The notes below the pieces were generated by a model. It was not told where the DNA came from. It did not search any database and saw only the letters and a list, made by a program, of their open reading frames with translations. DNA of 64,000 bases, from assembly GCA_002104985.1 (NCBI GenBank), contig MCGO01000001.1, forward strand, positions 806,001-870,000, read 5' to 3'. The first letter of the stretch is position 1. Every line of letters starts with the position of its first letter. The position numbers and the translations under genes are program-made. This stretch comes from Rhizoclosmatium globosum. Lineage: Eukaryota; Chytridiomycota; Chytridiomycetes; Chytridiales; Chytriomycetaceae. This document shows positions 1 through 64,000 of this stretch, in pieces.

Positions 1-986
1 TTGTTGCTGCAGCTGCTGCTGAGGCGCAAATTGTGGCGCTGCTTTTGGTTTCGAGGCTTGGGCAGCCATCAGAATGTTAACAGCTGCATCCACATCTCCA
101 TTTCCTTCCTTCAGCGCCTTCATATTCTCCAACTCATCTGTGAAACCCATTCCATTGAAAAAGTCCAATGCTTCACGAATAGTCTTTTTGACATCAGTGT
201 TTTTTGGCGCTGCAGTTGTTGTATCCTTGGCTGGGGATGATTTTGCAGATGAAGCCGGAGTAGGTTCTGCAGAATCAGGCATAGATACAAGGACTTCAAC
301 AGCGGCATCAACGTTTCCGCTGCATTTTTTGAGGGCAATAATGCAATTCTTTGTGTTATTGAATCCCATACTCGCAAGCTGCTTGACCTGAGAAGCATAC
401 TTGCTCCTATCTTCATCCGTAACAGTATTATAGTTTGCACTAGACGAGGAAGACGACGCCCCATTTCCACGACTCGACTGCCTCGAGTGCGAAGCCTCCC
501 ACTCGTTTCTATCCTTCTCCTTCATCCACTTCTTCTTCCTATACTTGTTTTTGATGTGTTCGTACAGAGCGTTCTCGTTTGTGGATGGTTGAGGCAGCGA
601 TTCCGTCGAATTGGCAAGGAAGACGTTGTTTGCGCGTCGGTTTCCCCACTCTTTCATCACGTCGACTTCTTTGTCGGTCCAGGCGTCGTGTTTTGTGTTC
701 TTGACGCCAGATATGCCGTCACCTAGCTTTGTGTGTAATTGGGCACAGCGGAAACAGAGGAAAACTCCGAATGAGACGGATGCCATTTTAGGTTCTTTGA
801 TTGACGTGTAGAGGTGTTTGTTGTGGTTGTTATTGTGATGGGTGAGGAGGAGTTGAGCAAGATGTGGGATACCCTGATTACTCTCAGATACTCACTGTTG
901 TCGTTGCAGTCGGCACATCGAGTGTTCTCGGGAATTTCTCGGAGAGCATCGAGTCGCTTGCGGTTTCGTTCGGCTGCGTGAGACAT
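1..986 (-). CDS. ArfGAP-domain protein with UBA-like repeats, partial (C-terminus off the left edge)
   Basis: The protein would activate GTP hydrolysis by Arf GTPases in vesicle traffic. Exon 1 (986-896) encodes MSHAAERNRKRLDALREI and the first zinc pair CADC. A 101-bp GT..AG intron (895-795) follows, and exon 2 resumes with KPKMASVSFGVFLC and the second pair CFRC, giving the C-x2-C-x16-C-x2-C ArfGAP finger. The usual catalytic arginine just after the last cysteine is not obvious (CFRCAQLHTKLG). Downstream are a Ser-rich stretch and two UBA-like blocks (around QLASMGFNN and FFNGMGFTDE), then a Gln-rich tail that leaves the window. The head resembles fungal Gts1/SMAP-type ArfGAPs. The start is the first Met before the finger. 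Confidence 0.85.
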
Positions 987-1303
987 TTGGCAGTTTGGAG
1001 GCTGGTTTTGAAGAACACTTAGTTGCAGAACTTCCAGCAGAACTTCAGCTTCCAGAAAGATTGGAATTGTAAATCATATTTATCATAACCAAAAAGATTT
1101 TGAAGTTCATAAAGTAGAAGAAGCATTTTCGCTCGTCGCCTGCTTAGAGCTAGACTTTCTTCGATTGGAGTTCAGGAACTAATATCTCCTCAGTAGTTTC
1201 GGCGTTTGATTGTCAATTTTTTGAATTACTTCCATATTTTCTTGTTAGTTTATTTGTTATTTATCACATCTCTACTGTAGAAACTCTACTCAAAAACACA
1301 CAG

Positions 1304-2127
1304 ATGACTGTTTACCAACTCTACATCTTCAACAAGAAATGCGAAGCGATATACTACAAGGAATGGAATAGCCCTCCGCCAACAGCCACTCAAGAGGCTG
1401 AAAACGTGAATCCTGATGTGGACGGCAATCCAGAGACCCACAAATTGGTGTATGGAGTCGTCTTCAGTTTGCGCAACATGGTCAATAAGATGACGGCAGG
1501 GAAACCATCGTGAGTCTATCGTGACGGATAGGACGAGTTGTAATTAATGCCCGTCAATAACAGGAACGAGGGGTTCATCAACTACAGGACTTCTACCTAC
1601 AAACTACACTACTTTGAGTCGCCTGCTGGTATTAAGATGGTCATGATTACGGATAGGAACTCGGAAAATATGTTGGAGACGTTGAAGCAGATCTATTCAA
1701 AGTTATATGTTGAATTCGTCGTGAAGGTACAAGCTCCTTCCTTAATTCTTTCTTTGGAGCATCGGAACGGATTGGGTGTTGCCTTGTTTGAAATGTCATA
1801 GTTCACGACTCCATGAACATGAACCATGACTCCACAGACGTACTGCTTACAGTTTGGAACATGGATTCATAATTCGAAGCTAGGTCGATCACCATTTCAC
1901 CAACCTGTCATGGAACTTCACATGTTGGGAAATTCATCGCGATATCGCTAAACCTGGTCAAATCACACCTTCCAACTCTCAATCCGCATCACTCATGAGC
2001 GTTTGAATAACTAACCGTCGTTCTTCATCCACAGAACCCACTCGCCAAACCCAACACTCCAATCAAGAACGAACTGTTCCGGACCAACCTCGACAAGTAC
2101 ATCCAAGCCCTTCCCAACTATCAGTAA
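1304..2127 (+). CDS. BET5: TRAPP complex subunit 1 (BET5/TRAPPC1)
   Basis: A longin-fold core subunit of the TRAPP tethering complex and Ypt1/Rab1 exchange factor at the Golgi. Three exons fit: 1304-1509 (MTVYQLYIFNKK, YGVVFSLRNMVNKM), 1564-1726 (EGFINYRTSTYKLHYFESP, YSKLYVEFVVK) and 2035-2127 (NPLAKPNTPIKNELF, LDKYIQALPNYQ, stop). The joins restore the family blocks TxxYKLHYxExPxGIK and YVExVVKNPL. Joined length is about 150 residues, normal for TRAPPC1. The second intron (1727-2034, 308 bp) is longer than its neighbours and I see no extra exon in it. Confidence 0.93.
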
Positions 2128-2361
2128 TGTCTGAATAAAACGTCGCTTCCATACTGATTGGTGATCGAGTTGTATCGTCTGGCTAATGCGCTCATCCTTC
2201 CATTCCAAATCCAATTGATAAGATTCGACCATTTTTATTTGTAGTTTTATTTGATGGATCCCCGGTAAACGGTTCGAAGGTATCGTGGTTGAAAGTGAGA
2301 TGTAGCGAGTTGTTTTGAAATAGGGCGTTTATGTTCGTTCCCCTGTGTCGAGTGGCCGTCC

Positions 2362-2765
2362 TTAGAGGGCCGCAGCAGCAGCCTCGTCCTCCAATCGCTT
2401 TCTCTTCTCCAGAATCTTCATTCTTCGCTGGTAACTTGAGTAGTAAAAGAGTAGGTTTAGACAATGAGACAGGAGAGCGATCAAAAAGCACGTACTCGTC
2501 GTACTGACACTTTGTCCAGGTCACGCGCTCCTGCTCGCAGTGCCACGGCAAGTACCAGTTGTCCCGTCTGCACTTGTTGAGCTCAGGCAGAAGGTGGGCG
2601 CAGTAGTCGCGGAAGGCGATTGGGATCTTCTCCTTCTGCATCTCCTTCTGCGAAATGTGCATCTCTGAAAAACACACACGGTGGTTTAGTCAACTGGGCC
2701 ACGAGAGCGGATGGTTGGGACTCACTGGGTGGGGCGGTGGTGTCAACGTCGCTTGGGGCTCCCAT
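2362..2765 (-). CDS. NADH dehydrogenase (complex I) B18 subunit, NDUFB7-like
   Basis: An accessory subunit of mitochondrial respiratory complex I. Three exons: MGAPSDVDTTAPP, then KMHISQKEMQKEK..IPIAFRDYCAHLLPELNKCR..WYLPWHCEQER..CQYDEY, then RRMKILEKRKRLEDEAAAAAL and stop. The four spaced cysteines (DYCAHLL, NKCR, WHCE, TKCQ) match the twin CX9C pattern of this subunit, which is folded in the intermembrane space. The first donor is GTGAGT after the codon for the second Pro-Pro and the second is GTGCTT after CQYDEY. Joined length is about 100 residues, as expected. Confidence 0.9.
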
Positions 2766-3200
2766 CCTTTAGGCGTTTCTCTTTTTTCGATTTTCAACTA
2801 TTGCGCGATTCGCTGGTCTCCCACAAGGACTGTTTCAGAGGAGGGACAGATATGAATATTAGCAGGCTAATTGCATTGCACGAGTAATTAAAGCACAAAT
2901 CAGTTGTAATGTGAGAATTGGAAGGGTTCGCAGAAGGCATTCGATTCTCCTTTGCAGCTGAAACCTTGCTGTGATTTCTTTGCGTCAACACTTTTCAAAA
3001 ACAGAGAGAATAATTACGGGAACAGGTATGGCATTGTGCATTCGATTTTGGGAGGTCACAACGACTTACTCTAAAACTGCGAAAATAAATACTACGCGAA
3101 GAGGAACTGTAAAATATGAACCAATTATTCCTTTATTTGTAAGTACTGACGGCGGAGTTTGTAAAATGTCTAAACCCGGAAGGGAAACAAATACAATTCT
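2766..3200. other. Intergenic stretch, no supported gene
   Basis: Lies between the divergent NDUFB7 start and the 3' end of the duplicated secreted-protein locus. Only short open frames without recognisable protein signal are present. The NDUFB7 promoter should lie at its left end. Confidence 0.5.
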
Positions 3201-4096
3201 TTAAAAGACGAACGCGAATGCAGTGGCAACTAAGGTACTGACTGCCACCGACAAAGCTGCAGAGTAAAGACCAGTGGCTGGAGCGGCACGAGTTGTTGCA
3301 ACTGTCTCAGCGGAACGGCTGATCCGTCAACATGGCAGACGTACAAAGGAGTAGTGTCCTGGGACTTCCACTTCTTCTCATCAGCCTTACAAACATAGGG
3401 GACGGAATCAGAAGACCAACCATTCAAGGGACACGCCTTGGTGTGTCCTTGACACATCCTTCGAAATCCTTGGTGTTTCCGTAAGCACTTGGGTCCTTGA
3501 TAACAGTTGGGAGAACAGATGGTGGGTTGGCACAGGTTCCGCCAAGTGTATTAATTTGAGTAGCAGCTGGTGGGGCATTCTTGATCACGCAAACAAGCCC
3601 GGATTTACAAGAAAAGAGTTTGCCAGGAATATTGGTTGCACAGTCTCCTCCAACGTCATTGATAGTGCAACAGGAGCTGGGGCAGTGGAAGCAGCGGATC
3701 CATCAACGTGGCAGACGTATAATGGAGTAGTGTCCTGAGACTTCCACTTCTTCTCGTCAGCCTTACAAACGTATGGAACGGAATCAGAAGACCAACCATT
3801 CAATGGACACGCCTTGGTAGTGTCCTTGACACATCCTTCGAAATCTTGGTGTTTCCATAAGCACTTGGGTCCTTGACAACAGTTGGGAGAACAGATGGTG
3901 GGTTGGCACAGGTTCCGCCAAGTGTATTAATTTGAGTAGCAGCTGGTGGGGCATTCTTGATCACACAGACAAGTCCAGCTTTGCAGGAAAACACATTATC
4001 AGGAACGTTGGTAGCGCAATCTCCGCCAACATCACTGATGATATTAGCAGCATCAATAGCAGCAGCAAGAGTAAGGAGAATAGTTGCAGAGTGCAT
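3201..4096 (-). pseudogene. Small secreted cysteine-containing protein, internally duplicated and frame-broken
   Basis: Family not recognised. The start gives a signal peptide (MHSATILLTLAAAIDAANII) followed by a module with ISDVGGDCATNVP, FSCKAGLVCVIKNAPPAA, GTCANPPSVLPTV, then EGCVKDTTKACPLNGW and YVCKADEKKWKSQDTTPLYV. The module occurs twice (about 3.7-4.07 and 3.32-3.69 kb). The final frame ends in a hydrophobic tail (ATTRAAPATGLYSAALSVAV.. and stop) like a GPI-anchor signal. Frames are interrupted: copy 1 lacks one G where copy 2 reads AAGGATTTCG, and copy 2 lacks one T where copy 1 reads GACACTACC. A third shift precedes the tail. It may be a functional two-module protein with consensus errors, or a decaying duplication. 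Confidence 0.6.
3325..4070. repeat. Tandem duplication of about 375 bp
   Basis: Two head-to-tail copies, about 3325-3690 and 3700-4065. Matching landmarks are GAATCAGAAGACCAACCATT at 3405 and 3781 (376-bp offset), and the run beginning GGAGAACAGATGGTGGGTTG in both. Similarity is high but not perfect, with scattered substitutions and single-base gaps. Confidence 0.85.
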
Positions 4097-4339
4097 TTTT
4101 GGATGAGGAAAGTGTTGAGAGGAAACAGCCTGGTCTTTATAGTATTGTCCAATGATTATATTGACACTCACTTTCGTCTTTGCCGCTTAAAGTACACTCA
4201 CTCCGTTGATTGCCGCCGTCCACGCGCAATTTTTGAAGAAATTGCATCGGTTTATCGGCGTTTCAGGTAACACAACGAAATTATTGGCGTTTTGAACACT
4301 ACTATTCAAGAGCACACTCATCAAATTTATTCAATAAGT

Positions 4340-5370
4340 TTAGAGTCTTGCTTGCGGGCCTCCAGGTGCGGAGACAAGAGTAAAACCTCCATCAGTCACA
4401 ATCACTTGACCGTAATGTGGGCAGAAGCACGCGAAGACAAGAAAAGCGCCAACCCTGCCATATCCTCAGTAGATCCGATTCTTCCCATTGGGTGACCGAT
4501 GGCAGCTGCGTCTCCCAAAGCAGCAAGACCGTGTTGCGTCATGCGCGAAGGGTAGAACCCTGGCGCGATACAGTTGACTGTGACTTTACGTTCTGCGAAA
4601 GAAGCGGCGAGAATACGGGTCAAGTGGTTCACAGCTGCTTTGGAGGCGTTGTATGAGTAAGTTCCACTGCCTCCTGGGTCGGCAGAGCCAGGGATGTAAG
4701 AGGCAATCGACGAGATGTTGATGACACGTCCTGGTCTGTGTTCGTGGCTCCGTTTTCAAGGAGGGGAATAAGCAAAGTGGACAAGTAGAATGGAGTTTTC
4801 CTTTAGAGACACGTTAGCTACTTGTGTGTTGGAAGAGAATATGAAACCTACACGTTCACAGCCATCAACTTATCCCAACCATTCTTCTCGTCAAAATCAA
4901 GCAAATCCGAGCCCCAAGAAATTCCAGCATTGTTCACGAGGATGTGGAGTTTCTGTTCCTTTGCCTTGATTTGGTTCACGAAAGCAACACACTTTTCCTT
5001 GTCCACAAGATCTGCTTGAAGAGCAATAACTTCACCCTTCGAGGCAATCGTGTTTGGCATTGCGTTGATTTCTGCAGCGGCGTCCTTGATATCAAATGTA
5101 AGCAGCGTGTCGTTTCAACGTGGATGGCGCTTACCTGGACAACCTTTAGCTTACGCGAAGCAATGTAAACCTTGGCTCCGTTCTGGGCGAGGGCGGCGGT
5201 AATCACTATAGAACATGGGTATGTGGTTTGAACAATGCTGGGTACTCAATCACCCACTTACTCTTTCCGATTCCCGTTCCGCCTCCAGTTACAATCGCAA
5301 CTTTACGGGTGTTTGCGGTTTGGAGGCCAAAGAGGGCGGGAGCTGTGAGGTTGAGGGACTCGGATGCCAT
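4340..5370 (-). CDS. Short-chain dehydrogenase/reductase (SDR)
   Basis: A classical SDR, an NAD(P)-dependent oxidoreductase; substrate unknown. It shows the cofactor motif VTGGGTGIGK, then NNAG (ILVNNAGISWGSD), the catalytic Ser block INISSIASY and catalytic YNASK, with LAxxFAxRxVxVNxIAPGF after it. The C-terminal block GQVIVTDGGFTLVSAPGG is typical of the family. At least three introns are visible (donor after GTGIGK at 5261, after KVVQ, and after MAVNV). Two apparent single-base losses occur, before GRVINISS and before GQVIVTDGG; both flanks are well conserved, so I treat this as a functional gene with consensus errors. Start at MASESLNLT (5370); an in-frame Met lies further upstream but that extension has no SDR character. 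Confidence 0.85.
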
Positions 5371-5741
5371 GTGGCGTACAGTTTTTCCAAGAAGATATTT
5401 CAAACTAATCTCCCTATTACATATGGGTTTGTGATTCCTGATAATACAAGTTAAAAACAATTTGTTAATGCGTTCCTTTACACTCGGCTGATGCTGAGAT
5501 ACCAAACGTTTGACTGGTGGAATGATGAGAATCGTATTCTCGTATAGATAGATGCAGAGCAGTTTATACGAAATTACTTTTGACCCTTGTGGGACATCGA
5601 CTGATAAATCCATATTAAAGTATCACTCAAATCGCCCTTTATTCTTGATCATTTCCGACCAGGTAAATATGGGGAAATGTAATCTCCAAACCAACCAACA
5701 CATCAAAAAGGTATTTTGCACAGTAAAATCCACCAATCCGT
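5371..5741. other. Intergenic region, no supported gene
   Basis: Contains the SDR promoter and the 3' flank of ATP synthase gamma. No conserved open frame was seen. Confidence 0.5.
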
Positions 5742-7395
5742 TTAGGACAAGGAAGAAGCACCCTACACACACATTCAGTTAGTAAATCATATATAGAAAA
5801 CATGTTCAATACTTACAGTAATGATATCAATGAGTTCGTTGGTAATGGCGGCCTGACGAGATCTGTTGTAAGTCAAGGTGAGCTTGGTGATCATCTCTCC
5901 AGCGTTCTTGGTGGCGTTCTCCATGGCAGTACGCTTGGCAGCCATCTCGGAGGCGTAACCCTCAGCAATAGCCCAGTAGAGGGAGTTGGCCAAGGTGAAC
6001 TCCTCGAAGGACTTCAAGATGTGGTCGTCAACCTCGTAAGCAGACAATTTTGCTGAGGTAGAATATCAGTAAATGCTTTTGGCAAACGATGAAGTCCGGT
6101 GTGTATCTGTGTGGAACATCCGCAAATATCCTTGCCTTCCCCATTTCTCGTTTTGTTGTTCCTTCAATGTTTCCGCGGTCACTGACTTCCTTCAAAATTT
6201 CGCGTTCTAAATAACTTCCACTCATGCGTTTTCGTTGATCCATCTCAATTCCTCGTTTGTGTCCTCACTTCGCTTCCCCTCCAAGATCCCCTCACGGAAT
6301 TCCGTGAAAAGACAAATATACTCACGAGAAGCAGCAATAGTCTCAGCAGAGTGAATTGGCAAACCAACAGCCTCATAAGCAATAACACTCTTAAAGCTGT
6401 TGTAGAAAATCTTTCCAGCATCCACAGTAATTCCGTTCGCGATAATCTGATCCGAGACAATGGAAGCCTCCAACCAGATTGGAGCAACCTTGGTCACTGG
6501 TCAAAGTGGATGACAATGTTCTTTCTGTAGTCACGCTGGATTTGGGCACGGGCCTTTTGACCAATGACGGCGACTTCGGCGTCGTCCTTGGTGGCAAGGT
6601 AACGCTTGGAGGCCTTGGAGACGGAGGAGTGGATACCACCACAGAGACCACGGTCGGAGGAGACGGCGATGACGAGGGGCTTGGCGGAGTCCTTCTCCTC
6701 AGTCTCAATGTGCTTGAACAAGCCTGTTGCATTTTTGTTTCGTTGTTAAGAATCACGATTTTTTTGATGGAGTTGGTGGTTTCGACGTGTATGTGCGTGT
6801 TTCCGTTTGTTCCTCAGCTGGTTGTGTCCCAACGTCCCTTTACGACCTCCCAAATTCAGATCCCGAAATCCAACATCATCTCCCGCATAATCCACGTCGA
6901 TGAAAATCCGTTTTTCTGCGACAGAGGACGAGGACAGATAGGGTAATGTCACTAAACTGTTGGCAGACTGTCCATAAACACGAGCGTTCTCCATGGCTCT
7001 TTGGGCCTTGGTGACCTTAGTAGAGGCAATCATCTTCATGGACTTGGTGATCTTGGCAATGTTGGAGATGGACTTCAAACGCATCTGAACTATTAGATGA
7101 AAAGAGCGAGGTGAGTTTAGGTAGTTTTGATCTCCCTTTCCCCGAGAGCGTCACGTACTTTCTTTCAGAGTTGCGTAGTTTCTAGCCTGGCCGAAAGCGG
7201 CGGCTTGGCTGATTGAGGGAACGTGTGAGTATTGTTGTTTGTGGTGTTAAAAGAGAGAGTTGCGATCTGGAGCAGAAGGACTCGATGGCTCAGAGCACCC
7301 ACGGCTCCTTCCCGCGTCGTTCCTAGCAATCCATCCAAATACAATGCCACAACATACCTGAGAGAAGGAGCGACCTGACGAACAGAGGCGAACAT
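5742..7395 (-). CDS. ATP3: Mitochondrial ATP synthase subunit gamma
   Basis: The rotor shaft of F1-ATP synthase. Exon 1 carries [13 protein letters not shown] (mitochondrial presequence). Next come the RNYATLKE region and [20 protein letters not shown], the N-terminal helix signature. Then [49 protein letters not shown], a block ending AETIAASR, and the C-terminal helix [39 protein letters not shown] short last exon supplies GASSLS and the stop at 5742. About six introns; the one after ARVYGQSAN is about 230 bp. One G is apparently missing between HFDQ and TKVAP. The head-to-head neighbour starts 95 bp away at 7491. Confidence 0.93.
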
Positions 7396-7490
7396 TTTCT
7401 GAGGGAGAAGGGTGAAAAGAGAAAAAAGGTGCGGGAGGAGTTTCTCATAATCCAAACCAATCCTTGACCACTTCGATTCCTTAGACAAAG

Positions 7491-8415
7491 ATGGCCACAT
7501 TCAAGATTGGAGCTCTGCTGATTCGCACATTGGCGAAACCACTGGCTAATTCCCTCAAGACTCAGGTAGGCCTCTACCCATTTAGTATTCTATTCCTGGC
7601 ATAAGAGCACCAGGCGCCCATTCGGCGCCGATTTCGATACAAATCTGTATGAGCGACTGATCTATCTTTTGGGGTTCGCTAAGTGATGCTGACGATTGGA
7701 AATACTTTAGGCCGCTCAACACCCCACCTTCAAACGAGTGTGTATCAATATCGCTCAGTCATACCATCGAACCGAAGAGTACGTTTCTTTGGCATCGAAT
7801 GAAAGTGCGTTTGAGCTAACGGATAATCGATCAGGAACTTGAAGATGAAGTTCCTGGGGTACAAAGTGGAGACGATTCGGCCACTTAATGAAGCAAAGGC
7901 TGTCGAGAATGGTGCTGCTTTCTTATCAGAGCTGTTTATATTCGGGGTGCGGGTGAGCGCCCACGATATTGGATTGATTAGTGTCTGACGTCACCACTTT
8001 CCTCCCATTGATTAGGATCACTGGTTGCATACGAAGCTATACGAAGTAGTCTTAAATCAAATCAAAGGAATCGGCAAATAGATGAAGATATTATTTCGTT
8101 GCAAGCTGCTAAAGCTGCTGACGAACAGTCAATAGCAGAATTGAAGCATAAAGTCGAAACATTGGAGATAGAATCGGGAGCTCTGCGATCAGCCACGAAT
8201 GCATTGTTATCGGTCGTGGTGTTGAAGGAGGCTCAACAGCGAGCATGGTTACCTGGATGGCATCGTGGCAAGATTGACGAGGAGTTGAAATTGGTGAAGC
8301 GTAACTTGGACACTGCTCGCAATATTGAGGTTGATCGTAAGTGGTTCGCACTCCTCAGTTACCAGTCGCTGATCCAAATGTTGTGGGACATTCATTGAAA
8401 GAAGTTCCCATTTAA
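7491..8415 (+). CDS. OPA3-like mitochondrial protein
   Basis: OPA3-family proteins sit in mitochondrial membranes; their biochemical role is not settled. The frame opens MATFKIGALLIRTLAKPLAN, the family's N-terminal block, continues with AAQHPTFKRVCINIAQSYHR and LKMKFLGYKVETIRPLNEAKAVENGAAFLSELFIF, then after an intron GSLVAYEAIRSSLKSN and a coiled coil (QAAKAADEQSIAELKHKVE). Four introns are likely. The 3' end is uncertain: read-through stops at 8398, whereas splicing GTAAGT (about 8338) to a CAG near 8368 would end with KEVPI and a stop at 8415. It probably shares a bidirectional promoter with ATP synthase gamma. Confidence 0.8.
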
Positions 8416-8516
8416 ATAGAATAAAGGTCGCATTTGTGGAAAATATTGAGTTTACCGCAAAAGAATGTATGCTTTAATAATATGGCCAATAATTAACTCC
8501 CTTCATCAAAGTTGAC

Positions 8517-9325
8517 TTATTTTCCCCCCAACGTCTTTCCAATAATACCCTTTCCAGCACTTAATGAAGCGGATTTTGCAGCGGAAGCTCCTGCCTTTGC
8601 AGCAGCCTCCTCTGCTTTTCGCGCAGCAGCCTCTTCTCTTTGCTTCTTGATGATTGCAAGACGAGCCAAGTCTGATTTAGCCTGATCAGTCTTTCCTTCA
8701 GCTTGCGCCTTCCAGAAAGCAGCCTTCTTCCTCTCCGCCTCGAGAGCCTCCCTATTGTTTCAGATTTGTGTGGTCAGTTCAAGCCACCCCAACCCCCTGT
8801 TACAGGCCAAACAAGGTACAAGTACATACTTTTCCTTACGACTGAGGTTCGTAGCAGGAGCAGCAGCCGAGGACAGGTCCGAGGCCTTCAAGTTCTTTGC
8901 AACGGCCCTGTTTGCATTCACAGTTTTGAATTCCTCGACGGCTCCTCGATTTCGATTTTCCCGATTTCGAGGATTGGTCTGTCAGCGGATCTGTAGATTG
9001 CGCCATCGGAGGCAAGGCCCTGTGGCCGGCGTGGCGGGGCCTCGCCAAAGACATCGACGTCCGAGTCTGAGTCAGAGGCGTCTGAGTCTGAGGCGGCGAC
9101 TCGGAGTTTCTCGAGTTGCGCAACGGATCGGTCGATGGATTCGGCGTCGGTGAATGTGCGTGGGCCGCCTCGTTTGGTCTGTGTTGTCGGTAAGTGTCAG
9201 AGTGTGGTCGAGTAGGGTTCCTATGGGGACTCCAATCCACAGGTGACGAGTACCTCATTTGAATGCATTCAGTGGCAAGAACGTACCTTGTTGAACTTGG
9301 CTCCCTTCTTGGCTGCTCCACTCAT
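8517..9325 (-). CDS. PDAP1/HASPP28-like acidic phosphoprotein
   Basis: Related to the 28-kDa heat- and acid-stable phosphoprotein family, whose function is poorly defined. It begins [13 protein letters not shown], then [20 protein letters not shown], a Ser-Asp run ([14 protein letters not shown]), a block with [16 protein letters not shown], and the family C-terminal signature [34 protein letters not shown]. It ends in a Lys/Ala/Gly tail with the stop at 8517. Two introns are likely. One base seems missing just before [13 protein letters not shown], since the frame through [13 protein letters not shown] hits a stop while the next frame carries the conserved block. Confidence 0.75.
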
Positions 9326-9557
9326 CTTAGTTTGAAGTTGGTTTTTTTCTTCTTGTTGCAATCACTTTGAAACAATCACCCATAGATTTAGTATTAATCT
9401 CATTCCATAGAAGTAACATGCATCAGTAAGGAAAGATAGATTTCACGTGATCGACACTGTGCAGAAACCAGACAATTCTCTACTCCAAACTTCCGAGAAC
9501 CGCCTCTCCCTATACATCCAGGGCCCTTTTTAGTCGGTTCGGTTTTGGAAGGAGAAT

Positions 9558-11973
9558 ATGTCAAACCATCGTCTATCCACAGCCCTCGGCGCTTTCCCCA
9601 TCTTCCAAACCGACAATCCATCTCATCTATCTTGTCCTCACCAACATCGAAAGGCTCAAACCTCGCCGCTAATTATCGAAAGAATGATGAAAACTCGTGT
9701 GGAACGAGGGAGTATCAGTATGACCTCTGGAAGGAATATTGCTACGGGACGAAGTCCACTCAACATGTCCACCCAAAATGCTGCTATAGCTGCACAAGTA
9801 CGAAGACCAGGCGGCTTACAACACGCCTTCAGTCGAGACGTGTCGGTGTCGAGTAGCTTTATTTCGCTTGATCGAAAAGTCAGGGGATTTGATGCGGTCA
9901 CAACTCAGCTTTCACAGCAGGCCACCAAAGATGTCATCAAGAAAGCACATGAAACGAACGGAGAACCTATAAAGGGACCCATGATTCTTGAAATGGTTGG
10001 AAATTATTTCTTCACTGTCGTGTTCTGGCTGTCGCGAATCAAACAAACTGGGCTCCGTATATACGTTTTATATGGCTTTTATATATATAGTGATTTCTTT
10101 TGGGGTGGTTCAGATTACACGGATAGCTCATTCAAAGAATGACAGTGCCAACATTCAGTTTTATTTGTCCTTGATACCATTTGCCTGCTACATATTCATC
10201 TCTCGCGAAGCTCATTTAATAGCCTTTCTCCTATGGTACATAACGTTTATGTTGATATACCTGCAGTCGGGTTTACCGGAATGGAAAAGAATATTACAAT
10301 ATACGGACTTGTAAGTTTCCTCTGACTTATCTGATCGACTCATATATTCAATCAAAAACACCACAGATATGCCTCTTTATTTATTCTGCACCTTAGTTGT
10401 CATGGTAGCATTTTATCAAGCTAGTTGTAGTTTTGCAGTTTGTGGGCAACCACTGACCCCACCATCAGCTACCAAAACGAAATTATGATATCATTAGCTG
10501 CAATTGCCTTAACAGGAAACATTATTCTCGTCGATCAATACATCAAACTAAACGCCGCCACACTGCTCGAACGCGATTATTCCTCAAACAGCTGTACAAC
10601 ACAAATGTCGAGCTTCGAAAACAATTACGGAAAGAGAATCGAATGAACGTAGTTGATTTGGATCCCCACTCACAAAAGTGTTACAGATCTTGCATGATGT
10701 CAAGGAAGAAACCTCAGATAAACTTATGGTGAAAGAATTGGATCGGATTATGAAAGTTCTGCATTCGGATCAGTTGTATACTCCTGACTGTTTCAGAAAT
10801 CTGCCGATGCAGATGTCGGGGAATGGTTGAAAGGAATGATGCAGACTGCCAAAACTGATCTCTATGTAGCACCAAAGCCAACGGTGCAGCACTGTTAATC
10901 CGATGGTACATTTTCGTTGACACCGGAAGATCCGATATCTTTGCAAGAGACGCGAGTGTTTGAACTCTTGAAGAACATTGATGATTCGAACTTTGATGTC
11001 GCCACTGTGGAAACAGAATCTGACGGGCGTGTATTGTTCTATGTCGGATACTATCTATTCGCAAAACATGACTTACTGAGCCGACATAAAATACCCGAAG
11101 CAACATTCCGAAACTGGTTAATGCGAATAGAAGCCGGATACCGAGGCAACAACCCCTACCACAACGCAATCCACGCCGCCGATGTAGCCCACTCCATGAA
11201 CTACTACATAACACGCACCCGAATATGGCCCAACATCACCCCCGAAGAACAACTCGCCTCCTTCATCGCCGCCATAATCCACGACTTCATGCATCCAGGC
11301 GTAAACAACGCCTTCCTCGTCAACTCCACAGACCCCCTCGCCATTCGATACAACGACACATCCGTCCTCGAAAACTTCCACTGCGCAACAGTCTTTGAAA
11401 TCATGGACGCAAACCCAGACCTCAACATCCTCAAATCCCTCACCCAGACTCCCAAAAACAAGTCCGCGAGACGATAGTCTCGGCCGTGCTTGCCACGGAC
11501 ATTGCGATGCATTTCGATTGGATCGGGAAGTTCAAGAATAAAATGGGGGTGAGTGGGGGTGGGATTAATTTCGAGGTTAAATTGGATCGACGGCTTTTGA
11601 TTAATATGGCTATTAAATGTGCGGATGTGAATAATCCGTCGAAGCCGTTGGTTTCGTGTAAGCGTGGACGGATAAGATTATGGAAGAGTTTTTTAGGCAG
11701 GGGGATGAAGAGAAGAAGCGGGGATGCAGGTTTCTATGTTTATGAACCGGCTGAACACGGATATTCCGAAATGTCAGATTGTACGTGAATTTTTTTGGGT
11801 GTTTCCTATTTATTACTAATCTTGTGGGTTAGGGGTTTATTGACTTCATCGTGTTTCCGCTCTTTGATGTGTGGGCTCTCTTTATGCAGGAAGACCTCTC
11901 GACACAAATGCAGAATATAGCCCTGAACAAACAGTATTGGAAAGATCAAACAATAGTACAACCGCAAACATAA
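9558..11973 (+). CDS. Membrane-anchored 3',5'-cyclic nucleotide phosphodiesterase (class I)
   Basis: Hydrolyses cAMP and/or cGMP. The N-terminal third is basic and Ser/Thr-rich, then carries several membrane segments (YFFTVVFWLS, YMAFIYIVISFGVVQI, FYLSLIPFACYIFIS, LIAFLLWYITFMLIYL, MISLAAIALTGNIILV). A linker/coiled region follows, then the PDEase I catalytic domain with YHNAIHAADVAHS, AAIIHDFMHPGVNN and NDTSVLENFHCA, the metal-binding signatures, and KCADVNNPSKP plus GFIDFIVFPLFDVWALFMQE at the end. Apparent single-base losses lie near 10060, 11470 (before ETIVSAVLATD) and 11722 (in a G run before MQVSMFMNRLNTD). Start codon not certain. In zoospores such an enzyme could shape cyclic-nucleotide signals; that role is inference. 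Confidence 0.85.
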
Positions 11974-12041
11974 TAAAGTAAACAACTGTATCTACATCCT
12001 TCTATACTCTTTTTTGTTTTTTTCTAGCACATAATCATCGA

Positions 12042-13274
12042 ATGTCTTCGAATTGGAAGAAGCTACTCCCTACCATCTCTGGAAGCAAGAGTTCCAAAGG
12101 ATCAGCTCCAAATACTAAGGAAGTTAAGGCCGTACCAGCAGTAAAACCGACAACGAAGGTTGGGAAACCTGAATCGACCAAGAAGGCCTCTACAAAACCT
12201 GCAACCACCACCAAACCTCCGAAAGTCGTAGAAGAAAAGAAGGCTGATCCTGTTGTAGTTGTTGACAAGCCAAAGAAGGTCAAACGAAAAGTAGACGAAG
12301 ATGACTTCTTGGACGCTATTCTCCTGGGATCAAAGAAGAGGTGAGGGATTAGAAACATCAGAATTCTGTTAACCATAATTCAAATAGAGCATTGATGAAG
12401 GAAGCAAAGTCTGTATTGGGGCAGAGCCGATCGTAATGGAACCAACACCAGTTCCAGAGAAACAACCAGCGCCGCAAAAGAAAGAGGAACCTAAACCTGT
12501 AGTAGTTGATGAGCAATCAAAAGAGTTGGAAGCAGAGAGGAAATCTGCTTTGAGTATCTTGGATTCCATTCTGGCTGGAGAACCCACCAAACCAGAACCA
12601 CTAAAAGAGTTTCTCCCAAAGAAGGTGGACGCGGATCCTTCAACTCTTTCTCAAGAAACATTACCAAGTACGTTTTTAAGTTCATTTTTCTTTCTGGGGG
12701 TTAACTCCCTGTTCTAAACAGAGTTGGAAAATACCTTGCTATCGATTGTGAAATGGTGGGTGTGGGCCACCACGGCGAACAATCCGCACTTGCACGTGTA
12801 TCAATTGTCAATTTCCACGGACACCCACTCCTGGATACGTATGTGATTCCTCAAGAAAAGGTCACGGACTACAGAACCCATGTTTCCGGTATCACTCCTG
12901 AACTACTAGACCCACGCAAAACACCGAACGTCATGAAATTCGATGAAGTCCAAAAACTAGTCTCTGACTTGATCCAAGACAAGATTGTTGTTGGGCATGC
13001 CATCAAGAACGATTTCCAGGCTTTGTTGCTTGACCATCCGCGACGACTTGTTCGCGACACGTCTGAATTTAAGCAGTTTAAGGCTATGGCAAGGGGACGA
13101 AAACCGGCGTTGAGGAAATTGGCGAAACAGATTTTGAATTTGGATATTCAGAGTGGTGAGCACTCGTCTGTGGAGGATGCACGTGTGACGATGATGATTT
13201 ATAAAAATATAGAACGGAGTGGGAGAGTAGTATTGCGAGGAGGGTGCCAAAGAAGGCAAATAAACTATGTTTGA
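12042..13274 (+). CDS. REX4: RNA exonuclease 4 (REX4-like, DEDDh)
   Basis: A 3'-5' exonuclease of the REX4/ISG20 group that acts in pre-rRNA processing in the nucleolus. A Lys/Pro-rich N-terminal region ([20 protein letters not shown] and on) leads, after two introns (about 12341-12390 and 12670-12722), to the nuclease: [13 protein letters not shown] (D, E), [17 protein letters not shown] (D), RDTSEF and [13 protein letters not shown] (H, D), the complete DEDDh set. [15 protein letters not shown] and [11 protein letters not shown] match REX4. A base is apparently missing in the C-terminal helix before EWESS, so the true stop (13274 or slightly different) is uncertain. Confidence 0.9.
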
Positions 13275-13458
13275 ATCGATTGTTTATTTGGAATATCATG
13301 CAGTTACAATGCAAATTTAGAATCTCCCTGCACTGCTTTTACTCTCTGCTGCTGAATATAATAATAAAAGAAAGGAACTCCCACTCCGCAAATGGAATAT
13401 GCAAGTCGAGACTGAATAACCGAATAAATCCAAATTACAGCCACTCCAGCCATTTGAA

Positions 13459-14091
13459 TCATACACCAAAAGGTTCGTGCTCCTCAGGTGCCGAAACTTT
13501 GATCAGATACACTCCAGCAGCTGCAGCCGAGATGGCAAAGCCAATTTGCATGAGAAAATGGGCCTTCAGCTTTGATGTGGTATAAATAACGATAAACAAG
13601 GCAATAAAGAAGGGCGGCACATGTGTTGCCACGTATGAGATTGTATACTTTGTTTCGAGAGCGTATTGCACATGATCACGTATTCAAGACACGTGTGCAG
13701 TAGCGTAAGTGGAATTGTGAGTAATATTGTTGTAAATACGAGGTCATCATTGGCGTCTGAGTCTGAGGGAGTTGGAGAAGGGCTGAGGTCGACAAGGGGT
13801 TTTCTGGCAGTGGATGCAGTATCATCATCGTCATCATCGTCGTCGTCGTCATCTTCGCTACCACTATCAAATCCGTCTTCATCAGAGTCAAACAGGTACT
13901 TTGGCTTTGTTGGTTTCTCTGAAGTAGGGCCCATTGCTGAAGCTTGAGCAGCTCTTTCGCACGGAGCTTGTTCATGATGCCAGTCTAAGTCAACTGTTAA
14001 TTTGTAAGCACTTCAGACAAATCGCGTTTACCTCTTCAATGAGACGCATCTGCTCCTCCTGCGTGATGCTCAGCTCTTCCAATTTTGGCAT
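13459..14091 (-). CDS. Small acidic-headed multi-pass membrane protein
   Basis: Function unknown; the layout resembles small fungal membrane proteins such as the DUF7719 group, but this is only an impression. Exon 1 reads MPKLEELSITQEEQMRLIEE, an intron follows (14031-13987), then TGIMNKLRAKELLKLQ, MGPTSEKPTKPKYLFDSDED, an Asp run of 11 residues and three to four hydrophobic segments (LVFTTILLTIPLTLLHTCL, HVPPFFIALFIVIYTTS, FLMQIGFAISAAAAGVYL), ending EEHEPFGV. Two apparent single-base losses separate the frames (before MGPTSEK and before DHVQYALE). Start chosen at the Met of exon 1, 31 bp from the divergent FET-like gene. Confidence 0.6.
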
Positions 14092-14122
14092 CTTTGTTGT
14101 TGTTCAACAAAATCCTGCACGA

Positions 14123-15766
14123 AATGTCTGGGCAACCACCTTCCGGAACGAGGATCCCTACGCCCAGTACGGCGGCTACGAAGCCTACACAGCCATGTGG
14201 GCTCAGTACTACGCCGCACAGGCTGCTCAGGGCGGAGGCGCGGGCGCAGCAGGCGGTCAAACTGGTTCGGTTTTTCGTATTTTTGGCAACAACGCACTCT
14301 TTCGGTGCTTGTTGCCTTCTGGTCAAGGTGTTAAATACTTCAATATATTCTATATACAATCACACCTCTCCTTCCCCTCTCTCTGTCTGGTATCGGTACT
14401 GGTTGCTTCGGTATGTTTGTTTTCGTTCAATTAAAAAAGGTGCTGCTTCCTCCTCTGCTCCTTCTAGTGGAAATGAGCAGGGCGGTAGAAACTACAACAG
14501 CGGATCGTATGGAGGCAACGAATCTCAATCCTCTGGTGGCGGAGGCTATGGCTCATATGGTGGTGGGAACCGTGGAAACTACGGTTCTTCTGCACAAGGA
14601 TCCAGCACCAACAATGTCCCACTTGGCGTACGTGGTGGAGCTTCGTCTTCCTCCGCTTCGTCGTCTGGAGTCCCTGAAGGGAAACAAGAGGATACGATTT
14701 ACATTACTGGTCTTCCTGACACTGTCACTGAAGACTCGTTGGCCCAACACTTTGGTCAAATTGGAATCATCAAGGTTTATTTGCCTTCAATTGTGTTTCC
14801 CTATGCTATTGTAATCTGACTTTCGATGTTTTCGCGTTTACCGCCTATTTCAGACGGACAAGAAGCTCCGTCCTCCTGGCCCCAAGATTTGGATTTACCG
14901 CGACAAAGCCTCTCAAATTCCAAAAGGAGACGCCACCTTGAGTTATGAGGATCCACCAGCTGCTCAGGCTGCCATTAAATTCTTTTCTGGTACTACTCCA
15001 TACATAACCACATCCTTTTGTCAATGATGTTGAGGAGCTCATTACATTTTGCACGTGTACAGGAAAATCATTCCCAGGCGGAGGTGTAATTACCGTTGTT
15101 CTTGCGGACGCTCCAGCAGGTGCAATCAAATTTGCGGAAAGTGGAGGCCGCGGTGGTGGCCGTGGAGGCAGAGGGGGTGGTCGTGGAGGATTTGGTGATC
15201 GCGGTGGATACGGCGGAGGCGGTGGCGGTCGTGGCGGACCACCTGGTGGAGGGAGGGTGACTGGGAATGCCCTAGCTGTTCCAACAAGAACTTTGCCAGA
15301 AGATTTGAGTGTAATCGCTGTCAAACTCCCCGTCCTGCTGGACAGGTGGAGGTAGCTTCGGTGGTGGCGGCGGTGATGGTCCACGTGGCCCACCACAGCC
15401 TAGAGAGGGTGATTGGAATTGGGAAGGTGCGTGAATCGATTTCAGTTTATTTGATGGGTAATAATTCTGTTTATCAGTTGTGGCAATACTAACTTTGCTC
15501 GCCGTCACGAATGCAACAAATGTCAAGCTCCCAAGCCAAACGATGGCGGCAGTGGAGGTGGCCGCTCTTACGGCGGTGGAAGTGACCGCGGTGGACGTGG
15601 TGACTATGGCAATGATCGCGGCGGCGGCGGTGGTGGTGGTTATGGCGATCGAGGCGGTGATCGAGGTGGTTACAACAGCGGAGGTAGAGGTGGGGGCGAC
15701 AGAGGGGGTGATTATGGCGACCGTCGGAGAGATGACAGAGGCGACAACCGTCACCGTCCTTACTAA
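14123..15766 (+). CDS. FET/TAF15-like RNA-binding protein (prion-like head, RRM, RGG, two RanBP2 zinc fingers)
   Basis: Probably a nuclear RNA-binding protein. Order: a Gln/Gly/Ser/Tyr-rich head (MSGQPPSG.., [40 protein letters not shown]), an RRM ([40 protein letters not shown]), an RGG box ([16 protein letters not shown]), a RanBP2-type finger ([20 protein letters not shown]), a Gly-rich spacer, a second finger after an intron ([15 protein letters not shown]) and a C-terminal RGG/YGD tail ending NRHRPY. This is the domain order of FUS/EWS/TAF15 with an additional finger. Apparent single-base losses occur before EDPYAQYG, before the first finger and at the second finger's splice junction. 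Confidence 0.85.
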
Positions 15767-15924
15767 TTGTTTGCTCAATTTAATATCTTTTGGGTGTTCA
15801 GTTTTTACAAATGAATCCTTATTGATTGAAACTTTGAGAGAAAGTGATAAAAACTATAATATGCTTCTTCATGCATAATATATAATCAAATTGGCCAAAA
15901 CCGCACCACATTACAACAAAGTTC

Positions 15925-18807
15925 CTAATACTCAACATCCATTCTCTCTGGACCATCCAATTTCTGCACCCGTACTACAATTTCTTCCTCATCCAAAGCC
16001 TGTGAGGCAGCATTGTTTGGTCGCTTTGTACCTCTTGGTCCAACTTCACGATCCTTCTTTTCAGCAGCTGTTTCGATTGTAGCCAAACTGTAATCCAACA
16101 GCTCTCCCGAAACCAACATTCGAGAAAGTTGAGTTACAACTTTCTTTTCCAAGTAACGTCTGAGAGGACGAGCACCATAGTGAGGGTCGTAGGATGCGTT
16201 CAAAATTGCCTTGGCAGCAGCATCTGTCATTTCAAGTTTGATGTTACGTGCTTCCAGGCGTTGTGAAATGTGTGCAAGCTGAGTGAATACAATCTTTTGT
16301 AGTTCTGGAAACAAATGTTAGTATGATTAGTAAATAATGAGCAAGTAACTCACGAGTTTGTCTCAGTGGCGAGAAGACGACAACATCAGTGATACGGTTG
16401 AGGAGTTCAGGCTTGAAGTGCTTCTTGACTTCTTTCATAACACGATCATGGACCTCTTCGTTGACTTCATCGACTTCCTGCAATGTGCACTTCCAATATT
16501 GGAGGTCATGATGACAACAGTGTTGGTAAAGTCAACAACACGCCCTTGGCCATCAGTCAAACGGCCATCATCAAGAACTTGCAAGAGGACATTCAAAACT
16601 TGAGGATGAGCCTTTTCGATTTCGTCAAGCAAAACGACGGAGTATGGACGACGACGAACAACTTCGGTAAGTTGACCTCCAGAATCATAACCAACATAAC
16701 CTGGAGGTGCACCAATCAATCGAGCGACTGAATGTTGCTCCATATATTCAGACATATCAAATCGAACGAGCCCTTTCTTGTCGTCATCAAACAGTTCGAA
16801 TGCAAGGCTTTTGCGAGTTCAGTCTTTCCGACACCTGTTGGACCAAGGAACAAGAAGGAACCAATTGGTTGGTTCTTTCCTGAAAGACCAGCACGAGATC
16901 TGAGAATTGCTGCAGCAACAGCATCAACAGCTTCATCTTGACCAACAACTCTCTTGTGGATGGCTTCAGCGAGATTCAACAGACGCTCGGTTTGGCTTTT
17001 GTTAAGGCGTTCGACTGGGATTCCGGTCCATCTGGCAACAACTTCCATAATTTGGTCTGGGTTGACGTTCTCTGAGAAAAGGGGTCTTCCACCTTCTGAT
17101 CTTTCGGCCCGCACTTTCTTTCTTCGGCATGGAGTTTTTCGAGCTTCTCAATCTTGGCCTTGAGATCCGGAACTGCACCATACTTCAAATCAGCCGCCAA
17201 AGAAAGGTCGTAGTTGGCTTCAGCGTTAGAAATCTTGATTTTCAATTCGTCCAGCTTGTTCTTGAGTTCACGAATATCATCCAAACGACCTTTCTCGGAC
17301 TGGTAACGAAGCTTAAGTGGCTTGAGCTCCTCCTTGATTTTTGACATTTCTTCCTTGACCTTTTCGAGTCTACCCTGCGATGCGGCATCCTTTTCCTTAG
17401 CAAGTGCAGTGGCTTCAATTTCGAGTTGCAAGTGTTTGCGTTCAAGAATATCGATGGCTTCAGGCTGAGAGTCAAGCTGGACACGTGTAGATGCACACGC
17501 TTCATCAACAAGGTCAATGGCCTTGTCTGGCAAGAATCGGTTGTGATAAACGATCAGCCAAAGTGCGCGGTAACGAGTGCAGTATCGCTGATGCTAACAC
17601 CATGGTACGTTTCATATTTCTCACGAAGTCCACGAAGGATAGAGATTGTGTTTTCGACGGTTGGTTCGGGGACAAGAACTTGCTGGAATCTTCTCTCAAA
17701 GGCGGCATCTTTCTCGACATACTTTTGATATTCGGCAAGAGTTGTTGCACCAATCAGCCTGAGTTCTCCACGAGCGAGCATTGGCTTGAGCAAGTTTGCG
17801 GCATCCATAGCTCCCTGGACTTTCCAGCACCGAGAACCAAGTGAATTTCGTCAATGAAGAGAATAATTCCACCATCTGCATCTTTGACTTCCTTCATGAC
17901 AGCCTTCAAGCGCTCCTCAAATTCTCCTTGATATTTAGCACCGGCAATCAAGGAACCCATATCCAGCGAAAAGAGTTTGGCTTGCAACGACTCTGGAACA
18001 TCTTTTCGCACAATTCGTTGGGCAAGTCCTTCAACGATGCAGTTTTTCCGACACCAGGCTCTCCAATAAGGACTGGGTTATTTTTAGTGCGTCTGATTTA
18101 GATGTTAGTTTCATAACGTTACGAAAGTTGTAAAGCTAGCAATAACTCACCTTGCCACACCCGAATAACACGTCTGATTTCCTCATCACGTCCAATTACT
18201 GGGTCCAGCTTTCCTTCCTTGGCAAGCGCAACAAGATCAATAGCATACTTTGATAACGCCTCATACTGAGCATCTGAAGATTTAGAGTCCACGCGCCGGT
18301 TCCTCGCACAGACTGGATTGCCTGTTCCAACGACTTCTTGTTCACGCCAGCTTCCGACAGCGCCGCAAATCCCTCACGGTCCTCCAGAATGGCCAGGAGA
18401 ACATGATCAATAGCGAGATGCGAGTCGTTTTGGCGTTTTCTGAAGTCGTCGGCCAGACGGATCGCTTTCAGGGACGTCTGCGAGAAGGCGAGGTTGTCTG
18501 GCGCGGGCGATTGCGACGGGTACTTGAGCATTGTTGATTTGAGTCTGCGCTCGACGATGGACGGGTCGGCGCCGGCTTTTGAGATAACTGAACGGAAGAA
18601 GCCGTCCTGGTCTTCGTTCATCGCGTTTAATATGTGCACGGGCGTTACGGATACGTGCCCAAAGTCACGCGCGAGGTCTTGAGCCTGGTTGAGTCAAGCG
18701 TGTTAGTTAGGAACTGGCACTAGAATTGAAGACTGATGATGACGGAAACTCACCTTCTCAAGCAACGCGCTGGTCTTGTCTGTAAACGTCTCTGGATTGA
18801 GTGACAT
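15925..18807 (-). CDS. HSP104: HSP104/ClpB-type disaggregase
   Basis: An AAA+ hexameric chaperone that rescues proteins from aggregates with Hsp70. Start [20 protein letters not shown] (18807), with no mitochondrial presequence, so it is probably the cytosolic HSP104 rather than HSP78. In order: Clp-N repeat ([18 protein letters not shown]), NBD1 Walker A GEPGVGKT and [15 protein letters not shown], Walker [30 protein letters not shown], middle coiled coil ([18 protein letters not shown]), NBD2 with [14 protein letters not shown], Walker [27 protein letters not shown] and a C-terminal small domain ending ERMDVEY. At least eight apparent single-base losses break the frame (near 18296, 18034, 17818, 17560, 17112, 16802 and 16490 among others), yet conserved residues resume directly in the next frame each time. 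Confidence 0.93.
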
Positions 18808-19011
18808 TTCTGTTTTTGGAAGAAGGAGGAGGCATGGCCACGTGTTTTTGTATTGTTTCAGGTTGATGTTCTGGAGGGTTCTACCACTCTCCAGTGTAAT
18901 CCTGACTAACCGTCATATTGATTCAGAAATCTGTTGTCCATCTGAACTGTCCTACATTCCTTTCACTCTGTCTAATTATACGCTTAGGACGCACAAAAGC
19001 AACTGAATAGT
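18808..19011. other. Intergenic: HSP104 5' flank and CFAP65 3' flank
   Basis: The 5' flank of HSP104 might be expected to carry heat-shock elements. The inverted GAA/TTC blocks near 18810-18830 (TTCTGTTTTTGGAAGAAGGA) are weakly compatible but not convincing. Confidence 0.25.
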
Positions 19012-22000
19012 TTATTTTGAATCAGGCCATAGCATTAAACAGTCTTTCGTTACGTCAAACTCTAACGCATTTGCCTCTTGAATAAGGTTGAAAATCGTGC
19101 TTTCGAGAATAGACTCGAGCATATTCTGGAACGGAGCGGAGCTGTACTGGTGTAAGAACAATCGGAATGAAACTGAACAACTAACCTTAGAATACAAGCA
19201 TTCATTTGCTTCTGCTTGTCTGTGTCCGCGTCGTATGTGACTGTGCAGTGCCGGATGCCACCGGAAAGATTCCGTTTCTGCTCCTGCTACTGATTTGGGC
19301 AAAGTATGGCAAGGGATCCATATTTTCAGGCAGCATCAGTGACTGCACTTCAACATCTTGAATAATATCATCCAACATATTTGATAGGAGGTCTTTGCAT
19401 AAGTTTCTTTGTTGATTATCGTTAAATGCCTGAGCTATGGGTTAGTCACTTTTTTAAGTGGTAGTGGACTCTTACTTGATGACTGCTCTCCACTTGATCG
19501 TATTTAGATGGAGGAGCACGGAAAAATTGATCATATCCAGTGAACAATGATCTGAATTGATCAGGTGGCTGAATATTGGCGTGAATAGTGACATAAAGTG
19601 GATAGAATGTCGGTTCAGGTGGAATGTTGCTGAAATCAATCCCACAATCCAGAGGTTTATGTGAAACAGCTCCACTTTCAAGACCCAACAAATCGGGCAC
19701 AGATGAAGCATCAGGCTTTGTAGTTCCAAGAATATCAGGTAAAGGATTGTACTTGCTTCCTCTAAGTGTGTGCTTTGACTTTCCGGCACTACCGAGAAGC
19801 TGCTTGGAATGTGCAGTTGAGACTCTCGAATCTATCATCAAACGACCTTCTCTTTGAGCAACCCGAACATCTTCCTTAAACTTTTCAAATGCAGCCTGCA
19901 GTATATCGATTAATTTTATGCTCGAGAATAATGATAGTAATTAACCTTTTCCGTTTCATTGAAAATTTGGCACTCAATGTCGAAATTGAACAATGTTGAT
20001 TCTTCCGTTGGTGTGAAAATAACCTTACACACTACACTCTCTCCTGGACCTAGTTCACCAGAAGCAGGAATCACTTTCACGGATGGACTAGTTCCCCACA
20101 TTTCCACTGGGAATACCCAATTGAAGGAAAGATCATCCGTCTCCGAAATATTGCGAATAACCAAAAGTTCTCGGAGTTGATTACCAATTGGGATATTACC
20201 CAGATTGATGTGCTCCTTTGAAATCACGGCGATTTGCTTATCCATCGGAAGAATTTGAACTTGTGGAATGTGGTCATCAAACTTCGGACTGGTTTTGCTC
20301 CCGTCGATTGGCTTAAAATTCCGATTAACACAGATATTCACAAACAACAATTCAATACCTCTTCTTTTCCTTCTCCAACAAACGTTATTATAGTTGTTTG
20401 ACCATCATCTGTTGTAACTGGAATATCAACAGAATACTCCTTCACTTCAAGCGGCCTGAAGATCCACCTAATGTATTCAACGGCTCCAGGTGCCAAGCTG
20501 CCTGAAGTTTTACTGCACTTAAAAATGTCAAAGTCTTTTTCCTTCGACTTGAGTTTCTTGAGTGGGGACAAGTCGATGTTGTATGAGAGATGAAGGAGTC
20601 CACTATTCGCCAGTCGGAAATGCTGAACTGGAGGCGTAAGGCAGCCAATAGATACAGGCTCAAACACATGTCGTGAAGACGGAAAGAATAAGCACTTCTG
20701 TTCAAGAGGAATGCAGTTTCCAACAAAGTATAGTACGATTTCTTTTCCAGCTCGTGTAGAGCCATTTTTCAGTTTGAAAATGACAGGAAGCTTGTGGAAT
20801 CCAGGGAATTTATGGTTATAGGACATTATAATGTGTGCCGACTCTCCTGGGTTCAGAATTCCAGTCTTTACCATAAACAATATTAGCATTGCAAATCGAC
20901 AAACCCAGACTCATACCTTTGGATAAATAGTGAAAAGATTATTGTCCAAGATCAAATTCGTATGTAACTGTTCTTCAGTGTAATCTCCCGGATCTGCCCA
21001 GTTTTCAACTTCAACCTCCAAATCATTTGGGAAGTAATAAATCCATTCGACAGGAACAACACCTGGATTCATCAAACTCATATGAATAACAGCTGGTTGA
21101 GCGTTAACAGGTGCTGCGCCAAAATTGAAGTCGAGAGAAGGAGGTTCCTTGAATTCTCCACCACTTACACCGTCCGTCGGAAACTCAAACTCTTCTTCCA
21201 ATTCCTGGATGGCAGATATATTGGTAGTTCCAATTTCGACGGACCGAAGCATTTCGTTGAAAGTGTTTAGGTTGAAAAACTTCCAGAGAAGGTTCTTGCC
21301 AAGACCTTCTGATCGAACGTCAGTTACTTGAACAATTGGATAGACTCCTAGTGCTCTGATGTCGCACAAATGGAATCGTTGCTCACGAGGAACGATACTC
21401 AATGAGTGGATTGAAGCTCGAGCTAAAGCTGCTTTACTCTGAGTCTTCATTTTGTAGTAGATGCGATACTCGTGGCTATATTGCTCTCTTACACATGCAC
21501 GAATTTTGAGGACTTGATTAGATCGAGCCGGGAAGACATCCGCACTTTCGATAACTTCGAATTCGGATTCTCGGATACTGTTTGGAACTCTGGTTTCAAG
21601 TATTTGATCGTCTTTAGTTCCATCCAATGCAACTGAGTCCATTCCTGGCAAGTCGAGACGGTAGACTTCAAGATCGTAAAATACGTCACAGTCGGATGGA
21701 TTGAAGATCACAATTTCCTTTTCTACGATTGTGTTTACAAGAATAGCGTCGAAGTCCAACACATTTGGCTCCGCTGTTATAGCTGCTTGTGTTCCGGTTC
21801 CAACAACAGTCAATGTCGTTCTCTTGCTGCGCACTTCGCATAAAGTTTCGTTTTCTAAAAACAACGCTAATAAGATTTTGGATTCTGACAACTCACATTC
21901 TTACCTTCAGGTGCAAGAGAATAATAGCAAGGGATTTTTAGTAGCCAGTTCTTCTCCGTATTCGGACAGAACACACAAGTAAGTGTGGTAGACTTGTTTG

Positions 22001-25000
22001 GTTCAAGAACTCCGTTTGTTGGCTCAATAGAGACAAAATTAGCGTATTGAGCAGGAATCTTCCACTCGTATTTGATTTTGATTCTCGATGTATTCCTCGC
22101 CGTGAAGTTTCGCCTGGCCAATGTTCCAACGCATGTTGGTTTGAAATACAACATGTTTTGATTCTCAAAAGTGAGTTGAGGGAAGAAGCCCACCCCACGA
22201 ATGTGTAGATCCTTGAAAACATATTAAGTTATTTTCCTCGTTGAAATTATTAAAGCTCACATAAGTATTCGACAAGGAGCTGTTGAAATAGCATTTCAAA
22301 GCTTGTTCGTAAGTCTTTTGCTCACTTGGACTGAACCGAAACACAACCAACTGACTCTCGTTTTTGTGCAACATCCCAATCCTTGGCTTTACAGAGAACG
22401 GAGCCCCTCCTTGTAGTGCCAAGGGGGTTCCACCTCCGATTCCTTGCGAATACACTTGCTTCGTAACCACACCGCCACCTGTGATAACAGGACTGTATTG
22501 AAACTGCGTATCGACAAACGCAAACTTTACAGGCGTATCACCAGTGTTGATGATACGCACAGTTTGGTATACGGATTTATCAACGTGACAAGCTGGGAAA
22601 TCAAGGCGGCTTGTTCCAAACTCAATTTTTGGGATGAATGTATCCTCACCAGGAGGGAAAGTATTTCTTGGTCAAAGTTAGTTTCTATTGTATGATGGAT
22701 GTGTGGGAGCTCTCACTCACCCTGCAACGGTGGGAGTCAAGCACCAGGGAGGCGTGAAAGTGTCATCATTCACAAGTCGAAAGTTTCTCATACTTTTGAA
22801 ATACACAAAGCATTCAAGTTGCTGACCGTAAAACGAGTTGTCGGTTTGAGGTCTGAACATGACGCGGAACTCGACGGAGCTCTTTGGTGGAATGTCAGCC
22901 ACACTTGGAGATACAGAAAAGACTGGAGAATCTCTGAAAACGATATAAATGTTAAAATGAGAAATCAAACATGGATATTGCTACCCCGTAGATTCTCCTG
23001 GCATATGCCAAACGCATGACATTTTCCCTTTCGTGTTGTTTGCAATTCGAATCACCTGATGATCAATAACTCGATACTTTGAGCAAGATCCAAAGTCAAT
23101 GTAAGTGTCCAAAAGGGTGACTGCTTGATTTAATCCAACATTTTCATAAAAGTATTCACTTGCGATTAATCCATCATTGTATGGATAGTCGAGAACTGGA
23201 TCTGTAAAGCCACATTAGAAGGAAAAAGAATTGACGTCGTAAAAAGACTCAACTTGTCAAGTTGTACTTTTCTGGTTGTGTGAAACTCAAGATTCCATCG
23301 ACACACTGAACAGCCCCATTTTTCAGCATCTAAAACCAAAGTTTCACTCCTTGAACAATTAATTACTATAGAATAAAACGAACCTCTTCCAAATGCTCTG
23401 GTCCAAAACTCCATAATCCATTTTCAACACGGCGTCGATAATTTTCAAGCATTTTTGGATGAAACGTTGCAGGTCGCCGCTTCTCATTGTAGCAAGTTCC
23501 AATGAAGTCAATGTACTGATATATCTATGAGTAATTGAATTGAAAAAGAGTAAATCGAACCATTCCATCTTGGTGTTCCACAAGACAGTATACGCAACGG
23601 TGATAGTTGATCGGTTCAGTTGGCGAGAACTTAATGGTCAACGCAACGGACGAGTTTGGTTGAATAGTTCCCCACGGTTTATCGATGCGAAATATGCTGT
23701 TTGGTTCCGTTAAAAACTGTGCTGCGAGGTTAGATAACTGCGTAATTTCGACAATGGTTTTTGAAACCTGATAAAATGCAGGTACTGGAGTGGTGTTTTG
23801 GATGTAGATGGGCCTCATGCAGGTTGAATGTGCTGGTACATCATTGAAATTGACAAGGTTTGTGTTGAGCTTCACACAAGGACCTGTATAGTTGTGTTAA
23901 GTGCCGAAAAAAGTGTATAGTGGCTTTTAAAACACACCAACTCCAGATCCCGTGCATGTAATACGAATCGTATTGCCTGAACGAGATGTGATATCGTAAT
24001 ATTCAGTAGACTCCATTCCTGCCGCGACAGGATTGTATGTAATCTGGTGATGATTTCGTGTTATTCATTAATAATTTTGAAATGATCTCAGCGTACAGAA
24101 ACTTCGAGAGACTTGTGTGGAGGCACAGTTCCTGATGTCACTGAAAACTCAAAGTAAGGATCTGTATTTCTTTCGGCATCTTTAATTTTGAAGGTTGCAG
24201 GAACCTGTATTGAGAGAAGATTTAGAAGACACTCATTTTCTTCAGTGTGACGCCATACCGAAGAGTGATTCACAAGAACAAACTTCTTCTCAGAGCTGCG
24301 CCCCACAAATATATCCCCAAAATTGAACTCTTTCAAATTTCCTTCGATCGATAGATGTGAGTACTTTCCGATGCCGTAAATTGTCAAGGGTTGAGTGACT
24401 CGAGACCGCTCCCATTGTGTTTTGTCTCCAAAGTTGCAGATTGCGTTAGCAGTGAAGACAGAAGCGTTCTTACACCCAGGCTTAGTTGTGGTGTGAATAA
24501 TAAATGAAGGCTTACTTCAGGTTTGAAGTCGATTGTTATGTTGGTCGCTTGACCAGGAGGTAAGGTGCCGCTTCTTGGTGTTATGGTGAAAGGTTTAGAG
24601 ACTTCCCATTCGAAACTGCTTGCTAGTTCTCCTGAATTTTTGAGCATAAAAACACGCCTGGCTGTCTCTTTCAGCGGACACAGGGCAAAATCGATCGACT
24701 TTGGATATTCAAGAACATGTTCGGGAAGTGTAGCTTTGATGGGGAGATAAAACTTTCCAAAGGATGTTGTAAATTCAATCACATCATTGTAGCTCTCCTA
24801 TTATGATGAATTCCGAGATTGAAATTTAGAGGTGGATCCCCGGTTGATTTCTGTGAGTATTCACCTTCGCGACTGGTCGAAATGTGATTGGGATAGTCCA
24901 GCTCATTCCGGCGCTGAGAGTAACAGTTTCTGGAAACTCCATTGAAAAGAAGCGCGTTTTAGGGAGCTTGTACTTGATTTTCTGAGTTTTCATCACGACG

Positions 25001-25380
25001 TTTTTAATGACGAGTTGTTTCACATGTTCACCTCCAGGTTCCCTATCGAAGAATGACAATCAGCGATAAGGTGAGGAGAGACGCGAGTAATTTCGTTTGC
25101 GCACCAGTGTGTGAAGTGAACAAGATCTGCACAATCGATTCCATAGTGAACTTTGCGTTCATTTTTGTTTGGAGTTGGGATAGAAGGTGCTTTGGTGGTC
25201 AAACTCTTTCGAGCTGGTTTTAAGTTCGGAATGGGTGATGGCCCTTTCAGCTGTCAAATCGTGAGATACTGATTAGAATATCCATATGCATCGCACCTGT
25301 TTGGCCTCGATGGGAGCAGATTGTGTTGACTCTTTTGAGTACGGCCCTGCAGCCGGTGGAATCGGCGTGCTACTGGACAT
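19012..25380 (-). CDS. CFAP65: Cilia- and flagella-associated protein 65 (CFAP65/CCDC108-like)
   Basis: An axonemal protein built of repeated ASH/MSP-type immunoglobulin-like domains, needed for motile flagella in animals and algae. The N-terminal part matches the family best: HYGIDCADLVHFTHWCANE, KNVVMKTQKIKYKLPKTRFF, TVTLSAGMSWTIPITFRPV, DVIEFTTSFGKFYLPIKATL, NSGELASSFEWEVSKPFTIT. Later domains repeat the hydrophobic-strand/FxPxxxxxY pattern through FRPLEVKEYSVDIPVTTDDG. The C-terminus (ALEFDVTKDCLML, stop 19012) follows a low-complexity region. More than a dozen short introns are visible. Predicted length is about 1,800 residues. Start MSSSTPIPPAAGPYSKES (25380); a longer in-frame start exists at 25464. 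It indicates a flagellated zoospore stage. Confidence 0.88.
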
Positions 25381-25428
25381 CCCTCTCGTTTCTCTTTTTC
25401 TTTGTTGTGTTTTTGAAATTGTCGCCAA

Positions 25429-25438
25429 GTCACGTGAC
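25429..25438. promoter_or_regulatory. Perfect 10-bp palindrome GTCACGTGAC in a divergent promoter
   Basis: It sits about in the middle of the 119 bp between the CFAP65 start (25380, minus) and the start of the acidic protein (25500, plus). The CACGTG core is the classic bHLH E-box. A regulatory role is inferred from symmetry and position. Confidence 0.45.
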
Positions 25439-25499
25439 TCCACCCTTTTCTTCCAACTGCGCAAATCGCATCAAACCGAAAACACCTTCGAAACCTGCG

Positions 25500-26344
25500 A
25501 TGAACCCACCACCACTTTCACGCTCGACTGCACGGCCGCAACGAAGCCCGTTCAAGCGACCGACACCAACTCGGCCGTTGCAGTTCCCTCTGCCAAACCG
25601 CCCGCCAAAGACACCGTCGCTGGCCCAACCTCGGCGGCGTCCCTCGACCCACCACTCAACTCACTCGAACCACCACGCAAACCACGCAAGCCATCACCAC
25701 CACCAGAACAAGAGCCGCGACGCCTACTTTGCCAGCATCCGCCGTGCCGCCCGCCAACTAAAGCGAGACAAGGAAGCCTCAAGAACCTCCTCAAAACCAG
25801 AAGAAGCCGCTCTCGACCTCGGCAGAGACTCGCTGCGCCGCCTGATGCAAGAAGCTGGAATGGCTGATCTCGGTCGAACAATGGTCACCCGAGAAGACCT
25901 GCTGCGCTACGGCGACTCAGACTCAGACGACTGCGCGACTGACGATCTGTTGCTCATGGATACAAACTACACGCCGTACTGTCCCACTGGCTACGGCATC
26001 AGTGACGACGAAGAAGATGACACTCATGAAGGAGAGGATGACGACGACATGGATCTCCTTGAGTTGGACCTTGAGATTGAGAATGCGTGCGTTGATTTGG
26101 GTATTGCATCCTCTTCTTCTTCTCATCCTCCCTCTCCAGCCTCTAACCTTTCTTCTTGTGATGAATCAGTGGTTGAACCGTCACCAGCGGAAATGGGAAA
26201 ACCCTGCTCGATCGACTTTGATCAGTCCTCCTCCACCTCCATGAATGCGAGTCCTAGCTACAAATCCCCAGCGATGGAGTTTCTCTTTACTCCCACCGTG
26301 TCTACTCCTGTGCAACAAATCCAGTATATACTACCAGCCATGTG
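25500..26344 (+). CDS. Acidic low-complexity protein of unknown function
   Basis: Not recognised. 281 residues without a visible intron from MNPPPLSRSTARPQ. It has a Pro/Arg/His-rich head (including THHSTHSNHHANHASHHHH), then a helical central block (RDAYFASIRRAARQLKRDKE, DSLRRLMQEAGMADLGRTMV) with the acidic repeat GDSDSDD, a long Asp/Glu stretch and a Ser-rich tail ending QQIQYILPAM. Codon use and the sharply bounded acidic region support a real gene. The block around TREDLLRYGDSDSDD may be the conserved core. It shares a divergent promoter with CFAP65, so co-expression at zoospore formation is possible but unproven. Confidence 0.6.
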
Positions 26345-27130
26345 ATTCTTTTGAATCCTTTTCAACAGCCTTCCCGCATCTAGTCTTTGTATATACTCCT
26401 GCATATCTTGTACACAGTGTCCTCGGGGTCTCTTCTTTATCTTGCATAGATGCTCTTTTTTGTTTCATATTTCCAACTTTTACTTATTTACATTTTGATA
26501 CCGCAGGCTCTGTTGATGTGAAGTTGACGAGGAAATACGTTGTTCCATACCCATTACAAATTGACTGTGACACATTGTGCAAAGCCACCTATCCACGCCT
26601 TCATAACCGTATTCTACATCACGGAACGAATTCTTATGAATCGTTAAATTGGGCTGCTGGTTCATGGATTATATGGTATAGGCGCTCTTGTTGCAACTTG
26701 ATTTGGGGGAGTTTGTTGACCTTGGCCTCACACACTGACAGAGCTGTCGCGCCGTAATCTCGTAGTCGAATAATAGTCTTCACAAAATACTTGCCTTTCC
26801 TTTTCCTTGATATTTACTCACTAACTAGTAAATCAGCAGCGCTCAATCAGTAACGCTCCAGATTCATCAGCCGTGTACCATATTTCCCCTGACAGCTAAG
26901 TCGTATAGTTACAATCGTTTATTCAGTGAATTAGAATAAATGTGTTAATGATATACAGAATAATGATTGGCTGCATTTTACATCGTATCTCATAACAACC
27001 TTGATCTAGTCAATTCATATATCGAGAAGTGTTACATAAATACGCACTAGTTGGATCTGCTGAAGAAGTAGTTGCAGGGTATGAACCCACTTACTCCCAG
27101 ACGGAGGAAGGTAGACAGTGGCAACAGAGC
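26345..27130. other. Intergenic, no supported gene
   Basis: Holds the 3' flank of the acidic protein and the upstream region of the GST. Open frames here (for example 26245-26757) overlap the previous gene or lack protein-like composition. Confidence 0.5.
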
Positions 27131-27144
27131 CAATCAAAGTTTCC

Positions 27145-27220
27145 CACGTGTTTGATTTCGAAAGTGTTTGGTTGATTTCGAATGTTTGGTGGAAGTATAT
27201 TGATTTCCGTTGATTTCGAA
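27145..27220 (+). promoter_or_regulatory. Three direct copies of TTGATTTCGAA plus a CACGTG box upstream of the GST
   Basis: TTGATTTCGAA occurs at 27152-27162, 27172-27182 and 27210-27220, each with the palindromic core TTCGAA; CACGTG is at 27145-27150. They lie 80-160 bp before the GST start codon, a usual distance for upstream activating sites. Binding factor unknown. Confidence 0.5.
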
Positions 27221-27301
27221 TGTCAAAGGGGTACAAAAAGGGTTGAAGAAAACGTAATCCGAAGCCATCAACGAAAAAAACAAACAAAACCTACAATCAC
27301 A

Positions 27302-28018
27302 ATGGGTAACGCTCCATCCAAGAAGTCTTCCTCTCCAAAGCAGTCTGTCGCTACTCCAGCTCCAAAGGTTGAGCCAGCTACCCTCTACTACACTGCCACA
27401 TCATGTGGCGCTGCCAACTTCATTTCCGCGCACAAGGCCGGAATTTTGGGAACCAAGTTGAATGCATACCAAGCAAACATTTACACCAAGAAGGTTGCCT
27501 CTGGTCCCTCTGTCGGAGCCGATTTCCTCGCCATCAACCCAAAAGGAAACGTTCCAGCAATTGTCCTTGCTGATGGAACCTTGTTGAACGAGAATGCCGC
27601 TACCCTCCAGTGGATCGTTGATAATGCTGTTGTTCCAGTTGGTCCAAAGGCTGGTACCACTGAGCGATACGTTTTGCAATCCAAGTTGAGTTACGTTTCA
27701 TCTGAGGTGCACGGAACTTGTGGTGGTCTTTTCAACCCAAACATTTCTGACGAGGTTTCCACATACCTTCGCGAAAAGTATGCTTTGAAGCTCAAGTTCT
27801 TGAATGATGTTGAATTGGCGGATGGACGCAAGTACTGGGTTGGAAACTCATTCACTGTTGTTGATGCGTACTTGTACATTGTTCTAAGCTGGTCTGGATA
27901 CTTGAAGATCGATTTGACTCCTTATCCAGTTGTCAAGGCTTGGTTTGATGGCATTGCCGCTTTGGATCACGTTAAGGAAGCTCACGCTGCCATCACTGCA
28001 GCCACTCCTTCAGCTTAA
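27302..28018 (+). CDS. Glutathione S-transferase with N-myristoylation-type N-terminus
   Basis: 238 residues, no intron. After a 24-residue basic/Ser head (MGNAPSKKSSSPKQS) comes a GST N-terminal domain (ATLYYTATSCGAANFISAHK, DFLAINPKGNVPAIVLADG, LLNENAATLQWIVDN) and an alpha-helical C-terminal domain (TTERYVLQSKLSYVSSEVHG, YWVGNSFTVVDAYLYIVLSW). The NPKGxVPAxVLxDG and LxENAAxLQWI blocks resemble the bacterial GstA/beta-like group, in which a Cys near the N-terminal helix (here TSCGA) takes part in catalysis. Gly2 and Ser6 of MGNAPS fit the myristoylation consensus, so membrane attachment is plausible. The frame is clean, unlike many neighbours; strong expression is suggested by the uniform C-ending codons. 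Confidence 0.9.
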   Translation: MGNAPSKKSSSPKQSVATPAPKVEPATLYYTATSCGAANFISAHKAGILGTKLNAYQANIYTKKVASGPSVGADFLAINPKGNVPAIVLADGTLLNENAATLQWIVDNAVVPVGPKAGTTERYVLQSKLSYVSSEVHGTCGGLFNPNISDEVSTYLREKYALKLKFLNDVELADGRKYWVGNSFTVVDAYLYIVLSWSGYLKIDLTPYPVVKAWFDGIAALDHVKEAHAAITAATPSA

Positions 28019-29126
28019 ATTATCCGACATTGATTAATCTGTCATTCAGTTTCAATAAATCTTATGACTTATTTTATTTCAAGATCACCATCCTCCTCCT
28101 GTCTTCGCTGTCAAGTTTGTTGAATACAGTAGATTGAGCAAGAACTCGCATAAAATTCGACGTTTTGGAGACTCAGTTGAAGAGAATATCCATTAATTCC
28201 GCACACATTTGCACACTAGGCCTCTGAGAATAGACAATTGCTCGGGAAAGAGAGGGGCATCAAGGCGTAAGACAAGCACAAAAGCCCAGTGAAGCTATAT
28301 GACAATGATCTTCAACAGAATAAATCCATTTGACATGCAGATTTGGATAGCTGCTCGATAGTGGTCGATATACGTTGAAGATGGAAAAGTAGAACCATAG
28401 CGTAGGTGAGAAATGTTGGTATGATGCAACGTTGGGTTAGTAAGCTGAATGTAGCGGAATCGCTTCCATATCGCCCAACTGCTTCACGGAGGGTAGAGCA
28501 ATAGTTTTGATATCTTAATTCTTTGTTTTCAGAGCCAGAAATTGTTTGCACAGTTGTACAGTTATATGAATTCAACAACCACATCTTTCTCTGAGATAAA
28601 CAGCGTTTGCGGTAGTAGAAAGCTTTTCGCCGCATTATCAAGATTCAAGTGAAATATTTCGTATCGAGGGGGCATGGCGATGCTTTCTGTTATTGGCGAC
28701 ATTGGTTGTTTTGCGATGACAAGTCGACAACAGCCTCGCATCTGAACTGGCCTGTCTGTTCTTTGTTAGACTGGCTTAAGGATAAAGTACTAACTAAGAG
28801 ATTCGCCGCACTTGCCGATGACTCAAGGTACAGACAACAACAAAACTGTAGCCTAAACATCACCGTCAATTGGAAGGCAGCTGCGTCGAAGTCGAGGCTC
28901 GTGATCTTCGATACGGATATGCTAATGTCAATAACGTCAGACTTGACATGGCAATTTTGACAGTTGAAAAAAGAGTGCTCAGGGAGAAGTCGAAACAGAT
29001 CAATTAAACAGCTGTCATTCTTCGCATATTGAGGCAAAAGAAGAGGAAGGAGGACAGAACTGGAGTACTTCTCTCAGTAAACAAGACCTATCCCGTGCAT
29101 ATTGCGCAATCTTAAACTCTGTTTTC
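28019..29126. other. Intergenic stretch without a supported gene
   Basis: About 1.1 kb. Open frames on both strands (28312-28641 minus, 28690-29037 minus, 28649-28960 plus) overlap each other and show no motif, signal peptide or codon bias. It may hold untranslated regions or a non-coding RNA, but nothing can be claimed. Confidence 0.5.
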
Positions 29127-29128
29127 TG

Positions 29129-29182
29129 CACGTGAGTTAAAATCGTGCAAATGGCACAACAGAGTCGGCTTGTTCGCACGTG
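29129..29182. promoter_or_regulatory. Pair of CACGTG boxes upstream of the subtilase
   Basis: CACGTG at 29129-29134 and 29177-29182, 48 bp apart, 180-233 bp before the subtilase start. Same hexamer as upstream of the GST and in the CFAP65 divergent promoter. Regulatory meaning inferred. Confidence 0.35.
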
Positions 29183-29319
29183 CAGCTTCAGTATGTTTTT
29201 GTCCAAAATCAATTTACGCCTCCAGCTTTCCTTGTTGCACGGGAACGCCACTTCAAAACCATCACATGATCATGATGTCTCACGTTTTTACAATTCAGCA
29301 CGGGCAACGCCACCTGTCC

Positions 29320-29326
29320 ATAAATA
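29320..29326 (+). promoter_or_regulatory. TATA-like box of the subtilase gene
   Basis: ATAAATA lies 36 bp before the ATG at 29362, after a GC-richer stretch. The short distance implies a very short 5' leader. Confidence 0.35.
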
Positions 29327-29361
29327 TCTGACGATTCCGTACCCTTCCCTTCATTCATAAC

Positions 29362-32222
29362 ATGAAGTTGCCTACGATCCTATCTGCCATTCTCGTGGCT
29401 GCTTCTTCTGTCTCCGGTATTGCGTTGAAAGTCGGTGCTCCGTCTACTGCCCCAGGCATTGTTGAAAAGACGTACATTATCAACTTTCCTCCTGGAACAG
29501 ATGGAACTGGCGCTGTCAAGGACTACTTCAAGTCTCTCAATGTAAATTACACGGAGCGTGTTTCTATCAACACCAACCTTGGCAGCTTTGTCTCAGTCAA
29601 TGTGCCTGGAACATGTGAGTGTTGGAACAGAATGAGAACATAGAATCTGTTTAATTTACTCAATTCACGATACAGTTGACCAAAATGCCCATCTTCCTGG
29701 TGTCCCTGGTGCAATCTCTTTCTCTAATGTTAGAGAGTTAAAGAGACCCGAACTTCAAGCTTTGACTTCGAATGAGCCGCCGCAGTTGGAATTGATTCAC
29801 TCCATTACAGGAGTCAACGATGCTCGTAACTATCTCGGTCTCACAGGGAAAGGCGTCAAAGTTGCCGTCATTGACACTGGTGTCTACTACTTGCACCCTG
29901 CCTTGGGAGGAGGTTTCGGACCTGGATTCAAAGTTGCCAATGGATACGATTTTGTGGGAGACAACTGGCATTACACGAACCCTCCTCAACCAGACAATGA
30001 CCCTCTTGACAACTGTAGTGAGGAATCCCATGGAACACATGTTGCTGGTATTGTCGCTGGTGACGCGAGAAATATTACTGATCCATCTTGGGCACCAACT
30101 TTTGCTTTCAGCGGTGCTGCCCCTGAAGCCACTATCTACGCGTACAGAGTTTTGTAAGCACAACCTTTGTTTCCGTTACTCATTTACTAAACATTTTTCT
30201 AGCTCCTGTTCTGGTAGCGCCAGCAATGACATTATCACTGCCGCCATTCTCAGAGCCGCTGCTGATGGAGCTGATATTATCTCCTTGTCATTGGGAGGTG
30301 GTCCGTCCTATGCTGACGAGCCTCAAGCTATCGCTGCATCTCTTGTCAGTCAAGCTGGTCACTTTGTGATTTCTGCAGCTGGAAACGACGGAGCTGCTGG
30401 TCCATTTGTGACTGGAAACCCAAGTAACGCTCGCAGTGGTCTCAGTATTGCTTCTTTTGATAACGTGGCTACTCCTGCTCCTTATGTGACCGTTGATGGT
30501 GTCAAGTCCGCATATAGCTTGGGATCACTCAGCACTGTCAAATTCACTGAGGGTCAGCTGTTGGATGTAGTGGTAAACAACTTGCTTGCAGATGTGAACA
30601 ATGTTCAGGATGACGGAGTCAAGCCTCTTGTTGCAAATGTTAAAGGAAAAGCTGCGTTGATTCGTTTTGGAAATGATGCCCTCGGTGGATCTCAAGTTCG
30701 CTGTGGCAGTGCTTATGCTGCTGGAGCCACAGCTTGTATTCTGTACTCTGTCGATGATACTTTGGGTGGAATTTACGGATCTCCCAATATCCCAAGTTTG
30801 TTGATTACCAATTCCGCGGCAAAGGCCTTGATTGCTGACGTCACTGCTGGAAAGCCGGCACAAGTCATTGTTTCTCAAAAGCAATTCTTAAACCCAATTC
30901 CAACCGCCGGAACTCTTTCAAGCTTCTCTTCGCCAGGTCTTGACAATGAGTTATGGTTCAAGCCAGATTTGGGCGGTATTGGTGGTCAAGTTTATTCCAC
31001 AATTTCACCACATGCAGCTAAGGCCTCAGGCTTAAAGGAGAATTATGCTGTCTATTCGGGAACCTCTATGGCAACTCCATACGTTTCAGGTGTTGGTGCT
31101 TTGATTCTTCAAGCCCAAGGAAAGATTCAGCTCTCAGAGTTCCGCGCTCGCCTTCAAAACACAGCTTCCCTTAAGCCAGTGTATGGAACTAACGTTACTC
31201 ATAATCCTTCCTACCAAGGGGCTGGTTTGGTGAACGCGTTTACTGCTGCGTCCATCAAGACTCTTGTTGTTCCATCTGCAATTGCCTTGAACGACACTGT
31301 CAACCTCAAGACTGTCTCATTCACAATTACAAACAAGTACAAGTTTTCTCAAAACTATTACTTGAACAACAACCCTGCCGCTACAGTCAATGCCGTGCTT
31401 CCAGGAGATGACTTTACACAGGATTACACTACAACCACTTTTACTGGTTCTACCCCTGCCTCCCTTCAATTTTCTGGAGACGATGGATACGGAAGCCCGG
31501 CTTGGGACTTTAAGCTTGTTCGTGTTCCAGCCGGAAAATCTGTGACAGTTTCTTTCAAAGTGACCCCTCCTGAAACTGACCCAAGCCTTTACGCAGTATA
31601 CGGTGGATATATTAGCATAGTTAACGATTATGATGATAATGTTATCACTGTTCCTTATGCTGGAGTGTCTGGTGACTGGAAGAATCGTCCAGTGTGGTCC
31701 CGCAAGTCTCCTTCCCTTGGTCAAAAGTGGCTTTCACAGCTCGTTCCATCATACAAATCAACCTCAACTGGACTCTACAAAGACTTATCCTTTACGCCAT
31801 TGGCTGCAAACTCGGTAATCAACGGTACTGTTGGAGCATTTGCTCTTGCTATCCCTGCTATCACCTCGCGATTTGCAACAATCAAGGTGGAATTCCAAGG
31901 TTTGGATTTGAGTGAATTGAAGAAATTGGGAATCACTGGTAACTCTGCCTACGTGAACCTCTATGATTTGGTCAATGGAGGTGCAGCTGCTGGATACTTC
32001 CCATTGCTGCAACGTACTACGTTCTCTAATGGACAGTCTGTGTCTGCCAATACTGTCTATGGATGGGATGGTACTGCTGTGCTCCCAGACTTGCAAACTG
32101 TTGTCCAGCTTCCTGCTGGATCCTACAAGGTGATTTTCAGTGCCTTGAAGAACTTTGGTGATGTTAACAAGGCTGCGGACTTTGATGTTCTCACCACTCC
32201 TGTTTTCAACTTGGTTTACTGA
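29362..32222 (+). CDS. Secreted subtilisin-like serine protease (S8) with PA insert
   Basis: An extracellular endopeptidase, likely used to digest protein substrates or hosts. Exons 29362-29614, 29676-30153 and 30203-32222 join in frame (T|F at the first join, F|SCSGS at the second). A signal peptide (MKLPTILSAILVAASSVSG) and an I9-type propeptide (KTYIINFPPGTDG..SINTNLGSFVSVNVPG) precede the catalytic domain: Asp in VAVIDTGV, His in ESHGTHVAGI, oxyanion Asn in ISAAGNDGAAG and Ser in SGTSMATPYVSG. A protease-associated domain is inserted between Asn and Ser blocks (ALIRFGNDALGGSQVRCGSA). A beta-rich C-terminal region (Fn3-like) runs to FNLVY. About 916 residues. The frame is intact throughout. 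Confidence 0.95.
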
Positions 32223-33833
32223 GTTTTTGTTCATTTCCTTTTCTGAAAAGATTTTTTGTGAAGTATAATAGAGCGATTTGTCGTTTAAAGTTGCATGTTT
32301 TTGATGGAACAACTTCTCAAGGGTGGTTTAAAACCCCTCCAAAGAACATCTCCTCAGAAACTTTAACTTCTCAATAAGATATGTCAACAGATTCCAGTCC
32401 CACTTTGATTCAAGAGTGCCAACATTGGTGCTTGACAAAGAATCCTTGTATTCCAGCCAACAAAAACTCTGAGAGATGTCTTTCCTATGGCTTCAATTGT
32501 AAAACTACAGAACGCTTTTTCGGAAACAAATAATAAAACAATTGCTGTACTCAATTTATTACCTGGACTACTGGAATTTGTGTCCGCAGAATAAGTAAGT
32601 TGACATTGAAAGAAAATAAGTAGGTTTTCTGTCTCAGGATGCAGTCTAACTGGTACTCACTTGCAGGTGGTGGTTCTTCCATCATGTTAATATTTTTTGA
32701 CAATAGGGGTGGTCAAAGTTGAGAAATTAGACAAAATGAAACGCGAAGATTGGAGTGTTTGAAAAGCAATGTTTCATCATTTTGTTGAAACCTGGATACA
32801 GGAGAGTCAGAGTTTGGGTTTCAAACCACGGAATCTTGAATGTCCGCTCTGCTACAGTTTTGGTGGTGAATCACGAATTACAATTGTAAAACTCAAAATC
32901 AGCTCCTCAGTGCAGAATCAAAAAGCGAGGTAGAGCTTTTGCATTTGAGGATATTTCAGAAACTTCACTTTTTGCACTTATGAAATTGTACAATACACCC
33001 ACCCCTGCTCATAGCATTGCTGAGGTAAAGATCAGTTTGTGTGTGCATGATTATATAGTCAATAACCACAAGGAGATTGGCAGGTATGAAGGAGTTCTCA
33101 GCTACCTGAGAAGATTGAGTATCTCTGATGATGGCTTGAAAACGGAGGAGGCTCAGAAGTAAATGCAACAGAGCATCTCTTAGTTAGATACCCGCAGAGG
33201 CACTCTTTCTGGTTCTGAAATGCCCAAAGTTCGGTTTTGGATTCAAAAAGGATGAGGTGGGTCTGCTTTTCAACTTTGCAATTCACTTTTTGCATTTCAG
33301 TTTCGCCTTTTGCCACCATCATGGCACCAAAGCCAGTGTTACAACCACCAACAGAACCATTGCCAGACTTTCCAATAGACTTGTGTTGGATTTATCAAAG
33401 CGTGAGATATTGATAAACAACGATTTTTGCGCAATCGAAGTTTTCGATCTTCATAGTGGGTAGTTATCGCAGTATTCCACACGATGTTTATTGTTGAGCT
33501 TATTGTCAAAGGATTCTGTATCTATGTATCTATCACAAGGACAATGGCAATATGAAGGCTTGAACGCAGAGTTCTTTACTTGAAAGAAACATTTGCCACC
33601 CACCCCTTTGCCACTTCGCTGTTCATTTTCTTACCTCCATTGCATAAAGTTTTTACAAATTGGAAATATGACAAAAGGAGAAGCACAAAGAAACAGGAAT
33701 AAGGAGATACTTTAAACACATGTATTTTAAAATTTGAGGATATCTATGCTGGATGGGTGGAGATTCTCCAAGACAGCAATAGACTCATATGAATCAATCA
33801 CCCCAGTGGAAACAGGATATGTAGAACCAGCCA
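32223..33833. other. AT-rich intergenic region with transposon debris
   Basis: No gene supported. It contains a degenerate inverted-repeat element (32704-33006) and further short segments that echo it (for example GGATTCAAAAAG near 33240). Short open frames are not protein-like. Confidence 0.5.
32704..33006 (+). repeat. Degenerate copy of a TAGGGGTGGTCAAA-ended element
   Basis: Starts TAGGGGTGGTCAAAGTTGA, like the element at 41377, and shares with it the following about 120 bp (GAAGATTGG.., ATGTTTCA.., GTCAGAGTT..) and an internal GAATCAAAAAGCGAGG-type block. The right end is eroded (CACCCACCCCTG near 33006). A non-autonomous, decayed copy is the simplest reading. Confidence 0.4.
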
Positions 33834-33839
33834 CAAGGC
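33834..33839. repeat. Target-site duplication CAAGGC, left copy
   Basis: CAAGGC directly abuts the left terminal repeat; the same hexamer directly follows the right terminal repeat at 38247-38252. Confidence 0.85.
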
Positions 33840-33865
33840 TAGGGAAGCCGAAAGCGTTCACCCAA
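33840..33865 (+). repeat. Left terminal inverted repeat (26 bp)
   Basis: Identical to the reverse complement of 38221-38246. Beyond 26 bp the two ends diverge (TAAAATTTT left, CAAAAAAAA right). A 66-bp segment starting here recurs inverted at 34993-35058. Confidence 0.9.
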
Positions 33866-33885
33866 TAAAATTTTCTCTCTACACA

Positions 33886-35995
33886 ATGACCCAATGCACC
33901 ATATGCAATGAATCCGATTCCCGCCGCCTCCCAGATCCCGAAATCATGGCACAACATCCATATTGCTTTGGGTGTATTGCAAAGGCTGAACTCAAGTTGA
34001 CATGCTCTGCTTGTGGAGCTACTGGCAGCGGCCTTAATTTCGAAAGCATCAACAGTGAAATGCACTTCTGTAGGGTATGTATCGAAATTCACGATCCGCA
34101 ACATGTTCATGAGGAGGAGCAAGTGTTTGGAGTCTCTGAATTGAATGAGACAGACTGCGATGGTTGCGGTTGTGCTTGGCCTGAATCACTACTGTACAAC
34201 AAGCTTGAAGGCAACGATTTCGAGATTGAAGATAATGAAGCTGACACTGATGGAAATCATACTGCTCTATTCTGTCAGGCCTGTGTGGATCGAATCATTC
34301 GTGATGCTAAAACATCAAATCCTGCCTTGAATCCACCAACAGTTGTGCCTCAAACTATACAAAATGGATACTTAGAAACCAAACAGATTCGACGTATTTT
34401 TTCTGAAAAAGAGTGCTGTCGAGATGCAGATGATATTTTGATTTGGTCCGAACCAGGCGAGGAAGTTGTTTATCACAGATGTAAGGATTGCATCAAATAC
34501 TGTATCACTGTAGAGCTGTTTTGGAGAAATGTTCAATATGGAGACATTCGGAAGGAATTGGTAAAAGCAGGGATCACTGAATCTAATTCAGACTCCTCAT
34601 TTCGCAGATACTTGAAAAGCATTAATTTGAAGAGGAGGACAACAGCAGAGGAAAAGGTTTTCATTGAGGCCAAAGCAAAGGAATGGATAAAGTATTATCG
34701 TGAAACTGTTGGGATACGTTCAGGATATCGAAACATTTGGTTTGATCTGCGTTTTACTCATCACATTCCAATCACCAGGTTTGTCAAATTTTGTTACATT
34801 CTGTTCTGAATGTCTGCGTTGTAGGGACCGTGTTCTGGCGTTGCTTAATGAAATGGAGCCATCAAATGTTCTGGCTAGAACCCAAAACAGGTTGAAGCGC
34901 CGAAACTACACTGGAAAAGGTCCTTTTGAGAAGCTGGCATTTGATCAACATGACAAATTCAGTAGGTTCCCACAGACTTCATCTCTATCTAACATATGGT
35001 GCATTGGGTCATTGTGTAGAGAGAAAATTTTATTGGGTGAACGCTTTCGGCTTCCCTATCTTTTGTGAAGGAATATACAGACTCTTTGTGTCAGGTGGAA
35101 TAGAATGCTGGTCACGGTATATGGCATGGTTCAAAGTTTGGAGTCAAATCGCCAGGGTCCACTTGTTGCATATTGGTACTTAGAATCATGTCAACCATTT
35201 AACGCCATTCATGATACTACCATTTCGGATCAAGGTGGAGAAAATAACTACCTTGCTCGGTTGCAAACCACTATGCGAACTGAGTTGGAGCCAACAGCAA
35301 CTCCAGAGCAGGTTAATAAGTTCCATCGTGTTGTACTGGATTCCCGTTTAAACCAAAAAATTGAATGTTGGTGGTCACATATGCTGTATGAATGGGGAAA
35401 CGACATCTTGGACTTGTTGGCTTTGGCACGGGAGCGTCAACTGTACGATCCTACTGATCCTTTGGAAGGGTATACCCTAGCACAAAACGTTTTTGTCTTT
35501 TTCTGACAAACAACTAGGGCGATTTTCCAGTTTCTGGCTATTCCATATTATCAGCAGTTTTTCGATGAGAAACGTCGGACGTACAATGCAAGAAGCAAAC
35601 GTGCACAATGGAAACGCAACCTTCCAAGTGGTTACCTCAGCAGTCCCTCCAACCTGATGAGCAACTCATCTGACTTTGGAGGCATTGACCACCGTATACG
35701 CTGCCCTATTGGCTACTTGGCAAAGAAGATGGCTGAAATTCAAACTGAAAACTCAGAGCTGTTTTCATTATTTCCGGAGAACGTGTTGAGCTGTCTTCGC
35801 CATGCAAGGGCTCTGTTTCCTGGGACCATTCAACAAACAAACGACATTTGGCCAATTCTTCGTGGTATGGTCAGATATATGCGTGAAACTGGTTCAAGCA
35901 CAGTAGTAGTAGCCTGTGTTGAAGGAGAAGTTGACATGCACTCTGACCAAGACACTGAACTTTCTTCTCGATTGGAAAGAGATCTACAGTTCTGA
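33886..35995 (+). CDS. Integrase-core (DDE) transposase with N-terminal cysteine cluster
   Basis: Catalyses cut-and-join of the element. The N-terminal 120 residues hold repeated Cys pairs (CTIC, YCFGC, CSAC, FCRVC, CDGC, FCQAC). A DNA-binding-like helical region follows (VQYGDIRKELVKAG..SFRRYLKSINLKRR). After an intron (34780-34825) comes RLKRRNYTGKGPFEKLAFDQ, then SGGIECWSRYMAW, SDQGGENNYLARLQ and NQKIECWWSHMLYEWGNDIL, matching the order GPN-xxHxDG-HGGIDGYSR-DxGxEN-NQRIExxW of the fungal integrase-core family. The catalytic triad is D (34943-34945), D (35228-35230), E (35363-35365). The 34962-35070 segment behaves as an intron. Apparent single-base losses lie near 35130 and 35500. The start codon lies inside the left subterminal repeat. 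Confidence 0.82.
34993..35058 (-). repeat. 66-bp inverted copy of the element's left end inside a transposase intron
   Basis: Perfect reverse complement of 33840-33905 over 66 bp; flanks do not match. It lies inside a segment with GTAGGT near the 5' end and GTGAAG at the 3' end (34962-35070) whose removal joins DKF to IYRLFVSGGIECWSR in frame. Confidence 0.85.
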
Positions 35996-36086
35996 TTGAC
36001 CACAAATTAAATATCTTTTATTCAGCACTTATAACACACTTATAACAATTAACAAAATAAATCAGCTAACAATTATCAACCAGTCA

Positions 36087-38135
36087 CTATTCAGTTTCGT
36101 CGTTCATCTCATCTGCAAGACCAACCTCAACGCACAGATTAGAACACTTGTGATTCTTCAAAAAATCATCAAAGTATTGAGTAACGTTTCCTTCGCCAAA
36201 GCACCTGTATATAGTACTTGAGTCAGATTTGGAACAACAGGGAGATAATCTTACAAAAACTGGTTCTCTGATACAATTGCAGGATTTGTCACGACTTGAA
36301 AGTCAGTGAGGCAGATTGACTTGCTCTTTTCCATTTGGGTGATAGTGCCTGTTGAAAAGGAAGGTTAGTAAATAATAGACAAAAAATAGCCCACCTTGAA
36401 TGTCAACAAGAATAGCCATACCATCAGAGTCTTTCAGAGACAAGTGCATAATACATTCGAAAAACAGGTTAAGACTATCAAATTCATCTCCAGTGTTGAT
36501 TGGAGTAAATCCATAGTTGGCATAAAATTTACAGAACGTTCCTGGCAAGTAGCGCTCGAGAACAAACGTGGAACCGTCAGCTGTTTTGGCAAGAAGTGGC
36601 TTAATAATCTGAAGTGAGGACACATCACAGACATTCCGCACTATCGGTGGCCAAGTTAGATAAGATTTCAGAATAGCAACTCACAATGATCTTTCAAACA
36701 ATCATATGTCTCCAAGCACTGAGTAATAAAGTCGTGGGCGTAGAGCTGCTGTTGGCAGTAACTCTGTTGACCAACATGTTCTGGAGTTTGCAAAACAATG
36801 TCTCGTCTTTGCATCTTGACAACCCAAGATGGAACGTCCCTAATTACTTTTGGCGTTTCCACTCCTGAAGTTCCAGGTGCAATGCTCACCCGATGGCAAA
36901 CCCGCGTAGACCCAGTCCCAACCACATTGGCATCAATCGTGAGATTGACAGTTCCAATATCTTGAAAATTGATTTCATCACCATCCCGGCAAGGCTGTTG
37001 GACAGAGGCGTGGACATAACGCGGAACACGACCAACCATTCTGACGGCACTTGAGCCAGTGGGCAGTGAGCGAGAGCGTTCAACTTCAGGACGTTGGCGA
37101 GAAACCTTGCGGCAAGAACTGGTATGGATTGCAAACTCATTTGAACTTACTCTTGCAACTGGGGCAGTGGCTTTCTTCTTTGGTAGCTTTGGCGTGTGGT
37201 GTGGAAGATGTTTGTGGATCAAACTGGATGCATTAAGCTCAGCACCAGGATTGTTGCCCTTCATGGTGTAGATTTCAGTGCTGGCTGTCTCGTGTTCAAC
37301 TGTGGCATACACTTTGTTGATCCGTTCACATTGTGGAGACGTAAGGAATGCCGCCAATTCACGAAAAGTTGTAGTATCAGAAAACTCCATCTTTTCTTGG
37401 ATGAGATTCTTGACTTCAGTATAGACAAAACCATTTGTAGACTTAGACTTCACAGCTTTATATGCCACAATCTCGAAGGTGTATCGGAGCATTCGGGACA
37501 CAGTTGCAGCAGGTACAGCAGAAGATCGAACACCATTGAAATCACTTAAGGCTTGATTACGGAGGCGTTCTTGCTTGTGAAACCGTTGATCCATCATATT
37601 TGGAATATTTTGATGTGTGGTTTGAGGTCCATTGGATCCTTGAAGTGAGTTAGTTTCAAATGGCTTCAACAAACACAACATACCAACTCCTGATCTAGAA
37701 GCGCGAATAAAGCAACCACAACAGAGACGAGCTTGATCGTATGTTTCAGACGCAGGCTGACTACAGTTCTCACAATTGGCAGCTGGCTTACAAGCATCAC
37801 AGTAGCGAAAGGATCCCACAATGGTCAACAGTGCTGGCAGGACATGTTTGTTGCATTCATCGCAACTGAGACGGTTTGCCGTTGGTCCATTGAGTCCCTG
37901 TGTAGCACTTAAAAGGCGGGAGCTGGTAGATGGTGACTGTCCAATCTGCAGGGGAGCTTGTGGAGTTGCGTAAACACGGCTGTCTGGAACGTATTCGCTG
38001 CTGCCAGTAGACCGAGTTTTCGATGCAGCTATGAGGTTCTGGAGCCCTTGTTGCGAGATGGTGTGTCTCCGTCTGCTGTCCTGAAGCATTTCGAGTTACT
38101 TCAAAGAGTTTTTCGAATGCTCGACTTACATTCAT
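36087..38135 (-). CDS. Alpha-kinase (atypical protein kinase) carried by the transposon
   Basis: A predicted Ser/Thr kinase of the alpha-kinase family (eEF2 kinase/myosin heavy-chain kinase type). The N-terminal half has a Cys cluster (CDECN, YCDAC, CENC, CCGC) and a Ser/Pro/Arg-rich linker. The C-terminal kinase reads SWVVKMQRRDI (putative ATP-lysine block), YAHDFITQCLETYDCL, STFVLERYLPGTFCKFYANY, GMAILVDIQG, ICLTDFQVV, CFGEGNVTQYFDDFL and the zinc motif NHKCSNLC, in family order. Four introns are likely (near 37680, 36690, 36395 and 36250). Start at MLQDSRRRHTISQQG (38089), or at a two-codon first exon (38135) spliced by GTAAGT to the CAG at about 38087. The stop is at 36087. The reading frame is unbroken over 470 residues, so selection may have acted recently. 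Confidence 0.85.
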
Positions 38136-38220
38136 TCCGTGCTTGGCAGTACTGTCCCGCCCATCTTGTGAGTTCTTTGGGTTGGGTGGGTGGTGGTGGT
38201 GGTGGATTGCATTTTTTTTG

Positions 38221-38246
38221 TTGGGTGAACGCTTTCGGCTTCCCTA
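38221..38246 (-). repeat. Right terminal inverted repeat (26 bp)
   Basis: Reverse complement of 33840-33865 without mismatch, followed at once by the CAAGGC duplication. Confidence 0.9.
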
Positions 38247-38252
38247 CAAGGC
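38247..38252. repeat. Target-site duplication CAAGGC, right copy
   Basis: Same hexamer as 33834-33839. Removing the element and one copy would leave an A/G-rich sequence continuing on both sides. Confidence 0.85.
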
Positions 38253-38879
38253 AGAACAGACAGAAAAACAAGAAAAACATGGATAAAGACAGAGAAAGAA
38301 TCAAAGAAAGAATTAAAAGAAGAAGAGAGAAGCATGACCACCGTCGACAACGAAGACAACAAGCACTAAAGACCAGAACAGCAAACCAAGAACAAGCAGA
38401 AGGAAGAACCGCAGAAAACAGACAAGAGGAGACACTCAACAATGGCAACTTAGAGTGGGAAGCAATGCAGGAGAACGGAGGAAATGGAATAACAAGTGGC
38501 CAGGAACAAGTACTCTGGGAGGGGAGACATGGGGGAAGGAAGAGTTGAAGGGGTTGATTTGTTGAAGGGATTGTATATAAAATGCCATTTAAAGGAGCCA
38601 GAGCCGTATTGTTGGGGGATGAGACGAGACCAAATGGAGAGAACGTGATAATAGAGAGGTTTCACAGCTCATTATTCTTTTCATTTTTCCTTTGGTGGCG
38701 ACAAAGATTTCCTCGTGGAGTTTTTGTTTTCGAATAAAAGAAATTCAAATTTCCATGGATGCAACAACTGAAGCTGTCAAACATGCTAAAAAGCGTCAAA
38801 TTCATTAGCTTATTTGCAGCCATAGGAGCCACATTCATGCTTCTGATTCCTGAATCTAAGGCCATCCAAATTCCAGACC
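38253..38879. other. Purine-biased region without a supported gene
   Basis: The plus strand is rich in A and G (AAAGAAGAAGAGAGAAGC and similar) and gives a long Arg/Lys/Glu/Gln open frame (38281-38548) of low complexity. Codon pattern is not gene-like; it may be remnant repeat DNA into which the kinase element inserted. Confidence 0.4.
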
Positions 38880-40140
38880 AACGTTTCGACTTTGAAGGAC
38901 TTGAGGATTCAACAAGTCTCTTCTTCTTTTGCTTTAAAAAGGCCCATATTAAGAGCTTGGTTTTGGAGCTAAGGTTGCCAGATGTAATTTTACTTCTGCT
39001 GGTCACAAAGCTTTGGCACCTGAAGGACTTCTTATCTTACTGCATAGAATGGTGTATCTTGATTTCACCCAGCTTTTTGGTTGCAGTATCTAAGCCTTCT
39101 GTTGAACCACGTTTTATTCCATATTTATCGCCGCTTCAAACATGACACGTATCGCCTTAGTGAGTCAAAACTCATTGAGTTTGCCGATGCATATCATTCA
39201 AAGGGTACACCGTTCACGGTATTTAGTGTCGACGACACTATTTACTGTGTCAACCAAAACCCCTTGATAAGTAGGTCGGAACAGGATATAGTGTCGTCGA
39301 CACTAATTATGAATAGACAGTAAATTATGTTCAAGTCAAGTAACACTTCTTTCTTCATTCTCTTCAATAAATATAAGTTTGTCAATACATCCGCAACAGC
39401 CAAACATAATTCAAGCATCTTCCTCATTTCCATCGGACTCCTCGCTTTATTACTATGGATGAAGTAATGAAACAAAAGCTGAATTATCTTAAATAAATAT
39501 AAGAAGTTACACATGAATAAGTGTCGATTTTCGGCGGGATGGGTGGTTGGCTAGTCCACACATGAAATAGTGTCGACGACACTAATTATGAATCGACACT
39601 AATTATTCATGGACACTAAATACTGTGAACGGTGTACACCATTAGTTGATTGTATTGGGAACCCTGATGGAACTGTGCGCCATATCTGCCGACCAAGCCG
39701 CAGAGTTCAGAAGCAAGCTTACAATGGACACAAACGCAAACATGCAATTTAATTCCAGTCTATTAGCTGCCCTGATGGAATCATTGCCCATTTGTACGGG
39801 CCAGAGCCTAGGAGTCTTCATGATTTGTATCTTAAAGCGGACTTGATAGCATTTTTCCTGGAGCTATCAAATTTAACAACCAACAGTTTGTTATTTATCA
39901 AGATCCAGCATACAGTTTGAAGGAATGGATGGTTTGTCCTTTCAAGGGAGCTCGGTTGTCAAAGGAGGAGGACGACGTCAACAAAGCAATGAGTCGAGTT
40001 TGAGTCACTGTGGAATGGGCATATGGACTGATTGTTTCAACTTAGGCATTTGTTGATTTCCACAAGAACCAAAAGCTGTGGCTTCAGCCTGTTGGAGTCT
40101 ATAATACCGTTGAGTGTTTAAGTAGGCAATCAAGTTCCAA
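38880..40140 (+). pseudogene. Decayed Harbinger-like (DDE_4) transposase, interrupted by a MITE
   Basis: Remnants in family order: FDFEG..FKKAHIKSLVLELRLPDVI, then in another frame HKALAPEGLLILLHRMVYLD, then FADAYHSKG, the break at 39209-39633, PLVDCIGNPDGTVRHICRPS, QKQAYNGHKRKHAIKFQSIS, PDGIIAHLYGPEPRSLHDLY, FVIYQDPAYSLKEWM, VTVEWAYGLI and AFVDFHKNQKLWLQPVGVYN. These match nuclease-domain transposases of the PIF/Harbinger superfamily. Frameshifts and a stop (before AFC) occur outside the MITE too. Removing the MITE with one GTAC copy reconnects the frame across HSKG to PLVD. Confidence 0.75.
39209..39633. mobile_element. 425-bp MITE with GTAC target duplication
   Basis: Terminal inverted repeats of 22 bp (39209-39230 and 39612-39633; start ACCGTTCAC, one mismatch) flanked by GTAC on both sides (39205-39208, 39634-39637). 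No coding capacity. The interior repeats a 15-bp palindrome, AGTGTCG-N-CGACACT, at 39225-39239, 39290-39304 and 39569-39583, with half-sites elsewhere. Confidence 0.8.
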
Positions 40141-41376
40141 AGAGTATCTCTCAATAAAAACAAAAAGAGAACCTTTAAGACAAAGCTAGATTTTGACATC
40201 AACAGCTGTTTGAAACCAGATCTGTGTATCCCAAATTGGGTTTCTCTGTTAAAAATAATTGCAGAACCAGGTCCATCATTAGACCACCATTTAAGTCCGC
40301 GGAAAAGTGGTCCTCAAAGATAGTATGCCAATTGGCATTCTTTGTAATGACACTGGAACAAGGATGTCAACACCACCAATTTTGACTTGAGGAATATCAT
40401 GATCCTTTATGAGATTGGCTTGCGGATAACTGGGCATGAGATCTTCATAATTGTTATCCCCGTTGTCAAAGGCTAGACTTGCAATTAGTGATGCCCTTTT
40501 GAAGACATCTGCATTGAAACTTGAAGTTTTGTGGTCAGAGCAGGTTTGGCACATTGAGGAAGCAAGAATCTCCTACAATATAAAATTTCTTCAATACAGT
40601 GCACGAGATTATGGGTTCTTAGTGTTTGGGCCACTTGCCAATTTTGCCCTGACTTCTTGGTTCAGGTACCTTGCCACATAGTTGAATGCATAGTTCAATT
40701 TATTTTGCACAGACTGAAAAAGAATAAGTTGATTGAAGGAGATACAGTTTCAAGCCAGCTTCCGTTAATTTATTCCAATTCTTAAATTTAAAAAGCGCAA
40801 TAACTGTCATATGTCATCACATTTGCAAAGTTTGAGCTCCTCTTGATTACTCCTGCTTTAGTGGCAACCTCAAAAGGAGGGGTCACTATTGATTTTGCCA
40901 TTTCCTCACCTTTTTCAATTTTACATGCGATCTGGCAACTTTTTTGCCGTACCCTTGGTAGAATTGCCAGGTTTATGTTCATATGTAATTTTAGAATCAT
41001 TTGTATTTTAATTATGCGAATGGCTTGTAGATCACACGTTGGTATTTCCAATTAAAAAATAACATATTTAAAATCAATTTGATGCAGAAAACGGTTTAAA
41101 AATCGTCAGATATTATGGCTGGATATCTCATTGTCTATGATTATGACAAGCATAGTGATTATTGCCTGAGTACAAGTCATAGCTCAATTTATTTTTGGAA
41201 TTCACAAACCAATCACGTGATTGGTATTTCAAATTTGACTTTAATTACTAGATTTGTTACAAATTCAAGGGATTGCTGTAGATTCCAGCAGGTGCAAATC
41301 CAACTTTAGTGCATCCTGTTCCAATAACTCCTGGTCAGGGCATCTGGGAACAGCAAGGAACAGGTAGAAGAGTGAA
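40141..41376. other. Transposon-derived debris, unclassified
   Basis: Contains a minus-strand frame of 87 codons (40291-40554; DHDIPQVKIGGVDILVPVSL) and AT-rich sequence. The frame looks protein-like but I do not recognise it. Nothing else supported. Confidence 0.35.
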
Positions 41377-42642
41377 TCGGGGTGGTCAAAGTTGATAAAG
41401 TTGACAAAACGAGAAGCAAAGATTGGGGTGTGAGAAAAGTGATGTTTCAACCTTTTGAAAAGCCATGGTTTGAAACCCGTGGACAAGAAGGGTCAGAGTT
41501 GAGGTTTTGAATTGTGCCTTCTTTGTGTTCTGCTTCTTAGCGGGGGTTTGCACGAACGTCGCTTTTTTTTCATTTTTGTTAACTATCTTTTCTTTGTTTG
41601 TTTATTTTAAAATACAGTCTGTTCGTAATGTCATCAGCAGCATCACGTCTCATTTTCACTTGATTGATTTGAGTCACAGCTGTGACGATGACACAATGTT
41701 CCTCCCAACTGCTTTTTATAACTTTGAGAGTAGCTATCAAGATGACTCAGATCCTTACTCAGACATAAAACACGTAACATTGACACATCAACAAACCCTT
41801 GTTTGTTTTGAATCAACCAAAAGAACCCTGAACTTTTTGAACCAAGAGTGCCACTCAACCAAGACACTGAGACACCAAGTCAAGTTCGATTCGAACCAAA
41901 AAAATGAACCAAAATGTTGTTCCTCTGCTCAGATTTATATTTTTCTTCCCGTTCACGTTCTATATCTGTCAAGTCCAATCCAAGACATAATGATTACTTC
42001 GAAATTTTATTTTTCGCCTTTATTTGAAGTGAACCAATATAAAATACGCGACTCTGTAAACTTAAGAAATTGCAAGTAGAGTGGGAGTGCCAATGTTAAA
42101 GTTCATCTGTTCCAAGGCATTTGTTTTTTTTTGGCACTCTATGAACCCTCATTTGGGAACAGTTTGCTTTCTTCTCTGCCATAAGAATGAGTCAGATTGA
42201 TTGTGAAACATAAAAACAAAAAACAAATAGAACTTTTGCTCTATGATATAGAAATGCCACGTAAAAACAAACACTGAAAAACTCGCTTGACCACTGCAGT
42301 TGGGACATTAAACACTCAGTAATCCTTGCAAACTATCTGTGGAAGATAGAGAACTTGTCTGGAAATCCTGACAAGGCTGCCAGCCCCACTCTTCAAGAGG
42401 TCAAAGTATGTGGAGTGCGTGGCTTTAATTCTTTCCTTTTGTTTTTAAATAAATGGTTAGTTCGTGCAAACCCCGGTCTTGGTTGTGAATTCCGAAACTG
42501 AATCACAAAACTGAAAAGTCACTCCCAATTGCGGAATCAAAAAGCAAGGGAGAGAATGGCTTTTGGATTCAAAAAGCGAGATTGGACATTTAGAAACTTT
42601 TCAATCTTGTCCAAAATCCCCTACTTTGTTTGACCACCCCTA
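41377..42642. mobile_element. 1.27-kb non-autonomous element with TAGGGGTGGTCAAA-type ends
   Basis: 14-bp terminal inverted repeats (41377-41390 TCGGGGTGGTCAAA; 42629-42642, the inverse of TAGGGGTGGTCAAA, one mismatch). No clear target duplication. Related to 32704-33006. An inner inverted pair GGGGTTTGCACGAAC (41541-41555 and 42460-42474) suggests a second element nested inside. The open frame 41507-42079 has no recognisable domain. Confidence 0.55.
41541..42474. repeat. Nested inverted repeat pair (GGGGTTTGCACGAAC)
   Basis: 15-bp perfect inverted repeats 904 bp apart inside the 41377-42642 element. Flanks give no convincing target duplication, so this could be either a nested transposon or internal ends of the outer one. 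Confidence 0.45.
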
Positions 42643-42784
42643 ATGCCGTCAGCCCCAACAATAAAATCAGCCATGATAGTTGCTCCATCTTCAAACTCAT
42701 CTTGGAACCATAGATTTTTATGCCTAAGCTAATTGCCACCTGCATCAAAACCGTGTGGAGTCTTCTACTAGTCGTGGTCCCTGT

Positions 42785-43062
42785 CAGCCAAGACTGCTGC
42801 GTCTGTTGCTGCTACTTTGAAGGATTTGGCTTCTGCATTCACAGAATGTAACCAACAAGATGCTAATGATACAGTGGCTTCTCGTGACATCAAGTTGAAG
42901 GAGTTGGAAGTTCAAAACAGAAAGCTTTCAAGGAAGGAAGACTGGAATAGAAAAGAAGCAAGCTGAGCAACAAGAGAAGCTGATGAACGCTTTACTCAAC
43001 AAATTCTTGAATTGACGATGTTGTACAGCTGTATTTTATTTGTTTGTATTATTTATTATTAT
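42785..43062 (+). pseudogene. Remnant coiled-coil protein, possibly a Myb/SANT-type transposon accessory protein
   Basis: One frame reads AKTAASVAATLKDLASAFTE, VASRDIKLKELEVQNRKLSR and, past a stop, READERFTQQILELTMLY. Charged helical repeats of this kind are common at the C-terminus of the DNA-binding partner protein of Harbinger transposons. The N-terminal domain is not preserved and the link is an inference. Confidence 0.35.
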
Positions 43063-46000
43063 TGAATAAAGAAGTTCTAAGTGTCATCTTTGTCTGACAA
43101 GTCCTCCAAAGTATTATAGCCTTCCTCTGTATCAATTGGAGGCAAAGGAGACAAGTGTAGGTACTCATGTAGTGTTGGAGGATCTAAATCAAAGAATGTA
43201 GAGATTTTGTTGGATTGCTTGCAGCAAGTTTGCATGTTGGTGAGTAAACTGCTTTGGATCCGTTAACAAATTTCAGAGCCTGATGTGGCTCAGGTCCAAA
43301 AACCAAAGTGTTTGATTGTGAACCACAGCTTGCTTGTTGAACATACCTGAAATCTTTCCAAGCAATTTTTGAAATCAAAGAAAGTAGAGTCTAATTTTTG
43401 AGCAATGATTCCGCTTGCTGCAAGGACGCACGCATATTTCAGTAATTCCTGAATTAGACAAGTCAAATCCTAGTAGGATGGTAGATTGGAAATTGTATGG
43501 ACGTTATTTGAGGCAATGGCCAAGGGCTGAAATCCTGGAGTCTTCAATTATCAATTTTGCCTGCCATTCACAGTTCAATTTTGCTGTCCTTGAAAATATT
43601 CGCGGAATGGCCGCACCTTACATTTGTCCACAGCCAATTTTTAATTGGTGGGAAGATCTTTACTCTAAATATGCGTCTGCCACAACACATATTCTTGGTC
43701 GTGGATTTGGACATATGGATGACAATAACGACAATGTTGAACAATCAATGAACCAGTTGAAAAGCGTCACAGGTGAATGCTCAAGTGCTGGGGACCACAC
43801 ACTCAGACACTGGCAAAGAGTATTCAAAGCATGAAGAAAGCAAATGTAACCTTTGGCCTTGATCCTAGATTGAATCTATGGGTGGCGTTTTGGAGCATAG
43901 TCATTAAACCAATGAGTCAGATAAAGGGTTGGATGATGTTACAGTAGTGTTACTTGAAAAGAGGCTTGTCATATATAAGTTGCCTGACAATGGTGGATAA
44001 GAGGAGAATGATGATTGTCAGTTTAATCTGTTGCCAGGAGTAGCCAAGTCTAAAAATCAGGTTTGACAAATACATATGCCATTGACTGACTAAAATTTAA
44101 TAGCTTGAGATCCACTTAAATTGGCATTGAGTCATAAAGATGATTTGGAACATGAATGGAAGCAACGTCAGATATTTGATAAACCTAGAATCATCCACCG
44201 GATTATCAGTCTTTTGGACAACACTCTCAAATTATCTTCTACATTACAGCCATTGATGTCTTGTGCGGAGACAATGAAAGCCAAATATCAAGAACTCTAC
44301 CAGGAATTAATTGGTCACAACTGTGATCTTCATTCACAGGCTGACTCTATCCTCTTGCTGGTGAATGATTGCTGCAACCTGTTCAAATGAACAGCTCTAG
44401 CAGTTGTCCCAAGTGGAGCCAAAGTTGAAGTGCATATAATTGTTGGAGACTCACAGCATCTCAGTTCTCATATGGCTTTTCATTCATTTGTCCATCAGTT
44501 GACAAAAACTTGTCCATGTACTTTAACAATTGCTGAAGATCTAACCTGTTGGCGAGAAAGAGGCATGGACTTTTTCCATTGGTTTTATGTTCCTGAGACA
44601 CAGAACGGGAAGACTTACTTCTCCTTGTATGACTGGCCTCTTTCACAAGGTCTTTACTCCTGCTGTATCTGAGAATGACTTTATTGGATGTATCAGCTTA
44701 GAGGAGGTGAAAACGTTGCTTCAATCTGGTCTGAGTTAACTCACAACAGAGTTTCTCAAGCGAGACAAAGAGAATGTACCAAAGGCAAAGTCCTTTTGGT
44801 CTGAAGGTTGAAGAAGCTTTAATTCTATTGGCAATGCCTTCAGAAGCTGTGGAATTTTGGAAAAAAATATGGAAGCTGATGAATCAAGGACAATGCTGGA
44901 CTCAGTGATGAAAACAGGATTGAAAGAGATTTATTTCATTTGAAAGCAAAGGTCACTGCCAATGTGAATCTTGCAATGACTTTCTTATCATCAATGACCG
45001 AGCTCAAACTTCTGATGATTGTTAGTTCTTGAAACGGCCAAAACCTTACCGTGGCCAGAAGTTCACAAAGAATATATACAAGTGGAATACACTAAGTAAA
45101 ACTCTCCCAATTAATACGGCAATCAAACTCAAGGTCAATTTTTTTGGAAGAAATGGGACAGAAAGGCAAAATCAATGCAGTCCTGAGAAACAGATAAAAT
45201 GAAGTTAAGGGCTTCAATTAAATAATTATACATTCATCAAATAAATCTAGTTTCTTCTTTTGTGGATTGGAAAGGGTGACTTTGATGTTCTGTGCATTTT
45301 TAGTGTTGCCATTTTTTTGGCGGATTGCTGCACCCTTGCAATTCTGCATGGTCATGAAATGAAGTTGGATCTATAACACCATCTTCCTCCAGGAATGCCT
45401 TGACACTGGTTTGAATAGCAAGTCTCTTGTTGATAGTAAGATAGCAATGATGATGAGGTCAGATAACATTGTAACGTGCTTTGAGCCCAAGGAAGCATTA
45501 TATACTTGGGGCGCAAAAGTTGGCATAGTAGTACAGAGCATAGCCCACTCAGCTTTCACTTCATTGTCTGAAACTGCTGAAATGGAGTTGTTGATTGGAA
45601 GGATGTAAGTCATTAATGGTTGGTGTAGAGGGGGGCATTTGTGATATCGTAGTGTGGAATTATTTAGAGGTGGTTGATAAAGAGGGAGGGCTCTTGTGAT
45701 TAGAACTGAAATGGGTTCAATAGGGGGCATATTGCTGGCAGAGCAATGGTACATCCAAGTGGGAGTTCTGCTGCTATGGCCATAATGGTCTGACCAGCTC
45801 CTAAGTGGAAAAATTTTAGGGGCTTCCCTTTTAGTTGGTCCCTGTGTTTCAATAGATTCCAGGCTTCTTACTGTTTAGTTCAGTAATTTTTAATGTATTT
45901 TGGCAGGACTTGAGGCTAGGCAATTACTCCAGGAGTTTTCCAGTTTATTTGTGGTTTCTTTCCAGTGAGAAGCTCAATAGGAGTCTTAGGCCCCGTTTGG

Positions 46001-46491
46001 CAACAAAAATTTTTTTGGAGCTCATTCTTCATAATCAATTCTTGGAGCGTTAATTTGATTCTGGAAAAAGAGGCTCTCTGAATTATGGAAAATGCAATAA
46101 TCTCTCTTTCTCCAATAAATCCAGTCATAAAAAATTCTCAAAATTTCAAACAGTTTATTAATAATCGAAATAAATAGACCAGTTCCAACGTGGAGTAAAA
46201 GCCAGATATGATGGTTGGTTGGTGTGAGGTTGAAGAGATGCAAGAGACAAGACAGAGAGAAACAAGAGGAACGGGGCCTATCTGTTCACACACTGTTAAT
46301 AAACAATGATGATGTTGTACATATGATGCCAGGCTGCCTTATCCTTGTCCTTTACGGCCGGCAGTTGAGTTGGAGTTGGTTGGAGGTGAACGGGAGACTG
46401 TTAGGCTATACAGTTTGGGCGGAAACAGCAGCCACAATTCCGTATACACTGCCGAGAGTCCAAAGGGTGCCTTTACGCTGTTTTCCTGTCA
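43063..46491. other. Degraded multi-gene transposon remains, unclassified
   Basis: Several plus-strand frames have protein-like composition but no recognised domain: 43415-43834 (SQFNFAVLENIRGMAAPYIC, NWWEDLYSKYASATTHILG), 44121-44390 (HEWKQRQIFDKPRIIHRIIS) and 44430-44672 (AFHSFVHQLTKTCPCTLTIA, ERGMDFFHWFYVPE). A minus-strand frame lies at 45371-45754. Stops and frame changes separate them, as in a decayed element of several kilobases. Confidence 0.45.
45916..46128 (-). pseudogene. Possible Copia-like pol fragment
   Basis: The only support is the phrase KTPIELLTGKKPQINWKTPG, close to the conserved integrase-end motif TPYELWxGKKP of Ty1/Copia elements. Flanking sequence gives no further pol motif. 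Confidence 0.3.
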
Positions 46492-46989
46492 TTAGTGCGA
46501 ATGCATCTGAATGGTGGATAGAGGAGGCAAAGTATGAAGAAGAGAATGAAAAGAACTTCGCGAAAAATACACCTGTTCCCGAACACCACCCATGACAAAG
46601 TGCACGCAAGGCAAGACCTGGCACAAGTTACTGGCTCCCCAATCTGCCTGAAACGCCATGTGTGCCTCCCTCTTTAGTCTGCTGTGCTGGTTGGACCGCT
46701 TCTTGCCTTTAAGGGGACCATTGCCACTTTGCATCAAGCAGGTATCTTGAGTGAGCTCCGTAACTCCAACGGCATCATCGGGCTTCAGACAATGAGCGTT
46801 GAATGCTGTTTCCACCTCTGGCAAAAGTAGATCTCGTCCGTTGCGCTTCAACAGCCATACATGCGATGCAATGCGAAGATCTGATTGTCTTTGTTGCTTA
46901 TCATTGATTGTTTTATTTGATGCTGTCCGAACAGATGTACCCATAGAGATAAGAAGAAGAAAAAAGGGGAGAGGGAAAATGAAATTCAA
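46492..46989 (-). CDS. Uncharacterised open reading frame
   Basis: 165 codons beginning with a signal-peptide-like hydrophobic run (MNFIFPLPFFLLLISMGTSV), then a basic region with several Cys (PDDAVGVTELTQDTCLMQSG, LKGKKRSNQHSRLKREAHMA). Family not recognised; it lies at the edge of the transposon-rich region and could be transposon-derived. Spliced boundaries unknown. Confidence 0.3.
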   Translation of the reverse strand: MNFIFPLPFFLLLISMGTSVRTASNKTINDKQQRQSDLRIASHVWLLKRNGRDLLLPEVETAFNAHCLKPDDAVGVTELTQDTCLMQSGNGPLKGKKRSNQHSRLKREAHMAFQADWGASNLCQVLPCVHFVMGGVREQVYFSRSSFHSLLHTLPPLSTIQMHSH

Positions 46990-47149
46990 ATTATATGACT
47001 CATGATGAGTGGGGGGGAGCCTTCAACTCCCAGGGAGCCGCTTGTGGTTTTTCCTTTATTTAACCCCAAATTCAAAATTAACAGTGTAGATCCCCAGAGC
47101 TTCTAAGTAAAATGAGATATATAACAAGATAAAGACACACTTGATTCTT
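46990..47149. other. Intergenic, 3' flank of the velvet gene
   Basis: AT-rich with no gene seen. Confidence 0.4.
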
Positions 47150-48424
47150 TCAATAATCATCAGATGACTCAGTCTGAGCGTTTTTTGTTCTAGTTTTGTT
47201 TTGCCTTATCTTGGCACCTTGTTTGGCAAAGCAACGACTCAACGCTGTTGTCTCCGGGATTCCAGGAAACTCCTTTGGATTATATACTCTGAAGACGTCG
47301 CTCACAGCAGATGCCACCGGCCGTGATCCAGGCATTGACATGTCAAACAGATCAAACCGAAGCCGGAACCGCCCGCTTGCGCGCACTGCAAGCTCCGGAT
47401 ACACATAGAACAGCCCCTGTTTCTTCTCAAGATCCACGAGTGGTCGGGAAATGGATATCAGTTGGCCCATCATAATCTGAGATTTGACTGAAGGCATCAC
47501 ATTATACTTTTGTCGTTTTGACAGAGGTTCACCACCTTCACTGGACCTAATAGGGGTATATGTCACTGAAGGTTCTTCCATCTGAGATTTTCCACCATGC
47601 GTCATGTCTGTGCTCATGTTTCTATCATTTGGTGTTACGGTCTTAGTAATGCTTACTCCATTCACCCCAAATTAAAACACTCACTGTGTCCAAAGACTCG
47701 CAAACAAGACTAAATTCACAGAAGACGCCATATCACATCCCTTCAACTGAACACTAAGATTTATTTGGTGTGTCAGCATATCTGGATCTCAAACAGCACA
47801 GCCACATCTCAAAACCAATTAACCAAAAAGATGACATACATGGGAGGCGGATGTATTGGCCTTTTATCGGAAGCTGCAACTCCTGAAACACGAGCTCGAA
47901 TCGGCTGCTGAACCACAACAATGTTCAACCCCCCTTGCACCACCGATCTTGTCGCACTAGCCGCACCACTCTGCAAAACAAAGAAAACGTCAGTATCCTA
48001 AACATAATCAGGTATCGCCATAGCTCCCCTCCCATGTGGTTCAAGGGAGATGTGAGTTGCCGCAAAACTCAAAACTCCGCGCCCTCCCTCGATCCATGAA
48101 AATTTTCATTCCTCCCTTCATTCTTCATTCATGACTTCTTACCATATGACTAACAAGTGCTGCAGGTTTGATAGCTTCATTTGCATTCGCCATGGCAGTT
48201 GTGTGTTCCCGGATTCTTGAACGCTGACTAGCATCGGTCCTGATTTCTCCAGACATGAGACTTGATACTGACGGTAGAGTCATGGATGACGGAGGGAGTG
48301 GAGTGGATTCAGGTGTCTCTTCAGGAAGGGAGGAGAATGGCGAAAGCGCAGGTGGTGAAGGGGTAAATGAAGCAGGCGATGTAGTTTCGATTACGGCAGC
48401 AGCTTGGAGGAGTTGGTCAAGCAT
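47150..48424 (-). CDS. Velvet-domain transcription regulator
   Basis: A fungal regulator of development and secondary metabolism; the velvet fold binds DNA as dimers. Exon 1 (48424 to about 48140): MLDQLLQAAAVIETTSPASF, Pro/Ser-rich. Exon 2 (about 47970-47850) has the family entry motif QQPIRARVSG and RPIHPPP. Exon 3 (about 47790-47690): QINLSVQLKGCDMASSVNLV. The last exon (from about 47665) has a Ser-rich insert, then GQLISISRPLVDLEKKQGLF, FYVYPELAVRASGRFRLRFD, VFRVYNPKEFPGIPETTALS and CFAKQGAKIRQNK. The order is that of VelB/VosA-type proteins. The insert between the two halves is longer than usual. Confidence 0.85.
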
Positions 48425-48677
48425 TCGTATTGAATAGATTCTAAGTTGTATTCAGTGATTAGTGTTTCTGTATCCCGTTTATGTATTGAGTGTTGAGTGT
48501 TGTTTGGGATGGGGGTCTCACCGAAACCACTCAATGCAAGTTTTTTGCGGGACAGGAGTTCCCGGAAAAATGGTTCGAGAAGGAAAACTTGCGGAATCCC
48601 CATCGGCATCGGCCACAGGAGGGTCCGCGATGGAGATTTAGACACAAAAAATGCCGATGGCTGACGTTAAAACCACA

Positions 48678-49430
48678 TCAAGAAGCTATTAAAACGTTGA
48701 AAGACGTAATGGCAGTTGGCGGGAAATGTAATGTACTTCTTTTAACTTTTATTTCGTTGACGCTGTTATTTTCTTGATTCGAATCATCGCTATCACTTTC
48801 AATACTTTTGCTCGTCTTGTCTCCAGGAAGAACACTACTCCTCAGCCGTATTTTAAGACCCTGACGCGCAAGACATTTGCTAAGAACCGTTGTTTTGGTG
48901 ATTCCCGGAAAAGATTTAGGCGAATACACTTGAAACCCTTCCGAGAATGCCATTGCTATCGGAGGCACACCATTAAACCGATGCATACTGAATTTAATAT
49001 TTAGTAAGAAGGGCATGAGAGTGCAAAGCAGATGGTGATCGGAGGGGTTACACTAATCTCGGTCAATTGAAATGGTCCTTCGCGTTTCCCGTAACAGCTC
49101 TGCTCTCTATTAATACACTCGGCAGAATGCCAATCCTTTTTCCAAATGGCAATGATGTCGTTTTCGGCGTTTTGAATGATCCGGGCGGGGATAGATCCGC
49201 ACATACGGGGCAAGCCCCGAGTTTCACCCATGACTGTGGACAAGCCCCCGACAACACTTAAAATATGGCGGGAAACAATCAAACTCACAGTTCATTTCGT
49301 ATAAATCAAACTTGATTCGATATCTCCCACTACTCCGTACAGATAGTTCCGGAAACACAAAGTAGAATCCCATATCATTATCCGTACCTATCAAGTTCAG
49401 ACGCCAACCTATCAAAATAAAGTAAACCAA
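48678..49430 (-). pseudogene. Second velvet gene, only the C-terminal half found
   Basis: GFYFVFPELSVRSSGRYRIK and FDLYEMN (49390-49290) continue, after a 280-290 bp gap, with VYSPKSFPGITKTTVLSKCL and ARQGLKIRLR, then a Ser/Asp-rich tail to the stop at 48678. The gap behaves as an intron (GTGAGT at one end, a CAG before MHRFNGVPP) but is unusually long here and also reads as an open frame. I could not find the velvet entry motif (QxPxRAR..RPIxPPP) in the 330 bp upstream to the GH1 gene. It may be a truncated duplicate of the neighbouring velvet gene, or missed exons may be hidden by sequence errors. Confidence 0.6.
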
Positions 49431-49763
49431 CCAGGTGCACTGGTAGAACGTCCTTACTCAACAGCAAACTCAACAGTCTCCGTCAAGTTTCACCGGGAAG
49501 ATGACGGCGCACGAGACCGTGGCTCAACGTGCGTTAGAGGTCAGACGAGGTTTATTTCAAGGTCACTCGTGATGCCAGACATTTCGTTTGAGCGACTGAC
49601 TGCCGCGAATCATGGCGTTAGTGCTTACGCTCTTCAGCCTAATCGTTGGCGACGTCAAGTAGACTATTGAATTTGATATAATATGTTTTTGATTTTACAC
49701 CAATATGTAGTTGCATCAAAAGTTTATTCAAAAACGCAAAAATGATTTTTAACGGGAAAAACT

Positions 49764-51793
49764 TCAAGCAAACAACAAGAATATAGCAAGTGATGTTAAC
49801 CCTGCAGCCACAGTTGCAGCACCACCTGAATTCTTTGCAGTTGTTGCAGTTGCTGCAGCAGAACCAGTATTTGTTGGCCCTGATCCAGTTGCTGAAGCGG
49901 TAGCTGAAGGCGCAGCAGTTCGAACAAACGGCGAAATCAAGGTAGCATTTGCAAAAAAGTCCTTCAAATACTTTGCAGAGTCCTTGACAGTTCTAGTCAA
50001 ACTACCTTTTTCAGTCTCCACATTTCCTGTAGAATCGAAATCTGTGTTGAATTAGAAACGCTTGAAACAATACGTACAACTTACAATCAACAGCAACATG
50101 TCCCCAACGCAAAGAATAAGTATTGAATTCATAGTTATCGAGCAAACTCCATGCAAGCATCGCCAACAGAGGAACTTTATCAACCGTAATCGCTTCCAAC
50201 ACCAAGGGAGCAGCCTCCTGCCACCACTGAACACGATACGTATCCTTAATCACATCTTGAATATTGTTTTCCATCGAGTTTGGAACGTGGAACCCAATCT
50301 CTGACAACACAATTGGGACTTTGTATCGATCGTAAAGGAATTTTGGCATTTTGCGGGGACCGATTGGGTTTGGGTTTGGCCAGTAGGTTGGATCACTGAT
50401 TGGGTCAGCAGAAACGCCAACGGTGCTATAGACGTTGACGGCAATGAAGTCACATGTTCCTTTCATGAGGTCTTTTTCGGCTTGAGTGAATGGGACTGGA
50501 TCGATTGTAACGCACTTTGTGACGTCGAGGTTGCATGCTTGTTGACCGTTTGCATATGTTCCGTACTGATACAATGGTTAGCTTTACAACATGTGTGAGC
50601 TGTATTTGAGTACTTACATCGCCAAAGACGCAAGGATCATAGAACCACTGGGTTTGTTTGTCTAAACTGCTGCCATCACTTTGAGGTTCAACCCACTCCA
50701 TAATCTGAGGAATCGAAAACTTCCAGTTCTTGGACAGCGCTGGGTACTTTGCTCTTGCGTTCTTGACAACGTTGCCGTGGATGAGGTGACTATTTTTCAT
50801 ACATTTCATGTACAACTCTGGCGTGTTTGTGGTCATGGGAGGGAACTTTGGATTCATCATGCACATATCGCAGTTGGCTCTTGGTTCATTGATGGTTAGC
50901 CTATTTGAGAGTTTTTTGGGTTAGTTAAAACTGGAAAGGGGCTGAACTCAGTGCGTTGTTGAACCACTTCACATCGGATGCGGAAGTCACCCAAACCAAC
51001 AACTCACCAATAATTAACACGGTCACCGAAATTAGCCAATAAGACATCAGCATACACCAGGAAGGCATCCACAATTTTATCACTCGCCCAGCCACCAAAA
51101 CTGTCCTGACAAGTCTGAGGCAAATCCCAATGGTACATGGTCAAGAAAGGCTCAATCTTGTACGCAAGCAATTGATTAATCATTTTGTTGTAGAAGGCGA
51201 TTCCTTGCGGGTTGATTTCACCAGTACAGTTCTTGAGGACACGCGACCATGAGATGGAGAAGCGATATGCTGTTGCACCCAAGTCTGCAAGGATTTTGAG
51301 GTCTTCGTCGATGCGATGGTAGTGGTCGGCAGCAATGAAAGGAGCCTTGACGGACGTGCCAAGGTTGGTGTAGTAGGCTGGTCGTAGCAAGTGTTAGCTG
51401 AGCTGAGCTTACAGAGGGTTCGTGGCGACACACGCGATCATCTCGCTAGCTACTTCTTTTAAGATGAAAAGGGCAGTTATCTCGTACCATCAAAGACATC
51501 AGGTTCCTTCCCGTCCACGTTCCAGGCTCCTTCCGTCTGGAGCGCAGAACCTCCAAAGCCCCAGGCCATACTGATTGGTTGCTGCGCGACTGCTGCCATA
51601 CTGACGCCTTGAATAGTTCTTGAAGCGGTTTTTCTGAGTCTTTCGGCTGATCCAAAAATAGCACTGCAATCGCTGCAACCGACACTCCCACAAGACCACA
51701 TAGTGTGAATGCACATAAAAGACGGCGCAAAGTTGCTTTGGAGGAAGGCGGTGTGCGAGGAACAGGATCAAGTCGTTTCTCCAGAGTCTCCAT
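49764..51793 (-). CDS. GH1 beta-glucosidase, membrane-anchored at one or both ends
   Basis: A glycoside hydrolase family 1 enzyme, likely a cell-surface beta-glucosidase. The start METLEKRLDPVPRTPPSSKA precedes a hydrophobic segment (LLCAFTLCGLVGVSVAAIAV), a signal anchor. Then GFGGSALQTEGAWNVDGKEPDV, YRFSISWSRVL, MYHWDLPQTCQDSFGGW, and after an intron WLTINEPRANCD (acid/base Glu in NEP), DFIAVNVYSTVGV and IVLSEIGFHVP (nucleophile Glu in SEIG, where most members have TENG), WSLLDNYEFNTYSLRWG. The tail is Ser/Thr/Ala-rich and ends in a hydrophobic run (AATVAAGLTSLAIFLLFA), like a GPI signal. About five introns. Start chosen as the Met before the anchor. Confidence 0.85.
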
Positions 51794-52245
51794 TGGTTGT
51801 TGATTTGACGGCAACTTCGCAAGTTCGAAAATGAAAAAGGTGATTTGCTTATTAACCTTCTCGAAGAAAGGAAGAAGAAGAAGGATCGTGTCGGTGAGAT
51901 AATGCAAGAATAAGGGTTGTGTCTCTTCGACGTCAAGTCATGAGAATATGTCATCTTGAACCAATTTAAAACATTGGTTGAAACGATGAGATTGTCTCAA
52001 GGAAAACTATCCACAAAATCGTTCAAATCTGTGCGTCGCAAGCTGCATCGCCGGTGATATGTGGATTTTGGTTAGATCATAAAGATTTTAGCAAGACTAT
52101 GAAATATTTATTGATATTTTCTGTATATTTACAGTATTTACTTGATTTCTCAGATATCTCATTCTTCATTTGATTTGTTTGTCATCTAGCGCCCTTGTGC
52201 TTTGCGGAAAAAGACAACTGAAACAGGCATCCCAACACGCAACTT
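51794..52245. other. Divergent promoter region between GH1 and PEX19
   Basis: AT-rich in the centre (52080-52180), no gene supported. Confidence 0.5.
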
Positions 52246-53471
52246 ATGATGGGCAAACAGGAGCAAAAACAGCGTCAGACGATGACTTCCTCGATGGTTC
52301 GTCTTTCTCCTCTGCCGCTCTCGATGTTCACCAACCGACCCCTTAAACAACAAACAAACACAGACATCCTCGATGACTTTGCGCCCTCGGTCACCGCCAC
52401 CGCCACGTCCACGTCCACGTCCAAACAACAACCACCTTCAACGTCGTCAACGTCGTCCACCCAAATCGATGCCGACTTCGAAGCGCAACTCGCTCTTGGA
52501 ATGGAAAAACTGCTCGCAGACTTTGCAAAGGCATCCGGAAACTCGGCCGACGACTCCGACAACGTGCCCTCCGCAGACGAAGTGAAACAGACAATGGCCG
52601 CTCTCATGGGCGCTTTCGATGCGAAACCGGCTTCGAAGCCTGACTCACTCGCTTCAACTCAAAGAAACAACACACTGACAAGAAACACGACTTCCATGCG
52701 GCAATCAACGACACCCTCGAAAACCTCAAAGATTCAAAAGTGAAAGTAGAGGTACCGTCAATCGTACCTTATTCGTGTACGAACCAACCAGCTCAATTCA
52801 CTTGCAGACCGAACTCAACAACTCGCAACAGCAAGAACCTGGATCAGAAGACATGGAAGCTATGATGAAAGAGCTCGAGGAAATGATGGGATCGGCCGAA
52901 TTTGAAGACATGTTTGGAAGTGTGATGGGACAGCTCATGTCCAGGGATTTGTTGTATGAACCCATGAAGGATCTGGCAACTAAGGTGCGTTTTTTTTGAG
53001 GAGTATAGAAAGATGGAAATTTGGTGTGATGGGTAAGCTGTGACAAGTACTATGCCGGAGGAAGGAATTTCAACTTGAGGAATAATCATTTGGATCTATC
53101 GTCTTACCAAACAACAACAGTACCCTGAATACCTCCAAGAAAACAAGTCAAATATCCCCAAAGCCGATTACGAACGATACAAAGCGCAGCACTTGATTGT
53201 AGTTGACATCATGAAGGTATATGACGACGAATCTGTAACAGGCGATGAAGAACAAAAACGCGTGGGAGATTTGATGCAAAAGGTGAATTTATCTGGTTCG
53301 AATCGACCTCGCTTCTTAACCGCTGTTTAACAGATGCAAGAGCTTGGAAATCCACCAGAAGGAATCATGAAAGAATTAACCCCAGGTATGGAAGTGGGTC
53401 CAGATGGTCTTCCAAAGTTCCCAATGCCGGGAATGCCTGGTGGTAACGTACCCGACTGTTGTATTATGTAG
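52246..53471 (+). CDS. PEX19: Peroxin-19 (PEX19), peroxisomal membrane protein chaperone
   Basis: A soluble receptor that delivers tail-anchored and other membrane proteins to peroxisomes. Seen in order: an acidic N-terminal block (TDILDDFAPS), QIDADFEAQLALGMEKLLAD, FHAAINDTLENLKDSKVK, then after an intron TELNNSQQQEPGSEDMEAMM, MLKELEE-type helix EFEDMFGSVMGQLMSRDLLY, EPMKDLATK, exon YPEYLQENKSNIPKADYERY, exon MQELGNPPEGIMKEL and the C-terminal CCIM, a CaaX box for farnesylation typical of PEX19. Apparent single-base losses: one in the first 150 bp (an alternative frame reads ASDDDFLDGSSFS) and one before DFHAAIND. The true start may be upstream of 52246. Confidence 0.9.
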
Positions 53472-53537
53472 AAAGAAGTGGCGATGTTGTTTGTTTGTTT
53501 GTTTGAAGAAATAAGGCTGTAACCCTGTATGTCATAC

Positions 53538-53674
53538 TAAGGAGTAATAAATTATCGATAAAAACTTGCTTGGTTTGGTTTTCAGATAATTATGCATCAT
53601 AAAACAAAGTTGATGTGTTCTCAACCCCGCTTTCTATTCGATTGGTATACATTTCATATCAGTTTCCACCTTTC
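53538..53674 (+). repeat. Direct repeat, copy 1 (pair with 57161-57292)
   Basis: Begins TAAGGAGTAATAAATTAT and runs through TTGGTTTGGTTTT, ACAAAGTTGA, CTTTCTATTCG and a TTTCCACCTTT-type end, all found in the same order at 57161-57292 with small gaps. Confidence 0.7.
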
Positions 53675-53766
53675 CTTAATGAATAAAGAATAAAGCCAAG
53701 TTCTGTATCTCGTTTTGTAATTTTCTCCGCTGACAATTCCAACATCAAAACAAAACACTGCATCGG

Positions 53767-56700
53767 ATGCAACCCGAGGCAGAGGACTACTCCGACGCCT
53801 TCTCTCGAAAACGAGTATGGACGGGTCCAAGTAAACAGGCTTCAGTGAGGGCATCTGGTATGATCTGAAGTTCTGATAGGTACATCTGAAAGAAACCTGC
53901 ACTCACTGTATGACTTAGAGACCGGCTATAGCCCAACCCAAACCTATTCCGTCCCCATCCATCCAGCTCATTTAGGATATCCGCCATACCCAGGAAACAA
54001 CAGCCCAAGACTCAGAGGCTCCACAAGCAACAACATAAGTCTAAACACCGACCGCGTCTTTCGCCGCCCAACTGGAGGAAGCATCCGTATCGGATACAGC
54101 GGAAGTGCATCCAGCTTCCACGATATTGATTACGCGCCCCAAAAGCTCCCACCTTTCCCTGCAGGTGTTCAAATGCCCCTCCCACCACCCCGAAAATTCA
54201 CAAGCGGCATAAGAGCAAACACAACGAGACTAAGGCATTCCTCACTAATTAATTATGAGGATTATGAAGATACTGTTCAACCTGTTTCACGTGCTGCAGA
54301 GCCTTCGGGGTCTTCGGATGCGGCTTCTATTGTGAATTCGATTGTTACTTCTGTGAGGAATGTTAGTGGTGGAAGCTCGAATCAGAATAAGGAGCAGATT
54401 GTGAAGGAAACAGAACCCACTCATAATACTTTGATTGATATCAAACGTGAACAACCTGCTACGAAACTATTTTGTCGTCCCCAATTAAATGCGCGAGTCG
54501 CGGAAGATCGTGACTTTCTAAAGCTGAATGATCGTAGTCTTTATACTTCATGGAGTGATGTGAATGAATCTGTTGACTGGATAAAAGATGGAAACAATTT
54601 ATTGCAGGGTAAAGCAGAAACCTGTATATTATTCCGATCTAACCAAACTCCAGATATTTTATTCGCCATATGCGCTGTCCGTCTAATGCCTCTCATCTCA
54701 ATAATCCCAAACTCAACCATCCCACGTTTTCTGATCATTCTACTTCCAATTCTCATGACGCACCATACAGTATACGTCGATGCAGATTATTTTCTCGCGT
54801 CGTGGGGAATACTAACCCGTGCTATTTTTATTCCGTTCCGAATCATAACTACATTTGGGATTTCATGGTGCGCGTTGAGTGCTTTCAACTCTGATTGCGC
54901 AGCGTCAACGGCTTTCATCATCTTTCTTATCGTGAGCCGTCTTACGGTCTTCTGTCAGATGATACTTGTCGCCGTGTTGGAACGGCGAAGTGGCGCTGGT
55001 TGGGTGTTACTAAGACGATGTGCTCTAATGGTGTGGTTCCCTCTTGTATTCATGGTCCTCCAAGGGGTTTTAGTTCAGAGATGGAAAGGCTGGAGGGATG
55101 TTATGTGGGCGTGTGGAGGTATCGGTGAAGTCGTTGCGGCATGGCTTGTTGATTCGTTTGAGAAGCGGGGATGCTTTTGGAGTTTGAAAGCGACTGCGTG
55201 GCAGCCGAAACGCGGAGGTGGATTATTAAATGGTGAAGAATATGAGGGGTGTTTGGAAATGAGTGATGGGTGGAATGATACTATTAGGATTCGAGTTATG
55301 CGAATGGTTGCGCTGTTGCTCGCTACTGTTGGCGGAATAGTTTTATGGCCTACACGTCTGGGTGTTGGTGAAGTCGATGCTTCTGTTAGTGTCCAGTTCG
55401 TCGTCGGTCCCTTTGTTGTCAGTGCTTTCGCCCTTACCTTGCTTTACTGCATATTTTGGAACTATCAAGCCGTGCAACAGTCACCTCCGGCACTATTAGT
55501 CTCAGTCGTGGAAAAAATTTCACAGAGTATGGTCGCTGGATTGAAAGTGAACACGAATGACTTGCTGAGTTGGTACAAAGGATCGTCGTTAGGAATGCTT
55601 CGACAACGTCCTGTCATCAAGAATTATACTCCAAGTGTTGTTTCAAGTACGCCTCCATATGCACTGTTATGGAGACTGTTTCACTTACCTGTCTATGCTG
55701 GAATTATTCTGATGGGCGCTGGGTTGAAGGCAATCTTACAAGACTTGATGGATCAATGGATTGGTTTAGCAGGATTTAAACCCCAACCACCTCTTGTCCT
55801 GAGTGTTGTGACACCAGTCCAAATAGCTCATTCAAACTTAAACTACTACGTCAACGTCACAGCGGCCGCAAACTCAACATTTTCGACGGTTTCGTTCATC
55901 GACACCGCATCGAATTTATGGGACTTCACTACACCAAAAGTGTGGCTTGTCATTGGTTTATCGACAATGCTCGTGTTTTCCAATCTAGCTGGTTTAGCCG
56001 CCGCAATGTCCACCCTCAAAATGCAAAAAATCCATCAAAAGTGGCTCCTTTGCAATACAAGACTACATCCCCTGTACCAATCCATATTTGAAGAAGAATG
56101 TGGAGTCAATACACTCGTACAAAACGAGTTTGACGACGAAACCAAAAACGACATTGAAAAAGTATCCGTATTTCGAAACGCGAGTCAACGACGTGTGAAT
56201 CCATCATCTGGCGCAGCTGGAAGCATTGGCAAAACTCAGTCTCTCGTCAACTTCTCGACTTTCAACAACCGCACTTCGAGACAGAGTTTCTCGGTTCTCG
56301 CGAATGCAAGCTCTGTTAATATTAGAACGCCGACGCCATCCTTAATTGGAGTCAAGGAGTCTTCTTCCAAGGCAGGTGGAAGTGTTGCTGGAGGAAAACA
56401 AATGACTGCACTTGACAATGACGACAAGTTTTGGAGAGACTTGCTTGAAGCTTCCCCGCGAGGATCTCGAAACAATTCCGTTGGAAGCGGGAAAGACGAT
56501 GAAGTCTTGAACGTGTCAACGCCGTGTCCACCACAAAAGCCAGGAAAGCAGCAAAGTGCACGGCACGTCTCAATTAGTCTAGATACTGCAAAAGTACCTC
56601 TACAACCTAAATTTCACCAACGCTTGAACACTGCTCAATCCGTAACTGAAGACAAGATTGCAACGGTAAAGTCTCGCATATCTCAAACAGAAACTCCTTC

Positions 56701-57163
56701 CGACATCTTTGACGCTGTTCCTATACGAGACGTTGGACGAGATGAAACCGTGGGGACAGATGCAACTGCATTTATTGAATCGTTGCCGAGACTTGAACGG
56801 GTTGTGTTTAGGTCTATTGTTTTTAGTTTTTTAGCGAGGATGATTGTACCTGCATTGGTTCTGACGCTTGTGCCAATTTCGAAGCTTCTTGTGCCTGTTC
56901 TTGCTCCTGTGGTGGGGAACTTTGGAAACGCTATTGATGCCTCGACAATTGGGGGTCTTACGGCGGCTGAGAATGGATCTGGTTTTATTGATGGCGCAGG
57001 ATGGAAAATCGTCGAAAACGTGGAAGGTTTAGTTGTGATGTGTGGCTCTGCGGTGGTTATATTTGTTTCATGTATCGGTGAAGACGTTTCTCGTCACTTC
57101 GGAATTACGAAATGGATGCACAGAGCCGACGCGATTTCAAAGAAGGAGAATAATATTGCATAA
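53767..57163 (+). CDS. Large multi-pass membrane protein of unknown function
   Basis: Not recognised. Exon 1 starts MQPEAEDYSDAFSRKRVWTG (53767) and an intron (about 53850-53925) leads to ETGYSPTQTYSVPIHPAHLG and a Ser/Arg-rich head of about 250 residues. Hydrophobic segments follow: FAICAVRLMPLISII, RFLIILLPILM, ILTRAIFIPFRIITTFGISW, AFIIFLIVSRLTVFCQMILV, LMVWFPLVFMVLQGVL, MRMVALLLATVGGIVLWP, FVVSAFALTLLYCIF, LPVYAGIILMGAGLKAIL and VWLVIGLSTMLVFSNLAGLA. A 250-residue Ser/Asn-rich region and two final helices (IVFSFLARMIVPALVLTLVP, GLVVMCGSAVVIFVSCI) end the protein. About 1,100 residues in one unbroken main exon. It could be a nuclear-pore or other membrane scaffold, but no signature supports either. 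Confidence 0.75.
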
Positions 57164-57292
57164 GGAGTAATAAATTATTGATGAGAACTTACTTGGTTTG
57201 GTTTTGAAACATTTCCGAAAAAACAAAGTTGAAGTCAATCTGCCTTTCTATTCGTTCGTAAATATTTATTTCAGACCGGCTGCCACCTTTAC
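57161..57292 (+). repeat. Direct repeat, copy 2 (pair with 53538-53674)
   Basis: Overlaps the stop of the membrane-protein gene and the 3' end of the HIT-like gene. The pair flanks the membrane-protein gene in the same orientation, consistent with an old segmental duplication. Confidence 0.7.
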
Positions 57293-58393
57293 CTTGCACA
57301 TGATGTTTCTTCCGAATCGGGTCAAATTTAGAGCAATTATTGCTTGAATCGCGTCTTCACCATGTTGCATCGATACAACAACCCCTTCTGTACCATCAGC
57401 TCCAAGAAGTTCGACACTTGAAACAGCACCAAACTGTGAGAATTTGGAGAGCAATTCAGTTCGATCATGACTCCTATACCCTTAAACACTCAGAACTTTC
57501 TTTCACAAAGGCAGGCCGCAGCTCCTTACCGAAATGTGCCCTTAACGAATATTCGGACATTCGTTAGATCACCACCCATCTCCTTCCTCAACGCGTCTTC
57601 TCGTGGCAACTTCATCAACCTCCTCAGTTCATGTAGTTGCTCAAACAAAGTCCTTTCATCAGTTGACCAGCAGCGTTCAACCTGATCCAAGAAAGGCTCA
57701 TCTTCAAACCACACCTTGACATGTGCGTGGGCAATATTCCGGAACTTTCCCGCATTCAACACAATCTCTTTGAATCGAGGCTCTGGTCCACTGCCGCCAA
57801 ACTGCTTGATAACACTTCCAACAACACACCATAAATCCGCAATCTCGGTTTCATTCATTTCCTCCATTCCTCCAACGTGTCGCTTTGGGGTGACAATAAT
57901 CAGAGGCCGTGCTTGAGCATCAAGCCACGAGTCCGTGAAAGCTGTCATGAGTTGAGGATGGTGTTTGAGCAGACAGTTGCTCGCTGTTAACCTCCTGAGA
58001 TTCGCAGGCAAACCACCTGGCGGACCTCTTTTCTCTTCGCCGCCTTCGTAGTTGCATTCGGCAATAGAAGCCTTTTCTGGTTCACAAGAGAGACAGAAGG
58101 CGAATGAACGTGGTCCTCGTTTTGGGTCGTTGGCGTCGCTTCTAGGAGGAGGAGACTCGACTTGAGCAGGGAGACCTGTTTGGCTCGGTTAATATTCGCG
58201 ATAATAGGTAACGGGGTTGCATACCTTTGACTCCAAGTGTGAACCCAGTTTGACTGGGTGTTATTTTGATGCGGTAGTCCTCAAGCTTCTGCGCAATCAC
58301 CTTTGCAAAGAGTTCATTCACTCGTTTTCCATCAGCGGAGAACTGCGGAAATGGTATGTCGACGGTTTCTGTCAAATATGGTGCTCCTCCCAT
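57266..58393 (-). CDS. HIT-like domain protein with C-terminal RRM-like domain
   Basis: The start MGGAPYLTETVDIPFPQFSA (58393) leads, after an intron, to RSFAFCLSCE, RPLIIVTPKRHVGGMEEMNE and LNAGKFRNIAHAHVKVWFED. The last is the histidine-triad strand, but the third His is Lys (H-A-H-V-K). HIT enzymes hydrolyse or transfer nucleotides through the middle His, which is kept. An RRM-like module follows: VRIFVKGTF, then after an intron TELLSKFSQFGAVSSVELLG, GVVVSMQHGEDAIQAIIALN, IMCKVKVAAGLK and the stop. Two or three introns. Activity unknown; the RRM suggests an RNA-linked role. Confidence 0.65.
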
Positions 58394-58531
58394 TCTTCGC
58401 CTTTTTTAACAAAGAGGAATGCAATTAACTTTAACTGTAAGCAATTGCATTACGGTTTATTATAAGTAAATGATCGCTAATCACGCCCAGCGGATATAAA
58501 GTAGAAGTAACGAAAGAAAAGGCTAATCTAT

Positions 58532-61500
58532 CTAAGCCAACTTGATGTTAAAGGAACGCTCGACACACTTGACGTATTGGTCATATCCATCACCATCCAT
58601 CAAGGCGTTAAAGTCAGTTTGATACTTGACAAGCTGGCAAACGGGCTTTCCATCGTAGCTGGCGACCCAATAAATTCCAACGTTTCCATCAGTAGTGGTG
58701 GAATCGAAACGGTCCATACCAGCGCACTTGAGGTCTTCACCAGCATAATCCACACCCAAGTCACCCATAAAAGCCTTGTACGAGTCAATACGGTACTGCG
58801 CAGCTTTAGAAGTACTAGCACAGAACACTCCGTTGATGATTGGATGGTGGAAGGGAATCCAACTCTTCCACTCTTTAGATCAGCATCATTTGGAACCCAG
58901 GTGCCATCCATGACCCAAAGCATACTTGGCTTTGGTGGTTGTGGGTAGATGAAGAAGAATACAGATGAAGCCAAGTTTAACCAAGTGTCAGCAACAAGTT
59001 CAGGGTTATCCAAGAGCTTACGCCCATCGCCGTCGAACATGAGCTGACTGAACGGTCCGTAGTTGAAGTTGTCTAATAATTTAGTTAGCAATTATTTCAA
59101 CCGTTTGTGCCGAAGAATACTTACAAGAAAGCTGGTGAGCCCCACGACCAAAGTACTTTTTAAATGAACCATCAGCATTCTTACCACAAGGAAACACGCT
59201 GTTTACAACAGATGCGTCGGCACAGTTGTTGTTGTATTGGCAAAGAGTGTTTGTCTCGGTACACCCGTCTTCACGCAAGTAAGCCAACCCTTGTCTGAAA
59301 AAGTCGACAGCACCTCCATCTTGGTGAGCACCAGTCTCTTGGTTAAAGTGAGCAAACATTGTAGACAAGAGTTTCTTGCAAATCTTGTCCGAGTCGCGTC
59401 CATCAGTGTAAGTGTCACAGAATCCAGCGAAGTATCCAACAGATTTCAAGAAGTTGACATAATTGTACGCAGGGTCGGCCAAGGAAAAGTAATACTTCCA
59501 TTTGTCGGCAGTAAGAATACGCTCAACACGCTTCACGTTTTCTGGGTTTGTTGGGTTACCTGGGGTAATCGAATCAACATTCTTGTTGATGCGGACGCTT
59601 TGCTTCAAGGCAATCAATACTGGATCAGTGCTCAAGCTCTTTGCGAAAGCGCGATGGTCTGCAAGGGTGACTGGAACTCCTGGTAATCCTGAACCTCCGG
59701 AACCACCGTTGCCGCCAGCTGGCTTGGAAGGATCACAAGCTCCCAAAACAGCCCATCCGGAATCATCGTTCTTGACTGGATCTTTACCAACTCCCTCATA
59801 CCATTTAGCCTTGTAGTTGAAACCGTTGTATCCAACAATAGAATCAGCTGCGTATGCTTGCAATGGCGACCAAGCCGTGTAACATCCCTCCAAACCAGGA
59901 ACAGGAGGAGCAGCAGAAGTTGTGACAGGCTTTGAGGTAACGACTGGAACAGCTTGTGTAGATGTTACAGCGGCAGTGGTTTTTTGAACAGCAGCGGTGG
60001 TTGGCTTTGGAGCTGGAGCATCAGTAGAAGCTGGAACAGCAGAAGTTTTAACGGGTGCACTGGTGGTCTTGGGAACTGGAACTGGGTCAACACTTCCTCC
60101 AGAACCAGATGAGCCAGTTGTCCAGCCAGCACGAACAGCGTTCGACAGCTCGTTGTTGTAATCTTGCGAAAGTTCCCAAATGAATGCACCACCTAATCCA
60201 GCATTCTTGGCCCAAGCAGCCTTGGCTTGAAGGGAAACTGGGTCATCGTAAGAAATAAAACTGGACTTCCCGTTGTAACTTCCAGTGTACAAAGTTGGTG
60301 TTTGTGCAAAGTCAAAGAACTGTCTGCTCCAGCCGTTGGAAGCGGTAGTTGGTCCATCAGCCAAAGGCGCGTTTTGTTGTTGACCGGCACCATTTTGCTG
60401 TCCTCGCAAGTTGTTGTACATCCAAACTCCAGAGTGGTAGCTTAATCCACATGGGTCAGTCCACAAGGTGTCGAGGTAGTCTCCAGTGATTCCATCGCAG
60501 GCTTTGCCTCCCACACTGCCGGTACAGAGCTGGTAAAGACCATTGTTTAAGTTCGATTGGACAGACCAAGAACGGCCATAGTAAGCGAGTCCGACAGTCA
60601 ACTTGGAGGCAGGGGCTCCAGCTTTAATCCAGCTGTTGATTCCAACAGATTGTGACAATGACTCCGAGTATCCAGCGTTGTTGGCGTCTGGCTGCTTGAT
60701 GTCTTGAGGTCTTGGACCAAACAATGGAGAGTTGAAATCACTATCAACGTGAATAAAGTAAGTAATGTGTGTTGATGATTGTTTTTGCATACCTGTATGC
60801 ACTCCAAGCACCATAGAGATCGTAAGTCATAACCTGAATGTAAGATACAGATTCCGCATATTTGGGAATGTAATTTACGCCGTTGACAGAGTAGTGGGAA
60901 GTCTCTGAGCTCACAGCAATCGAAATGGTACGAGTTGGACCAAGCTCAGTACGCAAAGCAGCCAAAAGCTTCGCAAAGTTTGCAGCGTCGTTGACATCAA
61001 CAGCATTACAAGTGACGCCTCCACCACCTGGGTACTATAACTATTCGTTAAACAAGGCTCACGATATTCTTGGTTACTAACCTCCCAATCAAGATCAACT
61101 CCATCAAACCCATTTGTGTCCAAAAAGGTGTGAACGTTTTTGACAAAAGTTTGGATCAAAGCGTCGTCTTTTGCGATTGTAGAGAACGAACGGGAACCAG
61201 ACCATCCTCCAATAGAAACAATAGTGCGCAAGTTGGGATACTTGAGACGTTGTGAGTTGAAAAGATTCAACCAGAGACTGTCGGCGTAGGAATCGAAAGT
61301 CTGAAGTGTACCCTTGGCGTCAACATTGACTAAAAAATAGAGTTTTAAAACAAAGAAATGCTAATTCAATCGCTATAGCACTTACAAAAAGCGTAGTTGA
61401 TGGCATTGAATCCAGACAAATCCAGCTTATCAATCGTATTCTCTTTGCGAGTGTAACCAGACCATTGAGTCCAATATCCGATAACTCCGGGAGTAGTAAA

Positions 61501-62701
61501 GGGACGGTATGTCAAACTTGAGACATCGCAAGGACCAAGAGACTTCCAACCAGCGGCAGTTGGATTGGTGCTTGTCTCATAAAGCGCTACGTAGTTTTGG
61601 CCACCCACAGAGAAAGTTTGGTCCTTCTTGTACGTGGCTCCGTCTGCGTATTTTGGGTAACAGAATGGAAGAGAACTTCCTTGAGCTGATGCAGTCGTGG
61701 TACTGGTTGTTGAAGTAGTCGTGGTTGCTGTGGTCAAAGAAGTGGTCGAAGTAGAAGTTGTTTTAGTGGTTGAGGAGGTAGAGGATGTGGTAAAAGTTGT
61801 AGGTTGGACGATTATGGAAGTGCTACTAGTCGAAGTACTGGTAGTTGTTGCAGTAGAGGAGCTGCTTGACGTAGAAGTGGTTTCGGTAGTCTGGCTTGTC
61901 TGGCTTGTGGTTGAAGCATTGGTGGTGACTGCCGATGTAGCAAAGATACCATCTGTAGATCCAGTGGATAATGACGTGCTGGTAGTCGTTGTGGCGGTAG
62001 TTTCGGTAGAGCTTGTGGACGTGGTAGAGCTTGTGCTTGAAGTACTTGAGGTTGTGGTTGCAACTGGACCTTCAACCGAACTAGTCGCCTGCTCTGTAGT
62101 AGCACTTGATACAGACGTCAAGGAGAGAGTTGAAGTGGGAAAAGCTCCACAAGATCCACGATCAATCCATGGAAGGCCCTTTCCAGGAACATCCCAGCTA
62201 CCAGCCCACCACTTGGCTTCGTAGTTGACTCCCTCGTAGCTAATTTTTTGTCCACCCAAGTAGAAAAAAGCCTTTGAATCCCAGGCAGTGAAACAAGAGC
62301 TTGCAATGGCAGTTGTGGCTGTGCGGTGAAGGTGTTAGTTTTGGCAAGCCAGAAACATTGTAAATACCTTTGGATGGAGCAGCGGAGGTCCCTGTCACTT
62401 GAATATCTCCAGCGGTGGTAGCGGAGGGTGAAGTGCCGGAGGAACCAGATCCAGCCGATGAGCAAAGCCCATCCAAAACCCAACCCCCTTCGCCGTTTCC
62501 GACAGGATCAAAGCCCTTGTCGACGAAGTACTTGTTGTGATAGTTCTTTCCTTCGAAACTTACAAAGGACTGCTCCTGGTATGCAATGTTGCGATCCCAT
62601 TCAGTGTGGCAGGCAGGAGTGTCAGCGCGGGCGACATAAGCTGGGCCTGCTTTGACCAAAGCGGCAACCCCTGTCAGCAGAGAAGCCGTGATGAAGAGCA
62701 T
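58532..62701 (-). CDS. Secreted GH18-CBM-GH19 double chitinase with four chitin-binding modules
   Basis: An unusually built chitinase. A signal peptide (MLFITASLLTGVAALVKA) is followed by two CBM5/12-like modules (ACHTEWDRNIAYQEQSFVSF; ISYEGVNYEAKWWAG), a Ser/Thr linker, a third module (CYPKYADGATYKKDQTFSVG) and a GH18 barrel: GVIGYWTQWSGYT, VSIGGWSGSRSF, FDGVDLDWE (DxxDxDxE complete), MTYDLYGAW, GLAYYGRSW, GGAFIWELSQDY. After a Pro/Thr linker and a fourth module (CYTAWSPLQAYAADSIVGYN) comes GH19: AHFNQETGAHQD, GLAYLREDGCTE, KYFGRGAHQLS, NYGPFSQLMF, PQPPKPSMLWVMDGTW, and the end ERSFNIKLA. The 577-codon exon 60814-59081 carries the end of GH18 and the start of GH19 without a stop. One base is apparently missing before IINGVFCAS. 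About 1,250 residues. Confidence 0.92.
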
Positions 62702-63582
62702 GATTTTGGGAAAGAAATTGGGGGCGGATCATGCTGTTCTTGAAGGGGTAGCTGTGGAGATGTGAATTTCATTCTGACATTCATTTGGAGATTAAGGCTG
62801 ACCCAAAGTGACAGGTGGGCAGTTGCTGACCGCTATCTTAAATAACAGCAATACCAGCCGTAAATAACTGAGGGATACGGAATGGTGCAAGTCGCCAGAG
62901 TTGTTGAACTGTGACAGGAAATCTTCAAATTCGATTTGAGGAAATCTCCATGTTTCATGTTTATGTAAGCTTTGTCGACAAATATTCGCATCCTAACACG
63001 ATATCACAAAAGCGGCTTTGATGATAAGTAAAAGTTTCTACGGAGCGAGTCAATGCAAGCAAGACGAGACCCATTCCTTGTCCAAATGTGTCAAAGTCAC
63101 ATGACGGTTGTGTCTGACCTTCATAATTGAAAGACACCCGTGATGGCGTCACCAATGGTGGATGGAGCGTGGCATCTAATCGACTGTTGAATGCGAGAGT
63201 CATAATAAACTTGAAGGTTGAGAAAAAGGGGGGACTTGCAGCTGAAATCTTCAGTGGTTCCTTCCCATTCAAATTAAAGATAATTTAAAACACAGTGTTT
63301 TCAATTATGTGACTTAAATCTCATCCTACAAGCTTCTACGACTGCTCAAACGTGGATATATCATTACTTCAAAAGTACAAAGGCTGCCATGATGATGACC
63401 TTGAACATCATGAAAAGGGACCAAGTAACTACACGACGATCATCATCCAAAGAACATGCTGTAAATCGACATGCAGCACTGTTCGAAAGCACTCATGAGC
63501 TCGATTTCAGCGGATGACCGCGATATACAGGAAAGAATGAAAAAGTAAGTTGGAATTTGTTTATTTGAAAATCAACAGATAG
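62702..63582. other. Chitinase promoter and intergenic region
   Basis: No gene supported. Short frames (62961-63272 minus) have no recognisable signal. Confidence 0.5.
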
Positions 63583-64000
63583 TCATTTGATACTAGCAAT
63601 ACAATTCAGTCTCATGTGTCGCTTCAGAGCATCCGCGCGACTAAACCATTTGTTGCAAACACGACACTCATGCGTTTCTTCATCGTTTTCAGTTGGATGA
63701 ACACTTGCGTTGTGACGTGTCAAGTCATATTTCCTACCAAACTTTATATCACACAGGGAACAATACATTTCTTCGGGAGTGGGTGGCTTATTGCAGCGAG
63801 TGCGTCTCTTCTTTTGGATTTGGGATATCGTCTTGTTGTGCGCGTAGTTACGAGCCGCTAAAGGCTGTACTGTAGGTGAAGGGTTTGGGTCAACAACCTG
63901 GCTGACGTGAACCATTCTTGAATCCATTTCGAACTGTGGCGAAGGAGAGAAGAGAGGCAACAGATTGGGTACATCGCTTGAAGGAGGACTTGGGAATCCA
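63583..64000 (-). CDS. C2H2 zinc-finger protein, partial (N-terminus off the right edge)
   Basis: Two C-terminal zinc fingers: CSLCDIKFGRKYDLTRHNASVH and CRVCNKWFSRADALKRHMRLNC, the second ending in Cys instead of the last His. Upstream is a Ser/Pro-rich, basic stretch (IQKKRRTRCNKPPTPEEMY), consistent with a nuclear transcription factor. The frame stays open to the window edge, so the start lies outside. Confidence 0.8.
   Translation of the reverse strand, partial: GFPSPPSSDVPNLLPLFSPSPQFEMDSRMVHVSQVVDPNPSPTVQPLAARNYAHNKTISQIQKKRRTRCNKPPTPEEMYCSLCDIKFGRKYDLTRHNASVHPTENDEETHECRVCNKWFSRADALKRHMRLNCIASIK

Follow-up and report, generated by a model that had tools for sequence, protein, structure and literature searches.

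The locus at positions 33840–38246 of the window (the whole stretch of DNA analysed here, 64,000 nucleotides, C1:806001–870000 of the chytrid Rhizoclosmatium globosum) raises the question of whether a eukaryotic DNA transposon carries a protein kinase as part of its own gene set and, if so, what the kinase does for the element. The left terminal inverted repeat (33840–33865, + strand; TAGGGAAGCCGAAAGCGTTCACCCAA) recurs as its reverse complement in the right terminal inverted repeat (38221–38246, − strand); the 26 bp are perfect, as originally predicted, and pairing extends to 30 of the first 31 bases. The target site duplication CAAGGC, identified by direct reading and from empty sites, is present on both sides, also as predicted (left copy, 33834–33839; right copy, 38247–38252). 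The window contains 62 inverted 16-mer pairs spaced 0.5–6 kb apart, with the left member always within 33800–33999, and each of five shuffled windows contains 0.

To identify empty sites, we searched the genome (56.9 Mb, 420 contigs) with a query comprising both element flanks fused around a single CAAGGC. Nine other loci match the fused-flank query at 94–96% (bases 45–238, with equal lengths on either side), and weaker matches at C89, C259, C34, and C235 likewise cross the junction. The nine uninterrupted loci support both the element boundary and the CAAGGC duplication. The matches further indicate that the element is surrounded by a different dispersed repeat, which is uninterrupted in its other copies; this repeat (window about 33765–33839 and 38253–38371) has at least nine further copies, several of them near contig starts.

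The element contains two genes arranged tail to tail, with stop codons 91 bp apart (35996–36086). The transposase gene (33886–35995, + strand) comprises exons 33886–34778, 34825–34961, 35071–35469, and 35518–35995, and the alpha-kinase gene (36087–38135, − strand) comprises exons 38130–38135, 37684–38080, 37151–37638, 36685–37138, 36395–36640, 36255–36348, and 36087–36204. The window copy is not intact relative to the copy at C323. In particular, the transposase frame is broken by the loss of one base, near 35141, and the kinase gene is shorter by 91 bp, near 37139–37150. The C323 transposase, whose frame is open, splices to 635 aa (introns of 46, 44, and 48 nt), and the window kinase splices to 601 aa (introns of 44–50 nt, except for the intron cut by the deletion). 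Splice sites of the kinase were taken in part from P0001, the NCBI model of the window family's kinase, and P0001 is therefore not independent support for our kinase model.

The alpha-kinase motifs listed in the original prediction are present, and the alpha-kinase profile PF02816 matches the first spliced window kinase model across the entire domain (E = 1.2e-19, 71.5 bits; cut-off 21.3) and also matches P0001 (E = 3.6e-18, 66.8 bits). The window-family transposase scores 20.6 bits against the integrase profile rva_4, under the cut-off of 26, and its DDE residues were read by eye; related transposases from C394, R. hyalinum (P0005), and C157 score above that cut-off (90.8, 102.6, and 93.3 bits, respectively).

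Transposase intron 2 contains a feature that the original prediction missed: an inverted 66-bp duplicate of the left end of the element itself (34993–35058, − strand), which is missing in C323. The segment 33840–35058 is consequently a 1219-bp unit between perfect 66-bp inverted repeats, lacking a target duplication of its own, and may represent an incipient non-autonomous element.

A genome scan for the 26-bp end, allowing up to 3 mismatches, revealed 11 sites on six loci, and the reversed control pattern gave 0 sites. The six loci are the window copy (three end sites); a 4420-bp copy at C323; a 2118-bp copy at C135:31k that carries an internal deletion; a copy with two end sites at C190; a copy with one end at C360; and a copy with one end, having 2 mismatches, at C35. 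The three two-ended elements differ in their 6-bp duplications (CAAGGC in the window, TAAATG at C323, and CGAAGG at C135:31k), a tally of three of three that leaves out C190, where the copy lies in a palindrome, and the one-ended C360 and C35. Pieces longer than 70 bp are 98.6–99.5% identical to the window copy at C323, C135, and C360, 92.7–96.0% identical at C35, and 90.5–97.3% identical at C190. A near-perfect large inverted repeat, about 6.9 kb across, holds the C190 copy (L035, C190:309700–319600), and is either real or an assembly effect.

Kinase sequence is present in six of six copies, and ends flanking the transposase alone do not occur within the window family. A search of the genome with P0001 lists 36 matches (best candidates, E up to 0.001), all on these six loci, with no independent chromosomal copy among them. 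Dispersed copies are found in five further places, two of which (C323 and C135:31k) count as having both ends and a 6-bp duplication of their own, and the prediction that the gene set of the transposon includes an alpha-kinase is borne out. The window element is a once mobile DNA transposon, and its two genes travel together. Both genes are open in none of the copies read. Specifically, 10 bp are missing from the C323 kinase gene, bases are missing from both genes at C360, a large deletion affects C135:31k, and stops interrupt C190 and C35.

The same gene pair recurs in more divergent elements of the same genome. Elements at C394, C410, C157, and C135:262k each combine an alpha-kinase gene with a related transposase gene, tail to tail; their transposases are 32–33% (C394), 27–30% (C410), and 30–31% (C157 and C135:262k) identical to the window transposase, and the C135:262k kinase is a relic. 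C157 and C135:262k represent one family, which brings the families with the pair to four when the window family is counted. The C394 element has TG..CA ends and a 5-bp duplication, CAAAC. For C410, no inverted ends were found (best score 17, versus 15–17 in shuffles). ORFs beside the C410 kinase (L014:815–3617) that appear TnpB/Fanzor-like by eye (DPG, DEHLTS, DIQAACNI) were rejected as lacking profile support: the only Pfam match is OrfB_IS605 at E = 0.35, and a PDB search returned nothing. Protein database searches returned Rhizoclosmatium proteins and two distant transposases, with no other matches. In particular, the partial R. hyalinum protein P0008 is 99% identical to the C394 kinase across 40% of the query, and the R. 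hyalinum transposase P0005 is 53% identical to the C157 transposase. At L016:1700–4200, an insertion seems to split the C394 kinase gene; P0008, encoded on a 1688-bp contig, spans that point.

By our own tally, kinase sequence lies alongside 10 of 19 loci of this transposase type, and the other nine (C346 twice, C181, C388, C82, C379, C371, C39, and C177) have no kinase match. DNA was read at three of those nine, C346 twice and C181. The elements there, 2.06–2.42 kb long, encode a transposase but give no match to the kinase, and they include a transposase-only element whose ends are intact; the three look like one insertion event, since they have common flanks and the same GTAAAG duplication. 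As this transposase-only element shows, not every member of the wider element group has the kinase. The original view of the kinase as belonging to the core set therefore holds for the window family and does not extend to all of its relatives.

From the kinase side, five of 10 distinct PF02816 loci adjoin such a transposase, compared with about 0.02 expected by chance within 3 kb. Alpha-kinases outside these elements are encoded at C101, C377, C146, C205, and C361, and decayed kinase pieces of the C410 type, with no transposase match nearby, are present at C399 and C309. L015 (4686–6014, − strand, and 7692–9877, + strand) holds an alpha-kinase gene of the host, with four DUF5763 repeats, adjoining an elongation-factor-2/G-like gene whose product matches Pfam EFG_C, EFG_III, and GTP_EFTU_D2; L013 contains ORFs similar to the L015 pair. 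Elongation factor 2 is a classical alpha-kinase substrate. Judged from these sequence comparisons, the transposase/alpha-kinase pair is real, co-mobile, and old, and the fact that transposon families so unlike one another carry it suggests a kinase that plays a working role in the element.

The kinases retain the features of an alpha-kinase active site. One kinase from each of four families exceeds the PF02816 cut-off of 21.3 bits, with spliced models from C157, C394, and C410 scoring 27.4, 82.5, and 119.1 bits, respectively (the last from a model that spans a frame break). An alignment of four element kinases and a host kinase, with pairwise identities to the first sequence of just 17–22%, has 11 invariant columns, including a Lys, a His, two Asp, and the HxCxxxC motif; we take the Lys and Asp residues to be catalytic and the His and Cys residues to be the zinc residues of alpha-kinases. 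In the C410 kinase, GxGN is lost and the placement of the Lys in the alignment is doubtful. A profile built from these kinases, host kinase included, matches solved alpha-kinases with a best E-value of 2.1e-21, compared with a weak E of 0.07 in a single-sequence PDB search with the kinase. A structure model of P0001 from an 8-row alignment was discarded (mean pLDDT 30).

For C323 versus C190, dN/dS is 0.51 over 362 codons of the kinase and 0.39 over 389 codons of the transposase; the remaining pairs give 0.25–2.15 from few changes, and two are undefined. Values only moderately below 1 are weak evidence of selection, since copies decay after insertion. Conservation of the predicted active site across families is better evidence, and the kinase appears to be a long-standing component of the element that selection has maintained.

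A zinc-knuckle motif appears in the kinases and transposases of some families. Scanning 17 sequences with the pattern C..[TS]G.{4,6}C..C gave seven matches: the C394 kinase gene has two at its start, the C157 transposase has three in its N-terminus, and L009 and L034 have one each, which look like chance matches. The same motif occurs three times in P0004 (the C135 transposase), twice in P0005, and not at all in P0001–P0003 and P0006–P0008; two of these six, P0003 and P0008, are models with downstream starts. In the C157 kinase, the motif is present as a variant with longer spacing. The C394 transposase, read by eye, has no such zinc module, and a structure model of the P0005 transposase was set aside (mean pLDDT 54; below 50 for residues 1–114, the zinc region). 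We scored similarity against 1000 shuffles that kept cysteines in place. The N-terminus of the C394 kinase was matched by 1 of 1000 shuffles against the C157 transposase and by 1 of 1000 against the R. hyalinum transposase; the C157 kinase compared with the C157 transposase, by 30 of 1000; and three cross-family controls fell under the shuffle mean. The Cys clusters of the window-family kinase and transposase have no likeness beyond the cysteines in this test (311 of 1000 shuffles as good). A zinc module shared within an element had been suggested for two families and was not borne out: C157 is the only element in which both predicted proteins carry the motif.

The explanation that we favour, with somewhat better than even confidence when taken whole, is that the locus is a DNA transposon of the IS3EU kind with a gene set consisting of a DDE-type transposase and an opposite-strand alpha-type protein kinase, the kinase being active and serving the element. 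Its parts differ in strength. We hold the co-mobility of the pair and the IS3EU-like nature of the element with high confidence, and we consider it likely that an intact element encodes an active kinase. It is rather probable that this kinase acts on the transposition or silencing of the element; most likely, it would phosphorylate either the transposase complex or local chromatin proteins, and the phosphorylation would tune transposition or relieve silencing. That the transposase itself is the substrate is possible but doubtful. According to the relevant part of PMC3902898, a host kinase phosphorylates the Mos1 transposase and lowers its activity, which makes transposition control by phosphorylation plausible in principle. 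A stronger and more tentative proposal, which we consider improbable, is that the alpha-kinase is an ancestral core part of fungal IS3EU elements, in chytrids and Dikarya, acting as a partner of the transposition complex that exerts phosphorylation control. A common zinc-knuckle address, [YF]CxxTGxxxxxCxxC, would then draw kinase and transposase toward one another or onto the same DNA. The odds of this proposal are lowered because only C157 has the motif in both proteins. If this proposal is true, a eukaryotic DNA transposon would be controlled by a protein kinase that it encodes itself. The occurrence of the pair in four divergent families, with active-site residues of the kinase kept, makes self-encoded phosphorylation control of a DNA transposon a testable idea.

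Other roles for the kinase have to be weighed against these proposals. It may be an anti-silencing factor, modifying chromatin or the silencing machinery rather than the transposase, a reading that overlaps with our favoured explanation and that we regard as possible though not probable. In TET-bearing IS3EU transposons, a TET/JBP gene, proposed to aid escape from methylation-based silencing, lies between the transposase and kinase genes (Kojima 2025, PMC12730594, in the section available), indicating that elements of such kind do carry anti-silencing factors; the window element, however, has no TET gene in the 91 bp between its stop codons. Alternatively, the kinase could be a passenger that acts on host physiology, for example on translation via elongation factor 2, with no role in transposition or silencing. 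Known alpha-kinases such as eEF2 kinase and myosin heavy chain kinase act on host proteins, and the transposase-only relative at C346/C181 also speaks for this reading. The same gene order in four divergent families, the conserved active site, and the C157 element, whose two proteins both carry a zinc motif, argue against a passenger, which we consider unlikely. That a single element has recently picked up a host kinase as stray cargo is extremely improbable: the genome does hold alpha-kinases outside the elements that could have served as a source, but the pair and its arrangement are common to divergent families, and the same pair occurs in IS3EU transposons of other fungi (PMC12730594, as excerpted), and we rejected recent capture as already contradicted by both.

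Set beside published descriptions, the favoured IS3EU-like assignment fits the termini and duplications. As defined in the available text of PMC10045372, IS3EU/GingerRoot elements have TA..TA termini, usually 6-bp duplications, and an integrase-like DDE transposase; TA..TA termini (TAGGG..CCCTA) are present in the C1, C323, and C135 copies, and 6-bp duplications in all three two-ended elements. The TG..CA ends of C394 are as recorded there for GingerRoot, from which C394 differs by its 5-bp duplication, and the word "kinase" occurs 0 times in that text. Styx, an IS3EU-derived element of Zymoseptoria, likewise combines an IS3EU-type transposase with further genes; in the portion of PMC10853768 consulted, these encode GATA-, CCHC-, and DUF3577-domain proteins, and no kinase is given.

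The closest known systems are the TET-bearing IS3EU transposons. The pairing of transposase and alpha-kinase had been put forward as possibly undescribed, but it is already mentioned in passing for other fungi in Kojima 2025: in the accessible part of PMC12730594, TET-bearing elements from rust fungi, together with one from Tuber indicum, carry oppositely oriented genes for a transposase and an alpha-kinase, with the alpha-kinase mentioned twice, in one passage, and its function not discussed there. A literature search of non-exhaustive coverage, partly in excerpts, found no further account of an alpha-kinase or protein-kinase transposon. The window element shares with the TET-bearing elements the opposite orientation of the two genes, the 6-bp duplications, and the TA..TA termini. 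It differs from them, as described in that part, in its chytrid host, in its ends (TAGGG..CCCTA versus TAYGG..CCRTA), in its perfect inverted repeat of 26 bp versus "longer than 30 bps", and in having no TET/JBP gene between the two genes; because of this absence, with only 91 bp separating the stop codons, we do not file it under the TET-bearing subgroup. Alpha-kinases described as "highly expanded in the rusts" (PMC4469406, in excerpt) may be transposon cargo of this kind. Compared with solved alpha-kinases (MHCK-A, TRPM7-type, eEF2K, and ALPK1), the element kinases share the domain and the catalytic and zinc residues, and differ in their very low identity, their Cys-rich N-termini, and their location on transposons. 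New here are the chytrid host, the lack of a TET gene, the great divergence, and the zinc-knuckle motif in the kinases and transposases of some families; the kinase–transposase pair is now seen outside TET-bearing elements, in four divergent families, with the predicted active-site residues of the kinase kept.
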